The notes under the pieces were generated by a model. That model was not told the origin of the DNA, made no database searches, and saw nothing but the letters and a program-made list of their open reading frames with translations. 64,000 nucleotides of DNA, from NCBI GenBank assembly GCA_903870995.1, contig CAIQFD010000056.1:25640-89639 (forward strand). Reading direction: 5' to 3'. Below, one piece after another: positions 1 to 64,000 of the stretch. The first letter of the stretch is position 1. The number at the start of each line of letters is the position of its first letter. The DNA is from an uncultured Methylophilaceae bacterium (lineage in GTDB: Bacteria; Pseudomonadota; Gammaproteobacteria; Burkholderiales; Methylophilaceae). A program made the translations under genes and the position numbers.

Positions 1-620
1 TGGGCGTGAAGTATAACGAACTGCCAATTAGCCCTTTGTTTAATCTGTTTAGAGAGACACTGGCAGATGAGTTTTCTGGCTTGCCTTTTGATACCACAGA
101 AGAAAACTTACAAGCCCGTATTCGCGGCATGTTGCTCATGGCCTTGTCAAATAAGTTCGGCACTATTGTCTTGACTACGGGTAATAAGAGTGAGATGGCG
201 GTAGGCTATTCAACACTCTATGGCGATATGGCCGGGGGGTTCGCGCTACTTAAAGATGTGCCAAAAACATTGGTTTATCAGCTATCAAATTATCGCAATT
301 CAATTTCACCAGTTATCCCTGAACGCATTATTACGCGTCCGCCTTCAGCGGAGTTGCGTCACGATCAAAAAGACCAAGATAGCTTGCCAGCCTATGAAAT
401 TCTCGATGCCATTATGGAGGCTTATGTTGAGCATGATGCCAGCCGAGCTGACATCGTAGCGATGGGATATAGAGCACAAGATGTGAATCGTGTAACATCG
501 CTCATAGATCGAAATGAATATAAGCGTCGCCAGGCTCCTATAGGTGTCCGGATTACCCAGCGTGGTTTTGGTAAGGATAGGCGCTATCCAATTACTTCAA
601 AGTTTGTACTAAACAGTTAG
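1..620 (+). CDS. nadE: NAD synthetase, C-terminal part (5' truncated by window)
   Basis: This is the C-terminal ATP-pyrophosphatase part of an NAD+ synthetase, which amidates nicotinic acid adenine dinucleotide to NAD+ in the cytoplasm. The reading frame is open to the left edge, so the GTG at position 6 offered by the ORF track is an internal codon and not a start. The diagnostic stretch [19 protein letters not shown], followed by a [12 protein letters not shown] segment, is typical of the synthetase domain. By family, betaproteobacterial enzymes of this type usually carry an N-terminal glutamine amidohydrolase domain, which would lie outside the window. It ends 35 bp before glnB on the same strand, so the two may be cotranscribed. 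Confidence 0.93.
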
Positions 621-655
621 AAGTTGATTAAGTTGTTATTTGAGGGGAAAAATAA

Positions 656-994
<339 letters not shown>

Positions 995-1017
995 TTTATT
1001 TCGCGTTGGCTAAGTTG

Positions 1018-2808
1018 TTAAAACCCAAGCCAGCGTGCTGATTGGTAGAAAATAAAGCTAACTACCCAAGCCAAGCTTAAAGACCAAACGATAGAGAGCC
1101 CTGCAAACAACCAGCTTTTTGCTTCGTTTTTTAACGTGATAATCGTTGATAAGCAAGGGGTGTAAATCAGCGTGAACAGCATAAAGCTCATGCCTTGCAC
1201 CCAATCTAGTTTTTGCGCCATCATGTGCATCAGTGCATCGCCTTGAAGTCCGTAAATGACAGCAAGCGCACCAATCACAATTTCTTTAGCAACAAAGCCG
1301 AAAATTAAAGCAATCGCGAGTTGGCTGTCTATGCCAATTGGACTTAGTGCGACTGAAAACCAATCTCCAATTTTTCCTGCATAAGTGGCACTACTTGCAG
1401 GTGCTACATCCATCGGGAAATGCGTTAACGCCCATACCAAAATTACACCGATGGTGATGAACTTACTTGCACGACTAATAAAATACCTGACTTCTTGCCA
1501 GCCCCTTAGCCATATTTGTCGCGCTGTAGGGAAGCGATAGGGGGGTAGCTCGAGAATAAAAGGCTCGTTATTTTTATACTGGCCCTTGAACAACATGGCC
1601 GTGATAAAAATAGTGATAAAGCTTACTAAGTAGAGTGCAAACAATACTAGTGGCGCTTGGCTTGCCGTGAACAAGGTCGCAGTCATAAACAAGAATACTT
1701 GCAAACGCGCAGAGCAGAGTGATAAGGGAATCACTAGCATGGTGAGTAAACGCATATTTTTTGAGCGCATGACGCGTGTGCCCATGAGTGCCGGCACATT
1801 GCAACCAAAGCCCATTAACACCATCACAAAACCTCGGCCATCTAAGCCCATTTTAGCCATCAAGGCGTCAACTAAAAATGCCGCGCGAGATAGATAGCCG
1901 CTGTCTTCCACCATCGTCATAATTAGAAAGAACAAAACGATGATAGGAATGAATGCTGCAACAGTACCAATGCCGTTATAAACACCATCTAGCAATAAAC
2001 CGTTTAGCCAAGAGGGTGTATTCGATAACAGTGGATCTAAAGCACTGGTACGAAGTGATGCGAGTAGCCATGCAATGCCATCTTGTAGTGGCTTCCCAGC
2101 ATTAAAAATAAACTGAAATAGCACATACATGGCGGCGAAAAATATGGGAAGGCCTAGCCATGGATGCAGCAACACTTTGTCGATGCGGTTAGTTAGGTCA
2201 TCACCAAGTTGCATTGGCATTTGTACGGTATCTTGTACGATGGCTTCCATCTCCGCTTCGATATTTGAATCTTGTTGAAGCTCTTCGCAGATTTGTTCAG
2301 CGCTTACATCCACCTTTGTTTTGGATAATACTGCAGATGCAGTTTTAAGCGCATCTGGACAGCGATCACCATATTTCGCACTAATTTGCACCACCGGCAT
2401 ATTGAGTTTAGTTGACATTGCTTCGGTGTCGATTGTAATTCCGGCACGCTTTGCTTCGTCACTCATGTTGAGTAGTAGCATTGAAGGTAATCCTAATGCA
2501 CGGATTTGGATTGCCAGTGAAAGCTGTCTGTCGATTTGAGCGCTGTTTGCAACAATCATCACTAAATCTACATTGTTGTTGCTTAGAAAGTGGCGCACAA
2601 CTTGTTCGTCATCTGAATAACCATGCAGGTCGTAAAGGCCAGGCAAGTCGATGAGTTCAGCGATATGCCCACCCATTAAGATTTTTGCACTCATCAAATC
2701 AACTGTAATGCCAGGCCAATTGCCAACCCGTGCAGAAGCACCAGACAGACGATTGAATAGGGTGGATTTCCCCGTGTTTGGCATACCTAAAAGTGCGATA
2801 CGTTTCAT
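1018..2808 (-). CDS. feoB: Ferrous iron transporter B, short form
   Basis: Inner-membrane Fe(II) uptake protein with a cytosolic G-protein domain fused to a multi-spanning membrane domain. Visible motifs are G1 GMPNTGKST (residues 8-16), G3 DLPG, a G4-like NMSD, and the two membrane gate motifs GFGCNVPALMGTR and IYTPCLST. At 596 aa it is well below the roughly 770 aa of the E. coli protein, yet both the GTPase and the paired gate segments are present, so it reads as a compact intact form and not a truncation. Its ATG overlaps the feoA stop by 4 bp, so translation is probably coupled. Confidence 0.94.
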   Translation of the reverse strand: MKRIALLGMPNTGKSTLFNRLSGASARVGNWPGITVDLMSAKILMGGHIAELIDLPGLYDLHGYSDDEQVVRHFLSNNNVDLVMIVANSAQIDRQLSLAIQIRALGLPSMLLLNMSDEAKRAGITIDTEAMSTKLNMPVVQISAKYGDRCPDALKTASAVLSKTKVDVSAEQICEELQQDSNIEAEMEAIVQDTVQMPMQLGDDLTNRIDKVLLHPWLGLPIFFAAMYVLFQFIFNAGKPLQDGIAWLLASLRTSALDPLLSNTPSWLNGLLLDGVYNGIGTVAAFIPIIVLFFLIMTMVEDSGYLSRAAFLVDALMAKMGLDGRGFVMVLMGFGCNVPALMGTRVMRSKNMRLLTMLVIPLSLCSARLQVFLFMTATLFTASQAPLVLFALYLVSFITIFITAMLFKGQYKNNEPFILELPPYRFPTARQIWLRGWQEVRYFISRASKFITIGVILVWALTHFPMDVAPASSATYAGKIGDWFSVALSPIGIDSQLAIALIFGFVAKEIVIGALAVIYGLQGDALMHMMAQKLDWVQGMSFMLFTLIYTPCLSTIITLKNEAKSWLFAGLSIVWSLSLAWVVSFIFYQSARWLGF

Positions 2809-3047
2809 GATGTTCTGATCTTAATGCGAATGGCTTCTGAGCGGCGAAGGATGATGTCCGTGTTGCCAATCCGAACTTGCAGAGGACCGTTAAAACTAGC
2901 GCAGCGGATTAACTCGATTTTTTTACCGGTCCGAAAGCCAAGCGCAGCTAGTCGGTGGAATAACGAATCTTCAGCTTCAATGCTGGAGATGACGCCTATT
3001 TCACTGGGCTTTAGATGAGAAAGATCGGTACTAGTGGTCACGCTCAT
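2805..3047 (-). CDS. feoA: Ferrous iron transport protein A
   Basis: Small SH3-like cytosolic partner of FeoB. The core GxISSIEAEDSLFHRLAALGFRTGKKIELI is typical of the family, and it is followed directly by feoB. The ORF track begins six codons further upstream at 3065. I chose the ATG at 3047 because it gives 80 aa, near the usual FeoA size, and leaves more leader between the Fur-like site and the start. Neither ATG has a convincing Shine-Dalgarno sequence, so 3065 remains possible. The operon is feoAB with no feoC seen. Confidence 0.9.
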   Translation of the reverse strand: MSVTTSTDLSHLKPSEIGVISSIEAEDSLFHRLAALGFRTGKKIELIRCASFNGPLQVRIGNTDIILRRSEAIRIKIRTS

Positions 3048-3071
3048 TTTGATTGAATGACACATTCTAAA

Positions 3072-3086
3072 TGATAATAATTCTTA
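3072..3086. promoter_or_regulatory. Fur-box-like operator upstream of feoAB
   Basis: The 15-mer TGATAATAATTCTTA matches the 7-1-7 Fur consensus TGATAATnATTATCA at 12 of 14 informative positions. It lies just upstream of feoA, where an iron-responsive repressor would be expected. The site is seen directly in the sequence. Binding by Fur is inferred from the consensus and the target genes. Confidence 0.7.
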
Positions 3087-3127
3087 TTGTCTCATAAAAA
3101 CGTCACGATGATGCATCATGAGGACAT

Positions 3128-3157
3128 AAAAAATGGCCTGCAAGCAGGCCATTTTTT
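3128..3157 (-). terminator. Rho-independent terminator of the yciB-yciI-bolA-PPIase operon
   Basis: A 9-bp stem AATGGCCTG/CAGGCCATT with a short CAAG loop is flanked by A and T runs, 24 bp past the parvulin stop codon. Read on the minus strand it ends in a T run. The flanking A tract could also make it work in the other direction, but no rightward gene ends there. Confidence 0.85.
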
Positions 3158-3180
3158 AGCTTAAAAATATAAGTAATGTC

Positions 3181-3990
3181 TTATTTTTTAGCGGCTGGCT
3201 TTGTGTTGTCTACGATTGTTGCTTTAGCACGCAAGTCTGTCAGCATTTTTTCCAATTGACGTTGGCTAAGTTGTTTTTGCAAATTTTCTTTTACTTTGTC
3301 GTATGGAGGTGCTTTCATTTCACGGACATCATCTAATTTAATCACGTGCCAGCCGAATTGAGTTTGAACAGGATCTGAAGTGGTGCGACCTTTTTGAAGT
3401 TTAGATACGGCTTCACCAAAAGGTTTTACCATGCCACCTAAGGCGAACCAACCTAAGTCTCCGCCTTTTTCCTTAGAGCCTGGGTCAATTGATTTCTCTT
3501 TGGCGATTTTTGAAAAATCACCGCCTTTGTTTAATTGTGCAATCACGTCTTTGGCTTCAGTTTCTGAGGCCAGTAAAATATGGCGTGCGTTATATTCTTT
3601 ATCACCTAATTCTGTTTTGAATTTTTCATAAGCTGCTTTTGTTTCAGAGTCGCTTACAGGGTGATTGCGTAAGTGGTCTTGAATGAAAACATTCACCAAT
3701 AACTCACGACGTGTTAACTCTTCTTTTGCAATGTAATCAGGCTTTTTATCAATCCCGGCTTTTTGTGCTTCTTGAAGCACTAATTCACTGCTAATTAATT
3801 TAGACATGATCACATCACGCACATTGTCATCCACTTTTTGACCATGATCTGTCGCATCTTTAACGATGAAATCAAATAGTGATTGCTTGATTGGTTTGCC
3901 GTTGACGGTGGCGGCCACATCGCCTGCAAATACCGAGGCACTGAAGCTTAATGAAGCAATTAACAAAAGGGTGATTCTAGAGATTTTCAT
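3181..3990 (-). CDS. Periplasmic parvulin-type peptidyl-prolyl cis-trans isomerase
   Basis: Exported folding factor. A Sec signal peptide (MKISRITLLLIASLSFSASVFA) precedes a SurA-like alpha-helical N-terminal segment and one parvulin domain at about residues 130-225. The parvulin core is intact: the first histidine is in NARHILL, followed by GGDLGWF, KPFGEAV and the second catalytic-type histidine in FGWHVIKL. The protein ends in a Lys/Ala-rich tail. It is the last gene of the yciB-yciI-bolA operon, a common betaproteobacterial order. A divergent paralogue lies at 60348-61148. Confidence 0.92.
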   Translation of the reverse strand: MKISRITLLLIASLSFSASVFAGDVAATVNGKPIKQSLFDFIVKDATDHGQKVDDNVRDVIMSKLISSELVLQEAQKAGIDKKPDYIAKEELTRRELLVNVFIQDHLRNHPVSDSETKAAYEKFKTELGDKEYNARHILLASETEAKDVIAQLNKGGDFSKIAKEKSIDPGSKEKGGDLGWFALGGMVKPFGEAVSKLQKGRTTSDPVQTQFGWHVIKLDDVREMKAPPYDKVKENLQKQLSQRQLEKMLTDLRAKATIVDNTKPAAKK

Positions 3991-4050
3991 TCAAGGTCCT
4001 TAAAGGGTTTGATTGGAATGTGAGGTTGTTTTTTGACAATATTATAGGGT

Positions 4051-4308
4051 TTATTCATTGCTAGCGATAGCGTGGATGCTGAGTGCGTGAATTTGTTTGG
4101 GAATCAGGTCACCCATCAATTGATAAATTGCGCGATGACGCGCTACTTGAGACTTCCCATTAAACTCAGCACTAACTATTTTTACTGTGAAATGACCGCC
4201 ACCACCATTACCTTTGTGTCCAGCATGTAAAGCGCTATCGTCTTGAATCTCTAATTGGCTGGGAGCTAAAGATTGGAGTCTGGTGTTGATTTCTTCTATT
4301 AAGTTCAT
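4051..4308 (-). CDS. bolA: BolA family protein
   Basis: An 85-aa BolA-fold protein, by family a partner of monothiol glutaredoxins in Fe-S cluster handling and linked to stress morphology. The conserved helix-turn motif RHRAIYQLMGDLIPKQIHALSI and the GGHFTVKIVSAEFNGKSQVARHR core are visible. The family's usual loop carries an unusual Gly-rich segment here (HKGNGGGGHF). It lies one base from yciI and is surely in the same leftward transcript. Confidence 0.92.
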   Translation of the reverse strand: MNLIEEINTRLQSLAPSQLEIQDDSALHAGHKGNGGGGHFTVKIVSAEFNGKSQVARHRAIYQLMGDLIPKQIHALSIHAIASNE

Positions 4309-4309
4309 G

Positions 4310-4612
4310 TTAAGCCGGTAAGGTTTTACGAAAAGGTTTAACGCTCACACTGGCGTAAACGCCTGCACTGACGAAAGGGTCTGCATTTGCCCAAGCTTTC
4401 GCTTCGGCAAGTGTATTAAACTCAGCCACAATTAAACTGCCAGTGAAGCCCGCTGGCCCTGGGTCTAGGCTATCAATTGCAGGAAAAGGCCCCGCTAATA
4501 ACAATCGACCTGCTTCGTGGAGTGCCGTCAGTCTTGCTAAGTGCGCCGGACGATTTGCTAAACGCTGTTCTAAACTATTAGGCGTGTCTTCAGTAACGAT
4601 GGCATACCACAT
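4310..4612 (-). CDS. yciI: YciI family protein
   Basis: A 100-aa ferredoxin-like-fold protein of the YciI (DUF1330-related/dehydrochlorinase-like) family, whose biochemical function is generally unknown. The characteristic Arg-x-x-His segment ([23 protein letters not shown]) and the conserved Asp-Pro-Phe near the end ([16 protein letters not shown]) are present. It overlaps the end of yciB by one base and precedes bolA by one base, so all are translationally linked. Confidence 0.9.
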
Positions 4613-5235
4613 TATGCTTTGTCCTCATTGATGATGTATTTGTTAATGGCAACGCTTTGCACAATGATAAAAATAAACATCAACCCCATCGTGCCGAATA
4701 GCTTAAAGCTTGCCCACGTGTCTATTGAGTAATGGAAAGCGACATATAGATTAAGTGCGCCTAAAGCACTGAAGAATATTGCCCAAGCAACATTCAGATT
4801 ATTCCAAATCGTTTCAGGCAGTTGAATCTCTTTGCCCATCATCATTTTGATGATGTTCTTTCTAGAAAATAGCCTTGCACCAATCAGCACAACCGCAAAG
4901 GTCCAATACAATAAAGTGGGCTTCCATTTAATAAAAGCATCGTTTTGAAAGTAAAGCGTCATGCCTCCCAAGATGGTCACTAACAAGGCGCTGAGCCATA
5001 AAGTGTTATCGACTTTTTTATAATGCAGTTTTGCCCAAATGATTTGAATAATGCTCCCGATAATGACAGCTACCGTGGCTAGCATGATAGGCACTAAGCT
5101 AGGCTTAACGGTGGTCGCAATGCCAACGGTGGTGAGTATTTCACCCAATACTGCACTTGCCGAAGCAGCTTTTTCAGCCACTTTTAGCGTAATGAAAAAT
5201 AAAATGACGGGGAATAAATCGAATAAAAACTTCAT
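4612..5235 (-). CDS. yciB: Inner membrane-spanning septation-associated protein YciB/IspA
   Basis: Polytopic inner-membrane protein of the intracellular septation protein A family, 207 aa with about five to six hydrophobic helices. The N-terminus [19 protein letters not shown] and the [19 protein letters not shown] loop are diagnostic. Family knowledge links YciB to envelope integrity and septation. It is the first gene of the leftward operon yciB-yciI-bolA-PPIase. The 147-bp gap to the divergent RNase AM gene should hold both promoters. Confidence 0.93.
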
Positions 5236-5300
5236 GTACTGCTTTCAGTAAAAGGTTTGCTGGCTTAACGCCGCTTTAAGTGTCGGTTATACCCGTATTT

Positions 5301-5309
5301 TGCTATGAT
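5301..5309 (+). promoter_or_regulatory. Possible extended -10 promoter for the RNase AM/yciO block
   Basis: TGCTATGAT fits an extended -10 element (TGn plus TATGAT) about 75 bp upstream of the PHP-domain gene. No good -35 hexamer accompanies it, so this is tentative. Confidence 0.3.
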
Positions 5310-5382
5310 GTGTGAAGCCTGACAAGGCAACTTTTTATTTATTAATGTTTATTTCCATTACTTTATTCAATTCCCATTAAAA

Positions 5383-6243
5383 ATGCGCTCTCTCATTGAT
5401 CTTCATTGCCATTCTACCGTTTCTGATGGGGTGTTAACGCCAACTGAAATCGTGAATCATGCTGCCGAAAAAGGGGTGCGGGTCTTAGCGTTGACAGATC
5501 ATGACGATGTGGCTGGTTTGGCAAGTGCAAGATTAGTTGCAGAAACGCATGGCATGCAGTTTATTAACGGCGTTGAAGTCTCTGTTACTTGGCGCCGCCG
5601 CACTTTGCATATTGTTGGTCTAAAAATCAATCCTGAATATGCTCCGTTGGTCGAAGGGCTTGCCAAGATTCGTGCTGGTCGACACACGCGTGCTGAAGGT
5701 ATGGCGCAAGCCTTGGAAAAAGTAGGCATTCATGGCGCCCTAGAAGGGGCTTATGAATATAGTAAGGGTGGCATTATTAGCCGAACTCATTTTGCGCGGT
5801 TTTTGATTGAAAAAGGTTACGCCAAAGATACTAAGGCGGTGTTTAAGCATTATTTAGTTAAAGGTAAGCCTGGCTATATTGAACATCAATGGGCAAGTTT
5901 AGAAGATGCAATGGCTTGGATTATCGGTAGCGGAGGTGTCGCTGTGATTGCGCATCCAGGACGTTACGATTTGGGTCGTGTAACCATGTTGGAGTTAATG
6001 CATGAGTTTCGTGCGCTTGGCGGCGAAGCGATTGAAGTGGTAACGGGTAGTCATACGGTGGATCAGTATCAAGAGTTTGCAAAAATGGCCAAATCATTCG
6101 ATTTAGCCTCATCGATGGGTTCTGATTATCATGGTAAAGGGCAAACTTATATTGAGATGGGGCGCTTGCCTAGCTTGCCTAGTAACTGTTTGCCTGTTTG
6201 GCGTGATTGGCCTGAAGTCCAAAATATCGAACTAGAGGCGTAA
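5383..6243 (+). CDS. rnm: PHP-domain phosphoesterase, probable 5'-3' exoribonuclease RNase AM
   Basis: Polymerase-and-histidinol-phosphatase-fold hydrolase matching the YciV/TrpH family, shown in E. coli to be a 5'-3' exonuclease acting on short RNAs and rRNA 5' ends. Metal-binding motifs appear in order: DLHCHSTVSDG (N-terminus), LTDHDD, GVEVS, SRTHFA (mid), VIAHPGRYD, and GSDYHGKG near the C-terminus. The 286-aa length is normal. It is followed after 3 bp by yciO, the same neighbour as in E. coli, which supports the assignment. Confidence 0.9.
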   Translation: MRSLIDLHCHSTVSDGVLTPTEIVNHAAEKGVRVLALTDHDDVAGLASARLVAETHGMQFINGVEVSVTWRRRTLHIVGLKINPEYAPLVEGLAKIRAGRHTRAEGMAQALEKVGIHGALEGAYEYSKGGIISRTHFARFLIEKGYAKDTKAVFKHYLVKGKPGYIEHQWASLEDAMAWIIGSGGVAVIAHPGRYDLGRVTMLELMHEFRALGGEAIEVVTGSHTVDQYQEFAKMAKSFDLASSMGSDYHGKGQTYIEMGRLPSLPSNCLPVWRDWPEVQNIELEA

Positions 6244-6246
6244 TCA

Positions 6247-6876
6247 ATGGCGCAATACTTTTCTATTCATGCAGAAAATCCACAAGCGCGATTGGTCAAT
6301 CAGGCGGTTGAAATATTAAATCGTGGCGGGGTGATTGCCTATCCAACAGACTCTAGTTATGCCCTCGGCTGCATCATTGGCAATAAAGATGCACAAACAC
6401 GTATTCGTGCGATTCGTGGTGTAGATGAAAGCCATCATTTCACTTTAGTATGTCGTAACTTGGCAGAGCTTGCGACATATGCGCAGGTCGATAATGTGCA
6501 ATTTCGTTTATTGAAAGCGAACACACCTGGCCAATACACTTTTGTGCTGAAAGCCACGCGTGAAGTGCCTAGGCGTTTGCAACATCCTAAACGAAGTACG
6601 CTTGGTTTACGCGTGCCAAATCATGCTGTGACGCAGGCTTTATTGGCAGAACTAAATCAGCCGTTGTTGAGCATGACATTGTCTTTAAAAGATGATGCTG
6701 AGCCCTTAAATGAAGCTTGGGAAATTCGTGACCGTTTAGAGCATCAGTTGGATTTGGTGATAGATGCTGGCGCGTGCTCAGCTTTGCCGACGACAGTGAT
6801 TGATCTCACTACAGATGAGCCGCAATTGATTAGGCGCGGTGCGGGTGATTTGGCGCCGTTTGATTTGGAAGATTAA
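6247..6876 (+). CDS. yciO: Sua5/YciO family protein
   Basis: A 209-aa YrdC-fold protein. It shows the family's nucleotide/RNA-binding core (GGVIAYPTDSSYALGC, KRSTLGLRVPNH) and ends with the typical LIRRGAGDL. By family, members relate to threonylcarbamoyl-AMP synthases for tRNA t6A, but YciO-type proteins are poor substitutes for TsaC and their own role is not settled. The position directly after the YciV-type gene favours YciO over TsaC. Confidence 0.9.
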   Translation: MAQYFSIHAENPQARLVNQAVEILNRGGVIAYPTDSSYALGCIIGNKDAQTRIRAIRGVDESHHFTLVCRNLAELATYAQVDNVQFRLLKANTPGQYTFVLKATREVPRRLQHPKRSTLGLRVPNHAVTQALLAELNQPLLSMTLSLKDDAEPLNEAWEIRDRLEHQLDLVIDAGACSALPTTVIDLTTDEPQLIRRGAGDLAPFDLED

Positions 6877-6899
6877 ATGACATTGTTAAAGGGTACAAC

Positions 6900-7535
6900 A
6901 TGGAATTAACTTACGTACAGAAGATAGCGATTTATGCCTTGCCAGTGATTTTTGCAATTACTGTGCATGAGGCAGCACATGGTTTTGCGGCACGCTTTTT
7001 TGGTGACATGACTGCTGATAGAGCAGGGCGCATCACCTTAAATCCGCTTAAACATATTGACCCAATTGGCACCATTTTACTGCCTGCATTGACTTTGCTA
7101 GTTGGAGGTATTTTGTTTGGTTGGGCAAAGCCTGTCCCTGTTGATTTTTCGCGTTTACGCAATCCTAAACGCGATATGTTGTGGGTCGCGGCTGCTGGGC
7201 CAGCTTCTAATTTTGTGATGGCTTTGTTTTGGGCGCTGATGATTAAGTTGTCAGTGACTGCGCCGAATGTTTATTCAGAGCCAATGGCGTTGATGGGACA
7301 GGCTGGTGTCATGATTAATGTGGTCTTGATGGTGTTAAATCTTTTGCCTTTGCCGCCGCTAGATGGTGGACGAATTGCGGTGAGTTTGCTGCCAAATCAC
7401 TTGGCATATAAATATGCACAAATTGAGCGCTATGGATTCATTATTTTGATTGTCTTGCTTGCAACAGGGGTGCTTGGGCGAATCATGGAGCCGTTTATTG
7501 AAGCAGTGATACAGCTGATTCAGTTCATTTTTTAA
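6900..7535 (+). CDS. Site-2 protease family (M50) membrane metalloprotease
   Basis: Small multi-spanning rhomboid-unrelated intramembrane metalloprotease of the M50 family (211 aa). The zinc motif HEAAHG is at residues 23-28 inside the first membrane helix. The third ligand lies in the NLLPLPPLDGGRI motif around residues 147-160. No PDZ domain is present, so this is the short group (YwhC/SREBP-like) and not RseP. Its substrate is unknown. It sits between yciO and trpS in the same direction, a frequent proteobacterial arrangement with scpAB. Confidence 0.9.
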   Translation: MELTYVQKIAIYALPVIFAITVHEAAHGFAARFFGDMTADRAGRITLNPLKHIDPIGTILLPALTLLVGGILFGWAKPVPVDFSRLRNPKRDMLWVAAAGPASNFVMALFWALMIKLSVTAPNVYSEPMALMGQAGVMINVVLMVLNLLPLPPLDGGRIAVSLLPNHLAYKYAQIERYGFIILIVLLATGVLGRIMEPFIEAVIQLIQFIF

Positions 7536-7564
7536 TTTTTCGGGCGTGATTGCGCGCCTTTTCG

Positions 7565-7570
7565 TATAAT
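7565..7570 (+). promoter_or_regulatory. Possible -10 element for trpS-scpAB
   Basis: A perfect TATAAT lies 32 bp upstream of the trpS ATG in a 67-bp gap. The -35 region is poor, so activity is uncertain. Confidence 0.35.
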
Positions 7571-7602
7571 AGATTTCTCTTTATTTATGGTTATTCATCA
7601 CT

Positions 7603-8805
7603 ATGGCAGTTGAGCGCGTTTTATCGGGTATGCGTCCTACGGGAAGCTTGCATCTTGGGCATTATCACGGTGTATTAAAGAACTGGGTTAAGCTTCAGCA
7701 TGAGCATGAATGTTTATTCTTTGTTGCTGATTGGCATGCACTGACGACCCATTACGATACACCAGAGATTATCGAAGAAAGCGTTTGGGAAATGGTGATT
7801 GATTGGATTGCTGCGGGTGTAGACCCTGCAAAAGCAACCATCTTTATTCAGTCGAAAGTGCCAGAGCATGCTGAGTTGCATACTTTGCTTTCCATGATTA
7901 CTCCGCTTGGTTGGTTGGAACGTGTGCCAACTTATAAAGATCAACAAGAAAAGCTCGCGCAAAAAGACTTATCAACCTATGGGTTTTTAGGCTATCCATT
8001 GCTACAAAGTGCGGATATCTTGATTTATAAGGCAACTCAAGTGCCTGTCGGAGAGGATCAAATTCCTCATATTGAATTTACGCGTGAAATCGCACGTCGC
8101 TTCAATCATATTTATGGTCGTGAGAAAGGCTTTGAAGAAAAAGCAGAAGCAGCCATTAAAAAGCTTGGTAGCAAACGTGGGAGCTTATACGAGGAGCTAC
8201 GTAACCGTTACCAAGAAAGTGGCGATGATGAGGCGCTTGAGTCGGCCCGCGCAATGATTGAGGAACAACAAGGCTTAAGTTTGGGCGACCGTGAACGTTT
8301 GCTTGGCTACCTAGAGGGCGGCGGTAAGATGATTTTGGTTGAGCCGGAATATAAGCTCACGCCAGCATCCAAAATGCCAGGGTTAGATGGTCAAAAGATG
8401 TCTAAATCCTATAACAACACCATTTCAATGCGTGAGTCGCCTGACTCTGTGGCTAAAAAAATTAAGACCATGCCGACAGATCCAGCACGTATTCGTTTGA
8501 CTGATGTGGGCGATCCAGATAAATGTCCGGTTTGGCAATTGCATGAAGTCTATTCAAACGATGAAACTAAAGCTTGGGTGCAACAAGGTTGCCGCACAGC
8601 TGGTATCGGCTGTATTGCATGTAAAAGCCCTGTGATCGAAAGTGTCTTAGAAGAGCTAAAGCCTATTCAAGAACGCGCCGCACAATATGCTGAAGATCCA
8701 ATGTTGATTAAAAACGTTGTGGCTGAAGGCTGTGAGCGCGCTCGTAAAATGGCGCGTGAAACCATGCGTGAAGTGCGTGAAGTCATGGGTTTAAGTTACT
8801 CTTAA
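7603..8805 (+). CDS. trpS: Tryptophanyl-tRNA synthetase with Fe-S-type cysteine motif
   Basis: Class I aminoacyl-tRNA synthetase charging tRNA-Trp. The HIGH-type motif is HLGH (residues 17-20) and the KMSKS loop is at about 265-269. At 400 aa it exceeds the roughly 330-340 aa of compact TrpRS because of an inserted segment near residues 165-250 (AAIKKLGSKRGSLYEELRNR and onward). Four cysteines at 308, 330, 337 and 340 are spaced C-x21-C-x6-C-x2-C in the C-terminal domain. This closely resembles the C-x22-C-x6-C-x2-C 4Fe-4S site of Thermotoga maritima TrpRS. It is followed by scpA after 3 bp. Confidence 0.96.
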   Translation: MAVERVLSGMRPTGSLHLGHYHGVLKNWVKLQHEHECLFFVADWHALTTHYDTPEIIEESVWEMVIDWIAAGVDPAKATIFIQSKVPEHAELHTLLSMITPLGWLERVPTYKDQQEKLAQKDLSTYGFLGYPLLQSADILIYKATQVPVGEDQIPHIEFTREIARRFNHIYGREKGFEEKAEAAIKKLGSKRGSLYEELRNRYQESGDDEALESARAMIEEQQGLSLGDRERLLGYLEGGGKMILVEPEYKLTPASKMPGLDGQKMSKSYNNTISMRESPDSVAKKIKTMPTDPARIRLTDVGDPDKCPVWQLHEVYSNDETKAWVQQGCRTAGIGCIACKSPVIESVLEELKPIQERAAQYAEDPMLIKNVVAEGCERARKMARETMREVREVMGLSYS

Positions 8806-8808
8806 TTC

Positions 8809-9609
8809 GTGACAGTGCTCGTTACAGAACCTAAAAGTCATCTTGAACCACGTTTACATGGGGAAGCGATTACGTCGCTCCCCCATGACTTATATATTCC
8901 TCCTGATGCATTAGAGGTTTATCTAGACGCCTTTGAAGGGCCTCTCGATTTATTGCTCTATCTGATTCGCAAACACAATCTCGATATTTTAGACATTCCC
9001 ATGGCGGAGTTGACCCGCCAATACATGGGCTATGTTGAGAAAATGCAGGCGATTAAATTGGAATTGGCGGCTGATTATTTGTTGATGTCAGCGATGCTGA
9101 TTGAGATTAAATCTCGCATGTTATTGCCCAAGCCCACAGAAGTGGAGTCAGAAGATGACCCGCGTGCAGAGTTGGTGCGTCGTTTAATGGAGTATGAGGC
9201 TATTAAATTAGCAGCACAAAAGCTCGATGAGTTGCCGCAAGTGGGGGTGGATTTGATGGTGGCGAACGCTTATTTTGAGCAAATTGTTCAGGTGCAAGCA
9301 CCACAGGTTGCAATGGAAGACTTGGTGGCTGCTTGGCAAAATGTATTGAAGCGCGCTAGCCATTTTGCCCATCACAAAGTTGGTAAGGCTGAGCTTTCTG
9401 TGCGTGAACACATGAGTCAGATTTTGCGCAAATTAAAAGAACACAATATGCTGGAATTTTCCGCTTTGTTTGATGTGGAAAACGAAGGCATTCCTAAGTT
9501 GGTGGTGTGCTTTTTAGCCATATTAGAATTGGCGCGTGAAGGCTTGGTCAAAATTACCCAGCAAGCGGCGTTTACCCCTATTTATCTGCAAATTAATCAA
9601 AGTAATTAA
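8809..9609 (+). CDS. scpA: Segregation and condensation protein A (kleisin)
   Basis: Kleisin subunit that bridges SMC heads together with ScpB in chromosome condensation. The N-terminal SMC-neck-binding helix begins at YLDAFEGPLDLLLYLIRKHNLDILDIP, a very well conserved ScpA stretch, and a winged-helix C-terminus is present. Translation starts at GTG 3 bp after trpS. Its stop overlaps the scpB start by one base. No smc gene is in the window. Confidence 0.94.
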   Translation: MTVLVTEPKSHLEPRLHGEAITSLPHDLYIPPDALEVYLDAFEGPLDLLLYLIRKHNLDILDIPMAELTRQYMGYVEKMQAIKLELAADYLLMSAMLIEIKSRMLLPKPTEVESEDDPRAELVRRLMEYEAIKLAAQKLDELPQVGVDLMVANAYFEQIVQVQAPQVAMEDLVAAWQNVLKRASHFAHHKVGKAELSVREHMSQILRKLKEHNMLEFSALFDVENEGIPKLVVCFLAILELAREGLVKITQQAAFTPIYLQINQSN

Positions 9610-10238
9610 TGATGGAATCCAACAACGTATCTCAGATGAAAGTGGTGCTAGAGGCGGCCTTACTGACTAGCCCCAATCCATTATCTTTAGATGAGATGTT
9701 GCGTTTATTCCCTGAGCGAGTGGAGCGTGCGACCTTGCGTATGTTGCTCGATGAGCTGAAGCAGGATTGGCAAGCGCGTAATCTGAATAGTATGGAATTA
9801 GTGCAGGTGGCGAGTGGTTGGCGTTTTCAAGCTTTGCCTGAGCTGGCACCATTCTTGTCTCGTCTCAATCCAGATCGTCCGCACCGCTACTCGCGTGCTG
9901 CAATGGAGACTTTGGCGATCATTGCTTACCGTCAACCCGTGACACGCGGGGATATAGAAGAATTGCGCGGCGTTGCTGTGAATCCTAATACGATTCGTCA
10001 ATTGCAAGAGCGTGATTGGATTGATGTGGTGGGTCAGCGTGACGTGCCTGGTCGACCTTCATTGTACGCAACGACTAAAACCTTTTTAGATGACCTAAAT
10101 CTGAAATCTTTGGCTGATTTGCCTGAAATGGAAACCTTTCTTGAGCAGCCATTTTCTGAAGATGAAGTGATCCTTGAGTCTGCGCCAGAAACGCCACCCC
10201 AGGTAGACTTTATTGACAATAGCGATGCGTCATCCTAA
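9609..10238 (+). CDS. scpB: Segregation and condensation protein B
   Basis: Winged-helix dimer that binds ScpA in the bacterial SMC complex, 209 aa. The core YSRAAMETLAIIAYRQPVTRGDIEELRGV is the hallmark of ScpB. An acidic tail follows the double winged-helix region. Two tandem ATG codons (9609 and 9612) are available. The one-base overlap with scpA indicates coupled expression. Confidence 0.94.
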   Translation: MMESNNVSQMKVVLEAALLTSPNPLSLDEMLRLFPERVERATLRMLLDELKQDWQARNLNSMELVQVASGWRFQALPELAPFLSRLNPDRPHRYSRAAMETLAIIAYRQPVTRGDIEELRGVAVNPNTIRQLQERDWIDVVGQRDVPGRPSLYATTKTFLDDLNLKSLADLPEMETFLEQPFSEDEVILESAPETPPQVDFIDNSDASS

Positions 10239-10302
10239 TTAAAATATTTAGCTAGGCAATCTGCGGTAAAATTAGCACTATTCAATTATCGAAATATCTA
10301 AC

Positions 10303-11538
10303 ATGGCTCGTCCTTTTAAGCAGCAGCGTGACCCGCAGCGCACAATCAAACGCCCAACGACTAACTTCACGCCGATTGCACAAGATCCTGATGCGCCAGC
10401 ATTGCCAACGCAGCGTTTACACAAGCTACTAGCTTTAGCTGGTTTAGGCTCTCGCCGCGATATGGAAGCTTTGATTGCGAGTGGTCGCGTGACGATTAAT
10501 GGTCAAGTAGCGACACAAGGTGCTGGCGTCACTGAGAATGACATTGTGCGTGTAGATAGTCGACCAGTACGTTTGCCATTCGAGCCTGAATTGCCGAAGG
10601 TGCTGATTTACCATAAGCCAGAAGGTGAGATTGTCAGTCAGGACGACCCTGAAGGTCGTGCTAGCGTATTTGATAAGCTTCCTAAAGTGCGTGGAGCCAA
10701 ATGGATTGCGATTGGCCGCTTGGATATTAATACTTCGGGCTTACTTATTTTCACCACCTCTGGTGAACTCGCTAATCACTTTATGCATCCTCGTTATGGT
10801 GTGGAACGCGAATATGCGGTGCGTATTTTTGGTGAATTAACAGATGAGCAATTGGCGCAGTTACGTGTTGGTATTGAGCTTGATGACGGCCCTGCAAATT
10901 TTGATATTATTAACCCGCAAGGCGGTGAAGGCTCTAACCATTGGTATCAAGTGGTGTTGACGGAAGGTCGCAATCGCGAAGTTCGTCGTTTGTTTGAGGC
11001 ATTTTTAGCACCTGTCAGTCGCTTAATGCGTGTGCGTTTTGGCCCAGTGAATTTACCACCACGTTTAAAGCGCGGCATGATGTTGGAGTTATCGCCAAAA
11101 GAAGTCGTAGGTTTGCTTGAGTGGGCTGGGTTACAAGCACCTAGCGGCCCTATGCGTCAGCTGACAGCGCGTGAAAAAGATAAGTTGGGTACTGCGTTTA
11201 CGCCTAAGCCTAAACGTGAGGCACGTGAACGAATTGCAGCGGGTGAGCGCAACAAGAGCGAGCGTCAAAGCCATTACGAGCGAAATGCGCCACCAAGCTT
11301 GGCCGAGACTTTAACAGGTACGCAGCGTAAGAGCCGCGGTACTAATTCTGTAGATAGAAAGTCCTCAGAGCGTGCCGCTACAGATAAAGAAAAGTTGGAT
11401 AGAGCTGACTTCGCTAGAGATAAGCGCAATACGCGTGGCAAGTCTTCAGCACCGAAGAAGCCCACAAATCGTCGTATTCGACAAGGCACAGATGTCGTGA
11501 AGGCTGGAGAGAAACCACCTAAGCGTCAAAAATCTTAG
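10303..11538 (+). CDS. rluB: 23S rRNA pseudouridine synthase B with basic C-terminal tail
   Basis: RsuA-family pseudouridine synthase, predicted to modify U2605 of 23S rRNA. An S4 RNA-binding domain (LHKLLALAGLGSRRDMEALIASGRV) precedes the catalytic domain with the active-site aspartate in GRLDINTSGLLIFT. After about residue 285 the protein runs into a roughly 125-residue Lys/Arg/Ser-rich low-complexity tail, as is common in betaproteobacterial RluB and probably involved in RNA binding. It follows scpAB, the conserved arrangement. Confidence 0.93.
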   Translation: MARPFKQQRDPQRTIKRPTTNFTPIAQDPDAPALPTQRLHKLLALAGLGSRRDMEALIASGRVTINGQVATQGAGVTENDIVRVDSRPVRLPFEPELPKVLIYHKPEGEIVSQDDPEGRASVFDKLPKVRGAKWIAIGRLDINTSGLLIFTTSGELANHFMHPRYGVEREYAVRIFGELTDEQLAQLRVGIELDDGPANFDIINPQGGEGSNHWYQVVLTEGRNREVRRLFEAFLAPVSRLMRVRFGPVNLPPRLKRGMMLELSPKEVVGLLEWAGLQAPSGPMRQLTAREKDKLGTAFTPKPKREARERIAAGERNKSERQSHYERNAPPSLAETLTGTQRKSRGTNSVDRKSSERAATDKEKLDRADFARDKRNTRGKSSAPKKPTNRRIRQGTDVVKAGEKPPKRQKS

Positions 11539-11550
11539 GTAGTTAAAATC

Positions 11551-12450
11551 TTAAGCGGGCAATTGTTCTTTGGTGAGTAAGAAAACGAACTGATTGCCCG
11601 ATTCCACTTCTAGCCATGTGAAAGGCACATCAGGATAAGCCTCTAGCAGAGCATCACGATTGTGGCCGATTTCAACAATCAACAAGCCACCATCGTTCAG
11701 GTATTTTCCAGCTGCATTCAATAAAGTATGGGTATGGTCTAAACCATCAGTGCCACTACGAAGCGCGATTTGTGGCTCATTACGATATTCTTTTGGTAAT
11801 AGCGCCATCGATGGCGCATCCACGTATGGTGGGTTGCTGATAATCAAATCATAAGTTTTTCCAGCAAGAGATGTAAACATATCTGACTGAATAGCAGTGA
11901 TTTGCTCTTCTAACCCATAGTTTTTGATATTGATGTTTGCGACGGCAATGGCGTCAGGTGAAATATCAACCACATCGACACTTGCATTAGGGAAGGCGTG
12001 AGCCAGTAATACACCTAGACAGCCACTGCCTGTGCAAATATCAGCGGCACTTTCCACCATTTCTTGATACTCAATCCAAGGATGTAAGCCATTTTCAAGC
12101 AATTCCGCAATAAATGAGCGGGGCACGATCACACGTTCATCGACGTAAAACTTAAAGCCCCTTAGCCATGCCTCACGAAGCAAATAAGCGGCTGGTGTGC
12201 GATCTGTGACACGGCGCTCAATTAGATGGGCTAAATGCTTTGCCTCGTCTTTGGTAACGCGTGCATCTAAGAAGTTATCTAGCGTGTCTAAAGGTAAGTG
12301 AAGGGCGCTCATGACTAGCCAAACGCTTTCGTCATAAGCGTTGTCGGTACCATGACCAAAAAACACCTCCGCTTCTTCTAATCGGCTCATGCTGTAGCGT
12401 ACCCAATCGCGAATGGTGAGTAATGCTTCTGTGATGTGATTAGGCGTCAT
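11551..12450 (-). CDS. prmB: 50S ribosomal protein L3 glutamine methyltransferase
   Basis: SAM-dependent N5-glutamine methyltransferase of the HemK/PrmB family, modifying ribosomal protein uL3. The catalytic NPPYVD motif, the SAM site around DICTGSGCLGVLLA and the PrmB-type stretch LRSGTDGLDHTHTLL are visible. The 299-aa length is right. Its start overlaps the end of the small ORF at 12440-12541, suggesting coupling, and it ends 12 bp from convergent rluB. Confidence 0.93.
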   Translation of the reverse strand: MTPNHITEALLTIRDWVRYSMSRLEEAEVFFGHGTDNAYDESVWLVMSALHLPLDTLDNFLDARVTKDEAKHLAHLIERRVTDRTPAAYLLREAWLRGFKFYVDERVIVPRSFIAELLENGLHPWIEYQEMVESAADICTGSGCLGVLLAHAFPNASVDVVDISPDAIAVANINIKNYGLEEQITAIQSDMFTSLAGKTYDLIISNPPYVDAPSMALLPKEYRNEPQIALRSGTDGLDHTHTLLNAAGKYLNDGGLLIVEIGHNRDALLEAYPDVPFTWLEVESGNQFVFLLTKEQLPA

Positions 12451-12541
12451 GTTGGTCTTTCGATTTTTTGTTTGGTTTTGTTGCTGTTGATAGAAGCCAT
12501 ATCAGGCCACCAGCAACGATGAATACGATAATCAGCTCCAT
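12440..12541 (-). CDS. Putative 33-aa single-span membrane peptide between dapE and prmB
   Basis: This ORF is too short for the supplied track. It reads MELIIVFIVAGGLIWLLSTA followed by a Lys-rich tail (TKPNKKSKDQHDA), that is one hydrophobic helix of about 17 residues and a positively charged C-terminus. It starts 6 bp after the dapE stop and its last 11 bases overlap the prmB start region, filling what would otherwise be a 97-bp gap in a tight operon. The ribosome-binding site is weak (AATAAAG). No family is recognised. The layout supports a real small protein, but coincidence cannot be excluded. Confidence 0.45.
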   Translation of the reverse strand: MELIIVFIVAGGLIWLLSTATKPNKKSKDQHDA

Positions 12542-12547
12542 GCTTTA

Positions 12548-14036
<1,489 letters not shown>

Positions 14037-14074
14037 GCTGGTTATTTTAACAGTAAAAGCAGCGCTATAAAGCA

Positions 14075-14098
14075 AAACAGCCCACTAAGGGGCTGTTT
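14075..14098 (-). terminator. Probable terminator downstream of dapD
   Basis: A 9-bp stem AAACAGCCC/GGGCTGTTT with a 6-base loop lies 20 bp past the dapD stop, followed on the minus strand by a short T-rich stretch. It would separate dapD from the ArsC-like gene and dapE. Confidence 0.7.
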
Positions 14099-14118
14099 GT
14101 TTGAGTGTTACGTTGGCA

Positions 14119-14946
14119 TTAAATGCCGCGCAGCAACTCGTTAATCCCTACTTTTCCTAAAGTCTTTTCATCTACTTTCTTCACGATTACGGCACAGTAA
14201 AGGCTGTAGCTACCATCTTTTGATGGCAAGTTGCCTGAAACAACGACTGAGCCTTTTGGAACACGGCCATAAGTTACAGAGCCTGTTTCGCGGTCGTAAA
14301 TTTTGGTTGATTGGCCGATGTAAACACCCATTGAAATAACGCAGTTATCTTCAACCACTACGCCTTCTACCACTTCAGAGCGTGCACCAACAAAGCAGTT
14401 GTCACCAATAATGGTTGGACCTGCTTGCACAGGCTCTAATACGCCACCAATACCTACGCCACCAGATAGGTGCACGTTTTTACCGATTTGCGCACATGAA
14501 CCAACCGTTGCCCATGTATCAACCATCGTGCCTTCGCCAACGTAAGCGCCAATGTTCACGTATGAAGGCATTAATACCGCGTTTTTTCCAATGAATGAAC
14601 CGCGACGCACAATCGCATTTGGCACCACACGGAAGCCGCCTGCCTTGAAGTCTTCTTCAGTGTAATCAGCAAACTTTGGTGGTACTTTGTCGAAATATTG
14701 CGTACAGCCACCATCCATCAATACATTGTCTTGCAAGCGGAATGAAAGTAATACCGCTTTTTTGAGCCATTGATGTGTTTCCCATTCTTGGCTGTCACCT
14801 TTACGTGAAGCAACACGTAATTTACCTGCATCTAAATCAGCTAATACGCTAGCAACCGCTTCTTTAAGCTCTGCAGATGCATTGCTTGGGTTGATGTCGG
14901 CGCGACGCTCAAAAGCGTCTTCAATGATGGTTTGCAATTGGCTCAT
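14119..14946 (-). CDS. dapD: Tetrahydrodipicolinate N-succinyltransferase
   Basis: Left-handed beta-helix acyltransferase making N-succinyl-2-amino-6-oxopimelate from succinyl-CoA, the step two ahead of DapE in lysine/meso-DAP synthesis. Hexapeptide repeats run across the middle ([49 protein letters not shown]). The length of 275 aa is typical. Together with dapE it shows use of the succinylase branch. Confidence 0.96.
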
Positions 14947-15033
14947 GAATAATTCCGATAGTCTAAAAATTAGTGAAAATAAATTAAGTGCGGCATTTTA
15001 CCTGATTCTGTCAGTTTGAAGCAGGTAATGCGC

Positions 15034-15873
15034 TTATTTGCCTAATTTTGCTTGTTCGTAAAGCGGCATCACTGTTGGAATAAGCTTGGATAGGTCATCA
15101 ATACGTGTTTTGTCAGATGGGTGGTCACTCAAAAATTCAGCAGGTTTTTTGCCGCCTGATTGTGCCATTTTTGTCCAAAGGCTAATGGCTGCGTTCGGGT
15201 TGTATCCAGCACGCGCGGCTAATTCCAATCCCATACGGTCAGCTTCTGTTTCTTGCGTGCGCGAGTTTGGAAGTGCAAAGAATAGTTGTGTGCCCATGGT
15301 TGCACCGCCCAAAGCTAAACCTGTCGCGGCATTTTTCTTTGAGCCAATTACTGCAGCGAGCAAGGCTAAGCCGCCTTGTTGCGCATAAGCGAGTGACATA
15401 CGTTCACGACCATGTTCACGAAGCGCATGGCTAATTTCGTGGCCAATCACCGCCGCTAACTCGTCATCTGTGGCTTGTAGTTTATCAATAAGGCCCGTGA
15501 ATACCATGATTTTTCCACCAGGCATGCAGTAGGCGTTTATTTGCTCATTCTTTTCAACGTTCACTTCCCATTTCCAATTGGATGCGTCTGCGCGGTAGAC
15601 AGGTGTTTGCTTGATAAGGCGGTCAGAAATGGCGCGAACACGAGCAAGTGCGACTGTATCCGTATTGAGCGTTTTCTTGTCGTTAGCCGTTTTGAGTGTT
15701 TGAGAGTAACTCGCCAAAGACATGCTCTCTACTTGCTTGCTTGAAAGCATCATAAATTGACTACGCTCTATGCCAACAGCGCCTTTGTTGGTGGTGGTTG
15801 CGCAGCCCACTAATTGGGTTGCGAAAAGACCAGTCAGCAACATGGAAGCAAAACGAAAGTTAAATTTTTTCAT
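15034..15873 (-). CDS. M48 family metalloprotease, predicted lipoprotein
   Basis: Periplasm-facing zinc protease related to LoiP/YcaL and BepA-type quality-control proteases. The N-terminus carries a lipobox (TQLVGCATT), so it is probably lipid-anchored. The zinc motif is HEISH, with the third-ligand region in the downstream ETEADRMG motif, and a Gly/Ala-rich membrane-like segment lies between. The 279-aa length excludes BepA-type TPR domains. By family, likely substrates are misfolded outer-membrane proteins. Confidence 0.9.
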   Translation of the reverse strand: MKKFNFRFASMLLTGLFATQLVGCATTTNKGAVGIERSQFMMLSSKQVESMSLASYSQTLKTANDKKTLNTDTVALARVRAISDRLIKQTPVYRADASNWKWEVNVEKNEQINAYCMPGGKIMVFTGLIDKLQATDDELAAVIGHEISHALREHGRERMSLAYAQQGGLALLAAVIGSKKNAATGLALGGATMGTQLFFALPNSRTQETEADRMGLELAARAGYNPNAAISLWTKMAQSGGKKPAEFLSDHPSDKTRIDDLSKLIPTVMPLYEQAKLGK

Positions 15874-15908
15874 GATAGTTAAGCGCTATAGCTAAATATT
15901 AGTAATGT

Positions 15909-17798
15909 TTAGAAGCTGACTTGAGAACCAAGTTCCACAACGCGGTTAGGTGGTAGCTTAAATTGGTTGGTGATGGTTTCGGCAGACCTAAATAGGCCAA
16001 TAAAGATTTTTTTACGCCAAATCGCCATGTCTGGGCTTTCGCAGGCGATTAAAATTTCTTTGCCGACAAAGAATGAAGTATCCATCGCATCTAATTCCAA
16101 ACCTTGTGCAGCGCATAGTTCCAAATCGCGTGGTAAGTCAGGTTCATCTTTAAAGCCGTAATTGACGGTTACTCTGTAGAACTCATGAGGAAGTTTTTCT
16201 ACCAACACCAAATCTTCTTTTGGCGTGTGTGGGAAGTCAGAAAATTTCACTGTCAGTATGACCACTTTTTCATGCAGTACCTTGTTGTGCTTAAGGTTGT
16301 GCAACATGGCATGGGGAACACCATCAGGGTTTGGGGTCATGAATAATGCAGTGCCAGGCACTCGTGCAGGTGGGTGTTGCCCAATGGCTTCAATAAAGGG
16401 ACCAAGTTCCATTGCGTCGTCTTTAAGGTTAGCGTAAAGCAATGAACGTCCAGTTTTCCATGTCACCATGAGCGTGAAAATAAAGATCCCGATGACGAGC
16501 GGTACCCAACCACCATCAGGTATTTTAAGTACGTTGGCAGTAAAGAAAGAAACATCCACGGTTAAGAAAGTAAGAATTAATGCCCCAGTTCTTAACTTGC
16601 CCCAGCCCCACATGTGGTGAAATACAATCCCTGCAAGTAATGAAGTAATCACCATGTCGCCAGTCACTGCGATGCCGTAAGCCGCCGCGAGGTTGCCAGA
16701 AGACTTAAAGCCTAATACTAAGACCATAATCGCTAACATTAAGCCCCAGTTGACGCGTGGCATATAGACTTGGCCCTCATGGCTTTCTGAGGTGTGTTCG
16801 ACGTGCATGCGCGGCAAATAGCCCAACTGTAAGGCTTGGCGTGACACTGAAAAAGCACCTGTAATGACGGCTTGCGAAGCAATGACTGCAGCTAATGTTG
16901 CCAATAGAATCAATGGAAACAGGCTCCATTCTGGCGCAAGTAAATAGAATGGATTTTCTACTGTTGCGTGGTTGGAAAGGATCAGTGCACCTTGGCCAAA
17001 GTAATTGAGAATAAGTGATGGTAATACAAAGCCAAACCAAGCAAGCCTAATTGGGAAAGGCCCGAAGTGGCCCATATCAGCATATAAGGCTTCAGCACCG
17101 GTTACAGCAAGCACTACAGCGCCTAATGCAACAAATGCGACCCAAGGTGCTGAATGTAGAAATTGAAAAGCGTAGTAAGGATTGAGGGCATTTATAATAC
17201 TTGGGTATTGGATAATGCTATTGATGCCTAATACCGCTAGCGTGCCAAACCAAAGCAACATAATTGGGCCGAAGAAAGCGCCTACTAGTGCGGTTCCTTT
17301 GCTTTGTGCCCAAAATAGGGCAACAATCACAATCATCGTGATTGGGATAATCAACGTATGTAGCCCTGGCGCCGCAACTTCCAAGCCCTCAACAGCTGAA
17401 AGTACTGAAATCGCCGGGGTAATCATTCCGTCAGCATAGAACATACAGGCACCCAAAATACCCAAGAGCATAATGGTGTGTTGCATTTTCTTATCGCCGC
17501 TAGCGTGCCGCGTGGCCAGTGCCAACAAGGCCATAATGCCGCCTTCGCCTCGGTTGTCAGCGCGCATAATGAATGCGACATATTTGACTGAAACGACCAT
17601 AATCAGCGCCCAAACAATGAGCGATAAAATCCCAAACATATTGGCTTCATTGAGCGGAACTGGGTGTGTACCGACAGAGAAAACTTCTTTAATCGTATAA
17701 AGAGGGCTGGTACCAATGTCGCCAAACACCACGCCGAGCGCGGCTAATGTTAATGCGGAGAGTTTTGTTTTATTGCCAGTACCAGTTGATGATGACAT
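15909..17798 (-). CDS. kup: Low-affinity potassium transport system protein Kup
   Basis: KUP/HAK/KT-family K+:H+ symporter of the inner membrane, 629 aa with about 12 predicted helices and a cytosolic C-terminal domain. The N-terminal LGVVFGDIGTSPLYTIKEVF signature, the GMITPAISVLSAVEG segment and the C-terminal DTSFFVGKEILI motif are classic. It is a stand-alone leftward gene 35 bp before the M48 gene. Confidence 0.96.
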   Translation of the reverse strand: MSSSTGTGNKTKLSALTLAALGVVFGDIGTSPLYTIKEVFSVGTHPVPLNEANMFGILSLIVWALIMVVSVKYVAFIMRADNRGEGGIMALLALATRHASGDKKMQHTIMLLGILGACMFYADGMITPAISVLSAVEGLEVAAPGLHTLIIPITMIVIVALFWAQSKGTALVGAFFGPIMLLWFGTLAVLGINSIIQYPSIINALNPYYAFQFLHSAPWVAFVALGAVVLAVTGAEALYADMGHFGPFPIRLAWFGFVLPSLILNYFGQGALILSNHATVENPFYLLAPEWSLFPLILLATLAAVIASQAVITGAFSVSRQALQLGYLPRMHVEHTSESHEGQVYMPRVNWGLMLAIMVLVLGFKSSGNLAAAYGIAVTGDMVITSLLAGIVFHHMWGWGKLRTGALILTFLTVDVSFFTANVLKIPDGGWVPLVIGIFIFTLMVTWKTGRSLLYANLKDDAMELGPFIEAIGQHPPARVPGTALFMTPNPDGVPHAMLHNLKHNKVLHEKVVILTVKFSDFPHTPKEDLVLVEKLPHEFYRVTVNYGFKDEPDLPRDLELCAAQGLELDAMDTSFFVGKEILIACESPDMAIWRKKIFIGLFRSAETITNQFKLPPNRVVELGSQVSF

Positions 17799-17891
17799 TA
17801 AAAATTAGCTTGAGGACATAAAACGGTATTATCAATCAACTTCGGCGCTAAACCAATAGCAGAATGATAATAGCCGGTGACTTCGTTATTA

Positions 17892-19103
17892 TTATGACGT
17901 TTTTGACACAGTCGCTTCAGCTTCACCCTCGCCAAAAGTCAGATGAATGGCATCACCTGCTTTAATTTGATCGCTGTTGTTAATAATTTGCCCGTCTTTG
18001 GTTTGGGCTAAAGCATAGCCTCTAGTGAGTACGGCTTGTGGATTCAGGTGATGTAGATTTTGTGCCAGCTGATTTAGATTGCTTTGTTTATTTTGTAGTT
18101 GTTGCTTGATAGCTAATAACAATCTACGTGATACTTGAGCTAGTTGGCTTTTTTGTTGCGCGATTTGTTGTGCAGGCGAAACTAGACGGCGCGCAAGATA
18201 ATCCAACATTTGTGCACGCTGATTAAATGTATCTTGGCAGTTTTTATTGAGATGTAAGCCTAGCTGTTTTAGCCTGTTCAGTAAGGCTTCGCGAGATGGC
18301 GATACTAATTCGGCTGCGGCTGTTGGCGTTGCTGCACGTGCATCTGCCACAAAATCACAAATGGTGAAGTCAGTTTCATGTCCCACGCCGCTAATGGTAG
18401 GAATGCGGCAATTAGCAATAGCGCGCGCGACAACTTCTTCATTGAACTGCCATAAATCTTCCATGCTGCCACCGCCGCGGCAAATAATCAGTACATCGCA
18501 CTCATTTCGCTCGTGTGCGTTATTGATTGCCTTGGCAATTTGCACAGCGGCACCTTTGCCTTGGACTGGTGTTGGGTAAATTACAACCGGTATGCTAGGC
18601 ATACGGCGTCTTAACGTGGTGAGTACGTCATGCAATGCTGCAGCATCTGCTGATGTCACAATCCCGATTTGCTTGGGGTGCGCAGGAATTGCCTGTTTAA
18701 AAGCAGGGTCGAAAAGACCTTCTTGCTGAAGTTTTGCTTTGAGTTTTTCAAAGGCTTCAAATAATGCGCCGGCACCCGCACGTTGAAGAAATTCAATCGT
18801 GAGCTGAAAGCTACCGCGTGCTTCATAGAGTGTTACTAGCGCTCTCGCTTCAACTTTGTCGCCTTCTTTTGGGACCCAATCTAAATAGCTATTGCGACCA
18901 CGAAACATCACGCAACTTACTTGTGCGCCAGCATCCTTGAGTGAAAAGTACCAATGCCCAGAAGCTGCGCGCGTTAAGTTAGAGATTTCGCCTGAAACCC
19001 AAAATAGAGGAAAGCTCTGCTCCAGCACCTCTTTTGCTAAGCGATTAAGTTCGCTCACGCTCATGATGTGTGGGGTATTTGCGCCGTCTCTGCTGTCTAA
19101 CAT
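17892..19103 (-). CDS. xseA: Exodeoxyribonuclease VII large subunit
   Basis: Catalytic subunit of ExoVII, degrading single-stranded DNA in repair. An N-terminal OB-fold ([20 protein letters not shown]) precedes the nuclease region with [32 protein letters not shown] and [21 protein letters not shown], then a long coiled-coil at about 285-345. At 403 aa it is slightly short, as in many betaproteobacteria. It is divergent from dsbB. No xseB lies in the window. Confidence 0.95.
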
Positions 19104-19170
19104 ATGGGTTTATCCGTTACAATCTATGCTAATTCTTATCGTTCATTATAACGTGGAGATTCAGTCTCAA

Positions 19171-19671
19171 ATGTTGAATAAATTTTTAGCGAGTCGTTTA
19201 GCCTATTTTGTTGGTTTTTTGGCGAGCTTCGGCTTGGTTGCATTGGCGTTATGGATACAGACGACTTATCAATTAGAGCCTTGCCCCTTATGTATTTCTC
19301 AGCGCATCGTGTTTATGAGCTTGGGTGTTTTGTTTTTAATCGCCGCGATACATCACTCACAAAAGCCAGCTTGGATAAAGCTTTATGCTTTGCTGCAAAC
19401 GCTCACCGCTATTGGTGGTGCAGGCGTAGCGATTCGTCATTGGTGGTTGCAAGTCCATAAAGATGAGATGTTGGTGGACTGCGGTGTGGGGTTTGATTAT
19501 ATGTTCGATAATTTTCCACTTAAAAAAGCGCTTACCTTGGTATTTCGAGGCACGGGAGATTGCGCTACGATTGATTGGACTTTTTTAGGATTAAGTATTC
19601 CTCAGCTTGCATTGATTGGCTTTGTGAGCTTTGCCGCTTATGCCTTGTTGTTGGCTAAAACACGCATTTAA
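19171..19671 (+). CDS. dsbB: Disulfide bond formation protein B
   Basis: Inner-membrane quinone reductase that reoxidises periplasmic DsbA. Four transmembrane helices are visible. The first redox pair is Cys38/Cys41 (EPCPLCISQR) and the second Cys104/Cys131 on the second periplasmic loop, exactly the DsbB pattern. The ORF track extends 93 codons upstream into the xseA antisense. The ATG at 19171, preceded by GTGGAG, gives 166 aa, the family length. Confidence 0.95.
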   Translation: MLNKFLASRLAYFVGFLASFGLVALALWIQTTYQLEPCPLCISQRIVFMSLGVLFLIAAIHHSQKPAWIKLYALLQTLTAIGGAGVAIRHWWLQVHKDEMLVDCGVGFDYMFDNFPLKKALTLVFRGTGDCATIDWTFLGLSIPQLALIGFVSFAAYALLLAKTRI

Positions 19672-19682
19672 AAGAAACGACT

Positions 19683-20570
19683 ATGTATAAATATTTAGAA
19701 GATTTTGTCGGCAATACGCCTTTGGTGAAGTTGAAACGCATCCCAGGCAATACCAGCAACACCATTTTGGTGAAGCTTGAAGGCAACAATCCTGCGGGCT
19801 CTGTTAAAGATCGTCCAGCGCTTTCGATGATTACACGCGCTGAAGCGCGCGGCGATATCAAGCCTGGCGACACGTTAATCGAAGCTACTTCAGGTAATAC
19901 TGGCATTGCTTTGGCAATGGCTGCAGCGATGAAGGGCTACAAAATGCTGTTAGTGATGCCGGAAAACCAAAGTATAGAGCGTCGTCAAACCATGAAAGCG
20001 TTTGGGGCTGAGTTATTGCTCACGCCTAAAGATGGCAGCATGGAGCTGGCACGTGACGTGGCGATGAAACTGCAAGCCGAAGGCGAGGGGATCGTACTCG
20101 ACCAATTCGGAAATGAAGACAACCCCTTGGCACACTATGAAGGCACCGGCCCTGAGATTTGGCGTGACACCGAAGGTAAAGTCACCCACTTTGTTGCTAG
20201 TATGGGCACCACAGGCACGATTATGGGCACTTCGCGCTTCTTAAAAGAACAGAATCCTAATATTCAAATTATTGGTGTTCAGCCAGAAGAAGGTGCGCAA
20301 ATTCCTGGCATACGTAAATGGCCAGAAGCTTATTTGCCAACGATTTACGATGCTAAAAATGTTGATGAATTGATTTATGTGAGCCAAGCGAATGCAGAAA
20401 AAATGACCCGTCGATTGGCAGCTGAAGAGGGTATCTTTGCAGGCATCTCGTCTGGGGGGGGTCTATACGCTGCGCTTCAATTATCTAAACAAGTGGAGAA
20501 CGCAGTCATTGTTTCTATTGTTTGCGATAGGGGTGACCGCTACCTTTCAACTGGGGTTTTCCCAGCATGA
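19683..20570 (+). CDS. cysM: Cysteine synthase B
   Basis: PLP-dependent O-acetylserine sulfhydrylase, making cysteine from sulfide or thiosulfate. The cofactor lysine is Lys42 in GSVKDRPA, the substrate loop is TSGNTG, and the phosphate-binding SSGGG is near the C-terminus. The NPLAHYEGTGPEIWRDT segment points to CysM rather than CysK. Its stop overlaps the next gene by 4 bp. Confidence 0.95.
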   Translation: MYKYLEDFVGNTPLVKLKRIPGNTSNTILVKLEGNNPAGSVKDRPALSMITRAEARGDIKPGDTLIEATSGNTGIALAMAAAMKGYKMLLVMPENQSIERRQTMKAFGAELLLTPKDGSMELARDVAMKLQAEGEGIVLDQFGNEDNPLAHYEGTGPEIWRDTEGKVTHFVASMGTTGTIMGTSRFLKEQNPNIQIIGVQPEEGAQIPGIRKWPEAYLPTIYDAKNVDELIYVSQANAEKMTRRLAAEEGIFAGISSGGGLYAALQLSKQVENAVIVSIVCDRGDRYLSTGVFPA

Positions 20571-21343
20571 TTCCAACCTTAGTCTTTGACATTGAAACCA
20601 TCCCTGATACCGATGGCTTAAAAGGCTTGCTTGGCTTGCCTGCAGAAACTTCTGCTGACGATGTGGCAAAAATTGCCTTTCATCAACGCCGTCAACATAA
20701 TGGCAGCGAGTTTCTACCTTTGCATCAACATCGTGTGGTGGCGATTTCTTGCGTGCTTCGTGAAGCCGATAGTTTTAAAGTGTGGTCTTTAGGCGCACCA
20801 GGCGAACCTGAAGGCCAGCTTATCCAGCGCTTTTTTGATGGTATTGAAAAATACACGCCGAATGTTGTCTCTTGGAATGGCGGTGGTTTCGATTTCCCTG
20901 TTTTGCACTACCGTGGACTCGTCAATGGTGTTCAAGCTCCGCGTTATTGGGATATGGGCGAGGACGACAAAGAGTTTAAGTGGAATAACTACATAAGCCG
21001 CTATCATGCACGTCATACTGATTTAATGGATTTACTCGCGATGTATCAAGGTCGTGCGAATGCGCCTTTGGATGACATGGCACAGTTATGTGGTTTTCCA
21101 GGTAAGTTGGGTATGGATGGTAGCAAGGTGTGGGATGCTTATCAGCAAGGTGAAATTGAAGCGATCCGCAATTACTGTGAGACCGATGTAGTGAATACCT
21201 ATCTGGTTTATCTGCGATTCCAATTCATGCGCGGCCAGCTTAACCAAGTTGCTTATGATCGCGAGATTTCTCTCGTGCGTGACACTTTAAATGCAGATGA
21301 TGCGCCGCACTGGCAAGAGTTTATGGCTGCTTGGAAGTCTTAA
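20567..21343 (+). CDS. Predicted 3'-5' exonuclease, PolB-like family
   Basis: RNase H-fold DEDD exonuclease related to the proofreading domain of family B polymerases, 258 aa. Motif ExoI is FDIETIP at the very N-terminus, ExoII lies around VVSWNGGGFDFPVL, and the third motif is near IRNYCETDVVNTYLV. No polymerase domain is attached. Substrate and role are unproven. The family is common in proteobacteria, and overlap with cysM indicates cotranscription. Confidence 0.9.
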   Translation: MIPTLVFDIETIPDTDGLKGLLGLPAETSADDVAKIAFHQRRQHNGSEFLPLHQHRVVAISCVLREADSFKVWSLGAPGEPEGQLIQRFFDGIEKYTPNVVSWNGGGFDFPVLHYRGLVNGVQAPRYWDMGEDDKEFKWNNYISRYHARHTDLMDLLAMYQGRANAPLDDMAQLCGFPGKLGMDGSKVWDAYQQGEIEAIRNYCETDVVNTYLVYLRFQFMRGQLNQVAYDREISLVRDTLNADDAPHWQEFMAAWKS

Positions 21344-21382
21344 GCATTTTTAATCCCAATTGAGTAGTAAAGTTTATCCGTC

Positions 21383-22723
21383 ATGCGTTCTCGTAAAAAA
21401 TTCAAATCTGAAAATCCTATTGGCACAGCCCTCATCGAATCTCTAGACCAAGAGGGGCGGGGCGTTGCCCATGTTGATGGTAAAGCCATCTTTATTCGCG
21501 GCGCATTGCCTAATGAGACGGTGACTTATCAATCAACACGTATTAAATCTAGTTATGAGTTTGCTGAAACTAAGTCAGTATTAAAGGCCTCAAATTTGCG
21601 TGTTACGCCCAAATGTCCGCACTTCGGCATGTGTGGCGGTTGTGCGCTACAACATTTAGATTTTTCTGCGCAAGTGGCGGCTAAGCAACGTTTGCTGGAA
21701 AATGATTTGCACCACATCGGCAAAGTAAAGCCAGAAAGCCTGCTCCCACCTATTTATGGTCCAGCTTGGGGCTACCGTCATAAAGCACGCTTGCGTGTGA
21801 AGTACGTTGCTAAAAAAGACCGCGTGCTAGTGGGCTTTAATGAAAAATCCACGCCCTTTGTAGCGGATATGAATCGCTGCGAAGTATTACCACCCCGTAT
21901 TTCAGCTTTAATTACACCGCTACAAGAAATGATTGTTCAAATGAGCATTCGTGATGCTATTCCGCAAATCGAATTGGCGGTGGGTGAGCATGCGGTCGTG
22001 TTGGTTTTTCGTGTGATGGAAACGCCAAATGCTAAAGATGAAGCGCTATTTAAAGTTTTTGCGGATGAGTTCGATGTGCAAGTTTGGACACAAACCAAAG
22101 GCCTAGATACCGTGCAACCGTTTTACCCATTAGATGGCCCCAAGCTCAGTTATTCGCTGCCTGAATTTGATTTAACCTATCCGTTTAATCCCACTGAATT
22201 CACGCAGGTTAATCCGCATATTAATCAAGTGATGCTTCGCCGCGCAATGCAGCTACTATCACCGCAAGCGGGCGAAAAGATTGCTGACTTCTTTTGCGGT
22301 TTGGGTAACTTCACCTTGCCGATTGCACGTTCAGGCGCAACGGTACTGGGCATGGAGGGTTTGGAAGTTTTAGTTAAACGTGCGCGTGAAAGTGCAGCGT
22401 TAAATGGTCTCGCTGACCAAGTGGAGTTTACCGAAGCGGATTTATTCGATATGACGCCCGAATTATTGCAAGGCCTAGGCCACTTTGATAAATGGCTGAT
22501 CGACCCGCCACGCGATGGTGCAATGGCTTTGGTTAGCGCTTTGCCTAATGATGCTAGCTTTGGTCCAGAGCGCATGGTGTATGTGTCTTGTAACCCAGCT
22601 ACTTTGGCGCGCGATGCGGGTATTTTGGTGAACGAAAAAGGCTATCGTATGGTCGCCGCTGGTGTGATTAATATGTTCCCACACACTTCGCATGTCGAGT
22701 CTATCGCTTTGTTTGAGCGCTAA
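21383..22723 (+). CDS. rlmD: 23S rRNA (uracil-1939-C5)-methyltransferase
   Basis: RumA-type Fe-S-containing m5U methyltransferase, 446 aa. An N-terminal TRAM domain is followed by cluster ligands [10 protein letters not shown] and a fourth cysteine in NRCEVLP. The SAM site is [12 protein letters not shown], and the catalytic cysteine is in [11 protein letters not shown]. Lysine-rich N-terminus and length agree with RlmD rather than RlmC or TrmA. Confidence 0.95.
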
Positions 22724-22731
22724 ACGACGCC

Positions 22732-24177
22732 ATGTTTAAATTTTGTTGTTGCTTGTTTTGTTTGCTCAGCAGCCTAACGGCTTGTCATCAGCAAGAAGCA
22801 AATCAACGACAAGACATTCGTTTTGCAGTCGCACAAGCACCGATCAATCTAGATCCACGCTACGCTACCGATGCCGCATCGGCACGTGTTAATCGCTTGT
22901 TATATCGTTCATTGGTTGGTTTTGATGCCAGTTCAAAGCCAGTGGCTGATTTGGCGACTTGGCAGGTGATTAGCCCGACTCAATATCGTTTTAAATTGGG
23001 TGAGGCCGGGCGAAAATTTCATGATGGCAGTCAATTATCAACCAAAGACGTAAAAGCGACGTATGAGTCCTTGCTTGCATTAAAAGACTCTCCACTTTCG
23101 GCTGAGTTTACCAATATTCGTCGCATCGAAACATTAGATGGCGCACGCCTAGATATTTACTTGAAAGCGGCCGATAGCGCTTTCCCAGCTAAGCTTGTCA
23201 TCGGTATATTGCCTGCAAGTCAGATTGCAACCGGGCGAGATTTTAGCCACCATCCATTAGGTAGCGGGGCGTTGGCGTTTGTGCGTTGGACAAACACATT
23301 GGAATTAAAGCGAGTGGTCGATAGCCAAGCGATTACGTTGTTAGAAGTGAAAGATCCCACGGTACGCATCCTTAAGCTGATGCGTGGTGAAGTGGATATT
23401 TTGCAAGGCGACTTGCCACCAGAGTTAGTGCGTTACCTCAAAGGCCAGCCGAATATCAAAGTAAGCGAAAGCAATGGCGCTAATTTCTCTTACCTAGGTT
23501 TTAACTTGCAAGATAAAACGCTGGCAAATTTGAAAGTGCGACAAGCAGTTGCCCACGCGATTAATCGACCAGAGATTATTCAGCAAGCTTTAGTTGGCGG
23601 CACCCGAGAGGCTGGCGCAATCTTACCTCCTGAGCATTGGGCGGGAAATCCCACACTCAAGCCTTATGCATATAACCCAGCGCTCTCTAAAAAGCTTCTA
23701 AAAGAAGCGGGGGTGCAACTGCCGCTTCATCTCGTTTATAAAACATCTACTGATGCACAGCGTGTGCGTCTCGCTACGATTATGCAAGCGCAAATGGCTG
23801 AGGCGGGCATTGCGCTTGAGATTAAAAGCTTAGATTGGGGCACATTTTTTGAGGATGTGAAACAAGGGCATTTTCAATTATTCGGGCTCACTTGGGTCGG
23901 TATTAACACCCCTGATATTTACGCAAAAGCATTTGGCTCAGATAATGCCCCGCCTAAAGGTTTTAATCGTGGGCGTTTTAGTGATGCTCAGCTTGATGCA
24001 TTGTTAGCCAAGCAGGATTGGAAAGCCGCCACGAACTTTATTCATCAGCAATTGCCTTACGTACCGCTATGGTATGAAGGTCAGTTCGCGGCTACGCAAG
24101 TTGGTATGAGTGAGTATGCGCCAAAAACTGATGGTAATTGGGATGATTTGGCGACAGTCGTTCGTCAGTCACACTAA
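22732..24177 (+). CDS. Orphan ABC-type oligopeptide/nickel-class substrate-binding lipoprotein
   Basis: Family 5 extracellular solute-binding protein (DppA/OppA/NikA class), 481 aa. The N-terminus ends in a lipobox (LTACHQQ), predicting a lipid-anchored periplasmic receptor. Typical segments are AQAPINLDPRYATDAAS, a RKFHDGSQLSTKDVKATYE motif and the late VRQAVAHAINRPEII. No permease or ATPase gene is nearby, so it must work with a distant transporter or alone. It starts 8 bp after rlmD. Confidence 0.9.
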   Translation: MFKFCCCLFCLLSSLTACHQQEANQRQDIRFAVAQAPINLDPRYATDAASARVNRLLYRSLVGFDASSKPVADLATWQVISPTQYRFKLGEAGRKFHDGSQLSTKDVKATYESLLALKDSPLSAEFTNIRRIETLDGARLDIYLKAADSAFPAKLVIGILPASQIATGRDFSHHPLGSGALAFVRWTNTLELKRVVDSQAITLLEVKDPTVRILKLMRGEVDILQGDLPPELVRYLKGQPNIKVSESNGANFSYLGFNLQDKTLANLKVRQAVAHAINRPEIIQQALVGGTREAGAILPPEHWAGNPTLKPYAYNPALSKKLLKEAGVQLPLHLVYKTSTDAQRVRLATIMQAQMAEAGIALEIKSLDWGTFFEDVKQGHFQLFGLTWVGINTPDIYAKAFGSDNAPPKGFNRGRFSDAQLDALLAKQDWKAATNFIHQQLPYVPLWYEGQFAATQVGMSEYAPKTDGNWDDLATVVRQSH

Positions 24178-24217
24178 ATTTTATAAAATAGGCATTCCAG
24201 AGTAAAATACTCAACTT

Positions 24218-26395
24218 ATGCAAATCAACACGATTCCCACAGTAAAACCTATCAATCAGTATCGTCCATATTGGGCTAAGCGTTTCGGCACGTCTAAAAT
24301 GTTGCCGATGTCGCGCGAGGAGATGGATGATTTGGGTTGGGACAGTTGCGACATTATTTTGGTCACTGGCGATGCGTATATCGACCATCCTAGCTTTGGC
24401 ATGGCATTAGTCGGTCGTCTGCTTGAGTCGCAAGGTTTTCGCGTAGGGATTATTGCCCAGCCTGATTGGTCAGATGCTGAGGCGTTTAAGTTGTTGGGTA
24501 AGCCCAATCTCTACTTTGGGATTACGGCGGGCAATATGGATAGCATGGTGAATCGCTATACCGCAGACCGCAAGATACGTTCAGACGATGCTTACACGCC
24601 AGATGCGGCAGCAGGCAAGCGTCCAGACCGTGCTGTTTTGGTTTATTCACAACGCTGTCGCGAAGCCTTTTCTGATGTGCCTTTGGTGATTGGTAGTATC
24701 GAAGCTAGTTTGCGCCGTATCGCGCATTATGATTATTGGTCTGACAAAGTACGCCGTTCAGTATTGGTAGATTCTAAAGCCGATATTTTGTTATACGGCA
24801 ACGCTGAGCGTGCCTTGATTGAACTTAGCCATCGCTTGGGTAAAGGCGAAAATGTCGCTGACATTACCGATATTCGGGGCACTGCTTTCTTGCGTAAAAA
24901 AATCCCAGAAGGTTGGCAAGAAGTAGCTTCTACCAATCTAGACCGTCCCGGCAAAGTGGAAGCGCCGATTGATCCTTATGAAATGAAAATGGGCGCAGGC
25001 ACTAGCTGTGAGACTGAGGCTAAAAAAGATGAGCCTGCCTTACCTGAAGGCACGCAAGCGGTGCAAATCGTTCGCAAACCTAAAGCAGATCGTGCCTTTC
25101 AAGTCGTGCGTTTGCCAAGTTATGAAGAGGTGGCAAAAGACCCTGTGCTGTACGCGCATGCTTCTCGAGTACTGCATTTAGAAGCTAATCCTGGTAATGC
25201 GCGTGCATTGATTCAAAAGCACGGTGACCGTGAGGTATGGCTTAATGCGCCACCGATTCCGCTCACCACTAAAGAGATGGATTACGTTTACGATTTGCCT
25301 TATGCACGCAAGCCACATCCCGCTTATGGCGATGCCAAAATACCTGCTTGGGAGATGATTCGCTTCTCAGTGAATATCATGCGCGGCTGTTTCGGCGGCT
25401 GTACTTTCTGTTCGATTACCGAGCATGAAGGCCGCATTATTCAAAGCCGCTCTGAAGAAAGTATTTTGAAAGAAGTGGAAGAAATCCGCGATAAGGTCGA
25501 TGGCTTTACTGGCGTGATTTCAGACCTTGGTGGGCCCACTGCCAATATGTATCGCATGGCGTGTAAGTCGCCTGAGATTGAAAAATCATGCCGTAAGCTT
25601 TCATGCGTTTATCCTGGAATTTGTGAAAATCTCAATACCGACCACTCGGCCTTGATTCAGCTTTATCGCAAAGCACGTAATCTCAAGGGCATTAAGAAGA
25701 TTCTTGTGGGATCTGGCCTTAGATATGACTTGGCTGTGACTTCGCCTGAGTATGTCAAAGAATTGGTGCAAAATCATGTGGGCGGCTATTTGAAGATTGC
25801 GCCTGAGCATTCTGAAGAGAACGTGCTTTCTAAAATGATGAAGCCAGGCATGGGCGCTTACGATAAGTTTAAAGAGATGTTTGAGCGCTTCTCAAAAGAG
25901 GCAGGCAAGCAACAATATTTGATTCCTTACTTCATCGCAGCGCATCCTGGCACGACCGATGAAGATATGCTTAACCTTGCGCTTTGGCTTAAGAAATATG
26001 ATTTTAGGTTAGACCAAGTACAAACCTTTACGCCAACCCCAATGGCAATGGCAACAGCCATGTACCACTCAGGTAAAAATCCGTTGCGTAAAGTGACGGA
26101 TGACAGCGAAGAGGTGCCTATTCCTAAAGCAGGTGGCGTGCGCCGTTTGCACAAAGCATTTATTCGTTACCACGACCCAAAGAATTGGCCACTCTTACGT
26201 GAGGCGCTTAAAAATATGGGGCGTGCTGATTTGATTGGCAATGGCAAACATTGCTTAATTCCTGCATGGCAACCGCTTGATAAAACGCCGCCACGCCCTG
26301 TGCAAGTGGCGAGTAAAAAACGCCCAGCGCCATCACCTGCGGCAGTTAAAGGTAAGAAGCTCGAAATAGGAAAACCGTTCCGACGTTCTCGTTAA
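24218..26395 (+). CDS. YgiQ family radical SAM protein
   Basis: Large radical-SAM enzyme of unknown substrate, 725 aa. The N-terminal domain resembles B12-binding-like folds ([23 protein letters not shown]). The cluster motif CFGGCTFCS (Cx3Cx2C) sits in the middle, and a TIM-barrel SAM domain and the YgiQ-specific C-terminal extension ([14 protein letters not shown]) follow. Related proteins are conserved in many bacteria but have no agreed reaction. Confidence 0.93.
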
Positions 26396-26460
26396 GCTTG
26401 ATTGAACCGCTGAGCATGTTGTCTGTCTGACTTTTACATTTCATGATTGAGGACTTTCCC

Positions 26461-27315
26461 GTGCGTTCATTTTTCTCTAAATTCTCATTGGCTTTCATTC
26501 TATTTGTTAGCGCTCAAATCGCCTTGGCAGCTGACAATGGCTTACTTTGGAAGATTGAAGCGCCTAGCGGAAAAGTCAGTTATTTACTTGGCACCATGCA
26601 TACCGATGATCAACGGGTGACTGAGTTTTCGCCCAAAATCATCGAGGCTTTTAATCAAAGCGAAGCCTTTATGATGGAGACGCTGCCGCCGCGTGACCCC
26701 TCTATTTTTATGATGAAGCAGGGCACGGTAGCTGAGATGCTCACAGAAAAAGAATTCGACCAGGTGCGTGAATTAGCAGATTTTCATTCGATGCATATCG
26801 AAGCTGCCATGCACATGAAGCCTTGGCTACTCGCTGTCATTTTTGATTTGCCTAAACCTAAAGCGCTTTACTCAATGGATGAATTATTGATGGCAAAAGC
26901 CGAAGAGCAATTCAAGAGAATTGTCGGATTGGAAAAAACGCGTGAGCATTTTTCAGTGCTTGATAGCGTGAGCATGGATGATCAAATGGTGATGCTACGT
27001 GCTGTGCTCAAGCGCAGCCAAAAAACAAAAGAGCGTGATTATGAAAAGCTTCTTAAGACTTATCAGTCTGGGGATTTGAAGAAAATTATCGATCTGGATG
27101 ACAAGATTACAGGCGGCATGTTGCCTAAAGCTGTTTGGGAAAATATGCGGGTTAAACTAATTGATGAGCGCAATGCTGGCATGGCTGAAGGCTTGGTGTC
27201 TGAGGCAAAAGATAAAGCCGTGTTTGCAGCGGTGGGTGCATCGCACTTGGCAGGTGAGGGCGGCATATTAGCTCGATTACGTGGTGCTGGGTTTGCGGTA
27301 ACGCCAGTCAAATAA
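26461..27315 (+). CDS. TraB/GumN family protein, secreted
   Basis: About 284-aa exported protein of the TraB/PrgY/GumN family, a Tiki-like putative metalloprotease fold. The N-terminal motif GTMHTDDQ and the C-terminal AAVGASHLAGEGGILARLRGAGF are diagnostic. I prefer GTG 26461 over the ATG at 26443 because GAGGA lies 7 bp before it and the result begins with a clean Sec signal (MRSFFSKFSLAFILFVSAQIA). Function in bacteria is not established. It converges with the AbiEii-like gene. Confidence 0.88.
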   Translation: MRSFFSKFSLAFILFVSAQIALAADNGLLWKIEAPSGKVSYLLGTMHTDDQRVTEFSPKIIEAFNQSEAFMMETLPPRDPSIFMMKQGTVAEMLTEKEFDQVRELADFHSMHIEAAMHMKPWLLAVIFDLPKPKALYSMDELLMAKAEEQFKRIVGLEKTREHFSVLDSVSMDDQMVMLRAVLKRSQKTKERDYEKLLKTYQSGDLKKIIDLDDKITGGMLPKAVWENMRVKLIDERNAGMAEGLVSEAKDKAVFAAVGASHLAGEGGILARLRGAGFAVTPVK

Positions 27316-27333
27316 GGCTGAAAATATTATTTC

Positions 27334-28077
27334 TTAGTCTGCAGTTGATGTGCCTAAAATTTCTGTTGCAACATCCTGTTCGTACTTTGCAATTTGCTCA
27401 GCAAAATATTGGTAAATGTCTTGAATGTTGGTTTTTAAATCAATAGATTCAAAACCTTCATCGTTACCATCTAAAGGGACATTGCCAAGTAAGACTTCTT
27501 TTGCGTATTCACGGCTGTATGATACATCGGCAAGTTCTCCAGCCTCTAATATGTCTCGAACTGTTTTAGCACGCGTTTGCAGCATGATCATCAGATCAAA
27601 TAAATCTCTAGACCGGATGCGTTGTGATATTAGCCAAGACTTCATCTCAAATATTGCTTCAAAAGACATGATATTGAAAGCTGTGAGCGAATCCTGCACT
27701 TTACTCATTTTCGAAAAATGTAGATAAGGTGCATCATTCCTTGAAAAAAAAGTAAGCTTTACGCCATCGACAACATAATCTCGTGATATTGACAGCAAGT
27801 CTTGGCCGTTAATTTTAGCTTGAGTGATTTTCCAAGCGGGTGTTGCTAATTGGACATTACTTCCAGTTGTTCTAAGAGAATCAACAATCTGATCTATTTG
27901 ACTTCCAGACATTTTTTCCGCGGGAACCCAGAAATCTAAATCCTCACTTAATCGATGACCTATTTGGATGGATAGGGCAGTGCCACCTATGAGAGTGAAG
28001 TTAGCCATTAAATCTATCTTGGCTAACTTACTAAAAATCTTAGCTGTGCGATCTGGGGCGAATGTTAAATCAAGCAA
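27334..28077 (-). CDS. AbiEii/AbiGii-type nucleotidyltransferase, putative toxin
   Basis: A 247-aa member of the nucleotidyltransferase fold used by AbiE/MenT-type toxins, which modify tRNA or other acceptors. The active-site pattern is GGTALS (residues 31-36) followed by SEDLDF (44-49), and the C-terminal RSRDLFDLMIML matches the family's helical motif. It overlaps the upstream XRE gene by 8 bp, so the pair forms one operon. Codon choice and base composition look more AT-rich than the flanking housekeeping genes. Toxicity is inferred and not shown. Confidence 0.85.
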   Translation of the reverse strand: MLDLTFAPDRTAKIFSKLAKIDLMANFTLIGGTALSIQIGHRLSEDLDFWVPAEKMSGSQIDQIVDSLRTTGSNVQLATPAWKITQAKINGQDLLSISRDYVVDGVKLTFFSRNDAPYLHFSKMSKVQDSLTAFNIMSFEAIFEMKSWLISQRIRSRDLFDLMIMLQTRAKTVRDILEAGELADVSYSREYAKEVLLGNVPLDGNDEGFESIDLKTNIQDIYQYFAEQIAKYEQDVATEILGTSTAD

Positions 28078-28540
28078 CTTTTGCTGCCTTTGAAATGTTG
28101 TTCATCATTCTATTTAAGCTGTTACTTGCAGCAGGATTTTTTTGGATAAAGCTTTGGACTCTAGCTAGCAGGATACTTTCCCCATAAGCCGCGTAGATGC
28201 GAACAATGTCTTCAAAAATTCCTCGTTCTATGACGCGATCAATGAGTACTTCATCTTTAAGTGAAGAGTTGCTCCAATCGTAAGGAAATGAAAGGCGCAA
28301 CGTTTGAGATTTTCTTGTACTTGTTATAATTTCTAGAGGGTTGAGTTGGCTTTGAATGCTGTCAGCACAATGCACAATTTCCATTAGTCTGTTGACGCCT
28401 ATTTCTTTGATTGAACCATTCTCTATGGCGCTAATTGTTGCACGTGAGACGCCGGCGCGCTCTGCAAACTCAGCCTGTGTAATGTCACTGGCAGTTCGGA
28501 TACGCCGGATTTTATTGCCGATAGTGACTAGGTTAATCAT
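28070..28540 (-). CDS. XRE-type helix-turn-helix regulator, putative antitoxin
   Basis: A 156-aa protein with an N-terminal XRE/Cro-type HTH (residues 8-60, core TQAEFAERAGVSRATISAIENG) and a C-terminal domain containing the FPYDWSNSSLKDEVLI stretch. In my reading this type of C-terminus often accompanies AbiEii-like partners. It is unlike the winged-helix AbiEi antitoxin. The gene starts right at a predicted transcription start behind a perfect palindrome, so it probably represses its own operon. Confidence 0.87.
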   Translation of the reverse strand: MINLVTIGNKIRRIRTASDITQAEFAERAGVSRATISAIENGSIKEIGVNRLMEIVHCADSIQSQLNPLEIITSTRKSQTLRLSFPYDWSNSSLKDEVLIDRVIERGIFEDIVRIYAAYGESILLARVQSFIQKNPAASNSLNRMMNNISKAAKVA

Positions 28541-28546
28541 GGGGTG

Positions 28547-28575
28547 ATTTTATTTAGCCCAAGGGTTAATGTCAA
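28547..28575 (-). promoter_or_regulatory. Promoter of the XRE/AbiEii operon
   Basis: Read on the minus strand: TTGACA (28575-28570), a 17-bp spacer and TAAAAT (28552-28547). The -35 hexamer lies inside the palindrome. The expected +1 falls on or beside the A of the antitoxin ATG at 28540, which would give a leaderless mRNA. No Shine-Dalgarno sequence precedes that ATG. Confidence 0.65.
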
Positions 28576-28596
28576 ATATATTTGACATTAACCCTT
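28561..28596. repeat. Perfect 36-bp palindrome, putative operator
   Basis: AAGGGTTAATGTCAAATA is followed at once by its exact reverse complement. It overlaps the -35 region of the antitoxin-toxin operon, the typical place for an XRE autorepressor to bind. On RNA it could also fold into a hairpin, but there is no T tract, so a terminator is less likely. Confidence 0.85.
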
Positions 28597-28616
28597 AAGG
28601 CCATCAGAGCTGTTTG

Positions 28617-29126
28617 TTATTGATTTGGATAAATCAATTTGTCCGTTTCAAATCCTAGTTCTTTGGCTTTCGCAATTAATTGCTGTTTCACAATGTAAGA
28701 CATTTGAGGCGTGCGAGAGAGTATCCATAGGTAATCTTTGCCACCAGTCACTAGTGCATAGCTGTATGCAGTTTTATCTAACTCAATAATGTTATAAGCC
28801 CCATAAAACGGTCCAAAAAACGACACTTTCAATCTGCCAACATCAGGTGTTTCGACAAAATAAGCTTTGCCGATGGCTTCATTCCACTTTTGCTTCTTGG
28901 TGTCAAAGCCACGATTGAGTACTTTTAAACCGCCATCTTCGCGCAAGCTGTAGGTGGCATTGACCTTATCTAAGCCACGTTCAAAGCTATGATCTAGCCG
29001 CGCGATTTCATACCAGGTACCTAGATATTTATCAGTCTCAAAGCCTGTTACTGCCTTGTAGTTGGCATCATCACCCGTACACGCAAGTAAAGCCAAACAA
29101 AGTAATAAAGTGAGTTTTTTAAACAT
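28617..29126 (-). CDS. blc: Bacterial lipocalin (Blc-like), lipoprotein
   Basis: Outer-membrane-type lipocalin of 169 aa with a lipobox near the N-terminus (LALLACTGDD). The lipocalin signature GTWYEIARLDHSFERGL and the closing YLWILSRTPQM segment are clear. By family it binds lysophospholipids or fatty acids and is linked to envelope stress. It follows rhlE on the same strand with a 17-bp gap. Confidence 0.93.
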   Translation of the reverse strand: MFKKLTLLLCLALLACTGDDANYKAVTGFETDKYLGTWYEIARLDHSFERGLDKVNATYSLREDGGLKVLNRGFDTKKQKWNEAIGKAYFVETPDVGRLKVSFFGPFYGAYNIIELDKTAYSYALVTGGKDYLWILSRTPQMSYIVKQQLIAKAKELGFETDKLIYPNQ

Positions 29127-29143
29127 GAGATTTCCTTTTGCAA

Positions 29144-30649
29144 TTAACGACCGCGTCCACCGCCACCTGTGTGCCCGCCACGACTGCCGCCATTGTTACG
29201 ATTGGCATTGCGTCCTGCATTTGGGTTAGGGCCTCTGTTTTGCGGTTTAGGCGCAAATAAAGCAGGCTGAGGCATGGCTTGATGTCTTGCTGCTTCAGAC
29301 ATGTTTTTTGTAGATGAGTTTTGCGATGCAACTCTATTGCCATCTGCAGGAGCCTTGTCCGAACGCTGGCCTTGTGGCTTGTTGCGATTGTGTTGCGGCT
29401 TACCTTGTGAAGGTTTAGCACCTGAGTTTTGTGGACGGCGTTGCTGAGGCCTTGGTGCACGAGGGGCTTCTGGCTCAGCTTTTTCAGGTTGCACCCAGCC
29501 ATCAGCTGGCACTTTTGGAATCTCGCGCTTAATCAGCTTTTCAATGTCTTTGAGTAGCTTTAATTCTTCACGGTCAACTAATGAAACAGCGGCACCACTA
29601 CTCCCTGCACGACCAGTTCTACCAATGCGGTGGACATAGTCTTCAGGCACATTAGGGAGCTCAAAGTTAATCACTTGAGGTAATTGGTCGATATCTAATC
29701 CGCGTGCAGCAATGTCGGTAGCCACTAATACACGTACGGTACCGTCTTTGAACTGCGCCAAAGCTTTGGTGCGCGCCCCTTGGCTCTTGTTGCCATGAAT
29801 CGCTGCAGCTTCAATGCCATCTTTCACGAGCTTTTCAGCTAAGCGGTTAGCGCCGTGCTTGGTGCGGGTAAAGACAAGTACTTGTTGCCAATCATTATGT
29901 TTAACCAAATGACTCACTAGTTCGCGCTTAAAGCTTTGGCTAATCATGTGAACGGTTTGCTCAACGAGCTCTGAAGCTGTATTGCGTCGAGCAACTTCAA
30001 CAAAGCCTGGGTTGTTTAATAAACCATCTGCCAGTGCTTTAATTTCATCAGAGAACGTGGCTGAGAACAGTAAGTTTTGGCGAGCTTTAGGCAATAATGC
30101 CAAGATTTTTTTAATGTCGCGAATGAAGCCCATGTCGAGCATACGGTCTGCTTCGTCTAGCACTAAAATTTCTACGCCTGATAAATCGACTGCCTTTTGG
30201 TTAGCTAAATCCAACAATCGTCCTGGTGTTGCCACTAAGATATCTAAAGGTTTTCTTAAGCGCGACATTTGTGGATTGATATTCACCCCGCCAAAAATCA
30301 CTGTTGAGCTGAGCGATAAATATTTGCCGTATGTTTTAACAGACTCTTCAATCTGTGCGGCAAGCTCGCGCGTCGGTGTCAGCATGAGGCAGCGAGGGCG
30401 ACCTTTGCCTATGTCAGCAACTGGCTTTTGGCTAAGGATATGCAAAATTGGCAACGTGAAACCAGCAGTTTTGCCAGTGCCTGTTTGTGCGCCTGCGAGT
30501 AAGTCGCCGCCTGTTAGCACTTGTGGAATCGCTTGTACTTGAATTGGGGTTGGGGTGGTGTAACCCGCGTCGGTAATGGCGCGGAGAATAGGTTCTGCTA
30601 AGCCTAAATCATTAAAATTTGGGCTAGGGTTTGTAACTTCTGAAGACAA
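29144..30649 (-). CDS. rhlE: DEAD-box ATP-dependent RNA helicase RhlE
   Basis: RNA helicase of the RhlE group, 501 aa. Motifs in order: Q-motif ([14 protein letters not shown]), [21 protein letters not shown], and HRIGRTGR. The C-terminus beyond about residue 385 is Pro/Gln/Arg-rich and ends in RGG-like repeats ([11 protein letters not shown]). The start is TTG at 30649, supported by AAGGA 7 bp upstream. By family it acts in ribosome maturation and RNA decay, often at low temperature. A long structured leader precedes it. Confidence 0.94.
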
Positions 30650-30684
30650 TGTAAATTCCTTAAAGGAGATTTATAAGTGGGTCT

Positions 30685-30780
30685 GTTGTCTTAGACAACA
30701 CCAATCGAGACTAACAAATAAGAGGTAAAAGTGTTGGCGCATGGCGCCTTTAGGCCGCTGTGCTGATTGGTATGGCACAG
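30685..30780 (-). promoter_or_regulatory. Structured 5' leader of rhlE
   Basis: Three hairpin-forming inverted repeats lie in the 173-bp gap: GTTGTC/GACAAC (30685-30699), GGCGC/GCGCC (30736-30748) and CTGTGC/GCACAG (30758-30780). With the -10-like TATAAT at 30796-30791 they would lie in a leader of about 130 nt. Long leaders are known for some cold-induced DEAD-box genes; a role here is inferred. Confidence 0.4.
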
Positions 30781-30790
30781 GGAAGTCTTG

Positions 30791-30796
30791 ATTATA
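30791..30796 (-). promoter_or_regulatory. Possible -10 element for rhlE
   Basis: TATAAT on the minus strand, about 140 bp before the rhlE start. No convincing -35 hexamer at the right spacing. Confidence 0.3.
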
Positions 30797-30822
30797 CGGA
30801 GTATTGGGTGATTAGCTAGCAA

Positions 30823-31548
30823 TTAAATCTTTTCGGTATGTGTGAGTTGGTGGAGTTCTTCTGCAGTTAGCCAGCGCCATTCGCCTTCAGCCAAATCTTT
30901 AGGAAGCGTAACTTCGCCAATTTTAATTCGTTTGAGTGCTTCTACACGATTGCTATTAGCGGCAACCATGCGTTTAACTTGGTGATATTTGCCTTCAGCT
31001 AGGGTCATGTGAAGAATGTGGCTACTGACTTGCTCGCAAGCCAGCGCGGCAATCGGTGCTGGTTCGTCAATAAGTTGCACGCCATCGAGTAGATTTTTGA
31101 TTTGTGCTTCGTCTACAGGGTGCTTGCAATGCACTTCGTAAATTTTTGGCACTTTCCATTTAGGCGAGCTGAGGCGATGGATGAAATGGCCATCATCAGA
31201 AAGTAAAATCAGCCCTGTGGTGTCTTCATCTAAACGGCCAATACATTGCACATCACGTTCAACCAAAGCATGTGGCAATAAGCTGTAAACCGATGGGTGA
31301 TGAATGGTTTTGTGTGAGCATTCGTAATGCGCTGGTTTGTTGAGCATTAAGTAAGCTTGTTCGCGATATTGCCAAGGTTCACCATCGACTGTGAAGTGTA
31401 AGTTTTCAGTATGGAATTCTGCAAATGGGTCATCACAAGGTTCGCCATTGACTGTCACGGCGTCATGTCTGACTAAGATGCGGCAGGCTTTACGTGAGCC
31501 AAAGCCTTGGGAATGTAAAACACGTTCTATCGATATTTTTTTAGACAT
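30823..31548 (-). CDS. rsuA: 16S rRNA pseudouridine synthase RsuA
   Basis: Pseudouridine synthase predicted to act on U516 of 16S rRNA, 241 aa. The S4 domain (RVLHSQGFGSRKACRILVRHDAV) is followed by the catalytic aspartate in GRLDEDTTGLILLSDDG and the late KYHQVKRMVAA motif. Length and the short linker fit RsuA and not RluB/E/F. It follows rpiA in the same direction with 7 bp between. Confidence 0.9.
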   Translation of the reverse strand: MSKKISIERVLHSQGFGSRKACRILVRHDAVTVNGEPCDDPFAEFHTENLHFTVDGEPWQYREQAYLMLNKPAHYECSHKTIHHPSVYSLLPHALVERDVQCIGRLDEDTTGLILLSDDGHFIHRLSSPKWKVPKIYEVHCKHPVDEAQIKNLLDGVQLIDEPAPIAALACEQVSSHILHMTLAEGKYHQVKRMVAANSNRVEALKRIKIGEVTLPKDLAEGEWRWLTAEELHQLTHTEKI

Positions 31549-31555
31549 GGCGGCA

Positions 31556-32245
31556 TTATAGAGGCTTTTGAGTGAGCATCACTTCAATATTGCCGTTATC
31601 TGCAATCAACACTTGGCTAGTGATGCCATAAAACACACCGTGTTCCACAACGCCGGTTGTATTGTTGAGCAAAGTGTTCAGTGCTTCATCGCTGATGTGT
31701 TCAGGAAAATGCATATCTAAAATATAGCTACCATGCGCACTAACAGCGACATTGTCTTTGCCAGTATTTAGGCGGATATCACCTTTTGCACCATGTTTTT
31801 CTAGTTGGTGTTTGACCATTTTCCAAGCGTCAGGGATGACTTCAATCGGGATGATGAATTTTTCGCCTATACGGCTCACAAGCTTACCTTTATCAGCGAC
31901 TACGATGAATTGATTTGCTGCTTTTGCGAGGAGTTTCTCCATCACCAAATCTTGCCCACGGCCTTTGAGTAGGTTTAAATTGGGGGTAATTTCATCCGCA
32001 CCATCGACATATAAATCAATACGACTTAGCTGAGATATTGCGACGACCTTGAGCCCGTAACTTTCTGCCTTGATGGCGCTAATGGTGGAACTGGCTACGG
32101 TACTTATGCTCAAGCCTTCATCTGATTGGCGTTTAGCTAAGTGCTCAATAAAGTAATTGGCGGTAGAGCCTGTGCCTAAGCCAATCACCATGCCATTTTT
32201 GGCGAGCTTGGCTGCTTCAAAAGCGACTAATTCTTTATCGTTCAT
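31556..32245 (-). CDS. rpiA: Ribose-5-phosphate isomerase A
   Basis: Interconverts ribose-5-phosphate and ribulose-5-phosphate in the pentose phosphate pathway, and also in the rearrangement phase of ribulose monophosphate formaldehyde assimilation if the organism is a methylotroph. Motifs GLGTGSTANYFIE, VDGADEI and KGRGQDLVMEKLLA are intact, and length is 229 aa. It lies between a GST gene and rsuA on the minus strand. Confidence 0.95.
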   Translation of the reverse strand: MNDKELVAFEAAKLAKNGMVIGLGTGSTANYFIEHLAKRQSDEGLSISTVASSTISAIKAESYGLKVVAISQLSRIDLYVDGADEITPNLNLLKGRGQDLVMEKLLAKAANQFIVVADKGKLVSRIGEKFIIPIEVIPDAWKMVKHQLEKHGAKGDIRLNTGKDNVAVSAHGSYILDMHFPEHISDEALNTLLNNTTGVVEHGVFYGITSQVLIADNGNIEVMLTQKPL

Positions 32246-32257
32246 CTTGTTTTTCCT

Positions 32258-32875
32258 TTAAGTGGCATCGGCTTCACGTTTCCTGGCACGGGCGAGGGCA
32301 GGACGTTCTGAAACTCGATTCATATAACTCAGTAAGGTGTCGTCGAGCGTCACCTTGACGTGATGTGCCCAGTGTAAAACCGAAACGCAAATGATATCTG
32401 CCGCGCTAAATTGGTCGCCAGCCAAATAGGGCTGTGCTTTAAGATGCGTGCTTAAAATAGCTGCCGCTTTTTCAAACTCCCAATAGCTGGTGTTTGCGAT
32501 GTCTGGGATGCGTTTATCTTCGGGTAGAAAGCGGTCATGTTTGGCCGCTGTCCATAAATGTACCTCTAACTCTGACACTACAAAAAATAGCCATTGAAAA
32601 TACGCCGCCCTGCCTTTTGCATCAGTTGGAATCAGCTTAGCTGCAGGAAATTTTTCAGCAATATGTGTACAGATTGCCGCAGACTCGCTGATGACTAGCC
32701 CATCATCAACCAAGCTTGGAATTTTTCCAAAGGGGTTAACCGCTAAAAATGCAGGCTGTTTATGTTCACCTGTGCGTAAGTTGACGAGGCCGTATTCGTA
32801 CTCGGCGTCTGCTTCTTCTAAGGCCCATGCAACGCGTACCGAGCGAGTTTGTGGAAAGCCGTAAAGTTTAATCAT
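32258..32875 (-). CDS. Glutathione S-transferase family protein
   Basis: Cytosolic GST-fold protein of 205 aa from the ATG at 32875 (MIKLYGFPQTRSVRVAWALE). The track's start adds 19 unrelated residues. The N-terminal thioredoxin-like domain has the glutathione-site motif GKIPSLVDDGLVISESAAIC, and an all-alpha C-terminal domain follows. The substrate is unknown. It precedes rpiA by 12 bp. Confidence 0.9.
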   Translation of the reverse strand: MIKLYGFPQTRSVRVAWALEEADAEYEYGLVNLRTGEHKQPAFLAVNPFGKIPSLVDDGLVISESAAICTHIAEKFPAAKLIPTDAKGRAAYFQWLFFVVSELEVHLWTAAKHDRFLPEDKRIPDIANTSYWEFEKAAAILSTHLKAQPYLAGDQFSAADIICVSVLHWAHHVKVTLDDTLLSYMNRVSERPALARARKREADAT

Positions 32876-32955
32876 GATATGGATGGTCTTTGTATAGGAT
32901 GCATGTAGGCAGTTTAAGTTAAAATGCCACAACGATTAAGTTTAAGTAAATCTCT

Positions 32956-33729
32956 ATGACATTCAAACACATTATTTCTCGCGATAACAGTCTATTTAAG
33001 CAGCTTAAAAAATTAGCTGAATCATCACGTGAACGTCGCAAGCTAGGCGAAACCTTGCTTGATGGCGCGCATTTGGTTGAGACTTATCTTGAGGTGTTTG
33101 GTGAACCTCGTTTGCTGATTATTGCGGAAGGTGAAAGTACTGCAGAGGTATCGCATCTTATTCAGCAATTGGCGGATGTGCCGACGGTGATGTTTCCAAC
33201 CTTAATGTTTCAAGAGTTGGCGCCTGTGGCCAGTCCAACGGGTATCTTGGCCCTTGTGAAAACCCCAACGATTTCACCGCCAGAAGCAGCTAACTTCGTA
33301 TTGATGCTGGAAGACGTTCAGGATCCAGGTAATTTGGGTTCTATGCTTCGCACGGCAGCAGCGGCAGGTGTGGAAGCTGTTTATTTGTCGGAAGGCTGCA
33401 CAGAGGCTTGGTCACCAAAAGCGCTTCGTGGTGGTCAGGGGGCTCAGTTTACTTTACCCATTATTGAGCGTGCTGATTTAGTGGGTTTGGCGAGCAGCTT
33501 TGCAGGACAAGTATTAGCCACCACTTTGCGTGGTGACTCTATCTACAAGCTAGATTTAACTGGCCCAACCGCGATTGCGATTGGCAACGAAGGCAATGGC
33601 CTAAGTAGCGCCATGCAAAAGGCAGCGAGTCATCACGTGACCATTCCAATTGCGGAAGGTGTTGAATCGCTCAATGCGGCCGCGGCGGCTTCGATTTGTT
33701 TGTTTGAACGGGTGAGGCAGACGCTTTAA
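32956..33729 (+). CDS. TrmH/SpoU family RNA 2'-O-methyltransferase
   Basis: SPOUT-fold methyltransferase, 257 aa, with an N-terminal substrate-binding domain. The three SpoU motifs are NLGSMLRTAAAAGV, AIGNEGNGLS and IPIAEGVESLNAAAAASICLFE. This matches the RlmB/TrmH-type group acting on rRNA or tRNA. The exact target cannot be told from sequence alone. It converges with hslO with no gap at all. Confidence 0.92.
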   Translation: MTFKHIISRDNSLFKQLKKLAESSRERRKLGETLLDGAHLVETYLEVFGEPRLLIIAEGESTAEVSHLIQQLADVPTVMFPTLMFQELAPVASPTGILALVKTPTISPPEAANFVLMLEDVQDPGNLGSMLRTAAAAGVEAVYLSEGCTEAWSPKALRGGQGAQFTLPIIERADLVGLASSFAGQVLATTLRGDSIYKLDLTGPTAIAIGNEGNGLSSAMQKAASHHVTIPIAEGVESLNAAAAASICLFERVRQTL

Positions 33730-34632
33730 TTAATGCTTGGTTTTTGAAATGGGCGGCGTAATGTCTGCTGCAAAGAGTTGTTCCGCGTCCACTTTATCAA
33801 ACACGTAGCCAGCATTACAAAAATCGCAGTTCACTTCTATCTCGCCACGCTCTTCAATAATGCTATCGACTTCTGCTTGACCTAACATTTTGAGCATATT
33901 GCTGACATTTTTGCGTGAGCAACTGCAACGGAAGTGAATGTCACGCGGGTCAAATAAGCGTACATCCTCTTCGTGGAATAGTCTGGTGAGTAGTGTTTCA
34001 GCAGGGAGGGTGATGAGCTCTTCATCGGTAATGGTTTCTGCTAAAAACCCTGTTCTTGCCCAAGCGTCAGCATCTTGTTCTGGCAAGTCGGGTAGTTTTT
34101 GCAACAACATGCCCGCTGCTGTGTTTTCATCACTGGCGAGCCAAATGCGTGTTTCAATTTGCTCTGAACGTTGCATATAGTTTTGCAAGATTTCGCTGAT
34201 GCTATCGCCTTCAATCGGCACAATGCCTTGGTAAGTTTGACCACCGTTTTTGGGGTCTAAGGTAATCACAAAATGCCCATCACCCACGAGTTCACTAAAG
34301 CTTTGGTTGCCAATTTCGCCTTGCCATTTCGCTGTGGCGCGCATTTCAAGTGCCGCGCTACATTCGACCACGAGTAAATTTAAAGGGCCTTTGCCTTGAA
34401 TCTGCAAAATCAGTGCGCCATTTTCTAGCTTAAGCGTGGCAGCTAAAAGCGCAGCTGCAGCCATTAGCTCACCTAGTTTTGTTTTAAGGGCTACTGGGTA
34501 TTCAACGTGCTGCAATGCGGTGCGAAAGGTATGATCTAAATGGACGGTATTGCCACGAATCGGTGTGTTGTCAAACACAAATCGGTGGAGTTGGTCGGTA
34601 GATGGTGTGTTGAGTGTTGTCATGCGCGGCAT
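33730..34632 (-). CDS. hslO: 33 kDa chaperonin Hsp33
   Basis: Redox-switched holdase that unfolds and activates when its C-terminal zinc site is oxidised by HOCl or peroxide plus heat. The four zinc cysteines are present as FRCSCSR and CDFC. The 300-aa length is normal. A second ATG three codons in (34623) is an equally plausible start. Confidence 0.95.
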   Translation of the reverse strand: MPRMTTLNTPSTDQLHRFVFDNTPIRGNTVHLDHTFRTALQHVEYPVALKTKLGELMAAAALLAATLKLENGALILQIQGKGPLNLLVVECSAALEMRATAKWQGEIGNQSFSELVGDGHFVITLDPKNGGQTYQGIVPIEGDSISEILQNYMQRSEQIETRIWLASDENTAAGMLLQKLPDLPEQDADAWARTGFLAETITDEELITLPAETLLTRLFHEEDVRLFDPRDIHFRCSCSRKNVSNMLKMLGQAEVDSIIEERGEIEVNCDFCNAGYVFDKVDAEQLFAADITPPISKTKH

Positions 34633-34666
34633 TTTATCATGACATTACTTTTGGTTTGGTTTGAAA

Positions 34667-35569
34667 TTAAGATGGCTCAAAGGCGATGCTACTATGGCTT
34701 GGTACTTTCTTGATATCCCAGTGTTGTTTTGCCCATTGCCAAATGTCGTCTATGCTATTTGCGGATAAGTCTTTTGGAGGCTGTTGACCTAAAAAACTGA
34801 GTGCATGGATCAATAATGTGGATGCTTGTGCCGCATTAATGGCGGGTGCTAGGGTTTGTTTGCTTAGCTTTTCGCCAGCGGTGTTGCTAGCCGCCGGTAT
34901 GTGGGCATATTGTGGCGTAGGGTAGTTCAGATTTTGTTGCAGATAAATTTGGCGTGGTGTTGAGTCGAGCAAATCCGCCCCGCGCACAATGTGGGTAATT
35001 TCTTGTACGAAATCATCTACCACCACAGCGAGTTGGTAGGCGTATAAGCCATCAGCACGTTTTAATACAAAGTCGCCTATGTCGTGTGCAAGATTTTGCT
35101 GAATATTGCCTTGAATTGCGTCAGTGAAAGCGATTGGGTTTGAATCAACAACGACGCGGCTTGCGTGTGGTAGTTTTACCTTTGCTTTATGACGGCATGT
35201 ACCAGGATAAATTAAACCATCAATGCCATGTTGAGCAGGCCTTTGATTGTAAGAGTCTGCAATTTCTTTACGCGAGCAATCACATCCATAAATGAGTGAT
35301 TTTGTGTTGAGTTGATTCAGTGCATCTTGATACAGCACGCTTCGTTGCGATTGATAAACGACCTCGCCATCCCACTCAAACTCAAAAGCTTCGAGTGTAT
35401 GCAAGATCTTGCTCGCGGCGCCTGCCATCTCACGCGGCTTGTCTAAATCTTCCATTCGCACCAGCCATTTTCCACCTTTAGTCTTTGTTTCTAAATAGCT
35501 GGCGAGTGCCGCTAATAGCGAGCCAAAATGCAAAGGACCAGTAGGCGAGGGTGCGAAGCGACCAATCAT
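34667..35569 (-). CDS. gluQ: Glutamyl-Q tRNA(Asp) synthetase
   Basis: GluRS paralogue lacking the anticodon-binding domain that glutamylates queuosine in tRNA-Asp. The HIGH-like motif is in RFAPSPTGPLHFGSLLAALASYLE, and the KMSKS-like motif is KLSKQ. Zinc ligands GCDCSR and GTCRH are visible. Length of 300 aa fits GluQ and rules out GltX. Confidence 0.94.
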   Translation of the reverse strand: MIGRFAPSPTGPLHFGSLLAALASYLETKTKGGKWLVRMEDLDKPREMAGAASKILHTLEAFEFEWDGEVVYQSQRSVLYQDALNQLNTKSLIYGCDCSRKEIADSYNQRPAQHGIDGLIYPGTCRHKAKVKLPHASRVVVDSNPIAFTDAIQGNIQQNLAHDIGDFVLKRADGLYAYQLAVVVDDFVQEITHIVRGADLLDSTPRQIYLQQNLNYPTPQYAHIPAASNTAGEKLSKQTLAPAINAAQASTLLIHALSFLGQQPPKDLSANSIDDIWQWAKQHWDIKKVPSHSSIAFEPS

Positions 35570-35581
35570 TGGGGGTATGCT

Positions 35582-35893
35582 TTAATGGACTGCTTGTAAG
35601 TAAGGTGGGATATACCAAGATTGCAAATCTCGCCCAAGCAACACAAGGTGGCAATGCATACGGTCGCCGCCATTGGCGCTCACATCAAACTCATAAGTGC
35701 GCTGTATTTGCACATGGCCTTTTGCGTTACGCCCTAAACGTAAACGCACACATGCTAAGCTTTCGTCTAATAGTTGTAAGTGAGTGCGTTGTGTAAGGTC
35801 GTGGCCTTTGGCGATAGCGGCATCTCTTGCAGAGATGCTATCGAACCACAGCCAAGCGAGCAGAATGATGGCGATGAGTAATATGTTTTCCAA
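35582..35893 (-). CDS. DUF3301 domain-containing protein
   Basis: A 103-aa protein with one N-terminal membrane helix (MENILLIAIILLAWLWFDS) and a conserved region ending in YEFDVSANGGDRMHCHLVLLGRDL. The DUF3301 family is widespread in proteobacteria and has no assigned function. The topology suggests an inner-membrane anchor with a cytoplasmic tail. It precedes gluQ by 12 bp on the same strand. Confidence 0.88.
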   Translation of the reverse strand: MENILLIAIILLAWLWFDSISARDAAIAKGHDLTQRTHLQLLDESLACVRLRLGRNAKGHVQIQRTYEFDVSANGGDRMHCHLVLLGRDLQSWYIPPYLQAVH

Positions 35894-35984
35894 AGTTAGC
35901 CTTAGTTGTTGAGTAGTTTGCGAGGGTGATAGAGTTTAATCAAAGTTGGCAGATTCGTCATGTCAGAATCGCACATGCTAGTTT

Positions 35985-36001
35985 TGCACACTATTGGTGC
36001 A
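35985..36001. promoter_or_regulatory. NtrC-type enhancer site 1 upstream of amtB
   Basis: TGCACACTATTGGTGCA has the NtrC dyad TGCAC-N7-GTGCA with correct spacing and differs at one base from the fuller TGCACC-N5-GGTGCA form. It is about 100 bp upstream of the sigma-54 promoter, a usual enhancer distance. Confidence 0.75.
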
Positions 36002-36014
36002 ATGCACTCAATGT

Positions 36015-36031
36015 TGTTCTATATTGGTGCA
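36015..36031. promoter_or_regulatory. NtrC-type enhancer site 2 (half-site)
   Basis: TGTTCTATATTGGTGCA keeps the right arm GGTGCA perfectly and the left arm only partly. It starts 30 bp after site 1, about three helical turns, so both would face the same side of the DNA for cooperative NtrC binding. Confidence 0.5.
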
Positions 36032-36049
36032 ATAAGTTGTGCGGGTAAT

Positions 36050-36069
36050 TTTTCAATAGTTATTGAAAA
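36050..36069. repeat. AT-rich palindrome between NtrC sites and the sigma-54 promoter
   Basis: TTTTCAATA-GT-TATTGAAAA is a perfect inverted repeat. It could be a binding site for a second regulator or assist DNA bending. No known consensus is assigned. Confidence 0.45.
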
Positions 36070-36084
36070 CAATGAATTATAAAG

Positions 36085-36101
36085 CTGGCGTAGTTTTTGC
36101 T
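36085..36101 (+). promoter_or_regulatory. Sigma-54 (RpoN) promoter of amtB
   Basis: CTGGCGTAGTTTTTGCT carries the invariant GG and GC with correct -24/-12 spacing (TGGC, then TTGC 7 bases later) and a matching flanking CT and T. It lies 75 bp before the amtB ATG. Together with the NtrC sites it predicts induction under nitrogen limitation. Confidence 0.75.
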
Positions 36102-36175
36102 ATTGGTAATGAACAAATTTAGGCTGTTTTTGTAGACCTAAATAAAGATAATTAAAATATAACGAGGATGAAAGT

Positions 36176-37381
36176 ATGGAAGCGCTTCAGTCAGCGAGTG
36201 ATGTCTTATTTGTATTGCTTGGCGCCATTATGGTGTTGGCAATGCATGCAGGCTTTGCCTTTTTAGAGGTGGGCACAGTCCGCCGTAAAAATCAGGTGAA
36301 TGCATTGGTCAAAATCATGGTGGATTTTTCAGTGTCTACCATTGCTTATTTTTTTATTGGTTATGGCATCGCTTATGGCGTTCATTTTATGCATGGTGCT
36401 GAGAGTTTGTCGCTGAATCATGGCTATGGCTTGGTGAAGTTTTTCTTCTTGCTGACATTTGCCGCGGCGATTCCAGCAATTATTTCAGGCGGTATTGCTG
36501 AGCGCTCTAAATTCAATCCTCAGTTGGCTGCAACTTTCTTATTGGTAGGTTTTGTTTATCCATTCTTTGAGGGGATTGCTTGGAATGACCATTACGGCAT
36601 TCAGGATTGGCTCTTAGCTAGCTTTGGGGCTAAGTTTCACGATTTTGCTGGCTCTGTTGTTGTTCATGCCATGGGCGGTTGGATAGCTTTAGGTGCTATT
36701 GTACTTTTAGGGGCCAGGTATGGTCGATACGGTAAGGATGGTCGCTTGCACGCTTACCCGCCCTCGAATATTCCATTCTTAGCCTTGGGTGCATGGATTC
36801 TTACGGTGGGTTGGTTTGGTTTTAATGTGATGTCGGCGCCAACAGTCACTGGTATCACGGGATTGGTGGCCGTAAATTCTTTAATGGCGCTTGTTGGCGG
36901 TACGATAGCAACATTAATAATGGGTAAGAATGACCCCGGTTTTGTGCATAACGGCCCTTTGGCCGGTTTGGTTGCGGTGTGTGCAGGCTCGGATGTGATG
37001 CATCCACTCGGCGCTTTAGTGACAGGTGCTGTCGCTGGAGCACTGTTTGTTTGGGCATTTACGTTGACGCAAAACCGCTGGAAGATTGATGATGTATTAG
37101 GTGTGTGGCCATTGCACGGTTTGTGCGGCGCGTGGGGTGGTGTAGCAGCTGGTATATTCGGGGCTAAAGCATTAGGTGGTTTGGGTGGTATTAGTTTAAT
37201 GTCGCAATTAATTGGTACTTGCTTAGGTATTTTGATTGCCTTAGCTGGCGGCTTTGCTGTTTATGGCCTGTTGAAAAAAGTGGTGGGTATTCGTATGGAT
37301 GTTGAAGATGAATATATGGGTGCCGACTTGGCGATTCATAAAATCACTGCAACGCCAAATATGGGTGGTGGTGACGAATAA
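36176..37381 (+). CDS. amtB: Ammonium transporter
   Basis: Trimeric inner-membrane NH4+/NH3 channel of the Amt/MEP/Rh family, 401 aa with 11 helices. Pore histidines are in VVHAMGGWIALGA and WPLHGLCGAWGG. The conserved AGFAFLEVGTVRRKN region is present near the N-terminus, and no cleavable signal peptide is evident. GAGGA stands 7-8 bp before the ATG. It ends at a strong terminator and has no glnK beside it. P-II binding is expected from family knowledge. Confidence 0.96.
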   Translation: MEALQSASDVLFVLLGAIMVLAMHAGFAFLEVGTVRRKNQVNALVKIMVDFSVSTIAYFFIGYGIAYGVHFMHGAESLSLNHGYGLVKFFFLLTFAAAIPAIISGGIAERSKFNPQLAATFLLVGFVYPFFEGIAWNDHYGIQDWLLASFGAKFHDFAGSVVVHAMGGWIALGAIVLLGARYGRYGKDGRLHAYPPSNIPFLALGAWILTVGWFGFNVMSAPTVTGITGLVAVNSLMALVGGTIATLIMGKNDPGFVHNGPLAGLVAVCAGSDVMHPLGALVTGAVAGALFVWAFTLTQNRWKIDDVLGVWPLHGLCGAWGGVAAGIFGAKALGGLGGISLMSQLIGTCLGILIALAGGFAVYGLLKKVVGIRMDVEDEYMGADLAIHKITATPNMGGGDE

Positions 37382-37389
37382 AATTAAAC

Positions 37390-37423
37390 AAAAAAGGCTC
37401 GGAATAGTTTCCGAGCCTTTTTT
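37390..37423. terminator. Bidirectional terminator between amtB and the DUF779 gene
   Basis: AAAAAAGGCTCGGAA-TAGT-TTCCGAGCCTTTTTT forms a long perfect stem with A and T tracts on both sides. It sits between convergent genes and should serve both. Confidence 0.92.
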
Positions 37424-37445
37424 GTTTCTGATAGTTTCGCTGCCT

Positions 37446-37814
37446 TTAGCCTATCTCAACAGGGGGTAAGTCTTTCAGCTCTTCATCCGTAAATAAACGG
37501 CCTTTAGTGATAAAGGCTTTGCCTGTACCGCAATCGAGAGAGAATGAGCCGCTAGACGCATCCATTGCGTCTAGAATGGTGTGCGTGTTCTCTGAAAATT
37601 GAAAATGGCTGTGTCCCATATAAAAAGGGGCACCTTCTACTTCGCCCACTTTTACGTCTGATGGAGTTTTTCTGAATTCATTAGCTGGCATGCACATAGG
37701 GCCGCTACCTTCACAGCATCCACCTGATTGAAAAAAGATAATGGGGCCATGTTGCGCTGTTAATTGGCGAATTAGCGCAATTGCAGAAGGTGTTCCAGAA
37801 ATACGATTAGCCAT
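37446..37814 (-). CDS. DUF779 domain-containing protein
   Basis: A 122-aa cysteine-containing protein. The stretch FFQSGGCCEGSGPMC and the later LDCGTGKAFITKGRLF are typical of DUF779, which is repeatedly found beside AldB/ExaC-type aldehyde dehydrogenases. The function is unknown; the clustered cysteines suggest a metal or redox role. I use the second of two tandem ATGs because AGGAG lies 6 bp before it, versus 3 bp for the first. It is downstream of the aldehyde dehydrogenase but separated by a terminator. Confidence 0.88.
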   Translation of the reverse strand: MANRISGTPSAIALIRQLTAQHGPIIFFQSGGCCEGSGPMCMPANEFRKTPSDVKVGEVEGAPFYMGHSHFQFSENTHTILDAMDASSGSFSLDCGTGKAFITKGRLFTDEELKDLPPVEIG

Positions 37815-37835
37815 CATCCACTCCTAATAACAGAC

Positions 37836-37865
37836 AAAAAAAGAGGCGGTTTCAACCGCCTCTTT
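37836..37865 (-). terminator. Terminator between the aldehyde dehydrogenase and DUF779 genes
   Basis: AAGAGGCGGTT-TC-AACCGCCTCTT is an 11-bp perfect stem followed on the minus strand by a run of T. It lies 50 bp past the dehydrogenase stop, so DUF779 would be read either by leak-through or from its own promoter. Confidence 0.9.
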
Positions 37866-37916
37866 ATACTAGCTTTATTACTTGACTAATTCAATAGGGA
37901 ATTAACCCTAGTTAAA

Positions 37917-39437
37917 TTAGAAGAAGCCCAGTTTTTTAGGGCTGTAGCTTACTAACAAGTTTTTAGTTTGTTGGTAGTGATCAAGCATCATTTTGTGTGT
38001 TTCACGGCCAATACCTGATTCTTTGTAGCCGCCGAACGCTGCATGTGCTGGGTAAGCATGGTAGCAGTTGGTCCAAACGCGACCAGCTTTGATGCCACGA
38101 CCCATGCGGTAAGCACGGTTGCCATCACGACTCCAAACGCCAGAGCCTAAACCAAAGATGGTGTCGTTAGCGATTTCTAATGCTTCAGCTTCATCTTTAA
38201 AGGTTGTGACAGCAAGCACTGGTCCAAAAATTTCTTCTTGGAAAATACGCATTTTGTTGTGGCCTTTAAATAGCGTTGGCTTCACGTAGTAACCTTGTGA
38301 CAAATCGCCACCAAGTTTATTTTGTTCGCCGCCAATTAGTAGCTCAGCACCTTCTTGTTTGCCGATGTCCATGTAAGACATGATCTTATTCAATTGGTCA
38401 GCAGAAGCTTGCGCGCCAATCATGGTATTTGGATCAAGTGGGTTGCCTTGTTTAATTGCAGCAACACGTGGCAATACACGCTCCATGAATTTGTCGTAAA
38501 CAGACTCTTGAATCAATGCACGTGATGGGCAGGTACAAACTTCGCCTTGGTTGAATGCAAACAATACCAAGCCTTCAACAGCTTTATCAAAGAAGTCATC
38601 ATCTGCAGATGCGATATCTTCAAAGAAGATGTTAGGTGATTTGCCGCCTAGTTCAAGTGTTGCAGGAATCAAGTTGCCAGCAGCAGCTTGTGCAATCACG
38701 CGGCCAGTTGCTGTAGAGCCAGTGAATGCGATTTTTGCGATACGGCGGCTGTTAGCAAGAGGAGCACCAACTTCACGGCCATAACCGTTGACAATATTCA
38801 TGACGCCTGGTGGAACGATATCAGCAATTGTTTCCATCAAAATCATGATGCTAATTGGTGTGAATTCAGCTGGTTTCATTACAACACAGTTACCCGCTGC
38901 AACCGCAGGTGCAAGTTTCCATGCAGCCATCAAGATTGGGAAGTTCCAAGGAATGATTTGACCGATGACGCCTAGTGGTTCGTGGAAGTGATATGCGACC
39001 ATTGTGTCGTCGATTTCGCTCAATGTGCCTTCTTGAGCACGCAAGCAACCCGCAAAGTAACGGAAATGATCGATTGCTAATGGAATGTCAGCATTCATTG
39101 TTTCACGAATTGGTTTGCCGTTATCGATGGTTTCAGCAGTTGCTAATAACTCAAGATTAGCTTCTAAACGATCAGCAATTTTAAGCAACATGTTGGCGCG
39201 TTCTTGTACTGATGTTTTGCCCCATTTGTCAGCCGCTGCATGGGCTGCATCTAACGCTAACTCAACGTCAGCTGCACCAGAGCGCGCTGCTTTTGTATAT
39301 GGCAAGCCAGTGATTGGCGTAATCACATCAAAATATTCACCGCCAACTGGTGCAACCCATTTACCACCAATGAAGTTGTCGTATTTGGCTTTATATGGGA
39401 TTTTTACGCCCATGCCCTTTAAAAGTTCTAAACTCAT
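37917..39437 (-). CDS. NAD(P)-dependent aldehyde dehydrogenase, AldB/ExaC type
   Basis: A 506-aa aldehyde dehydrogenase oxidising an aldehyde to the acid. NAD-binding and catalytic segments are [15 protein letters not shown] (glutamate) and [12 protein letters not shown] (active cysteine). The N-terminus [19 protein letters not shown] and the C-terminus [13 protein letters not shown] place it with acetaldehyde dehydrogenases of the AldB/ExaC group. The natural substrate here is uncertain; short-chain aldehydes are likely. A GGAGA ribosome-binding site precedes the ATG. Confidence 0.94.
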
Positions 39438-39793
39438 CCTGATTATCTCCGTGTTTTTTTAAGTAGATTTCTATGCGCCATGTTGCTTAATTACCACCCG
39501 TAACTTTACCTCAAATCAAAACAAAATAAAGCCCCTAAAGTTTGTTTTTTATTTGAGTGTTTCAAAAGCCATCTTTAAAGCCATTCGCAAGACTTGATGA
39601 CGTAGATGTTGGTCTTGGATTACCCCCTAAGAAAAAGTGGACTTTTTTTATCAAGATTTATGATTTTTCCGCGCCAATACTGAACACAAGCGACTTAATG
39701 ATTGATACAATATTGTGATTAATTTGTAACTTTTTTGGCAAAATCACGTCATAAGTGTGTAAATGCCAATCAATTAAGCTTTGGAGAGAAGTT
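39438..39793. other. Intergenic region between divergent aldehyde dehydrogenase and fds genes
   Basis: This 356-bp AT-rich spacer holds the leader of both divergent operons. A CCCCCT run lies near 39623 and a TTGATACAATATTG segment near 39703. I saw no sigma-54 promoter, convincing -35/-10 pair, terminator, RNA gene or ORF of note. The ORF-track extension of fdsG into this region is not supported. Confidence 0.6.
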
Positions 39794-40261
39794 GTGTCAG
39801 ATGAAAATTTAGTGAGTATCGATAAACATATCGAAGCTCATGTTAATGTTCCAGGCGCTTTAATGCCTTTGCTTCATGCAATACAGGATGATATTGGCTA
39901 CGTTCCTGAAAGTAGTTATTCGAAAATTGCTAAAGCATTAAATTTATCTGTCGCTGAGGTGCACGGCGTGGTGACTTTTTATCATCACTTCCGCACTCAT
40001 GCACCGGGTAAGCACATTCTCCAGATTTGTCGCGCAGAATCATGTCAGTCCATGGGTTCTGAAGCGCTTGAAGCTTACGTCAAAAAAACATTGGGTGTTG
40101 ACTATCACCAAACTACAGCAGATGGTGCAATTACCCTAGAGCCTGTTTACTGTTTGGGTAACTGCGCATGCTCACCAGCGGCATCGATTGATGACCAGGT
40201 ATGTGGTCGCGTAGACGTTGCTCGTGTGAATGAAATTATTGCTGAAGCGAGGGGCGCATAA
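39794..40261 (+). CDS. fdsG: NAD-dependent formate dehydrogenase gamma subunit
   Basis: NuoE-like [2Fe-2S] subunit of the soluble, molybdenum-containing formate dehydrogenase that oxidises formate to CO2 and reduces NAD+. Cluster cysteines appear as CRAESC and [12 protein letters not shown] choose GTG 39794 because GGAGAG lies 5 bp upstream, giving 155 aa. The track's ATG at 39755 adds 13 residues without family support. It overlaps fdsB by one base. Confidence 0.95.
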
Positions 40262-41811
40262 TGGCGATTAAGATTTATGTCCCTAGAGACTCGAGTGCGC
40301 TTTCATTGGGCGCTCACAAAGTGGCTGCGAATATTCAAGCGGAAGCTGCAAAACGCGGTATTGAAATCAATTTGATTCGCAATGGCTCTCGTGGATTGTT
40401 TTGGCTGGAAACGATGGTGGAAGTTGCAACAGATAAAGGTCGTGTGGCTTATGGCCCTGTCATGCCAAAAGATGTGGTAAGTTTATTTGATGCTGATTTT
40501 ATCAGTGGTGGTGCGCATCCGCTTAATCTTGGTTTAACCGCTGAAATTGAATGGCTCAAAAAACAAGAGCGTCTTACCTTTGCGCGCGTTGGTATTACTG
40601 ATCCTATTTCAGTTGAGGATTATGTGGCGCATGACGGCTACAAAGGCTTAAAAAATGCATTAGCTAAATCTGGCGCAGAGATTGTCAAAGAAGTTACAGA
40701 TTCAGGCTTGCGTGGTCGTGGTGGCGCAGCATTCCCAACGGGCATTAAGTGGAACACCGTACTGAATGCGCCAGCAGACCAAAAATACATTGTATGTAAT
40801 GCCGATGAAGGCGATTCAGGTACTTATTCTGACCGCATGATCATGGAAGGTGACCCGCTTGTGCTCGTCGAGGGCATGACCATTGCAGGTTTGGCTGTAG
40901 GGGCGACACAAGGTTATATCTACTTGCGTTCAGAGTATCCTGATGCCTTAGTGACGCTCAATGAAGCGATTACGAATGCTTATCAAGCTGGGTATTTGGG
41001 CGATGATATTTGCGGTAGCGGTAAGCGTTTTCATTTAGAAGTGCGCCGTGCTGCTGGTGCTTATGTGTGTGGTGAAGAAACTTCATTGCTCGAAAGCTTA
41101 GAAGGTAAGCGTGGCTTAGTGCGTTTTAAACCACCACTTCCAGCAATTGAAGGCTTATTCGGCAAGCCAACCGTTGTTAATAATGTCATTTCATTAGCGA
41201 CGGTGCCTATTGTGTTAGACAAAGGCGGCAAGTTTTACCAAGATTTTGGCATGGGGCGTTCACGCGGTACATTGCCTATTCAATTGGCAGGCAACATCAA
41301 ACAATGCGGTTTGGTTGAAAAAGCTTTTGGTGTCACCTTACGCGAATTGCTTTACGACTTTGGTGGTGGCTCAGCTTCAGGTAAGCCTATTCGTGCGGTT
41401 CAAGTCGGCGGTCCATTAGGTGCTTATTTGCCTGAGTCTCAATTCGATACGCCTTTAGATTACGAGAAGTTCACAGAGATTTGGGCGGTGCTTGGTCATG
41501 GCGGTATTGTCGCATTTGACGACACTGTGGATATGGCAAAAATGGCACGTTATGCGTTTGAATTTTGTGCGGTGGAATCATGTGGTAAATGTACGCCATG
41601 CCGTATCGGTTCCACGCGCGGGGTTGAAGTGATGGATAAGATTATCGCGAAAGATGACCATGCGAAAAATATTTCTTTGATACGTGATTTAAGCGACACC
41701 ATGTTGAATGGCTCATTGTGTGCCTTGGGCGGCATGACGCCATACCCGGTATTAAGTGCAATTAACCATTTCCCAGAAGATTTTGGCCTAGAGAAAGGTC
41801 AAGTGGCTTAA
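40261..41811 (+). CDS. fdsB: NAD-dependent formate dehydrogenase beta subunit
   Basis: NuoF-like diaphorase subunit binding FMN, NAD and a 4Fe-4S cluster, 516 aa. A thioredoxin-like N-terminal domain is followed by the FMN site GRGGAAFPTGIKW, the NADH-binding YVCGEETSLLESLEGKRG and cluster motif SCGKCTPCRIG. It delivers electrons from FdsG/FdsA to NAD+. It lies between fdsG and fdsA with an 18-bp gap to the latter. Confidence 0.96.
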   Translation: MAIKIYVPRDSSALSLGAHKVAANIQAEAAKRGIEINLIRNGSRGLFWLETMVEVATDKGRVAYGPVMPKDVVSLFDADFISGGAHPLNLGLTAEIEWLKKQERLTFARVGITDPISVEDYVAHDGYKGLKNALAKSGAEIVKEVTDSGLRGRGGAAFPTGIKWNTVLNAPADQKYIVCNADEGDSGTYSDRMIMEGDPLVLVEGMTIAGLAVGATQGYIYLRSEYPDALVTLNEAITNAYQAGYLGDDICGSGKRFHLEVRRAAGAYVCGEETSLLESLEGKRGLVRFKPPLPAIEGLFGKPTVVNNVISLATVPIVLDKGGKFYQDFGMGRSRGTLPIQLAGNIKQCGLVEKAFGVTLRELLYDFGGGSASGKPIRAVQVGGPLGAYLPESQFDTPLDYEKFTEIWAVLGHGGIVAFDDTVDMAKMARYAFEFCAVESCGKCTPCRIGSTRGVEVMDKIIAKDDHAKNISLIRDLSDTMLNGSLCALGGMTPYPVLSAINHFPEDFGLEKGQVA

Positions 41812-41829
41812 GGCCGCTAGGAGAAACAC

Positions 41830-44673
41830 ATGAGTAAATATACTGATTTCGGTACGCCAGCGAAAACATCTGACAATACAATCACACTCGAAATTGATGG
41901 TACGCAGATTACCGTGCCAGAAGGCACGTCAATCATGCATGCAGCCATGGTGGGCGGTGTGACGGTGCCTAAGTTGTGTGCGACGGACAGCTTAGATCCT
42001 TACGGTTCATGCCGTTTATGCTTGGTCGAGATTGAAGGTCGTCGTGGCTTCCCAGCATCTTGTACTACACCAGTGGCTGAAGGGATTAAAGTCAAAACAC
42101 AAACGCCTAAGCTGGCGGATATTCGTAAAGGGGTGATGGAGCTTTATATTTCCGACCATCCCCTAGACTGCCTAACATGTGCAACCAATGGTGATTGCGA
42201 GCTGCAAGACATGGCCGGGGCCGTAGGTTTGCGAGAAGTGCGTTATGGCTATGATGGCGAAAATCATCTCAAATCAGAAAAAGACACTTCAAATCCTTAT
42301 TTCCAGTTTGATCCTTCAAAATGTATCGTTTGCTCACGCTGTGTGCGTGCTTGTGAAGAGGTGCAAGGTACTTTTGCGCTGACGATTCAAGGTCGTGGCT
42401 TTGAGTCTAAAGTGGCTTCAGGGACTGAAAATTTCCTTGAGTCAGAATGTGTTTCTTGTGGTGCTTGCGTTCAAGCTTGCCCAACAGCGACTTTGATTGA
42501 AAAATCAGTGGTGCAACACGGTGTGCCTGAGCATTCAGTGACAACGACTTGTGCTTATTGTGGCGTGGGTTGTTCTTTTGATGCTGAAATGAAAGGCGAG
42601 CAGGTAGTTCGCATGGTGCCAAGTAAAAATGGTGGTGCTAACCATGGACACTCTTGTGTGAAAGGCCGTTTTGCTTGGGGTTACGCAACCCATCAAGACC
42701 GTATTACCACGCCAATGATTCGTAAAAGCATTCATGATGCTTGGACTGAGGTTTCATGGGATGAGGCATTGAATTATGCGGCCAGTGAAATTACACGTAT
42801 TCAAGCCAAGTATGGCAAAGATGCTGTCGGTGGTATTACTTCATCACGTTGTACTAATGAAGAGGTCTACGTCACTCAAAAATTAGTGCGTGCAGTATTT
42901 GGTAGCAATAATGTGGATACATGCGCCCGTGTTTGCCACTCACCAACAGGTTATGGCTTAAAACAAACCTTGGGTGAATCAGCGGGTACACAAACCTTTG
43001 ATTCAGTCATGCAATCAGATGTGATTTTTGTGATGGGAGCTAACCCAACTGACGGCCATCCAGTATTTGGCTCACAAATGAAGCGCCGCTTACGTGAAGG
43101 TGCGAAATTAATTGTGGCTGACCCACGTCAAATTGACTTGGTTTCATCCCCGCATGTAAAAGCGGACTACCATTTGAAGTTGCGTCCAGGTACAAACGTT
43201 GCCTTAATTTCAGCGATGTCGCATGTGATTGTGACTGAGGGCTTGGTCAATGAAGCCTTTGTGAAAGAGCGTTGTGAATGGGAATCGTACGAGCAATGGC
43301 GTGATTTTGCTGCTAAACCAGAAAACTCACCGGAAGCGCTCAGTGACACACTAGGTGTGCCAGCAGAAGAGTTGCGTGCAGCAGCAAGACTCTACGCTAC
43401 AGGTGGAAATGCTGCGATTTACTACGGCCTAGGCGTAACAGAGCACAGCCAAGGCTCAACGACTGTCATGGGCATTGCCAACCTTGCGATGGCAACCGCT
43501 AACGTTGGCCGTGAAGGCGTCGGTGTCAATCCACTTCGTGGTCAAAATAACGTGCAAGGTTCATGTGACATGGGTTCTATGCCGCATGAATTCCCAGGCT
43601 ATCGCCATGTGTCAGATGATGCGACACGCGCTTTATTCGAATCTGCATGGGGTCGCCCGCTAAGCAAAGAGCCAGGTCTTCGTATTCCTAATATGCTCGA
43701 TCAAGCGATTGGTGGCGGATTTAAAGCTTTGTATTGTGTTGGTGAGGACATTGTTCAATCTGATCCAAATACACAGCATGTGACTCACGCCCTTGAAGCC
43801 ATGGAGTGTGTGATTGTTCAAGATTTGTTCTTGAATGAAACTGCGATGTACGCACATGTATTCTTCCCAGGGGCTTCCTTCTTGGAAAAATCAGGTACTT
43901 TTACGAACGCTGAGCGCCGTATTTCGCCTGTACGCCGAGTGATGACGCCTAAAAATGGTTTTGAGGATTGGGAAGTGACTGCTAAGTTGTCAGCGGCCTT
44001 AGGTTACCCAATGCATTATTCACACGCTTCTGATATTTTGGATGAAATCGCGATGCTGACACCAACATTCAAGGGTGTCAGCTTCAAGAAGCTAGATGAA
44101 CTTGGTAGCGTTCAGTGGCCATGTGATGATGAAAATCCAGCAGGCACGCCAACCATGCACATTGATGAGTTTGTGCGCGGTAAAGGTAAATTCTTTATCA
44201 CGGAATATGTCCCAACGACTGAAAAAGTGAACGCGAAATATCCGTTGATTTTGACGACAGGCCGTATTCTTTCTCAATACAACGTAGGTGCGCAAACACG
44301 ACGTACTGATAACGTTGCATGGCACCATGAGGATGTCATTGAAATTCACCCACATGACGCTGAAGACCGTGGTATTAATGATGGCGATTGGGTAGGGATT
44401 ACTAGTCGTGCTGGTGAAACAGTGCTTCACGCTAAGATTACAGAGCGTGTTCAGCCTGGCGTGGTGTATACCACTTTCCACCATCCAGAGTCTGGTGCGA
44501 ACGTTATTACTACTGATAATTCAGATTGGGCAACGAATTGCCCTGAGTTTAAAGTGACCGCGGTGCAATTAACCAAGGTGACACAACTTTCTGAATGGCA
44601 GCGTGGGTATAAAGCTTTTAGTGAAGAGCAAATTGGTTTTGTGCAAAACCCACATAGTGAGGCAAACGTATAA
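41830..44673 (+). CDS. fdsA: Formate dehydrogenase alpha subunit (Mo-bis-MGD)
   Basis: Catalytic subunit of 947 aa. In order: an N-terminal [2Fe-2S] domain (CATDSLDPYGSCRLC), an LDCLTCATNGDCELQ segment, two ferredoxin clusters (CIVCSRCVRAC and CVSCGACVQACP), a 4Fe-4S site CAYCGVGC, then the molybdopterin domains. The molybdenum-ligand cysteine is expected at about Cys369, followed by His370 (RVCHSPT), the same pair as in characterised FdsA enzymes. AGGAG precedes the ATG by 7 bp. A molybdenum enzyme (not tungsten) is assumed from family, not shown. Confidence 0.97.
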   Translation: MSKYTDFGTPAKTSDNTITLEIDGTQITVPEGTSIMHAAMVGGVTVPKLCATDSLDPYGSCRLCLVEIEGRRGFPASCTTPVAEGIKVKTQTPKLADIRKGVMELYISDHPLDCLTCATNGDCELQDMAGAVGLREVRYGYDGENHLKSEKDTSNPYFQFDPSKCIVCSRCVRACEEVQGTFALTIQGRGFESKVASGTENFLESECVSCGACVQACPTATLIEKSVVQHGVPEHSVTTTCAYCGVGCSFDAEMKGEQVVRMVPSKNGGANHGHSCVKGRFAWGYATHQDRITTPMIRKSIHDAWTEVSWDEALNYAASEITRIQAKYGKDAVGGITSSRCTNEEVYVTQKLVRAVFGSNNVDTCARVCHSPTGYGLKQTLGESAGTQTFDSVMQSDVIFVMGANPTDGHPVFGSQMKRRLREGAKLIVADPRQIDLVSSPHVKADYHLKLRPGTNVALISAMSHVIVTEGLVNEAFVKERCEWESYEQWRDFAAKPENSPEALSDTLGVPAEELRAAARLYATGGNAAIYYGLGVTEHSQGSTTVMGIANLAMATANVGREGVGVNPLRGQNNVQGSCDMGSMPHEFPGYRHVSDDATRALFESAWGRPLSKEPGLRIPNMLDQAIGGGFKALYCVGEDIVQSDPNTQHVTHALEAMECVIVQDLFLNETAMYAHVFFPGASFLEKSGTFTNAERRISPVRRVMTPKNGFEDWEVTAKLSAALGYPMHYSHASDILDEIAMLTPTFKGVSFKKLDELGSVQWPCDDENPAGTPTMHIDEFVRGKGKFFITEYVPTTEKVNAKYPLILTTGRILSQYNVGAQTRRTDNVAWHHEDVIEIHPHDAEDRGINDGDWVGITSRAGETVLHAKITERVQPGVVYTTFHHPESGANVITTDNSDWATNCPEFKVTAVQLTKVTQLSEWQRGYKAFSEEQIGFVQNPHSEANV

Positions 44674-44688
44674 ATTACGTGAGCGCTA

Positions 44689-45525
44689 ATGCACTCCCCT
44701 AAAAAGTCAGCATTGCTATCATCTGAAATAATTGCGCAAGCGGCGACTAGTCGCTTGCTTGTGCAAAAGTGGCAATCTGGCCGTGTTAACTCAATCGAAG
44801 ATTGTGTGGCAGAAGAAGTGCCTGTTGCGATGATCTATAACGGTATCTCTCATGCCGTGATGCTGGCAAGTCCGCAAGATCTAGAAGATTTTGCATTGGG
44901 TTTTTCATTGGCAGAGGGCATCTTAAGTAGCCCAAAAGCGCTTTATGGGATTGAGGTTGTTCAGCAGGAATCAGGCATCGAACTGAGGATGGACATTGCT
45001 AACGCGAGTTTTTCGCAGCTAAAAGACAGAAGACGTAGTATGACCGGTCGGACTGGCTGCGGCCTTTGCGGTGCGGAGAGTTTGGTACAAGCATTACGAC
45101 TACCAGAGCTTGTGAATGAGTCTAAAGAGATGTTTGAAAGTGCTGCTGTACTAAGGGCGCTTAACTCAGCTTTTAGCCAGCAATTATTGCAAGCGAAAAC
45201 TGGCGCAACGCATGCTAGCTTCTGGGTTAAGTCCAGCGGTGAGATTACGATGGTGCGTGAAGATGTTGGTCGTCACAATGCTTTGGATAAATTGCTAGGT
45301 GCCAGAGCCAAGCAAGAAGCGGGATCTGGATTTGTATTAACTACTAGCCGTGCAAGCTATGAGATGGTACAAAAGGTTGCGGTTGCAGGCGTTGCTATGT
45401 TGGTAGCAATTTCAGCCCCGACAGGCTTAGCAATAAGAGTTGCTGAACAATGTGGCATCACATTAATTGGCTTTGCACGTGGAGAGCAATTTGTGGTTTA
45501 TACCCATCCAGAGCGGCTTAATTAG
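44689..45525 (+). CDS. fdhD: Formate dehydrogenase accessory sulfurtransferase FdhD
   Basis: Transfers sulfur to the molybdenum cofactor for FDH activation (also called FdsC in fds operons), 278 aa. The reactive cysteine loop TGRTGCGLCGAE (Cys124 and Cys127) and the VREDVGRHNALDKLLGA motif are intact. Placement between fdsA and fdsD matches the fdsGBACD order known from Cupriavidus. Confidence 0.95.
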   Translation: MHSPKKSALLSSEIIAQAATSRLLVQKWQSGRVNSIEDCVAEEVPVAMIYNGISHAVMLASPQDLEDFALGFSLAEGILSSPKALYGIEVVQQESGIELRMDIANASFSQLKDRRRSMTGRTGCGLCGAESLVQALRLPELVNESKEMFESAAVLRALNSAFSQQLLQAKTGATHASFWVKSSGEITMVREDVGRHNALDKLLGARAKQEAGSGFVLTTSRASYEMVQKVAVAGVAMLVAISAPTGLAIRVAEQCGITLIGFARGEQFVVYTHPERLN

Positions 45526-45559
45526 GATTTAAAGTTAAAAGAGTGAGTGCGAGAAAACA

Positions 45560-45784
45560 ATGGATATTGAGCAGTTGATTATCATGGCCAACCAGATTGG
45601 CACATTTTTTAAGTCTTCCCCTGATGTTGAGCAGGCGCAGAAGGATATTGTGATGCACATCAAACGCTTTTGGGCATTGAGTATGCGTTTGCAGTTAATT
45701 GAGCATGCGCAAACAAAAGAAGGTAAGGGTTTGTTGCCGATTGTTAAAGATGCAGTTATTCAGCATCAGGCCTTGTTGGCTTAA
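45560..45784 (+). CDS. fdsD: Formate dehydrogenase delta subunit
   Basis: Small 74-aa protein that closes fds operons and is needed for mature enzyme. The helical core LIIMANQIGTFFKSSPDVEQ and the RFWALSMRLQL motif are characteristic of the FdsD family. It starts 34 bp after fdhD. The following gene ispD is 42 bp away in the same direction but belongs to a different pathway. Confidence 0.92.
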   Translation: MDIEQLIIMANQIGTFFKSSPDVEQAQKDIVMHIKRFWALSMRLQLIEHAQTKEGKGLLPIVKDAVIQHQALLA

Positions 45785-45826
45785 TATCTAGCCTATTCTT
45801 GTTGCCATCAAAAACGTAAATCTGTC

Positions 45827-46519
45827 ATGACGAAATTCCACGTCATTATTCCCGCTGCTGGCTCTGGTAGTCGAATGGCAACTGTTCTGCCCAAGCAATA
45901 TCTGCCTTTGGCGGGGCGTCCGATTGTTTCGTGGACACTTGAACCCTTTTTAACTTGCGAACGGATTGCTTCAGTTCATCTTGTACTGAGTGCTGATGAT
46001 GCGCATTGGCAGGCACATGCAACGCATCATCCAAAACTATCCACATTGCATTGTGGTGGTGAAACCCGCGCAGAAACCGTTCTCAACGCGTTAAAAGTAT
46101 TAAATGTTGAACCGTCTGATTGGATTCTGGTGCACGATGCAGCGAGACCTGGGCTTACACATCAGTTGTTAGACTATTTGCTGGATGAAGTAGAGGACGA
46201 TGAGGTGGGCGGTTTGTTGGCCATTCCTTTAGCCGATACGTTGAAGCGTGCCGACGCAAAGCAACGTGTTGCCAGCACCGAGCCACGTGAGGGTTTATGG
46301 CAAGCACAAACACCGCAAATGTTCCGTTACGGAATTTTAAAAGAAGCCTTAATTAAATCCGGCGGGGCTCCTACCGATGAAGCGCAAGCCGTTGAAGCGT
46401 TGGGCTTAAGTCCTAAGTTGGTCACAGGCCAGCTGCGCAATTTGAAAATCACTTATCCGCAAGATTTAGCATTAGCAGAAGCCATTATTGCGGCAGACCA
46501 TCATGAGGCAAAAAAATGA
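45827..46519 (+). CDS. ispD: 2-C-methyl-D-erythritol 4-phosphate cytidylyltransferase
   Basis: CTP-dependent third enzyme of the MEP isoprenoid pathway, 230 aa. The glycine-rich CTP site [19 protein letters not shown] and [10 protein letters not shown] are conserved, and the late [12 protein letters not shown] closes the site. Its stop overlaps the ispF start by 4 bp. Confidence 0.95.
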
Positions 46520-46998
46520 TAAGAATCGGACATGGTTACGATGTGCACCAGTTGGTTGAAGGTCGTAAGTGCATTATTGGAGGGGTAGAAATTGCGTATG
46601 AAAAAGGCTTGCTTGGCCATTCTGATGCAGATGTTCTATTGCATGCGATATGTGATGCAATGTTGGGTGCGGTTGGCTTAGGAGATATTGGAAAACATTT
46701 CCCAGATACTGATGTTAATTACAAAGGTGCTGATTCTAGAAGTTTATTACGCCATGTTGCCCAACTATTAAAACAACATGGATATGTATTAAGTAATGTT
46801 GATGCGACGATCATTGCCCAAGCCCCTAAAATGGGGCCACATATTGAAAGTATGTGCACGAATATCGCAAGCGACTGTGGTGTTGCAAGAAGCCAAGTGA
46901 ACGTTAAAGCGACGACGACTGAAAAACTAGGGTTTATTGGTCGGGGGGAGGGAATTGCTGCTGAAGCGGTTTGTCTTGTGCAATCCGCTTCAGTTTAG
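46516..46998 (+). CDS. ispF: 2-C-methyl-D-erythritol 2,4-cyclodiphosphate synthase
   Basis: Zinc-dependent trimeric enzyme of the MEP pathway, 160 aa. N-terminal [32 protein letters not shown] and the C-terminal [17 protein letters not shown] are diagnostic. It forms a coupled pair with ispD and ends 5 bp from convergent czcA. Confidence 0.96.
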
Positions 46999-47003
46999 TC
47001 TAG

Positions 47004-50000
47004 TTAACCCTGCTCTTCTTTAGGCTCCCACTTCCTTCCCTTAATCTCATCTGAGAATAGTGGGAAAAGTAGTGGAAGTAGCAATAGTGTAAAGAACGTT
47101 GCTGTAATCAATCCTCCCACAATGACCACAGCAAATGGCCGTTGTGTTTCAGAGCCAATCCCATGAGAAAGCGCCGCAGGTAATAAACCTATGCCTGCCA
47201 TTAAAGCCGTCATCAAAATAGGGCGTAACCTTACGACAGCGCCTTCTAAAATGGCATCAGCAACATTATGCCCTTCTAAAATTAAATGCTTAATCTGCTC
47301 AACCATGATGACGCCATTTTGTACCGATATACCAGCTAACGCAATGAATCCTACGGCAGCTGATATTGATAAGTGCAAGCCCGCGATGCCAAGGCCAGCA
47401 AGGCCTCCAATGAGAGTAAATGGAATCATGAGTAAGACGAGTAGGGCATTGAGCACCGAACGAAATGCCATAAATAAAATCACGAAAATCAACATGAGTG
47501 ATAGTGGAACAATCACTTTTAAGCGGTTCATTGAGCGTTGTTGATTTTCAAATTGACCACCCCACGTCATGGTGTAACCATTTGGCAATTTTACTTGCGA
47601 CTTAACTTTGTCCATTGCCTCTTGCACAAAGCTGCCTTGGTCACGGTCAATTAAGTTGGCTTTTACTGCCACAATCCGGGAAACACCTTCGCGACCAACA
47701 CGTGAAGCCCCTTGTTTAATGGTGACATCTGCAATTTCACTCAGCGGAATACTGCCAGCGTTATTGGGTAAAGCAATAGGCAATTCATTGATGTCATCTA
47801 GCGCATCACGGAACTCGCGTTGTAGCCTTAATGTGACATCAAATCGACGATCGCCATCGTAAAACGTATTGGCAGCGGTACCCGCTAAAGCGGTTTGCAC
47901 GGAGGCATTAACATCATTGACAGACATGCCATAACGCGCCAACTTATCTCGGTTTAATGTGATGTCTAATTCAGAATTACCAGAAATCCGAACCGCTGCG
48001 ACATCCGTCGACCCTTGAATAGAGTTCAAAACGCTCACGACTTGGTTGGCCTTATTTTCTAAAATGGCTAAATCTGGGCCAAATATTTTGACAGCAATTT
48101 CACCCTTTACGCCAGAGAGTGCCTCTTCAACGTTATCTTGAATCACTTGAGAAAAATTGGTTGGGATGCCAGGAATTCGATGAATTTTTGCTGACATGTC
48201 GCTAACTAATGCCTCTTTGTTAGCAAAGTGCCACGTGTCCTTAGGTTTTAAGTCTGCCAATATCTCAATGTTATTTGGCCCTTTTGGATCTGTGCCATCA
48301 TCAGGCCTTCCTACATGGCTCACCACTAAATTAACTTCTTTGTAGCTATTCAGAACTTTCCTGATTTGGCGCTCAATATCTTTAGTTTTTTCTAGCCCCG
48401 TTGATGGTGGCATGCTGATGGTGAGCCAAATATTTCCTTCATCTAACTTAGGTAAGAACTCTGAGCCCAACATCGGTGCTAATGCGATAGAGACTGCCAA
48501 TAAAGATAATGAAAGTATGATGACGGTTAATCGAATTTTTGCCACTTTGAGTAGTGCTCTTCGATACCACTCTTGAATTGCGTGCATCCAATGGCTGTGT
48601 TTCTCTGCCATATCCGTGCGGCGCATTAAATAGGACATTAAAGCTGGTAGAAGTGTGAGTGTGAGCAAGATAGAACCCAATAGCGCAAAACTCAAAGTAA
48701 ATGCCATGGGCGAGAATATTTTTCCCTCAACGCGTTGGAATGTGAAGATTGGTAAGAAGGCTAAAATAATAATAATTTTAGAAAATAGGATGGGGCGACC
48801 CATTTCAATGGCCGTGTTTTTTAGGCTACTGATGCGCCATGAGTATGTGCCGTGATGGGGGAACTCCTCCACATGCGCTAACGCTAGTTTTACCATCAAT
48901 GCCTCGACGAGCACTACCGCACTGTCAATAATAATCCCGAAGTCTACTGCGCCCAGTGAGATGAGGTTGGCAGAAACGCCGCGCATGTCCATGACGATAA
49001 ATGCAAATAGCAAGGACAGAGGAATGATGGCGGCGACAATTAATGCGGCACGCCAATTACGTAAAAAAATCATGAGAATTGCCACCACTAAAATCGCGCC
49101 CACAATCATATTTTCGGTGACGGTATGAACGGTGTGATGAATGAGGCTAGTGCGATCATAGAAAGGTGTAATTTTGACACCAGGAGGTAGTTTCGCATTG
49201 ACCTCATCCACTTTTGCCTTTAGCGCCTCAATGACTTTTGCGGGATTTTGTCCTTTGTTCATCAGTACAATACCTTCAACCACATCATCTCTATCATTAA
49301 ACGCAACGATGCCGGAACGTGGACGGTCACCAATCACGACTTGGCCGATGTTGTTGACTAAAATGGGTTTGCCATCGTGGGAGGTAATCACTGTTTGTGA
49401 AATGTCGTCTAGGGTGCGGTATAGCCCTAAGGAGCGCACGACCAAGGATTCATCACCTCTATGCATTAAGCCGCCACCAACATTGCTACTGCCGTTGCCT
49501 AAGGCCTGATTAACTTGGTCAATGCTGATGTTGTATTTTTTGAGTAGGTACGGGTCTAGTTTGACTTGATATTCTTTTACCGCGCCACCAAAACTGGTGA
49601 TGTCGGCAACGCCTGGGACTGTTCTTAAAATTGGAATAATTTGCCAGTCTTGAATGGCTCGAATTTCACGTTGCGGCATCTCTTTAGGTGCATCAACCAA
49701 GAATCGGTAAATTTCACCAACGGCTGTTGTTAATGGGGCGAGCGTTGGTTGATAGCCAGCAGGAAGGTTGACGCCTTGCAACTTCTCCAGTACCTGTTGA
49801 CGTGCAAAATAATCATCTGTTTTTTCTGAAAAAGTCAGTGTCACAACAGATAGGCCCGTGATTGAAACTGAGCGTATTTGGGTGAGGTGGGGTACACCGC
49901 TCATGCCATGTTCAATTGGCAATGTGACAACACGTTCAACTTCCTCTGGAGCTAAGCCGGGCACTTGCGTCACGATCCCGACATGAACATCTTCCACATC

Positions 50001-50123
50001 GGGGAATGCTTCGATGGGTAAGTTTTGAACAGCAATCACGCCCGTCACAATCAGAATTGCGGTCGCAATCAGCACGAAGGCGCGTTGTTGTAGCGAAAAG
50101 GTAATGAGTTTTTCTAGCATCAT
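47004..50123 (-). CDS. czcA: CzcA/CusA-family heavy-metal RND efflux transporter
   Basis: Large proton-driven inner-membrane pump of the heavy-metal efflux (HME) branch of the RND family, 1039 aa with 12 helices and two big periplasmic loops. Proton-relay residues lie in DFGIIIDSAVVLVEAL. N-terminal FSLQQRAFVLIATAILIVTGVIAVQNLPIEAFPD and FSPMAFTLSFALLGSILLTL are typical. Metal specificity (Zn/Co/Cd/Ni versus Cu/Ag) cannot be fixed from motif inspection. The start overlaps the czcB stop by 4 bp. Confidence 0.92.
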   Translation of the reverse strand: MMLEKLITFSLQQRAFVLIATAILIVTGVIAVQNLPIEAFPDVEDVHVGIVTQVPGLAPEEVERVVTLPIEHGMSGVPHLTQIRSVSITGLSVVTLTFSEKTDDYFARQQVLEKLQGVNLPAGYQPTLAPLTTAVGEIYRFLVDAPKEMPQREIRAIQDWQIIPILRTVPGVADITSFGGAVKEYQVKLDPYLLKKYNISIDQVNQALGNGSSNVGGGLMHRGDESLVVRSLGLYRTLDDISQTVITSHDGKPILVNNIGQVVIGDRPRSGIVAFNDRDDVVEGIVLMNKGQNPAKVIEALKAKVDEVNAKLPPGVKITPFYDRTSLIHHTVHTVTENMIVGAILVVAILMIFLRNWRAALIVAAIIPLSLLFAFIVMDMRGVSANLISLGAVDFGIIIDSAVVLVEALMVKLALAHVEEFPHHGTYSWRISSLKNTAIEMGRPILFSKIIIILAFLPIFTFQRVEGKIFSPMAFTLSFALLGSILLTLTLLPALMSYLMRRTDMAEKHSHWMHAIQEWYRRALLKVAKIRLTVIILSLSLLAVSIALAPMLGSEFLPKLDEGNIWLTISMPPSTGLEKTKDIERQIRKVLNSYKEVNLVVSHVGRPDDGTDPKGPNNIEILADLKPKDTWHFANKEALVSDMSAKIHRIPGIPTNFSQVIQDNVEEALSGVKGEIAVKIFGPDLAILENKANQVVSVLNSIQGSTDVAAVRISGNSELDITLNRDKLARYGMSVNDVNASVQTALAGTAANTFYDGDRRFDVTLRLQREFRDALDDINELPIALPNNAGSIPLSEIADVTIKQGASRVGREGVSRIVAVKANLIDRDQGSFVQEAMDKVKSQVKLPNGYTMTWGGQFENQQRSMNRLKVIVPLSLMLIFVILFMAFRSVLNALLVLLMIPFTLIGGLAGLGIAGLHLSISAAVGFIALAGISVQNGVIMVEQIKHLILEGHNVADAILEGAVVRLRPILMTALMAGIGLLPAALSHGIGSETQRPFAVVIVGGLITATFFTLLLLPLLFPLFSDEIKGRKWEPKEEQG

Positions 50124-51268
50124 TTACCTACTGACAATTCAGAGTTGAGGAGAATTGCACCCGTCGTCACTACTTTTTCACCGACACTCAAACCGCTTTT
50201 GACTGTCGCGTAATCACGTTCTTGCAAATCAAGATTGACGCGACGTTTTTTTAGGTGGCCTGGGCTTGTTTCTACAAATACGTAACTATACAAACCCTCT
50301 GTAATCAATGCGCTGTTTGGAATACGAATCACTTTTTCATGGCGTGTATTCAGTGGTGTGATGCGTGCATACATCTCTGGCTTGAGTTTATTTTTACTGT
50401 CCACTGAACATCGTACTTGAATGCGTCTTGAAACTGGATCAACCATAGTGCCGATGGACTGGACTTTGCCTGGGAAGGTTTCATTGGGATATGCATCTAC
50501 CTGAATAATGAGTGATTGCCCAAGCGACACTTTGCTCAAGTCGCGCTCTGGTAAATCGATAGTGGCCCAGAGGTGATCAGGATTGGTAATGATGAACAAT
50601 GGGTTGGGAGCGTCAGGTCTGACCTCATTGCCCACATTGATTTGACGGTCAACAATCATGCCTGCCATAGGGGCTTTTAATGCAAATGTTTCATTGCCTG
50701 ATGCGCTATTACTATCAATGCTTAAGTTTCTGAGGCGTGCTTTGGTTCGCGCTGATTCAGCTTCCGATTGCGCCATATCTGCTTCGCTAGCTTCATAATC
50801 TTTATGCGCAATGACACCGCCATTTAATAACATTTGGCTACGCTCTAATGCTTTGCGTTTCAAAGACAAGTCTGCGCTCGCTTTACGATAGTCAGCAATC
50901 GCGTTACCTAAATCGGGGGAGTCGATACTGAGTAACGCTTGCCCCGATTTGACACTGTCACCAAGTTGCACATGTATCTTAGTGGCACGCCCTAAAACCG
51001 GAGAGCTAACGCGACTGGTATAGTTTTCATCAAAACTAATTTTACCGTTTAAGGGCTCAGTGGTCGGAGCCACCATATCTGTCACTGTTTCTACTTTTAT
51101 ATTAGCTTCTTGGGGTGAATCCTCTTTGAGTACCACCTCATCAGCACTCTTGTGTGTGGTTGGCGCTGGGTGAGTCACTTTTGGTGCAGCACTAATATTG
51201 GATGCTTGTACGAAGATTGCTGTGGCTAAAAACACCGCTAATATTTGATTTGTTTGTTGCTTCATCAT
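50120..51268 (-). CDS. czcB: RND efflux periplasmic adaptor subunit
   Basis: Membrane fusion protein of 382 aa linking the RND pump to the outer-membrane channel. A signal peptide (MKQQTNQILAVFLATAIFVQASNISA) is followed by a barrel-sandwich hybrid with the LGDSVKSGQALLSIDSPDLG segment, an alpha-helical hairpin (about residues 125-185) and a beta-barrel. An HPAPTTHKSADEV stretch after the signal is short and only moderately histidine-containing. Tandem ATGs leave the precise start open by one codon. Confidence 0.9.
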   Translation of the reverse strand: MMKQQTNQILAVFLATAIFVQASNISAAPKVTHPAPTTHKSADEVVLKEDSPQEANIKVETVTDMVAPTTEPLNGKISFDENYTSRVSSPVLGRATKIHVQLGDSVKSGQALLSIDSPDLGNAIADYRKASADLSLKRKALERSQMLLNGGVIAHKDYEASEADMAQSEAESARTKARLRNLSIDSNSASGNETFALKAPMAGMIVDRQINVGNEVRPDAPNPLFIITNPDHLWATIDLPERDLSKVSLGQSLIIQVDAYPNETFPGKVQSIGTMVDPVSRRIQVRCSVDSKNKLKPEMYARITPLNTRHEKVIRIPNSALITEGLYSYVFVETSPGHLKKRRVNLDLQERDYATVKSGLSVGEKVVTTGAILLNSELSVGK

Positions 51269-51277
51269 CGTCCTTTT

Positions 51278-52600
51278 TTATTGCGCATTTGTGGTGGTGT
51301 CTGCTTCTGAAGCCATTGCAGCTTTCCAGGCGGCGAGCGACTTAGCAAAGTCAGCACGCACGGTGGCTGCATCTAGTTGCAGTGAGCGAAGCACGCGACG
51401 AGAGTCCAATAGGTCTGTAATCCCAGTAGCCCCATGATTGTAGGCAAATTCAGCGGCATCGGCCGCTTTTTGCGCTTCAGTGAGAATTTGCTGATCAAAA
51501 CGATTTAGCTTTTCAGTCGCCGCTTGTAGGTCTGCGTTAGCGCGATCGATCTCAGTCAATGCGGCAGCGCGCGTTTGCTCTTTTGCCTCTTGTGCTGCAT
51601 TTAAGTCAACTTGTGCACGCGCGATTTCACCTTGATACTCATAATTGGTAAATAGCGGAATACTGACTGCCGCACCAATTGTGTTTTCGCCTGTTCCTGG
51701 CATTTGCCCCGGAAAGTGCTGATATTGCAATGCAATGTTTACGTCCCTTGTTTTAAGGGCATTTGCTAGTCTGACATTCTCTTCGGCTTGCTTTGCACGT
51801 GCTTCGGCAGCAAGCACGTCTGGTCGTTGATTCACATTTCTTTGAATAGCCGCGCGCGCTGATTCCTTAATATCAGGCCAGTTATCTTGCGCATTAATAT
51901 TGCTAGCTTCAGCTTCTTTGCCAATCAGATACGCAAGATTGGTTTGAGCTTTTTGACGATTGGCTTGTGCTTGGCGTAAGTCATTTTGAGTTTTAAGTAA
52001 ATCGACACGTATTCTCGATACGTCACTAGACGCAATATCGCCGGCTTTCAATCTTAATTCTGCTGCTTGTATGGTTTTGGCATAAAGTTCAACATTCAAT
52101 GATTGAATCTTCTCAATTTCTTGCGCAAGCAATAGTTCGTAGTAAGTTGAATCTAGGGTTAACAGCCATTGCCGCTCGGCATCTTTAACATCAAATTTTG
52201 ACGCTTTGACTGCATCCTCTGCTGAGGCAATTCTAAGTTCTCGCTTGTCGCCACGCTCAAACAATTGGCTCAATTGAACAGTGCTGTTGAGCGATTGGTC
52301 TTGTAAGCTATTGCTATGATTCTCTGGATTTTTGTTGCCAGCGCTTCGGTTGAGGTTAAAACTAGACACGCCTAAGGATAATGATGGGTTTGGTTTTTGT
52401 GCTGCGCTAATTGCATTCGCCTCGGTTGCTTGTAGCATGCGCTGAGCGGCTAAGAGCTCTCTACTGTTGCTGTGAAATAGTTGTTGTGCATCACTTAACC
52501 TAAGCTGATTCAGTTTTGAAAAACTTTCTGCGGCGCTGGCAGATGCGGTGCTAAATATTAATCCAATCAATAAGAAGCGGCTCTCTCTTAAAAAAAACAT
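51278..52600 (-). CDS. czcC: TolC-family outer membrane efflux protein
   Basis: Outer-membrane factor of the tripartite efflux system, 440 aa, with signal peptide and two OEP repeats of long alpha-helices (for example the KASKFDVKDAERQWLLTLDSTYYELLLAQEIEKIQ region). It is the first gene of the leftward operon czcC-czcB-czcA and begins about 83 bp after the predicted transcription start. A czcR/S-type sensor is not in the window. Confidence 0.9.
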   Translation of the reverse strand: MFFLRESRFLLIGLIFSTASASAAESFSKLNQLRLSDAQQLFHSNSRELLAAQRMLQATEANAISAAQKPNPSLSLGVSSFNLNRSAGNKNPENHSNSLQDQSLNSTVQLSQLFERGDKRELRIASAEDAVKASKFDVKDAERQWLLTLDSTYYELLLAQEIEKIQSLNVELYAKTIQAAELRLKAGDIASSDVSRIRVDLLKTQNDLRQAQANRQKAQTNLAYLIGKEAEASNINAQDNWPDIKESARAAIQRNVNQRPDVLAAEARAKQAEENVRLANALKTRDVNIALQYQHFPGQMPGTGENTIGAAVSIPLFTNYEYQGEIARAQVDLNAAQEAKEQTRAAALTEIDRANADLQAATEKLNRFDQQILTEAQKAADAAEFAYNHGATGITDLLDSRRVLRSLQLDAATVRADFAKSLAAWKAAMASEADTTTNAQ

Positions 52601-52678
52601 GTATTTTTACTTTCTGAACCAAATGCTAGAAAAAGATAAATGCCTAGAAACTAAGCCTGTCAACGCTTTGAGCGCTTG

Positions 52679-52695
52679 AATGGTTGACCATTATA
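52679..52695 (-). promoter_or_regulatory. Putative promoter and operator of the czcCBA-like operon
   Basis: The minus strand has a perfect TATAAT (52695-52690) 90 bp before czcC, with no good -35. A perfect dyad AATGGT-TG-ACCATT (52679-52692) overlaps the -10 and the expected +1, where a repressor would block transcription. The regulator is unknown. Confidence 0.4.
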
Positions 52696-52737
52696 GGTGA
52701 GTTTTTTACAAAATGACGATATAGATAGTGATATTTT

Positions 52738-53391
52738 TTAGGCTTTTAATAAGACGATGACTGCGCCACTTCCACCATCATTCGCTCTGGCTTGTGCATA
52801 CGCAATCACTTCATCTTTTTGCATTAACCAATGGCGGACTTTGTTCTTCAAAATCGGCTCTTTATTGCGAGAACCTAGGCCTTTGCCGTGCACAATCCGC
52901 ACGCATCGTATGCCACGCTTTTTGCATCCAGCTAAAAACTCTGCAACCGTTGCACGTGCTTCATCACTAATCATGCCGTGTAAATCTAGGTTTGCTTGCA
53001 CGACCCAATGACCACGTCTTAGTTTGCTGAGTACAGCAGGGGATTGTCCTTCACGCAAATAGAGAAGCTCTTCGCCGCTTTCTAATTCATCCGCTGGAAA
53101 ATAACCGTCGCTTAACGAATCAACCAGTGCTTGGCGTTCATCGCGAATGAATTGCTGTGGGATTGGTTTGGGTTTGGGTGGTTGATGGTGAATGCGATCA
53201 GTATTTAATGGTCGCGCATCTTTGACTGCGGCTTTGAAGAGATTCTCTAGCCGTTGAGCTTCAGCTTTTTCAGCTTCTTGTTTGACTGCGACGGCTTTTT
53301 GCTCTTCAAGCTGTCGCGCCTGCTCGGCTCTTTGAGCTTGCAACAGGCGCTTGGCTTCTTCTAGATTTTTGATTCTTGAGTTGCTTGTCAT
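52738..53391 (-). CDS. Smr/MutS2-type domain protein
   Basis: A 217-aa protein with an N-terminal Gln/Glu/Ala-rich coiled-coil (residues about 8-55) and a C-terminal Smr nuclease-like domain marked by LDLHGMISDEARATVAEFL and RIVHGKGLGS. This resembles E. coli SmrA/SmrB-type proteins; SmrB cleaves mRNA at collided ribosomes, but this one is not assigned. The track starts at a TTG 15 bp upstream. ATG 53391 has GAGG 9 bp before it and is preferred. Confidence 0.9.
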   Translation of the reverse strand: MTSNSRIKNLEEAKRLLQAQRAEQARQLEEQKAVAVKQEAEKAEAQRLENLFKAAVKDARPLNTDRIHHQPPKPKPIPQQFIRDERQALVDSLSDGYFPADELESGEELLYLREGQSPAVLSKLRRGHWVVQANLDLHGMISDEARATVAEFLAGCKKRGIRCVRIVHGKGLGSRNKEPILKNKVRHWLMQKDEVIAYAQARANDGGSGAVIVLLKA

Positions 53392-53420
53392 GGCGTTGTG
53401 CCTCAATCAAGCGATATTAC

Positions 53421-54440
<1,020 letters not shown>

Positions 54441-54559
54441 TTAGACGTATATTGCGCGTCGTTAAAAATTCTTTTCGGAAGAGGATTTGAGTGGTGGTCA
54501 TTTTGTTGAAAAATAGCCAATGCTTATGGCTGAGCACCATGCTTTAAGTTCAATGATAC

Positions 54560-54568
54560 TGCTATAAT
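54560..54568 (+). promoter_or_regulatory. Extended -10 promoter of ftsK
   Basis: TGCTATAAT is a perfect extended -10 element. The expected +1 is near 54575, only about 7 bases before the TTG start offered by the ORF track, which argues for a later ftsK start codon. Confidence 0.5.
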
Positions 54569-54632
54569 TGAACTTAATATTTTGCAATATATCGCATTAC
54601 TTTTTATCAATCATTTCGAGCGATCCATTATT

Positions 54633-56930
54633 TTGTTTTTCAATAAAAAAACAGTGAATACCTCTAACGCGAGTAAGCAGATCGACCCTGAAAGTAAAGG
54701 GCTGGTTAAAGAAGCTTGGTGGCTACTCTTTACCGTTATTGGTCTTTATCTCGTATTGATTTTGGCCTCTTATTATCATGACGACCCTTCTTGGACGCAT
54801 AGTGCTAGTGAGAACGCCATTGTTCACAATGCGGGCGGTGCGGTGGGTGCCTGGCTTTCAGACATGATGCTCTATATGTTTGGCTTTTCTGCTTGGTGGT
54901 GGGCGGTTTTTGCCTTCTACGCCATTTGGTTGGTTTACTTACGTCTTGATGTGGTTGCGCAAGGTCGCAAACCCTTACTGTTTTTAAATTTCTTCGGTTT
55001 TGGCTTATTGCTGTTGTCCTCCTCTTGCTTAGAGTATGGTCATCTCATCAATTTGCCTGCAACTTTGCCACAAGACTCTGGTGGAGTGATTGGTAATATT
55101 TTTGATACGATGATTCGAGAGTCGCTAGGTTTTGTTGGATCAACGCTTGTGCTGTTATTTGCTTTTGCCACAGGATTTAGTTTATTTACTGGCTGGTCAT
55201 GGATTTTGATTGTTGAAAAATTTGGGGGTGCATTGATTGGTACTTACCAATTTATCCTGAATAAATACCGCGATAAAAAAGACCGTGAAGCAGGCAAAAT
55301 TGCCGAGCAACAACGTACGGAATTTGTTGAGCAAGAACGTAAACGCACTGAAGATCGTGCGCCAATTCAAATTGAAACGCCTGTGCTTGAAATTCCGAAG
55401 AGCGAACGTGTTCAACGTGAGAGCCAGGCAGCTTTATTTGCTACGCTCCCAGATTCACCATTGCCCCCGCTTCATTTGCTTGATGAGCCCAAGGGCGAAA
55501 TTGAAGTGCAGTCTGCTGAAACGCTAGAGTTCACCTCGCGTTTAATTGAACGCAAACTAATGGACTTCGGCATCGAAGTGAAAGTATTGGCTGCCATGCC
55601 AGGCCCTGTTATTACGCGTTACGAGTTGGAACCGGCGGCAGGGGTTAAAGGTAGCCAAGTATTAAATCTATCTAAAGATTTAGCGCGTGCACTCTCAGTT
55701 GTGAGTATTCGCGTGGTGGAAACCATTCCAGGCAAGAGTTGCATGGGTTTGGAAATCCCCAATCCTAAACGTCAAATTGTTTATCTTTCAGAAATTATGG
55801 GCTCTCAAGCCTATGCGGATGTGAGTTCGCCTTTAGCGATTGCGATGGGTAAAGATATTGCTGGTAAAGCCGTGGTGGCTGACTTAGCTAAAATGCCACA
55901 TGTGCTCGTCGCGGGGACCACTGGCTCAGGTAAATCAGTCGCCATTAACGCGATGATTTTGAGCTTAGTGTACAAGGCTGAAGCAAATAAAGTCCGCATG
56001 ATTTTGATTGACCCGAAAATGTTGGAGCTTTCTGTGTATGAAGGCATTCCTCATTTGTTAGCGCCTGTGATTACGGATATGCGCCAAGCTGCTAATGCGC
56101 TCAATTGGGGTGTGGCTGAGATGGAGCGTCGCTACAAGTTGATGTCAGCGCTTGGCGTGCGTAATCTTGCAGGTTACAACGTCAAAGTGCGCGACGCGAT
56201 TAAAGACGGTAACCCGATTACGCATCCGTTCACGCTCACGCCAGACAGTCCAGAGCCTTTGGATGAGTTGCCACTGATTGTGATTGTGATTGATGAGTTG
56301 GCTGACTTGATGATGGTAGTAGGCAAGAAGGTTGAAGAACCGATTGCGCGCTTGGCACAAAAAGCTCGTGCTTGCGGGATCCACTTGGTGGTGGCGACAC
56401 AACGTCCTTCTGTTGACGTGATTACTGGCTTGATTAAGGCGAACATTCCGACGCGTGTGGCATTTCAAGTGTCGAGCAAAATTGACTCTCGTACAATTCT
56501 TGATCAAATGGGCGCTGAAGCGCTGCTTGGTCAAGGCGATATGCTTTATCAGCCGCCTGGTACGACCTACCCACAACGTATTCACGGTGCTTTTGTGAGT
56601 GATGCCGAAGTGCATCGCGTCGTTCAGCATCTGAAAACGCAAGGTGAGCCTAATTATATTGACGGCATCTTAACGGGCGGCTCTGAAGAGGGCGGCGAGT
56701 TAGGGGATATGGAAAGCACAGGTGGTGAATCTGATCCATTGTATGACGAAGCCGTGGCCATTGTGATGAAGACGCGCCGCGCTTCAATTTCATCTGTGCA
56801 GAGACAGTTACGTATCGGTTATAACCGCGCCGCCCGATTAATTGAAGAGATGGAGCGCGCTGGTCTAGTGTCTTCTATGCAAAGCAACGGCAATCGCGAA
56901 GTGCTCGCACCAAACACCAACCAAGATTGA
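54633..56930 (+). CDS. ftsK: DNA translocase FtsK
   Basis: Septum-located hexameric DNA pump coordinating chromosome dimer resolution with division. Four N-terminal membrane helices (to about residue 190) are followed by a short charged linker, the motor domain with Walker [13 protein letters not shown] and Walker [13 protein letters not shown], and a C-terminal winged-helix gamma domain ([27 protein letters not shown]) that reads KOPS. The linker is much shorter than in E. coli. I place the start at TTG 54633 (LFFNKK); GTG 54654 is also possible. Neither has a good ribosome-binding site. Confidence 0.93.
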
Positions 56931-56935
56931 GTTAT

Positions 56936-57547
56936 ATGAATATTCGCTTCCTGTTCATTCTGTTTTATTTTTATGCCTTTAACGCAAGTGCTACAGGCTT
57001 GGAGCGCATGAAAGATTATTTTAAGAATATTCAATCTGCACAAGCAGATTTTCATCAAGTGGTCACCGATAAGCAGGGTCACAAAACGCAAGATGTGACA
57101 GGTACAATGCGCCTGCAAAAGCCTAATAAGTTCAGATGGGATTACAACAAGCCATTTGTTCAAGAGATTGTGGGGGACGGCGATAAGATTTGGTTGTTTG
57201 ATCCTGAGCTTAACCAGGTCACAGTGAGATCTTTCTCTAAAGCCGCAGGATCAACACCAGCAGCTTTGATTGCTGGCGGCAAGGATATTGAACGACAATT
57301 CAATATTAAAGATGCAAGTCGTAAGGGTAGTTTAGAGTGGGTCTTGGCTATTCCAAAAGTGGCAGACACGGGCTTTGAGAGACTGTTCCTGGGTTTCGAT
57401 GGTGATGCTTTGGTTGAAATGGAGTTGCAAGACAGCTTTGGAAATCGAACAGCGATTGTCTTTAGTAATATTCAGCGAAATCTTAAGTTGCCATCAGATT
57501 TGTTCAAATTTGTCCCGCCGCGCGATGCGGACGTTTTGGGCGAGTAG
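56936..57547 (+). CDS. lolA: Outer membrane lipoprotein carrier protein LolA
   Basis: Periplasmic shuttle that moves lipoproteins from LolCDE to LolB, 203 aa. A signal peptide (MNIRFLFILFYFYAFNASA) precedes the open beta-barrel fold with segments SAQADFHQVV, PNKFRWDYNKPFVQEIVGDGDKIWLFDPELNQVTV. ATG 56936, with TTGAG just upstream, is preferred over the TTG at 56927. It begins 5 bp after ftsK. Confidence 0.92.
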   Translation: MNIRFLFILFYFYAFNASATGLERMKDYFKNIQSAQADFHQVVTDKQGHKTQDVTGTMRLQKPNKFRWDYNKPFVQEIVGDGDKIWLFDPELNQVTVRSFSKAAGSTPAALIAGGKDIERQFNIKDASRKGSLEWVLAIPKVADTGFERLFLGFDGDALVEMELQDSFGNRTAIVFSNIQRNLKLPSDLFKFVPPRDADVLGE

Positions 57548-57565
57548 CATAAGTGATGTGCATCA

Positions 57566-58879
57566 TTGAATAGCTTATTTTCACCTAATCAACCGCAAGC
57601 CCCACTCGCAGAGCAGCTGCGTCCGCAAACCTTGGATGAGGTCGTCGGGCAGTCACATTTGCTTGGGCAAGGCAAACCACTGCGATTAGCTTTTCAATCA
57701 GGCAAGCTACCTTCCATGATTTTGTGGGGTCCGCCTGGTGTCGGTAAAACAACTTTGGCGCGACTCATTGCCAATACGGCTGATGCTGAATTTATTCCTA
57801 TCTCTGCGGTGCTTTCGGGCATTAAAGACATCCGAGAAGCGATTGAGCGTGCGGAGCATACGCTACAGCAATCTGGTCGTCGCACCATCATGTTTGTGGA
57901 TGAAGTCCATCGATTTAACAAAGGTCAGCAAGATGCTTTCTTACCTTTTGTTGAAAGTGGCTTGATTACATTTATTGGCGCAACCACTGAAAACCCTTCG
58001 TTTGAAGTCAACAGTGCGCTCTTAAGCCGCGCTCAAGTATTTGTATTGAATGCGCTATCGGAAGCCGAGCTTGGTGAGTTACTCGCAAGAGCGCAGGCTA
58101 CCATGGCGATGGATATTAGCCTTACCGATGGAGCTAAAGAACAAGTCGTTTCTTATGCGGACGGTGATGCAAGACGTTTGCTTAACTTTGTTGAGGGGCT
58201 CTTTAATGCAGCTTCTTCAGCCAATGTCACTGAAATTGATATGGTGTTTTTGCAGTCCACCATGGCGAGCAAAATGCGCCGGTTTGATAAAGGCGGTGAA
58301 GCGTTTTACGACCAAATTTCAGCCCTCCATAAATCAGTGCGAGGCTCAAACCCTGACGGTGCACTTTATTGGATGCAGCGCATGTTGGATGGCGGTGCAG
58401 AGCCGCTTTATGTCGGTCGTCGCCTAGTGCGAATGGCGATTGAAGACATTGGATTAGCTGACCCGCGCGCTTTAGAGATTTGTTTGAATGCATGTCAAAC
58501 CTATGAGCGATTAGGCTCACCAGAAGGTGAATTGGCCTTTGCCAATGCTGTGGTTTATTTAGCCATTGCTGCTAAGAGCAATGCGGTTTATATGGCCTAC
58601 AATCAAGTCAAAGCCTTTGTCGCGCAAGACCAGTCTCGACCAGTGCCGCTGCACTTACGTAATGCACCGACTAAGCTCATGAAGAATTTAGACTACGGTA
58701 AAAATTATCGTTATGCCCATAATGAAGCGGGTGCTTATGCTGCTGGTGAACAGTACTTGCCAGACGGCTTGGAAGAAGTGAAATTTTACGAGCCGACAAA
58801 TCGAGGGCTTGAAGGTAAAATAAGCGAAAAATTAGCGCATTTGGCAGAGTTAGACAAACAAGCCAAAGCCAAAAAGTAA
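57566..58879 (+). CDS. rarA: Replication-associated recombination protein A
   Basis: AAA+ ATPase of the MgsA/RarA/WRNIP1 family acting at stalled forks, 437 aa. Walker [14 protein letters not shown], Walker [14 protein letters not shown], sensor [11 protein letters not shown] and the C-terminal tetramerisation region with the [12 protein letters not shown] stretch are all present. The start is TTG at 57566; SD support is weak. It follows lolA after 18 bp. Confidence 0.95.
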
Positions 58880-58884
58880 ATTAA

Positions 58885-60168
<1,284 letters not shown>

Positions 60169-60347
60169 TCACGCTTGCGAATCATTAACGCAATAAAAAT
60201 TAGCCAACTTGTTCAGCAAGTTTTGCATGGTAAGCGTTGAATTACAGTAGTCTGCATTATGTTTCATCAGGTAACTTTATGGTATTTATAAGTTTTTAGC
60301 TTTCGTGTAAAGTGTGCGCACTGAAATCTTTAAGAGAAATGTAATCA

Positions 60348-61148
60348 ATGAAAAAAATGATATTTGCTGTGACCCTAGTAGCGCTGAGCCAAGGTGCATT
60401 TGCGGCACCTAAAGCGAATGTGGATGCAGCAGCAACCGTGAATAGTGTCACGATTCCTAGCGCTTTAATTGAACGTAGTGTTAGTCTCAACGTACAGCAA
60501 GGTAAAAAGGATACACCTGAACTTCGCCAATTGATAAAAGAAGAGTTTATTAATCGTGAAGTGCTAGCGCAACAAGCTGGCAAATTAGGTTTAGATAAAA
60601 CGCCTGAAGGCCAAGCTGCCTTTGCTGAATTAAAGCGTAATTTTATGGTGGATTTATTTTTAGCCGATTACGACAAGCATCATCCAATTAGTGATGCTGC
60701 ATTGAAAACTGAATATGAAAGACAAATCGCCGCTATTGGTGAGCAAGCGTATGAGTACAGAGTGAGCCATATTGTAGCGAAAACTGAGGCAGATGCCCGC
60801 AGTTTGATGGCTAGAATTAAAAAAGGTGAGTCTTTTGCTAAAGTGGCTAAAGAGGCTTCAATCGATCCAAGTGCTAAAGAAAGTGGTGTGCTTGGTTGGT
60901 TGCTTCCAAATCAAATTGTGCCTGCGGTTGCCAATGTCGTTGTCAATTTAACGGAGGGTAGCATGAGTGCTGCGCCGATTGAGACGGCAGGCGGTTGGCA
61001 AATCGTGCGCTTGGAAGAAAAGCGCCAATTCAAAGCGCCTAAGTTTGATGATGTGATTCCTCAACTCCGTGCTGGATTACTGCAACAGCAACGCATTGAA
61101 GCCATTAAGAAGTTAAGAGAGTCTGCAAAAGTGACAAGCAATATGTAA
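60348..61148 (+). CDS. Divergent parvulin-like secreted protein
   Basis: Exported 266-aa SurA-like protein: signal peptide (MKKMIFAVTLVALSQGAFA), helical chaperone-type N-terminal region (residues about 25-115) and a parvulin domain (about 140-235). The domain is altered at key places compared with the paralogue at 3181-3990: the GWH of the second catalytic histidine is GWQ (GGWQIVRL), and the substrate-pocket KPF segment is replaced by an IVPAVANVV run. It may be a chaperone with little isomerase activity. It stands alone with a terminator downstream. Confidence 0.9.
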   Translation: MKKMIFAVTLVALSQGAFAAPKANVDAAATVNSVTIPSALIERSVSLNVQQGKKDTPELRQLIKEEFINREVLAQQAGKLGLDKTPEGQAAFAELKRNFMVDLFLADYDKHHPISDAALKTEYERQIAAIGEQAYEYRVSHIVAKTEADARSLMARIKKGESFAKVAKEASIDPSAKESGVLGWLLPNQIVPAVANVVVNLTEGSMSAAPIETAGGWQIVRLEEKRQFKAPKFDDVIPQLRAGLLQQQRIEAIKKLRESAKVTSNM

Positions 61149-61163
61149 TTACTTTCGGGTAAT

Positions 61164-61199
61164 AAAAAACGGCACTGGAGATCCAAGTGCCGTTTTTTT
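61164..61199. terminator. Bidirectional terminator between the parvulin-like gene and ybiT
   Basis: An ACGGCACT/AGTGCCGT stem flanked by A6 and T7 runs lies between two convergent genes. It should stop transcription from both sides. Confidence 0.9.
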
Positions 61200-61233
61200 G
61201 TCTCATACTTTTGGGGTTATTCGATTTCTTAGC

Positions 61234-62829
61234 CTACTCGATTTCTTGGCTGGCCAAGTAATCTTCATAGTTACCAGAGTAGTCAATGATGCCATCAGCA
61301 CGCACATCTAAAATACGTGTTGCCAATGTACTCACAAATTCACGGTCATGACTGACGAAGAATAATGTGCCGTTGTATTTATCTAGCGCAGTATTTAATG
61401 ACTCAATCGATTCCATGTCCATGTGGTTGGTTGGTTCATCCATGAGCAATACGTTGGTTTTTGCTAACATTAGTTGACCAAACATCATGCGGCCTTTTTC
61501 ACCGCCTGAAAGTACTTTGACTGATTTTTTGAAGTCTTCGCCAGAGAATAATAGACGACCTAACATGCTACGCACGACTTGGTCATCATCACCTGCTTGC
61601 GTGTATTGCTTCATCCAGTCGAAGAGATTGAGATCTGCTTCAAAGTCAGCAGCATGGTCTTGTGCAAAGTAACCAATGTTCGCTTTTTCAGCCCACTTAA
61701 CTGTGCCGTGGTTCGGTTTTAGATCGCCCGCCAAACAACGAAGGAGGGTGGTTTTACCAATTCCGTTTTCACCGATAATCGCAATTTTCTCGCCAGCTTC
61801 AACTAATAAGTCAAAGTCATTAAACAAAACACGGTCGAAGCCATGGCTTAGTTTTTGCACCTCTACTGCGTTACGGTGTAGTTTTTCACGTTCATCGTAT
61901 TCAAAGCGAATGAACGGATATTGGCGGCTAGACGGTTTGATGTCTTCCACTTTGATTTTGTCGATTTGCTTAGCACGGCTCGTCGCTTGTTTTGCCTTAG
62001 ATGCATTAGCAGAGAAGCGACGTACGAAGTCTTGTAAGTCAGCAATTTGTTGTTTTGCTTTAGCGTTGTCTTTAGCCTGCTGAGCACGGGCCATTGTTGA
62101 TGCTTCCATGAAGTCATCGTAGTTGCCTGGATAAACAGTCAGTTTCGCATAGTCCATATCCGCTGTATGTGTACACACTTGGTTCAAGAAGTGGCGATCA
62201 TGCGAAATGATAATCATCGTGCAGTTGCGGTTATTTAAGATATCTTCTAACCAGCGAATCGTATTGATGTCCAAGTTATTGGTTGGCTCATCTAGTAGCA
62301 AAATGTCCGGATTAGCAAACAGCGCTTGTGCCAGTAATACACGAAGCTTCCAACCTGGTGCAACACCGCTCATCAGACCATTATGTTGATCGATAGGAAT
62401 GCCAACGCCCAATAGTAACTCGCCAGCACGAGCTTCAGCAGTATAGCCATCATATTCAGCAAATACGGCTTCTAGCTCAGCCGCTTTCATGTAGTCTTCT
62501 TCAGTCGCTTCTAAATTCATGTAGATAGCGTCTTTTTCTGATTTGGCCTTCCACATTTGCTCATGGCCCATCATGACCACATCAAGTACGCGCTGGTCTT
62601 CATAACCAAATTGGTCTTGGCGCAACCAAGCCATACGCTCATTGCTATCCAAAGCAATATTGCCTGCACTTGGCTCAAGTACGCCCGCCAAAATCTTCAT
62701 GAAGGTTGATTTTCCGCAACCATTCGCGCCAATCAGGCCGTAACGATTGCCGTCGCCAAACTTCACTGAGACGTTTTCAAATAATGGCTTAGCGCCGAAC
62801 TGCATGGTGATGTTATTGCTAATAAGCAC
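61234..62829 (-). CDS. ybiT: ABC-F family ATPase YbiT
   Basis: Translation-associated ABC-F protein with two ATPase domains and no membrane spans, 531 aa. Walker A boxes are GANGCGKST and GENGIGKTT, and signature motifs and Walker [12 protein letters not shown] are clear. The N-terminus [25 protein letters not shown] and the end [14 protein letters not shown] closely match E. coli YbiT. ABC-F members bind the ribosomal E site; whether it confers resistance is unknown. Confidence 0.94.
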
Positions 62830-62867
62830 GGTTAATTCCTAAAGTCTTTTAATTGAATATATGTAGA

Positions 62868-63470
62868 TTAAAACTTGTTTCTAATGACAACTTCGTCCAT
62901 CGCCAATTGGCCACCACGTGGCCAAGCATCTTTAATGCCTTTGCCTACAGTCACAAACATGGTTGGGATGTGATCAGCTGGCAAGTTAAGTAGTTTTGCC
63001 ACGGCATCAAAATCAAAGCCATCCATCGGGCAGGTGTCATAACCCATTTCCTTGGCTGCCAGCATGATGTTCATTGCTGCCATGCCACAAGAACGCATTG
63101 CTTCGTCGCGCTGCGCTTGTGGGTTGCATGTGTAATATTGGGTAATCGCTGGCACTAAAAAGTCTTGCACGGCTTGTGGCGCATCTTTCCAGTAGCGTTC
63201 AGGTTGTTTTGCCCAAGCTTGTACGTCAGCGACCAACACAATTAGTGCGGATGCTTCTGTGACTTGAGTTTGGTTCCAACTAACGGCTTGGATTTGGGCA
63301 CGTAACGCTGCATCTTCAACAAGCACAAAGCGCCAATGCTGAATGTTGAAAGCGGTTGGAGATAACATCGCAAGCGACATGAGCTTGGTGACTTCTGCTT
63401 CGCTTAGCTTGTGTGATGGATCGTAAGCTTTAATTGAACGGCGTGTTTCTATTGCAGTGGTGACATTCAT
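62868..63470 (-). CDS. Nitroreductase family protein
   Basis: FMN-dependent oxidoreductase of about 200 aa starting at ATG 63470 (MNVTTAIETRRSIKAYDPSHK). The track adds 23 residues upstream that would overlap the next gene. The RRSIKAYDP motif and the LSPTAFNIQHWRFVLVED segment are characteristic of NfnB/YdjA-like enzymes. The substrate is not predictable; related enzymes reduce quinones and nitro compounds. Confidence 0.9.
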   Translation of the reverse strand: MNVTTAIETRRSIKAYDPSHKLSEAEVTKLMSLAMLSPTAFNIQHWRFVLVEDAALRAQIQAVSWNQTQVTEASALIVLVADVQAWAKQPERYWKDAPQAVQDFLVPAITQYYTCNPQAQRDEAMRSCGMAAMNIMLAAKEMGYDTCPMDGFDFDAVAKLLNLPADHIPTMFVTVGKGIKDAWPRGGQLAMDEVVIRNKF

Positions 63471-63484
63471 TTTTAATCTTTTTC

Positions 63485-63985
63485 TTAATAAGTAATTGTA
63501 ATAATCTCTAAATTCAAATCGCCAGCAGGGCGCTTCCAACGCACAGTATCACCAACTTTATGACCAATGAGTGCTTTGGCCAATGGCGAGGCATAGCTCA
63601 CTGTGTTTAATGCGATATCTGCTTCATCTTCACCTACTATTTGAAAATGATGTTGTTCGTTTTCATCATCTTCCACGGTAACCGTCGTTCCAAACACGAC
63701 TGTTGTCGGTGCTTTATCTTTTGGGGTTTCAACCAAAATAGCTTGTTCTAAACGTGCCTGTACGTAGCGTAAATCTCTATCCACCATCGCAAGTCGCTGC
63801 ACAGCAGTGGGGTCTTCTTTTTTAGGCGCTAATAATTCTCTTTCATCAAGTAGCGCGTTTTCACTGTCTTGTAGCTGCGCTAAGCCAGTGGCTGTCACGT
63901 AGTTGGGTAACTCGCTGATTGGCCGTTCTGGCAGGTCAGTGCCAGCAAGTTCCAAGTCATCTTCTTTAACAAAACCGCGGCTCAA
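63485..63985 (-). CDS. GreA/GreB family transcription elongation factor
   Basis: A 166-aa RNA-polymerase secondary-channel factor of the GreAB type. An N-terminal coiled coil (EDDLELAGTDLPERPISELPNYVTATGLAQLQ) precedes the C-terminal domain beginning VVFGTTVTVEDDENEQHHFQIVGEDEAD and the SPLAKALIGHKVGDTVRWKRP segment. Translation begins at TTG 63985, supported by GGGAG 5-6 bp upstream. The RGFVKEDDLELAG start differs from canonical GreA/GreB, so I leave the symbol empty. Confidence 0.88.
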   Translation of the reverse strand: MSRGFVKEDDLELAGTDLPERPISELPNYVTATGLAQLQDSENALLDERELLAPKKEDPTAVQRLAMVDRDLRYVQARLEQAILVETPKDKAPTTVVFGTTVTVEDDENEQHHFQIVGEDEADIALNTVSYASPLAKALIGHKVGDTVRWKRPAGDLNLEIITITY

Positions 63986-64000
63986 GGCTTACTCCCACTC

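Follow-up and report, generated by a model that had tools for sequence, protein, structure and literature searches.

Among the described systems closest to the locus reported here are the AbiE system and the MenAT systems of M. tuberculosis, both of which have nucleotidyltransferase (NTase) toxins. NTase motifs I-IV consist of GG, R-x3-D-x-D, K-x6-R and D (PMC3985639). In AbiE, a type IV system, the antitoxin (AbiEi), which joins a winged-helix DNA-binding head to a distinct antitoxic C-terminal domain, is encoded ahead of the AbiEii toxin, and two 23-bp inverted repeats are located at the promoter (PMC7319586). The MenAT systems, which are represented by the toxins MenT1, MenT3 and MenT4, pair an NTase-fold toxin that has an S/T-x-D active-site pattern with a small antitoxin encoded next to it. 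For MenT1 the phosphorylated T39 is described together with D41, MenT3 S78 is also named, and MenAT1 does not autoregulate (PMC11375011). Additionally, leaderless translation has been proven for PaaR2, an XRE-type repressor in the PaaR2-PaaA2-ParE2 toxin-antitoxin locus of E. coli O157:H7 (PMC8630535).

The locus analyzed in this study is located in a 64,000-nucleotide stretch of DNA from an uncultured Methylophilaceae bacterium (hereafter the window), and we consider it probable that it constitutes an autorepressed toxin-antitoxin operon whose toxin is AbiEii/MenT-like, rather than AbiE proper. The antitoxin gene comes first (28070..28540, minus strand; ATG start, 156 aa, predicted to be leaderless) as defined by an ORF call and a match to HTH_3, and is followed by the AbiEii-type nucleotidyltransferase toxin gene (27334..28077, minus strand; TTG start, 247 aa) that matches Pfam AbiEii. 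The toxin TTG start sits where several relatives use ATG, and the antitoxin-first overlapping order is retained in most homologues, with L018 and L020 as the exceptions. A preliminary description of this DNA had reported an XRE-HTH gene that overlaps an AbiEii-like nucleotidyltransferase gene by 8 bp, and both ORFs with their 8-bp overlap are indeed present in the sequence. Its assignment of an XRE partner to an AbiEii-family NTase is likewise borne out by the two Pfam matches and by retention of this pairing in relatives.

By sequence and by modeled structure, the toxin is a member of the AbiEii/MenT family. It scores 56.6 bits against Pfam AbiEii (PF08843), which is above the curated cut-off of 22.5, and contains all four NTase motifs. 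Motif positions G31, G32, R42, D46, D48, K146, R153 and D158 are invariant across 19 homologues, as is S44, which is located two residues ahead of the first catalytic Asp. The top PDB matches of an AlphaFold2 model of the toxin (pLDDT 94) are the H. pylori NTase 4ok0, MenT1 and MenT4, with E values from 7e-7 to 1e-4 (the matched MenT structures are 8an5, 8an4 and 6y56). The toxin sequence profile also weakly matches H. pylori 4o8s/4ok0, with the SEDLDF and RDLxDL motifs in alignment. By analogy with MenT, we infer that the toxin would arrest growth by tRNA modification, probably stopping translation by adding nucleotides to tRNA. We take S44 to be equivalent in motif place to MenT3 S78, and neutralization may possibly occur via promoted phosphorylation of this residue, at the position of MenT1 T39/MenT3 S78.

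The antitoxin is composed of an XRE DNA-binding head, aa 1-66 (28343..28540, minus strand), and a C-terminal FPYDWSN tail, aa 74-156 (28073..28321, minus strand), that is predicted to be toxin-neutralizing. The head matches Pfam HTH_3 at aa 11-55 (E=1.5e-11), and in an AlphaFold2 model of the antitoxin (pLDDT 93, pTM 0.53) the head helices span residues 4-66. The antitoxin fold matches C.BclI, SinR and HipB, with all of these matches covering the HTH only, and a comparison of the tail with solved structures found no resembling fold. The tail, of ~83 aa, is conserved in 24 loci with varied heads and exhibits an invariant F-P-Y-x-W-S that is followed by a helical stretch with an invariant D and G. 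Within the antitoxin it is this part that is conserved, and it alone is common to all members whatever their head, which points to a toxin-binding role in which the tail would bind the toxin and hold it inactive. Against Pfam DUF6922 (PF21956) the window tail scores 17.5 bits, below the gathering threshold of 27, and similarity to DUF6922 is seen in 13 of the 24 tail members (E up to 1), in every case sub-threshold with a best E of 9.2e-5. We treat this similarity as a lead only; a literature search found no papers on DUF6922.

Heads attached to this tail are diverse, and XRE is one of them rather than the hallmark of the family. The sole non-XRE head above the Pfam cut-off is a RelB-type RHH in L030 (E=1e-10), while the others, all assigned at sub-threshold scores or by eye, include heads that resemble HTH_17 (L026), a winged helix (L029), HipB (L033 and L093), a CxxC zinc finger (L096) and an AbiEi_4-like winged helix (L098). 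The tail occurs without a head in L022-L025, L027, L028, L032 and L094, and inspection revealed no convincing separate HTH regulator adjoining these head-less antitoxins. RHH, winged-helix and HipB-like heads occur within one toxin group (99/98), which is therefore evidence of head exchange. An AbiEii gene adjoins the tail in nearly every pair, with some of these genes truncated or frameshifted; the tail lacks a following AbiEii gene in L018 and L020, where vapBC is present instead, and in L025 at a contig end. It is conceivable, and we propose it only tentatively, that the tail is an undescribed antitoxin domain defining a family of toxin-antitoxin systems with AbiEii toxins, whose heads are freely exchanged while the tail remains coupled to the toxin, and that the presence of a head favors a leaderless start.

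Five homologues from three genera were found among one hundred related genomes. A contig scan with a single toxin sequence as query gave no match, and an alignment was used as query instead; this search of genome contigs returned 66 loci, with the family present in most of L008-L033. Pairs of the XRE type occur in Methylophilaceae, Gallionellaceae and other Nitrosomonadales, and their toxins form one well-supported tree group (99/99). The tail is rare; searches of 369 genomes from the class and 399 from the phylum gave 5 and 3 carriers, respectively, with the window's own genome counted. No toxin homologues were found in viral contigs and phages, three viral matches to the antitoxin are confined to the HTH, and plasmid matches are remote, with toxin identity of <=31%. 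Carriage by phage or plasmid was consequently rejected.

Several members depart from the two-gene arrangement. In the Methylophilaceae contigs L018 (1830-2700) and L020 (1054-1900), an XRE-tail antitoxin with its operator is directly followed by a vapBC-like pair, which may be read either as an orphan antitoxin or as one toxin-antitoxin pair inserted into another. These antitoxins without AbiEii count against the two-gene operon reading. In L094 a head-less tail-AbiEii pair adjoins a vapBC-like pair on the opposite strand, and L016, L021 and L028 keep the antitoxin tail beside a truncated or frameshifted toxin gene. Additionally, L034-L047, mostly from Marinobacter, encode small XRE proteins that have the recognition-helix motif SRATI-x-x-LEN and are without the tail.

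The window pair occupies an insertion of approximately 27329..28612 that contains the operator and two genes and nothing further. It is flanked by a TraB-like gene (26443-27315) and a lipocalin-like gene (28617-29126), which are directly convergent in eight congeners. In seven of these eight (L078-L082, L084, L085) a bidirectional intrinsic terminator is located between the convergent genes, and the insertion replaces this terminator in the window. Homologues in G001 and G009 are at other loci, with the window-type site empty. The label of accessory locus that had been given earlier is thus supported by the empty, terminator-bearing site in congeners. Within 27316-28616 of the window, the lipocalin-like transcript may enter the operon and the TraB-like transcript may oppose it.

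Ahead of the antitoxin gene is a perfect 36-bp palindrome (28561..28596), an inverted repeat of 28561-28578 and 28579-28596 with arms of 18+18 nt that are 100% complementary and have zero loop. By our own arithmetic the chance expectation for such a perfect repeat is ~1e-6 per 64 kb. The palindrome is present as a single copy in the 1.7-Mb genome even when 3 mismatches are allowed, and its 18-bp core is single copy at 2 mismatches; with no further operator copies in this genome that could form a regulon, control is therefore local. The conserved operator core, TGTCAAATATATTTGACA (28570..28587), is kept across XRE-type loci, with 15-18 of its 18 positions retained in 14 of 15 loci and 13 in the decayed L021. 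All 15 loci have the ATG 29-31 nt away from the core, with varying sequence in between. Symmetric arms beyond the core differ by locus, extending 9 bp in the window, 5 in L018 and 4 in L012, and for this reason 36 bp should not be taken as the operator length. The outer arms of the window (28561-28569/28588-28596) have sequences that differ from those of L018 and L012, yet each is symmetric, and the chance of the 9-bp outer-arm match in the window is ~4e-6. A role for the palindrome as an intrinsic terminator was considered and rejected, since no T tract follows it and the arms are not conserved.

The conserved operator core overlaps the promoter and includes its -35 hexamer, TTGACA (28570..28575, minus strand), with the -10 hexamer TAAAAT (28547..28552, minus strand) located 6 nt ahead of the ATG. 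TTGACA-17-TAAAAT at 28575-28547 matches 11 of 12 consensus positions, and with 6 nt between the -10 and the ATG the start of transcription should fall on or adjoining the A of the ATG (predicted +1 at 28540). A -10 hexamer occurs 6-8 nt ahead of the ATG in all 15 XRE-type loci, with a mean score of 3.99 versus 0.22 (sd 0.59) after shuffling the intervening sequence (none of 5000 shuffles scored as high). A promoter scan run without guidance, in which the -10 could lie at any distance of 0-29 nt ahead of the start, placed the hexamer at 6-8 nt in 13 of 13 XRE-type loci versus 7.8% of 231 control ORFs. The corresponding binomial value of 4e-15 is an overstatement because XRE-type loci are related and the counts are not independent; taken as about eight lineages, the -10 placement is by our own arithmetic still far from chance. 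Shine-Dalgarno sequences are weak in 14 of the 15 loci, a count that is weak evidence by itself, as only a third of the control ORFs have strong ones. The constant core-to-ATG spacing and the -10 placement support well a leaderless start of the antitoxin mRNA, as predicted from promoter geometry. Among head-bearing loci of non-XRE type, the best promoter is 6-8 nt before the start in five of eight (L026, L029, L030, L095 and L096; 7.8% expected), which we treat as a lead only, as the comparison is post hoc, start choice was the analyst's and L096 has a good Shine-Dalgarno match.

These results bear on several elements of the preliminary description. The perfect palindrome overlapping the -35 hexamer and the promoter TTGACA, 17 bp, TAAAAT with +1 at the antitoxin ATG are both present as claimed. 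The leaderless message that it predicted gains from the fixed core-to-ATG spacing and -10 position in relatives. Its 36-bp operator is overstated: the palindrome is perfect and located on the promoter, but only the central 18 bp are conserved and the arms are local. The preliminary description did not point out that conservation in the antitoxin lies in the C-terminal tail, which relatives couple to many other heads, or that the insertion replaced a terminator. Its filing of the locus under AbiE does not hold, as no AbiEi-type antitoxin is present, and the phage defense it suggested is unsupported by our search for toxin matches in viral contigs and phages.

Three other explanations of the locus were weighed. 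It is unlikely that the locus is a true type IV AbiE phage defense system with a swapped antitoxin head, having no toxin-antitoxin contact and a role in abortive infection. Membership of the toxin in the AbiEii family favors this explanation, as does the coupling in L098 of the same tail to the sub-threshold AbiEi_4-like winged-helix head, but the window protein has no AbiEi domain, there is a single palindrome versus the two 23-bp repeats of abiE (PMC7319586), and phage or viral toxin homologues are lacking, though such absence does not exclude defense. Assignment to AbiE proper was rejected, the only features of the partner being an XRE-type HTH and the sub-threshold DUF6922 similarity, with no AbiEi. 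That the locus is a decaying, functionless relic is very improbable. Decayed or toxin-less copies do occur elsewhere (L016, L018, L020, L021 and L028), but both window genes are open with every catalytic position kept, and within the set the closest matches for operator and promoter alike are those of the window.

The remaining alternative concerns the promoter, and we regard it as quite unlikely. It states that TTGACA is merely an operator half-site and that transcription mainly starts upstream, read-through from the lipocalin-like gene being one example. TTGACA does belong to a symmetric site and could be conserved for that reason alone. Read-through is possible because the convergent pair has lost its terminator, and with none remaining between the lipocalin-like gene and the operon, transcription from this gene could give a leadered mRNA. 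The palindrome in such a read-through RNA would fold into a strong, stable hairpin standing before the antitoxin gene. Against this alternative, the -10 hexamer is conserved at the correct spacing even though the intervening sequence is not, the 29-31 nt from operator to ATG is constant across loci with differing upstream genes, and the Shine-Dalgarno is weak in nearly all loci.

In our preferred reading of an autorepressed operon with a leaderless antitoxin message, the XRE head would dimerize on TGTCAAATATATTTGACA, a conserved site, and as this site holds the -35 box, binding there would shut the operon off. Transcription is predicted, from a geometry conserved among relatives, to begin at the antitoxin AUG so that the antitoxin would be made from a leaderless mRNA. 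The toxin would be translated from the overlapping TTG, at a level below that of the antitoxin and coupled to it. Since 70S ribosomes can begin translation on leaderless mRNAs with no need for the customary initiation steps, it is conceivable that this layout allows early antitoxin resupply under a translation-blocking toxin. The locus would be a small natural example that ties repression and a leaderless start together within about 50 bp, which makes any advantage of a leaderless antitoxin message against a translation-blocking toxin directly testable.

A literature search, with most subscription journals outside its scope, found no description of the tail, the operator or the leaderless layout and no experimental work on any member of the family. 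The AbiEii-XRE pairing has already been counted, while these three features are apparently undescribed, as we found no paper on them. The family would represent a further antitoxin class for AbiEii/MenT toxins, one with a constant, presumably neutralizing tail versus interchangeable DNA-binding heads. The same type of pairing is seen in the AbiEii-HTH_XRE modules counted in a genome survey of P. aeruginosa, which were left unclassified, and the portion of that report available to us does not describe the tail, operator or start layout (PMC9424990). Panacea and other mix-and-match antitoxins, as far as the accessible part of that work covers them, also recombine a single antitoxin domain with varied partners; there the toxins vary, whereas here tail and toxin are constant and the DNA-binding head varies (PMC8832971). 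PaaR2, an XRE-type repressor with palindromes on its promoter and proven leaderless translation, is a precedent for the layout predicted here, but is a separate regulator rather than an antitoxin, and the toxin of its locus is ParE2 (PMC8630535). With AbiE the locus shares the toxin family, an antitoxin gene in first position and an antitoxin having a DNA-binding head and a separate C-terminal part, but it has no AbiEi domain, and a single 18-bp palindrome with a leaderless layout is present where AbiE has its two 23-bp inverted repeats. With MenAT it shares the NTase fold, the S/T-x-D active-site pattern and a small antitoxin encoded next to the toxin. It differs in that the antitoxin is XRE plus the FPYDWSN tail rather than MenA1 or MenA3, and in that a conserved operator is located on the promoter, unlike the non-autoregulating MenAT1.
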